Source: an uncultured Chthoniobacterales bacterium (GTDB lineage Bacteria; Verrucomicrobiota; Verrucomicrobiae; Chthoniobacterales; UBA10450). Taken from it: a stretch of 8,897 nucleotides of DNA. The position numbers were made by a program, and so were the translations under genes. Position 1 is the first letter of the stretch. The number at the start of each line of letters is the position of its first letter. The stretch is taken from the NCBI GenBank assembly GCA_955652855.1, contig CATPCN010000047.1, positions 1 to 8,897 of the forward strand, written 5' to 3'. Shown one piece after another: positions 1-8,897 of this stretch. The notes under the pieces are model-generated. The model was not told the origin of the DNA. It searched no databases and saw only the letters and a program-made list of their open reading frames with translations.

Positions 1-109
1 CCGCGACCTCGTTTGATGTGCTCATGTTTTCTTTCGTTTCATCGGCTCGAAGTTGCGCCGCGCCGAAAACAAAACCGAGCAGGGCGGTCGCTAAGATCGA
101 CATTTTCAT
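1..109 (-). CDS. Secreted protein of unknown function, N-terminal fragment with signal peptide
   Basis: Reading the minus strand from the ATG at 109 gives 36 codons without a stop before the left edge. The product starts MKMSILATALLGFVFGAAQL and continues RADETKENMSTSNEVA. This is a classical Sec signal peptide: a lysine at position 2, a hydrophobic core at about residues 4-18, and a probable signal peptidase I cut after LRA (residues 20-22), before DETKEN. The mature protein would begin acidic and polar and act outside the cytoplasm. An alternative start is the ATG at 103 (M3). No Shine-Dalgarno site is visible. It begins 30 bases after the carB stop on the same strand, so it could be read through from carB. 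Only the N-terminus is visible, so no family can be named. The codons for MSILA contain the repeated word TGTCGATCTTAGCG. Confidence 0.62.
   Translation of the reverse strand, partial: MKMSILATALLGFVFGAAQLRADETKENMSTSNEVA
93..102 (-). repeat. TGTCGATCTT word, copy 1
   Basis: Exact 10-mer on the minus strand, extended to ATGTCGATCTTAGCG (103 down to 89). It lies in the signal-peptide codons ATG TCG ATC TTA GCG of the left-edge gene, 38 bases past the carB stop. The same 15 bases, in the same frame, recur in the phosphoesterase gene at 6498-6512. Confidence 0.7.
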
Positions 110-139
110 TCTGACAAGTGACACGAACGCTGCGGCGTG

Positions 140-3100
140 TCACGCGGTCTTCGCGTGATATTCCTGTAAACTGCGCACCTGCAGCTTTCGTTTTTGCAAT
201 GACCGAATGCCGTTCGCGCTCGCCTGCGCCGCGCGCAAGGTCGTCATGATCGGAATTTTTTGCGCGAGCGCGGCGTTGCGGATCCTGACTTCATCTTCGC
301 GGGGAATTTTTCCGCTCGGTGTGTTGATGATGAAATTAATGTCGCCGTTCTTGACGCGATCGAGCACGTTGGGCCGGCCTTCGCGAAGCTTGAATACTTT
401 CGCCACCGGAATGCGCGCTTTGGCGAGCGTCTTCGCCGTTCCTTCCGTCGCAATAATTCCAAAGCCGAGACTGACAAATTCGCGCGCGATCGGCAGCACA
501 GCTTTCTTGTCGCTGTCTTTCACGCTGATGAAAACATTGCCCGAGGTGGGCAAGGCCGGCGGCGCGGCCATCTGCGATTTCGCGTAAGCGAGGCCAAGAT
601 CGACATCGATGCCCATGACTTCGCCGGTCGATTTCATTTCAGGTCCGAGTGCGATATCGATGCCTTGATAACGCAGAAACGGAAACACGGCTTCCTTCAC
701 AGAATAATGTTTCGGCATGATTTCCTTTGTAAAGTCGAGCTCGCGCAAAGTTTTTCCGGTCATCACTTTCGCGGCGAGCTTGGCCAGCGGCACACCGATC
801 GCCTTGCTCACAAACGGCACGGTGCGCGAGGCGCGCGGGTTTACTTCGAGCACATAAACTTCTTCGCCTTTGACGGCGAATTGCACGTTCATCAAGCCGC
901 GCACTTTTAGTTCTTGCGCCATCGCTTTCGTCGCAGTGGAAATTTCATCGAGAACTTTTTTCGACAAAGAAAATGTCGGAATCACGCAAGCGCTGTCGCC
1001 GCTGTGAATGCCGGCTTCCTCGATGTGTTCCATGATCGCGCCGATCACGGTCATCTCACCATCGGCAATGCAATCCACATCAACTTCGATCGCATCTTCC
1101 AAGAAACGATCGACCAACACCGGGCGGTCCGGCGTCACTTCGATCGCGCTCGCCATGTAACGGCGCAGATCTTCTTCGTTATAAACCAACTCCATCGCGC
1201 GGCCGCCGAGGACAAACGATGGCCTAACGAGCACCGGATAACCAATTTTCTTTGCGATCGTGACAGCGTCATCGGTGTTCACCGCTGATCCGCTCGGCGT
1301 TTGGCGCAAACCGAGTTTGTCGAGCATCGCGGCGAATAATTGTCGATCTTCCGCCGTTTCGATGCTCTCCGGTTGCGTGCCGATGATCGGAACGCCGGCA
1401 TCTTTCAATCCTTCAGCAAGATTGAGTGGCGTTTGTCCACCGAACTGCACGATGACGCCCTCCGGCTTTTCTTGATCGAAAATGTTGAGCACGTCTTCGA
1501 GCGTGAGCGGTTCGAAATAAAGTTTGTCGCTCGTGTCGTAATCGGTCGAAACGGTTTCTGGATTTGAGTTCACCATGATCGTCTCGAATCCGAGCTCGCG
1601 CAGCGCGAAGGCCGCGTGCACGCAGCAGTAATCGAATTCGATTCCCTGACCGATGCGATTCGGGCCGCCGCCCAGGATCATGATCTTGCGCTTGCCGCTC
1701 TCGCGCCGCTCGTTCTCGTCACCGTAGGTCGAGTAGTAATAAGGAGTAAATGCTTCGAACTCCGCCGCGCAGGTATCAACGAGGCGATAAGTTGGCAAGA
1801 CGCCGAATTTTTTGCGGCCTTCGCGAATATGTATGTCGGGCGTCTGATAAAGCACGCCGAGTTGCCGATCGGAAAAGCCGAACTTTTTCACGTCGCGCAT
1901 GTATCGGCGAAGAATTGCGGCGTGCTCTTCCGGTGAATCCTTGCCGACATTCTTCGTCAACTCTTGCGCAGTCTGCGTTGGGATTTCCTGAGCCTTACTA
2001 ACAATATCCCGGATGTTGTGCAGAAACCACCTGTCGATCTTTGTCAGATCGAAGACCTCGTCGATCGACATTCCGTCCTGAAAAGCTTGTGCCAGATAAA
2101 AGATCCGGTCGGCGTTTGGAACTGAGAGTTTTAACCGCAACGTTTCTGGGTCGACGCGTTTCTCGGCGCCGTCTCCGCATAGACCGAAACGTTTGATCTC
2201 GAGCGAACGCAGCGCTTTTTGCAGCGCTTCCTTGAACGTGCGCCCGATCGCCATCGCTTCGCCTACGCTTTTCATTTGCGTCGTCAGCGTCGCATCGGCT
2301 TGCGGAAATTTTTCGAACGTGAACCGCGGCACTTTCACCACGCAGTAATCGATTGTCGGCTCGAAACATGCCGGTGTTTTGCGCGTGATGTCGTTTTTGA
2401 TTTCGTCTAGCGTGTAACCGACCGCGAGTTTTGCCGCGATCTTTGCAATCGGAAATCCGGTCGCTTTCGACGCGAGCGCGCTCGAACGCGAAACGCGCGG
2501 ATTCATTTCGATCACAACCATGCGGCCATTGTCGGGATTCACGGCGAACTGAATGTTTGAGCCTCCGGTCTCGACGCCGATCTCGCGAATGACGTCGAAC
2601 GCCGCGTCGCGCATCGATTGATATTCCTTGTCGGTCAGCGTTTGCACGGGCGCGACCGTGATCGAGTCGCCGGTGTGCACACCCATCGGATCGAAATTCT
2701 CGATCGAACAAACGACGACGCAGTTGTCCGCGCGGTCGCGCATGACCTCCATCTCGAACTCTTTCCAGCCGACGAGCGATTCTTCGATCAGCACTTCGTT
2801 GACCGGCGACAAATCCAGACCGCGCGATACGATTTCATCGAGCTCATCACGATTGTAGGCGATGCCGCCGCCAGAACCGCCCAGAGTGAAAGCGGGCCGA
2901 ATGATAAGCGGAAAGGTTCCGATTTCATCGACAATACGGTCGACGTCCGCCAACGAACGCGCGATTCCGGAGCGCGGAATGTCGAGACCGATCCGCAACA
3001 TCGCTTCTTTGAACAATTGTCGATCTTCGCCTTTCGCGATGGCTTGCGCGTTCGCGCCGATCAATTTCACGCCGTGTCGCGCGAGCGCGCCGTTGCGATT

Positions 3101-3406
3101 CAACGCCATCGCGGCATTGAGCGCGGTCTGCCCGCCCATGGTCGGAAGAAGCGCGTCCGGTTTTTCGCGCTCGATGATTGCTTCGATCACTTCGGCGGTG
3201 ATCGGCTCGATGTAAGTGCGATCGGCGAACTCAGGATCGGTCATGATCGTGGCCGGATTCGAATTGACGAGCACGACCTGGTAACCCTCTTCGCGCAGCG
3301 CCTTGCACGCTTGCACGCCGGAATAATCAAATTCGCAACCCTGCCCGATCACAATTGGACCGGAGCCGATGAGCAAAATCTTTTTGATCTGATCGTTCCG
3401 CGGCAT
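140..3406 (-). CDS. carB: Carbamoyl-phosphate synthase large subunit
   Basis: CarB makes carbamoyl phosphate from bicarbonate, two ATP and ammonia, the ammonia coming from glutamine split by CarA. The product feeds arginine and pyrimidine synthesis in the cytoplasm. The start is placed at ATG 3406, giving 1088 residues (E. coli has about 1073) and the family-like beginning [26 protein letters not shown] eight codons upstream (3430) is also open but not family-like. Both homologous halves are intact. The first has GSGPIVIGQ at 14-22, EDRQLF at 127-132 and the ATP-grasp loop [11 protein letters not shown] near 299-309. The second has [15 protein letters not shown] near 579-593, EDRQLF at 686-691 and [10 protein letters not shown]. 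An oligomerisation region lies between them. The C-terminal MGS-like allosteric domain spans about 956-1088, from [13 protein letters not shown]. One small oddity is [10 protein letters not shown] where GQACEFDYSG is usual. carA is not in the window. It sits 70 bases after the SufE-family gene on the same strand and may be co-transcribed with it. Four copies of the TGTCGATCTT word lie inside. Confidence 0.97.
596..605 (-). repeat. TGTCGATCTT word, copy 2
   Basis: Exact 10-mer on the minus strand inside carB, read as (T)GTC-GAT-CTT in the DVDLGLA segment just before the MGS-like domain. Its codon phase differs from that of copies 3-5. Confidence 0.7.
1341..1350 (+). repeat. TGTCGATCTT word, copy 3
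   Basis: Exact 10-mer on the plus strand, antisense to carB. It encodes the EDRQ of the second-half EDRQLF motif (GAA GAT CGA CAA) and is preceded by AT. Confidence 0.7.
2032..2041 (+). repeat. TGTCGATCTT word, copy 4
   Basis: Exact 10-mer antisense to carB, read as AAG ATC GAC A in KIDRWF (residues 456-461). Its codon phase differs from that of copies 3 and 5. Confidence 0.7.
3018..3027 (+). repeat. TGTCGATCTT word, copy 5
   Basis: Exact 10-mer antisense to carB, in the first-half EDRQLF motif. It uses the same codons as the paralogous site at 1341, so ancient internal duplication of carB could explain this one pair. It is preceded by AT. Confidence 0.7.
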
Positions 3407-3476
3407 CTTGCGCGCGGGATCATAGATCAAATCAGGCGAAGATCACGCGCGAATCGCGAATGCTTTGCGCGAGCGA

Positions 3477-3932
3477 TCACGCGACCGCCTGTGCGCGCTG
3501 ACGATCGAGATAGACTTTGCAGATGCCTTTAATGCGCGTGAGCACGTAGTAAATCGTCTGACTTCGCACGCGCACCAGCTCCGAGCCAACGATACGCGTG
3601 ACGAAATCGCTCGGAAGATCGAGAATCTCCTGCGGCGCTCTACCTTCGAGTCCCTTGCAAAGGATCGCGGTCATTGCCCGGGTGAGCGTTTGCACTTCCG
3701 GACCGAGCGTCATGCGAATCTGGGCCTTGCCCTCAGGATCGACATGAAGATAAACGCCAACCGTGTCCGCGCATTCTTCATCCTTGCGCACATCCTCCAG
3801 ATCGAACTTCTCGCCTACTCGCGGCTCCTGTTTTTTCGCGTTGTCCGCGTAAGCCACGAGCGTTTCGCGCCGCTCATCTTCGGGCAGCGACTCAAAGAGG
3901 TTGATGATATTGTTCAGCTTCTCTGGGTACAT
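3477..3932 (-). CDS. SufE-family sulfur-acceptor protein, divergent
   Basis: The 151-residue product matches the SufE fold in length and order: an N-terminal helix (NNIINLFESLP), a short hinge, a beta segment, then helices ending in RSQTIYYVLTRIKGICKVYL. SufE proteins accept persulfide sulfur from a cysteine desulfurase or sulfurtransferase on a loop cysteine and pass it on, classically for Fe-S cluster assembly. The candidate acceptor is Cys54 in DEECADTVGVYLHVD. In canonical SufE this loop is GCQSQVW. Here the residues after the cysteine are A-D, the loop appears about two residues longer than in the actinobacterial-type sequence I recall, and the tryptophan is absent. It follows the sseA-like sulfurtransferase by 54 bases on the same strand, which supports a shared sulfur-transfer role. 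The start is ATG 3932, with no obvious ribosome binding site. Family membership is fairly sure; the sulfur donor and target are inference. Confidence 0.85.
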   Translation of the reverse strand: MYPEKLNNIINLFESLPEDERRETLVAYADNAKKQEPRVGEKFDLEDVRKDEECADTVGVYLHVDPEGKAQIRMTLGPEVQTLTRAMTAILCKGLEGRAPQEILDLPSDFVTRIVGSELVRVRSQTIYYVLTRIKGICKVYLDRQRAQAVA

Positions 3933-3986
3933 CGACCAATCAGAATTTACCGCGGATTTAAACCGATGAGTACCACAGACAATTGT

Positions 3987-4853
<867 letters not shown>

Positions 4854-4994
4854 AGCCCTAAAACTTCAATCCGCTCGCCAGCGCGAGCAACAAGTTTCGC
4901 GGTGCTGAAGCCGCAGAACTCGCAGCTGTGGTACAAGACGGTGAACGATTGGGTCAATCAGTGGTGCGGACCAAATTGAGACGCAGCCGCTGTC
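4854..4994 (-). promoter_or_regulatory. Leader of the sulfurtransferase gene with a small hairpin
   Basis: This gene-free stretch lies between the sulfurtransferase start and repeat A. It contains a perfect 6-bp stem with a 4-base loop (GCTCGC-CAGC-GCGAGC, 4873-4888), 20 bases before the ATG. A weak promoter-like pair is TTGACC (minus strand, 4957-4952) and TGTACC (4935-4930), 16 bases apart; the second box matches the consensus at only three of six positions. No recognised riboswitch or binding site is seen. The promoter call is weak; the hairpin is directly visible but its function is unknown. Confidence 0.25.
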
Positions 4995-5099
4995 TGTCAT
5001 TCTGAGCGGAGCTTCGCGGATGCGAAGCGCAGTCGAAGAATCCCGTGGCGTTATTTTTTCGGTACCGCATCGGGATCCCTCGACTTCGCTCGGGATGAC
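4995..5099 (+). repeat. Palindromic dispersed repeat, copy A (helicase 3' side)
   Basis: An imperfect inverted repeat of about 105 bases. It opens TGTCATTCTGAGCG and closes CGCTCGGGATGAC. The arms AGTCGAAGAATCCCG and CGGGATCCCTCGACTTCG pair around a central spacer. The left arm carries an extra perfect hairpin, GCTTCGC-GGAT-GCGAAGC (5011-5028). Copy B at 6354-6451 shares both ends and both arms in the same orientation but has a different inner hairpin and spacer. This is the style of a non-autonomous REP/MITE-like element found widely in environmental bacterial genomes and often mistranslated as a small protein. It ends 8 bases before the helicase stop codon region, so its RNA hairpins could limit read-through into the sulfurtransferase gene or protect the helicase mRNA end (inference). 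Confidence 0.85.
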
Positions 5100-5109
5100 T
5101 GTCGATCTT
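5100..5109 (+). repeat. TGTCGATCTT word, copy 6
   Basis: Exact 10-mer, extended to TGTCGATCTTAGCG (5100-5113). It abuts the end of repeat A and overlaps the helicase stop codon, the TTA at 5108-5110 on the plus strand. Confidence 0.7.
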
Positions 5110-6325
5110 AGCGGCGTCGCCGCCCGAACGAATACCCGCGATGCGTTCGCCCGCCGCCGATGGCGCGCTTGCCGCCGGATGCGGACTCCGGTTCGAAGAG
5201 CACCGTGTAGAGATAGGGAAAGGTCTCGAGTTTGAGCCGCGGAATCTTTCGACCGATGAAACGCTCGATCGCCTGGAGCGCGGCAACTTCTTCGCCATTC
5301 ATGAGCGTAAATGCGTCGCCGACATTCTGCGCGCGGCCGGTGCGACCGATGCGATGCACATAATCTTCCGGATGCTCCGGCACGTCGTAGTTGATGACGT
5401 GACTCACGCCGGCGATGTCGAGACCGCGCGCAGCGATGTCGGTCGCAACCATCACTTCATATTTGCCGCTCTTAAAACCGTCGAGCGCTTCGATGCGCTC
5501 GCGTTGCGTGCGATTGGAATGAAGCACCGCCACGGAATGCTGGCCGGCTTTCAGTTTATGCGCGATCCGGTCCGCGCCGTGCTTGGTCCGAGAAAAAATT
5601 AGCGCGCTGTCGTAATTCGTGCGGTCGAGCAACGCCATGAGCAGATCGAATTTCTGTTCGGCCGCGACCGGATAGACTGCGTGTGTGACCGTCTCCGCGG
5701 GTGAACGCCGAACGCCGATCTCGACCAACTCCGGATCACGCAAGACCCACGCGGCGAGCCGCTCGATTTCCGGAGGCAACGTCGCGGAAAACAAAAGCGT
5801 TTGTCGATCTTTTGAAATTTTGTCCACGATTCGCCGGACATCGGGGAGAAATCCCATGTCGAGCATGCGATCGACTTCATCGAGCACGAGAATATTTACA
5901 TCGCGGAAATGCAGCGTCCCTTGTTCAAGATGATCGAGCAATCGGCCGGGTGTAGCGGCAAGCACATCGACACCGCGCTTCAAATCATCGCGCTGTTTCC
6001 CGTAACCGACGCCGCCGTGCACGACCGTGGCCCGCAAATTTGTAAAGCGACCATAATCGCGAAAAGCAGTCTCAACTTGCGCGGCGAGCTCACGCGTCGG
6101 TTCGAGCACGAGGCAGCGAAACGCACCGTGGTTAGCGAGCAGAGTCAAAATCGGCAGCGCAAACGCAGCAGTCTTGCCCGTGCCTGTTTGAGCGGTGCCG
6201 ATCAAATCTCTTCCGCCCAAAATGATTGGGAAGGCGCGAAGCTGAATCGGCGTCGGCTCCGTGAAGCCCATTGCCTGTGTGCCGCGCACGACTTCCGCCG
6301 ATAGTCCGAAATTATTAAATGACAC
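5108..6325 (-). CDS. rhlE: DEAD-box ATP-dependent RNA helicase, RhlE type
   Basis: A 405-residue two-domain helicase that uses ATP to unwind short RNA duplexes, probably in ribosome assembly or mRNA turnover. All motifs are in order: the Q motif GFTEPTPIQ (20-28), I AQTGTGKT (45-52), Ia PTRELA (76-81), Ib TPGR (125-128), II (149-152), III SAT (180-182), IV IFSRTK, V ATDIAARGLDI (294-304) and VI HRIGRTGR (324-331). Motif II reads DEVD, not DEAD; the catalytic D-E pair is kept. A short basic tail (SFGRRRR) follows the core, as in RhlE proteins. The start is placed at GTG 6325, which gives the family-like SFNNFGL beginning. A second GTG at 6352 would add nine residues that do not look conserved. 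Neither has a good ribosome binding site. The gene is bracketed by two direct copies of a palindromic repeat and is divergent from the phosphoesterase gene. Confidence 0.93.
   Translation of the reverse strand: MSFNNFGLSAEVVRGTQAMGFTEPTPIQLRAFPIILGGRDLIGTAQTGTGKTAAFALPILTLLANHGAFRCLVLEPTRELAAQVETAFRDYGRFTNLRATVVHGGVGYGKQRDDLKRGVDVLAATPGRLLDHLEQGTLHFRDVNILVLDEVDRMLDMGFLPDVRRIVDKISKDRQTLLFSATLPPEIERLAAWVLRDPELVEIGVRRSPAETVTHAVYPVAAEQKFDLLMALLDRTNYDSALIFSRTKHGADRIAHKLKAGQHSVAVLHSNRTQRERIEALDGFKSGKYEVMVATDIAARGLDIAGVSHVINYDVPEHPEDYVHRIGRTGRAQNVGDAFTLMNGEEVAALQAIERFIGRKIPRLKLETFPYLYTVLFEPESASGGKRAIGGGRTHRGYSFGRRRR
5802..5811 (+). repeat. TGTCGATCTT word, copy 7
   Basis: Exact 10-mer antisense to the helicase, encoding KDRQ just before motif III (GAT CGA CAA phase). 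This protein is unrelated to CarB, so common descent does not explain the match. Confidence 0.7.
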
Positions 6326-6353
6326 GCTGAAAGTTAGCGCCTCGCACCCCACT

Positions 6354-6451
6354 TGTCATTCTGAGCCCCGAAAACTTTTGGGGTCGAAGAATCCCGTTGC
6401 GTTGCCTTGAAGGTTGCGTCACGGGATGTCTCGACTTCGCTCGACATGACA
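6354..6451 (+). repeat. Palindromic dispersed repeat, copy B (divergent gene start)
   Basis: It opens TGTCATTCTGAGC and closes CTCGACTTCGCTCGACATGACA. Its arms TCGAAGAATCCCGT and ACGGGATGTCTCGACTTCG pair, and an inner hairpin (CCCCGAAAACTTTTGGGG, 6366-6383) sits where copy A has a different one. The change of inner stem sequence with retained pairing suggests that structure, not sequence, is maintained there. The element fills nearly all the space between the divergent helicase and phosphoesterase genes, and its last bases supply the apparent phosphoesterase ATG (6446). Promoters for both genes must lie in or across it (inference). Confidence 0.85.
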
Positions 6452-6889
6452 AGAGTCTTGGTGATGGCCGACACGCACAATCGACTGCCACAAAACATGT
6501 CGATCTTAGCGGAAGGCGCTGCTGAAATCTGGCACTTGGGCGATGTTTGTTCGCCGCACATTCTGGAAGTGATCGAAGAACTCGGTCCGCCGGTGACGGT
6601 CGTGCGCGGAAATTGCGACACCAATAACGAATGGCCGATCATTGTCGATCTTGTGCGCAGCGGTTTAAGATTTCGCCTGCAACATATTCCGCCGGAGCGT
6701 CCGCCGGAAAATGTCGATGTTGTCTTGCATGGTCACACGCACGTGTCGCGAAATGAAAAGCGCGGAAATGTCTTGTTCCTGAATCCGGGTTGCGTCACGC
6801 GGCCGAACTGCGGATCGCCACCGAGCGTGGCGTGGCTCGCAGTTGCGGCCGACGGAAAAATTGACTGGCGATTAAAAACTCTCCGCTGA
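6446..6889 (+). CDS. YfcE/MJ0936-type metallophosphoesterase
   Basis: A 147-residue cytoplasmic calcineurin-like phosphoesterase, the only plus-strand gene. The metal-site motifs are complete: DTH (9-11), GD (32-33), GNCD (55-58), His80 in LQHIP and GHTH (96-99), followed by the family's LNPGCVTRP (112-120). Such proteins bind two divalent metals and hydrolyse phosphodiesters. The natural substrate is unknown for most of the family. At 147 residues it is on the short side (E. coli YfcE is about 184). The start is ATG 6446 because MTRVLVMADTH matches the family's first strand. An upstream in-frame ATG (6407) would translate repeat B and is unlikely. No ribosome binding site is seen. It is divergent from the helicase and convergent with rplQ, whose stop lies 40 bases away. 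It holds two copies of the TGTCGATCTT word. Confidence 0.92.
   Translation: MTRVLVMADTHNRLPQNMSILAEGAAEIWHLGDVCSPHILEVIEELGPPVTVVRGNCDTNNEWPIIVDLVRSGLRFRLQHIPPERPPENVDVVLHGHTHVSRNEKRGNVLFLNPGCVTRPNCGSPPSVAWLAVAADGKIDWRLKTLR
6499..6508 (+). repeat. TGTCGATCTT word, copy 8
   Basis: Exact 10-mer within ATGTCGATCTTAGCG (6498-6512), encoding MSILA at residues 18-22 of the phosphoesterase. All 15 bases equal those in the left-edge signal peptide. Confidence 0.7.
6643..6652 (+). repeat. TGTCGATCTT word, copy 9
   Basis: Exact 10-mer encoding VDL in IIVDLVR of the phosphoesterase, (T)GTC-GAT-CTT phase, preceded by AT. It lies 144 bases from copy 8. Confidence 0.7.
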
Positions 6890-6899
6890 TGCTTTTTAT

Positions 6900-6909
6900 T
6901 GTCGATCTT
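6900..6909 (+). repeat. TGTCGATCTT word, copy 10, in the convergent gap
   Basis: Exact 10-mer in the 40-base gap between the phosphoesterase stop (6889) and the rplQ stop (6930), preceded by AT and a T-run. No stem-loop accompanies it, so it is not an obvious terminator half as uptake sequences often are. Confidence 0.7.
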
Positions 6910-6929
6910 TTGACGCGCCGGCAGCGAAA

Positions 6930-7472
6930 CTATTTCTTTTCGTCGCGCGATTTTCTACCGAATAACCGGCGCTTCCGTTTTGGTTTCGGCTCTTCGGCGA
7001 TGGGCTCTGATTGCTTGGCCGATTCTTCTCTCGCCGGAGCAGGTGTCGAAACAGTTTCGGCGCGTTCTTTTTTCGACGTAGTTTTTTCCTTCGCGACGTT
7101 TTCTTCTATCGCAGGCGGCGCGTCCACCCATTCGATGAAAGCGATGGGTGCAGAATCACTTTTGCGTGCGCCCAGTTTCACGATGCGCGTGTAACCGCCG
7201 TTGCGCTCCGTGGTGCGCGGCGCGATTTCGTCGAACAATTTATTTACAGCAACACTTTGCCGCAAAACCGAAAGCGCCGTGCGCCGTGCGTGCAGCGTTT
7301 CTTTTTTGCCGAGCGTCACCATTTTTTCTGCGAGCGGACGAACGGCTTTCGCTTTGGCCAGAGTGGTTTTGATGCGCTGATGCTCGATCAAACTGCACAC
7401 CTGGTTTGCGAGCAGCGCTTTGCGATGCTCGGCGGTGCGGCCCAGCTTGATCGTTTTCTTGCGATGTCTCAT
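6930..7472 (-). CDS. rplQ: Large ribosomal subunit protein L17 (bL17) with long charged tail
   Basis: bL17 binds 23S rRNA near the exit-tunnel side of the large subunit. The core is intact, from MRHRKKTIKLGRTAEHRKAL through LIEHQRIKTTLAKAKAVRPLAEKM and NGGYTRIVKLGARKSDSAP to FIEWVD at about residue 117. The protein is 180 residues, against about 115-130 in many bacteria. The extra 60 or so residues (about 120-180) are low-complexity: alternating lysine/glutamate, alanine/proline stretches, then a strongly basic end (KPKRKRRLFGRKSRDEKK). That tail is probably disordered and may contact rRNA (inference). The start ATG lies 18 bases after the rpoA stop, in the usual rpoA-rplQ order, so the two genes are surely co-transcribed. 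It converges with the plus-strand phosphoesterase; no strong terminator is visible between them. Confidence 0.96.
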   Translation of the reverse strand: MRHRKKTIKLGRTAEHRKALLANQVCSLIEHQRIKTTLAKAKAVRPLAEKMVTLGKKETLHARRTALSVLRQSVAVNKLFDEIAPRTTERNGGYTRIVKLGARKSDSAPIAFIEWVDAPPAIEENVAKEKTTSKKERAETVSTPAPAREESAKQSEPIAEEPKPKRKRRLFGRKSRDEKK

Positions 7473-7490
7473 GCGAATCTTTCGGCGCGC

Positions 7491-8537
7491 TTACGCTCTT
7501 TCTGGAGTGGCGGCTGCGCCATTCGAATTCGCGCCATCCACGCCAGCGGGCATGTCCACCAAGCCGGCATCAAATTTCATCCCGAGACCCAGACCGAGCT
7601 GCTGGAGCTTGTCTTTGATTTCGTTGAGCGATTTCTTTCCGAAGTTTCGATACTTCAACATCTCGGCTTCGGATTTTTGCGCGAGCTGGCCGACGGTGGT
7701 AATGTTCGCATTGTTCAAACAATTCGCGGCGCGCACACTGAGCTCGATCTCATTCACGCTCATGTTTAGCAACTTCTTGAGCTTCATGTTCTCCTCGCTC
7801 ACGCCAGCCGGCGTTTCATCGAACTCGATCACGTCCTCATTAAAGTTAACGAAAACATCGAGATGGTGACGCAAAATTGCCGACGCCTGCAGAAGCGCGT
7901 CCTCCGGCGTCAGGCGGCCGTCAGTCCAAACTTCCAGAAGGAGCTTGTCGTAATCGGTGCGCTGGCCAACGCGAGTGTTTTCCACGGCGTATTTCACGCG
8001 TGTCACTGGAGAAAAAATGGAATCAATCGGGATGAGCCCGATTGGCTGATCGGCGCGTTTGTTTTCTTCGCCAGTGGCGAAACCGCGACCGACCCGCACT
8101 TCGAGCTCGGCATCAAATTTGTGTTTCTTGTCGAGCGTGCAGATGACCTGCTTTGGGTTGAGCACTTCATAGCCCTGCGCGAGTTGAATATCGCCGGCCG
8201 TCACTTCACCGTCTTTGTTCACGGTGAGCGAAAGCTTGCGCGGCTCGTGATCGACCGCCTGGAATTTTACGCGCTTCAGATTTAGAACAATGTCGGTCAC
8301 GTCTTCGACGACGCCTGGCAAAGTCGCGAACTCGTGCTGCGCGGCGGTGATTTTCACCGCGGTGATGGCCGCTCCTTCGAGCGACGAAAGCAGCACGCGC
8401 CGGAGTGAATTTCCGACCGTGTGCCCGTAACCGGCTTCAAACGGTTCCGCGATAAATTTCGCGTAGGTTTCTGTGGCTGTTTCCTCGTCTTTGACGAGGG
8501 TTTTCGGCATCTCAAAACGACCGTAACGAACTGGCAT
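7491..8537 (-). CDS. rpoA: DNA-directed RNA polymerase alpha subunit
   Basis: A 348-residue RNA polymerase alpha subunit. The N-terminal domain (about 1-240) dimerises and nucleates core assembly, with the hallmark GNSLRRVLLSSLEGAAIT at 42-59 and TRVKYAVENTRVGQRTDYDKL at about 179-199. A linker leads to the C-terminal domain (about 258-320). There the UP-element and activator residues are conserved: Arg269, Asn272 and Cys273 (E. coli 265, 268, 269), then NFGKKSLNEIKDKL at 298-311. A short alanine/asparagine-rich tail ends the protein, which is slightly longer than the E. coli protein (329). The start ATG 8537 gives MPVRYGRFEMPK. A TTG 26 codons upstream (8615) is open but adds unconserved sequence. 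No strong ribosome binding site is seen. It is followed at once by rplQ. Upstream is a TPM-domain gene, not the usual rpsD. Confidence 0.97.
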   Translation of the reverse strand: MPVRYGRFEMPKTLVKDEETATETYAKFIAEPFEAGYGHTVGNSLRRVLLSSLEGAAITAVKITAAQHEFATLPGVVEDVTDIVLNLKRVKFQAVDHEPRKLSLTVNKDGEVTAGDIQLAQGYEVLNPKQVICTLDKKHKFDAELEVRVGRGFATGEENKRADQPIGLIPIDSIFSPVTRVKYAVENTRVGQRTDYDKLLLEVWTDGRLTPEDALLQASAILRHHLDVFVNFNEDVIEFDETPAGVSEENMKLKKLLNMSVNEIELSVRAANCLNNANITTVGQLAQKSEAEMLKYRNFGKKSLNEIKDKLQQLGLGLGMKFDAGLVDMPAGVDGANSNGAAATPERA

Positions 8538-8704
8538 GGGATTTGTACTTTCGGCTTGCCGGGTTACCCCTGGCGAGTGCGGCTTCGCGTCAAGTGACGA
8601 AGGCCCAGGGACCAACGGCGCAACTTCAAAAACTCGCTGCGGGACGTGGAATCAACACCAACTCCCGCAAGAATCAAGCGCAGATTTTTATGTCGATCTT
8701 TTCC
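8538..8704 (-). promoter_or_regulatory. Leader region upstream of rpoA
   Basis: A 167-base gene-free stretch between the TPM-domain stop and rpoA. A promoter-like pair on the minus strand is TTGAAA (8715-8710, in the TPM gene's last codons) and TAAAAA (8690-8685), spaced 19 bases. The boxes are fair but the spacing is long. A hairpin with a two-base bulge can form from CTTCGTC and GACGCGAAG (8602-8583), and a small palindrome GGGTTACCC lies at 8561-8569. These could be a leader structure for the rpoA-rplQ unit; no known S4-type autoregulatory leader can be asserted. Promoter confidence is low. Confidence 0.25.
8691..8700 (+). repeat. TGTCGATCTT word, copy 11
   Basis: Exact 10-mer in the rpoA leader, 4 bases past the TPM-domain gene's stop codon (8705-8707), preceded by TTTTTA. 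It falls in the spacer of the weak promoter-like pair. Confidence 0.7.
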
Positions 8705-8897
8705 TCAACTTTCAATGATCGCATCCGGGAGCTCGTTCCCGCCGGTCGCTTTCTTCGGGAAACGCTGGGCGAGAAGTTTTCCTGTTTCTTCAATCGCTTC
8801 CACGAGCGCGCGGCTGAAGTTTTCGTTTTGAAAATGCGCGCGCATTGAGTCCACCAGTCGTTGCCAGAATTGTTCGCCGCACTTTTCATGCACGCCC
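8705..8897 (-). CDS. TPM-domain (TLP18.3/DUF477) protein, C-terminal fragment
   Basis: The minus-strand frame is open from the right edge to TGA 8705-8707 and gives the last 63 or so residues of a protein. It begins GVHEKCGEQFWQ and runs through MRAHFQNENFSRALVEAIE to LAQRFPKKATGGNELPD. This matches the end of the TPM domain (the TLP18.3/Psb32/MOLO-1 fold, DUF477): the GVHEKVGxxFW strand and helix start, the F...F...L helix, then HFP and NELPD. The small bacterial members with this ending are often membrane-associated or periplasmic and of unclear biochemical role. The N-terminal part lies beyond the window, so length and any signal peptide cannot be judged. It is on the same strand as rpoA, 167 bases upstream, an unusual neighbour for rpoA. 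Confidence 0.8.
   Translation of the reverse strand, partial: GVHEKCGEQFWQRLVDSMRAHFQNENFSRALVEAIEETGKLLAQRFPKKATGGNELPDAIIES

Follow-up and report, generated by a model that had tools for sequence, protein, structure and literature searches.

The analysed window (8,897 nucleotides) carries carB, encoding the large subunit of carbamoyl-phosphate synthase (140..3430, minus strand), on which the ortholog and tree tests are based, followed by rhlE, yfcE and an L17 gene. Across it, 11 exact copies of the 10-mer TGTCGATCTT have been identified, nine on the plus and two on the minus strand. Seven of them lie within reading frames, in three codon phases. The four carB copies are located at (i) 596..605 (minus; DVDL codons, carB site 2825), for which 13 word-bearing relatives were compared and 10 have the exact word; (ii) 1341..1350 (plus; EDRQ codons, site 2080); (iii) 2032..2041 (plus; KID codons, site 1389); and (iv) 3018..3027 (plus; EDRQ codons, site 403), for which 12 word-bearing relatives have sequence and 10 of these the exact word. 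The single rhlE copy (5802..5811, plus; KDRQ codons, rhlE site 541) is common only to the relative G038 among 12 compared. In yfcE, the copy at 6498..6507 (plus; MSIL codons, yfcE site 91) has a G038 counterpart shifted one base downstream, in another register, and the copy at 6643..6652 (plus; IVDL codons, site 236) is exact in seven of nine relatives compared. The remaining four lie outside genes or across a gene end: 93..102 (minus), outside the called genes and followed by AGCG; 5100..5109 (plus), overlapping the rhlE stop codon immediately 3' of a CATTCTGAGC...GAAGAATCCC repeat and followed by AGCGG; 6900..6909 (plus), between yfcE and the L17 gene; and 8691..8700 (plus), 5' of rpoA.

The first-pass annotation had reported these 11 copies, ten at the positions given here and one at 6499 instead of 6498, and had rightly described both the three codon phases and the copies outside genes. 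It had also noted about three one-mismatch copies, and exactly three are present, at 3615, 3735 (previously 3737) and 6712. The base preceding the word is A or T in nine of the 11 copies, and ATTGTCGATCTT is found four times, both as described earlier. The word includes GATC and TCGA; its reverse complement, AAGATCGACA, differs from it, and thus it is not a palindrome.

The number of exact copies expected in the window is 0.035, 0.06 and 0.13 under Markov models of orders 1, 2 and 3, respectively, and TGTCGATCTT is the most frequent 10-mer, the runner-up having five copies. When up to one mismatch is allowed, 14 copies are counted, compared to a mean of 1.04 and a maximum of 5 in 200 shuffles. 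Sequence relatedness links the window to a Chthoniobacterales MAG, and the word was counted in 83 genomes of that MAG's family, the genome-wide figures being those of relatives with about 80% nucleotide identity to the window. At least 100 copies are present in 46 of the 83 genomes, with the highest count in G038 (4,653 in 2.9 Mb), whereas the word read backwards, used as a control, occurs 0-3 times per strand. A 400-kb stretch of G038 has 491 copies, whereas 7.2 would be expected. An unsupervised search returned TGTCGATCTT as the top-scoring 10-mer in all seven word-bearing relatives checked (G038, G039, G045, G006, G066, G054 and G061). Each of 286 other sampled genomes of the phylum has at most 57 copies. 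G001, a relative whose carB came out closest at the protein level when contigs were searched, has just 11 in 2.0 Mb. No equally dense word related to TGTCGATCTT was revealed by the top-k-mer search of the word-poor G022, G024, G026, G036, G040 and G081 (samples of 46-200 kb), or in short initial stretches, of 2-20 kb, from each of 20 genomes; the most frequent one-mismatch form has two copies in the G081 sample and three in that of G022.

The strands are used evenly, with 12,614 and 12,473 copies over the 46 genomes that reach 100 copies (p 0.38), and the same holds for seven genomes tested singly, G046 and the six whose counts reach 1,000 (p 0.22-0.97). For the 400-kb stretch of G038 the counts are 252:239 by strand and 199:194 relative to genes, the running strand excursion stays within a random walk, and all six codon phases are used. 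Protein constraint, which had already been judged unable to explain the word, is ruled out by these six phases together with the intergenic copies. With the conjugative element described below set aside, G038 has 3.2 copies per kb in intergenic DNA and 1.5 per kb within genes; genes in G038, G039 and G040 were called with a simple purpose-written program. Convergent gene ends are not enriched (2.75 per kb, compared to 2.71 between tandem genes), and no inverted-repeat pairs at gene ends, as in Neisseria, were apparent in G038, where inverted pairs are few.

Where orthologous sites have conserved amino acids, 90 of 121 comparisons show the exact word, whereas 24 would be expected (maximum 41 in 20,000 draws); these comparisons cover 14 distinct sites, seven of them in at least two lineages, and the ortholog pairs are therefore not independent. 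The least excess was found in the internal comparison of clade 2 (89-94% identity), with 18 of 26 exact (69%) against 54% for the control. Of 52 comparisons with the word-poor G001, none is exact. A carB tree was built from projected alignments after a search of 30 genomes, with nine genomes at 32-77% coverage and with G002 and G010 omitted, as little or no carB was found in them. Of the 46 genomes that have 100 copies or more, the tree takes in 18, and all of these form one clade with the window. The support of the word-rich split is 0.954, that of the sister relation to G001 just 0.449. Within the clade, the density varies 80-fold, from 20 to 1,604 per Mb, and it has dropped in G081 and G007.

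In G038 the extended motif is roughly AAWTGNARW-TGTCGATCTT-GC, with A or T before the word and a weak, one-sided flank that is chiefly upstream. Three preferences, A/T at -1, G at -5 and G at +10, are shared by the intergenic copies and every one of the five coding classes (42-128 copies per class); two more, A at -3 and C at +11, hold in every coding class except one. The flank is thus for the most part a property of the motif and not of codons. Even spacing, reported for some uptake words, has not been established in G038: the variance-to-mean ratio per 2 kb is 0.74, yet the coefficient of variation of the gaps is 1.00, as for random placement. The same genome has copies set in tandem at 15/16 bp, a distance of roughly 1.5 helical turns, and we know of no counterpart of these pairs in genomes with DUS or USS. 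For same-strand pairs at distances of 21-110 bp, helical phasing is suggestive only, since R falls from 0.76 (n=18, first 400 kb) to 0.44 (n=12, a further 220 kb). The tandem pair had no matches in viral contigs, which says little because the collection may lack viruses of these hosts.

The only long gap in the 400 kb of G038 is a 108-kb conjugative element, located between two tRNA-Thr genes and encoding TrbI, TrwB-like and TrwC proteins; the next gap is 5.3 kb. The element has one copy of the word, compared to 490 in the remaining 291 kb. In Neisseriaceae such elements have been found through stretches lacking the resident uptake word, according to the available text of PMC7371117. The near absence from this one element, the single island examined, marks the word as a property of the resident lineage and no more, which other explanations predict as well.

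A second word, TCGTTAGGC, unrelated to TGTCGATCTT and likewise not a palindrome, surfaced in the top-k-mer search of word-poor genomes and is characteristic of other family members. Both words are present in G038, and within the family one may take the place of the other. The possibility that TCGTTAGGC is an integron attC core was ruled out, 167 of its 192 copies being in genes.

The annotation had proposed looking for competence genes. ComEC is encoded in 76 and DprA in 74 of the 83 family genomes, and PilM and PilT were each found in all 23 genomes tested, 22 of them above the curated cut-off. The HHH-type matches for ComEA are weak (38 of 83 genomes, none above the curated cut-off). A pilin-motif scan of 20 stretches (from 17 word-rich and three word-poor genomes) revealed pseudopilin-like sets, and no receptor candidate tied to TGTCGATCTT in those stretches. 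ComEC, DprA and the pilus genes are equally present in word-poor genomes, and the presence of the machinery thus does not predict the word.

Judged from its sequence and distribution, TGTCGATCTT probably serves natural transformation as an uptake signal in one Chthoniobacterales clade. A surface receptor on a type IV pilus or competence machine, probably a minor pilin, would recognise the word on incoming double-stranded DNA whichever way it is oriented. One strand would then enter the cell through ComEC, and DprA and RecA would recombine it into the chromosome. Since word-bearing fragments would be taken up more often, word alleles would win at each site; through this drive, copies would accumulate and stay exact across the resident chromosome, and DNA arriving by conjugation would be without the word. 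Neisserial DUS are read by the minor pilin ComP. For USS the predicted receptor is the minor pilin PpdA/ComN, and divergent USS dialects exist (available text of PMC12616744). Points that count against the uptake reading are the machinery shared with word-poor genomes, the weak ComEA matches, the lack of a receptor candidate in the scanned stretches, the 80-fold range of densities within the clade, the spacing for which evenness has not been established and the tandem pairs of G038. The annotation's broader claim of a genome signal word is strongly supported by the family-wide enrichment, the first rank in seven of seven relatives, the exact retention and the scarcity in the conjugative element.

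A different origin, which is unlikely, is that of a HIP-like word, created and kept inside the cell by a methylase with strand-directed repair or conversion, as proposed for HIP1. The GATC and TCGA within TGTCGATCTT would suit such a process, and HIP1 is genome-wide, lineage-dependent and seemingly replaced by another word in some cyanobacteria (PMC4390886, available text), a substitution that may also link TGTCGATCTT and TCGTTAGGC. However, the HIP words described in the same text are palindromes with specific methylases, whereas TGTCGATCTT and TCGTTAGGC are non-palindromic, and the one-sided flank preferred by TGTCGATCTT also speaks against this origin. The possibility that the word is the site of an unoriented chromosome-organising protein, such as a nucleoid-associated or occlusion factor, is rather improbable. 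Its spread without orientation and the tandem pairs of G038, as for a protein binding in pairs, fit this role, but the density has dropped in two genomes inside the clade, and the only long gap in 400 kb coincides with the conjugative element. Moreover, thousands of exact 10-mers, mostly in coding sequence, exceed by far anything known to us for such factors. An oriented recombination or segregation word of the Chi or KOPS kind, the other option of the annotation, is very improbable: the 9:2 strand bias that had favoured it does exist in the window but falls short of significance there (two-sided p 0.065) and disappears across the word-bearing genomes, so it is attributed to chance, the strands being even in the single genomes, in the pooled 46 (counts made on non-closed genomes), and in 400 kb of G038 also relative to genes. 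A chance cluster or a dispersed repeat family is next to impossible, because the excess is genome-wide and retained at orthologous sites, only a weak flank recurs beyond the word, and neither refuter named in the annotation, a Markov-level genome count or drifting orthologous sites, was found when both were run in relatives, the genome-wide counts ruling out the cluster.

To our knowledge, uptake words are known from no phylum beyond that of Pasteurellaceae and Neisseriaceae, and the word is new for Verrucomicrobiota. An unrelated uptake-type word in uncultured Chthoniobacterales would represent an independent origin; it would suggest gene exchange by transformation in these bacteria and make the question of why such words evolve testable by comparison. 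Word-free stretches also provide a simple marker of foreign DNA in these genomes. A wider reading, put forward tentatively, is that sequence-specific DNA uptake arose independently a third time, in a different phylum, Verrucomicrobiota, and that its vocabulary changes: one clade would read TGTCGATCTT and other family genomes TCGTTAGGC, with both words carried by G038, where the tandem copies at 15/16 bp look as if the reader were binding as a pair. If this is true, a switch of uptake language would have been caught mid-change.

The available text of PMC5031613 names uptake words for two families, Pasteurellaceae and Neisseriaceae, and that of PMC7811141 links them to mucosal life. In the open-licence literature, among the matches listed, those for TGTCGATCTT itself have titles that look unrelated, the search for uptake sequences in Verrucomicrobiota or Chthoniobacter returned only a review on gene transfer in metagenomes, and in the broader uptake-word search, including Udaeobacter and competence, no title names an uptake word from another phylum; within these matches, the annotation's statement that it knew of no such word for this kind of bacterium still stands.

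Among known systems, Chi and KOPS are likewise short, exact and over-represented words; they are oriented along the chromosome, in contrast to the strand-balanced TGTCGATCTT. USS consist of a core word plus an extended flank, and neisserial DUS form inverted pairs at gene ends. HIP1 resembles TGTCGATCTT in being genome-wide, lineage-dependent and seemingly replaced by another word in some genomes (PMC4390886, available text), and differs in being palindromic and methylase-linked. Compared to USS, TGTCGATCTT has a similar core with a weak extended flank and a density near one per kb, the mean USS spacing in H. influenzae being about 1,000 bp (PMC7811141, available text), whereas its sequence is unrelated and its flank is weak and mostly upstream. 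The uptake-like density noted in the annotation is confirmed by G038, whose 4,653 copies are comparable to USS and to the roughly 1,900 DUS of N. meningitidis and N. gonorrhoeae and the 5,918 that K. oralis has in 2.4 Mb (PMC3630211, available text). The differences from DUS relate to the phylum, the sequence, which is unlike the neisserial ATGCCGTCTGAA, the missing excess at convergent gene ends, the few inverted pairs, in place of which G038 has tandem 15/16-bp pairs, and the presence in the Chthoniobacterales family of two unrelated words and not dialects of one. In common with DUS (10-12-mers), TGTCGATCTT is a 10-mer reaching more than one copy per kb, strand-balanced, located within and between genes, exact, lineage-dependent and missing from a conjugative element, in genomes with pilus, ComEC and DprA genes (available text of PMC3630211 and PMC7371117).

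Recounting of the window yields eleven exact copies of the 10-mer TGTCGATCTT, split 9:2 between plus and minus strand, as the first-pass annotation had claimed, against 0.035 to 0.13 copies expected under Markov models of orders 1 to 3. It is the most frequent 10-mer of the window, where three one-mismatch copies also occur. The genes present are carB, a rhodanese-type sulfurtransferase gene, a DEAD-box helicase gene (nearest RhlE), a YfcE-type phosphodiesterase gene, the L17 gene and rpoA; the region 3477-3932, which we take to resemble SufE, gave no NCBIfam match. A repeat of the form CATTCTGAGC...GAAGAATCCC occupies the intergenic stretches 4995-5099 and 6355-6455 and has numerous matches in relatives; the TGTCGATCTT copy at 5100 comes immediately after the first of them.

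Among genome contigs, the carB gene nearest to that of the window (86% amino-acid identity) belongs to L001 of the Chthoniobacterales MAG G001, which holds just 11 copies of the word in 2.0 Mb. This low count initially ran counter to the finding of a signal word, but counts over the 83 genomes of the family say otherwise. A chance cluster is not what the counts in relatives indicate: 46 of the 83 genomes (word-bearing) reach 100 copies, 24 reach 300 and six reach 1,000, with 4,653 in G038, the richest, and 1,509 in G047; the same letters read backward occur 0 to 3 times per strand across the family. In the 37 genomes below 100 copies (word-poor) the median density is 8.3 per Mb. Two family members stand out in a phylum sample of 288 genomes, the remaining 286 having at most 57 copies. 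The word is also the unsupervised top-scoring 10-mer in G039, G045, G006, G066, G054 and G061. In a carB tree of the window, 28 family genomes and three outgroups, a single split (support 0.954) unites the window with G081 and with all 18 placeable genomes of 100 or more copies. Genomes outside this split carry 4 to 26 copies per Mb, and the position of G001 as its sister is weak (support 0.449). We interpret the low densities of G081 (74 copies, 20 per Mb) and G007 (147 copies, 52 per Mb) as decay of the word.

The comparison covered seven window genes in 13 word-bearing relatives, in G001 and in the window itself, some genomes being without some genes. The expectation that the word is kept exact was borne out between two clades of about 80% identity, with exact copies at 78 of 123 sites (control windows 13%) and, where amino acids are conserved, at 72 of 81 (control 19%). 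Sites of the window are exact in relatives in 45/80 cases and those of relatives in the window in 45/61 (control 14%); within two closer groups the values are 56/74 (control 35%) and 18/26 (control 54%). Word sites followed into word-poor G001 are exact in 0/52 (control 9%). A stricter test, with one genome per lineage, conserved amino acids and controls matched for phase and GC, gave 90 exact of 121 comparisons, which are not independent because they are drawn from 7 sites, against 24 expected and a maximum of 41 in 20,000 draws. At one yfcE site, G038 bears the word one base out of register relative to the window.

The 9:2 strand bias, thought to suit an oriented word such as Chi or KOPS, disappears beyond the window: the 46 word-bearing genomes together give 12,614:12,473. 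In 400 kb of G038 the strands stand at 252:239 and the orientation relative to genes at 199:194, without strand runs. Density there, based on an in-house gene caller, is higher in intergenic (3.2 per kb) than in genic DNA (1.5 per kb); counts per 2 kb vary slightly less than Poisson (0.74), and for the lengths of the gaps the coefficient of variation is 1.00. In the same 400 kb, 22 of the 30 one-mismatch forms are at or under expectation, and marked excesses are confined to the last three bases: TGTCGATCTA (20 vs 1.0 expected), TGTCGATGTT (22 vs 3.7) and TGTCGATCCT (13 vs 1.5); the base 2 variant TCTCGATCTT is two-fold in excess (10 vs 5.1). The flank in G038 is characterized by (i) A or T at -1 in 96% of copies; (ii) G at -5 and at +10 in intergenic copies and five coding classes (42 to 128 copies each) alike; (iii) A at -3, as well as C at +11, with the exception of one of these five coding classes; (iv) a preference for T at -6 throughout. 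A sixth coding class comprises only 6 copies.

G038 has 52 same-strand pairs spaced at 15 or 16 bp in 620 kb with 864 words (L098-L117, L217-L227), where simple arithmetic predicts about 1.5. In other word-bearing genomes (618 kb, 232 words), words on the same strand lie within 150 bp of each other three times, never at 15 or 16 bp, and one pair of this spacing each was found among the matches listed for G002 and G003. The remaining short spacings in G038 seem to recur about every 11 bp, and this in just one part of the sequence.

The 400 kb of G038 contain a single long gap nearly free of the word, the runner-up being 5.3 kb. This gap is an integrative conjugative element, about 108 kb long (contig C14, 350,904-459,471; L110:904 to L115:9471), flanked by two tRNA-Thr genes; these genes are similar, not identical, so the ends given are approximate. 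Among the 20 proteins scanned, edges included, are matches to TrbI, a TrwB-like coupling protein and a TrwC relaxase, to multicopper oxidases and an Mrr-type nuclease, and to two efflux proteins of AcrB type, which are accompanied by outer-membrane partners. The element holds one copy of TGTCGATCTT, compared with 490 in the other 291 kb.

A second word, TCGTTAGGC, is over-represented in G043 (4,605 copies), G042 (2,754), G044 (2,183), G037 (2,147), G040 (1,980), G041 (1,410) and G038 (1,802), with backward-read controls of 20 to 45 per strand, about equal strands and a peak density of about 1.07 per kb (G043). Beyond the family, none of the other 285 genomes in the phylum sample exceeds 133 copies. 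It is chiefly genic where checked (G038 and G040; 167/192 in G038), without clear strand bias in G038 outside the element (a net 17/181, or about 1.3 standard deviations, with excursions of up to 23), and rarer inside it (0.087 per kb over 80 kb vs 0.674 over 500 kb). TGTCGATCTT is scarce in the first six of these genomes (19 to 29 copies each), so the family seems to have two unrelated words, both present in G038. Separately, 100 kb of G036 C1 (L134, L165-L168) contain AACGTCGAAC 16 times (0.4 expected) and AAGGACCTCA 10 times (0.1 expected), which may be additional words or a repeat family; 100 kb of G026 C1 (L129, L169-L172) contain AAGCTCCAA 14 times (0.8 expected).

The competence genes proposed for inspection were found in part: ComEC occurs in 76/83 family genomes, while ComEA-type matches are weak (38/83, none above cut-off). 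DprA was identified in 74/83, and PilM and PilT each in 23/23 tested genomes (22/23 above the curated cut-off). All of these occur in word-poor genomes as well; the machinery therefore permits an uptake reading and is no proof of it. A motif scan of 20 stretches gave no receptor candidate.

HIP1-like words are palindromes linked with methylases (PMC4390886). No report of a word such as TGTCGATCTT in Verrucomicrobiota was found in the open-licence literature. TGTCGATCTT appears to work like a DNA uptake sequence and is a candidate member of that class. Neisserial uptake sequences form inverted pairs at gene ends, a habit that TGTCGATCTT does not share. It differs from the uptake sequences of Neisseriaceae and Pasteurellaceae in sequence and by its own tandem pairs, but its pattern agrees with theirs in the features tested.
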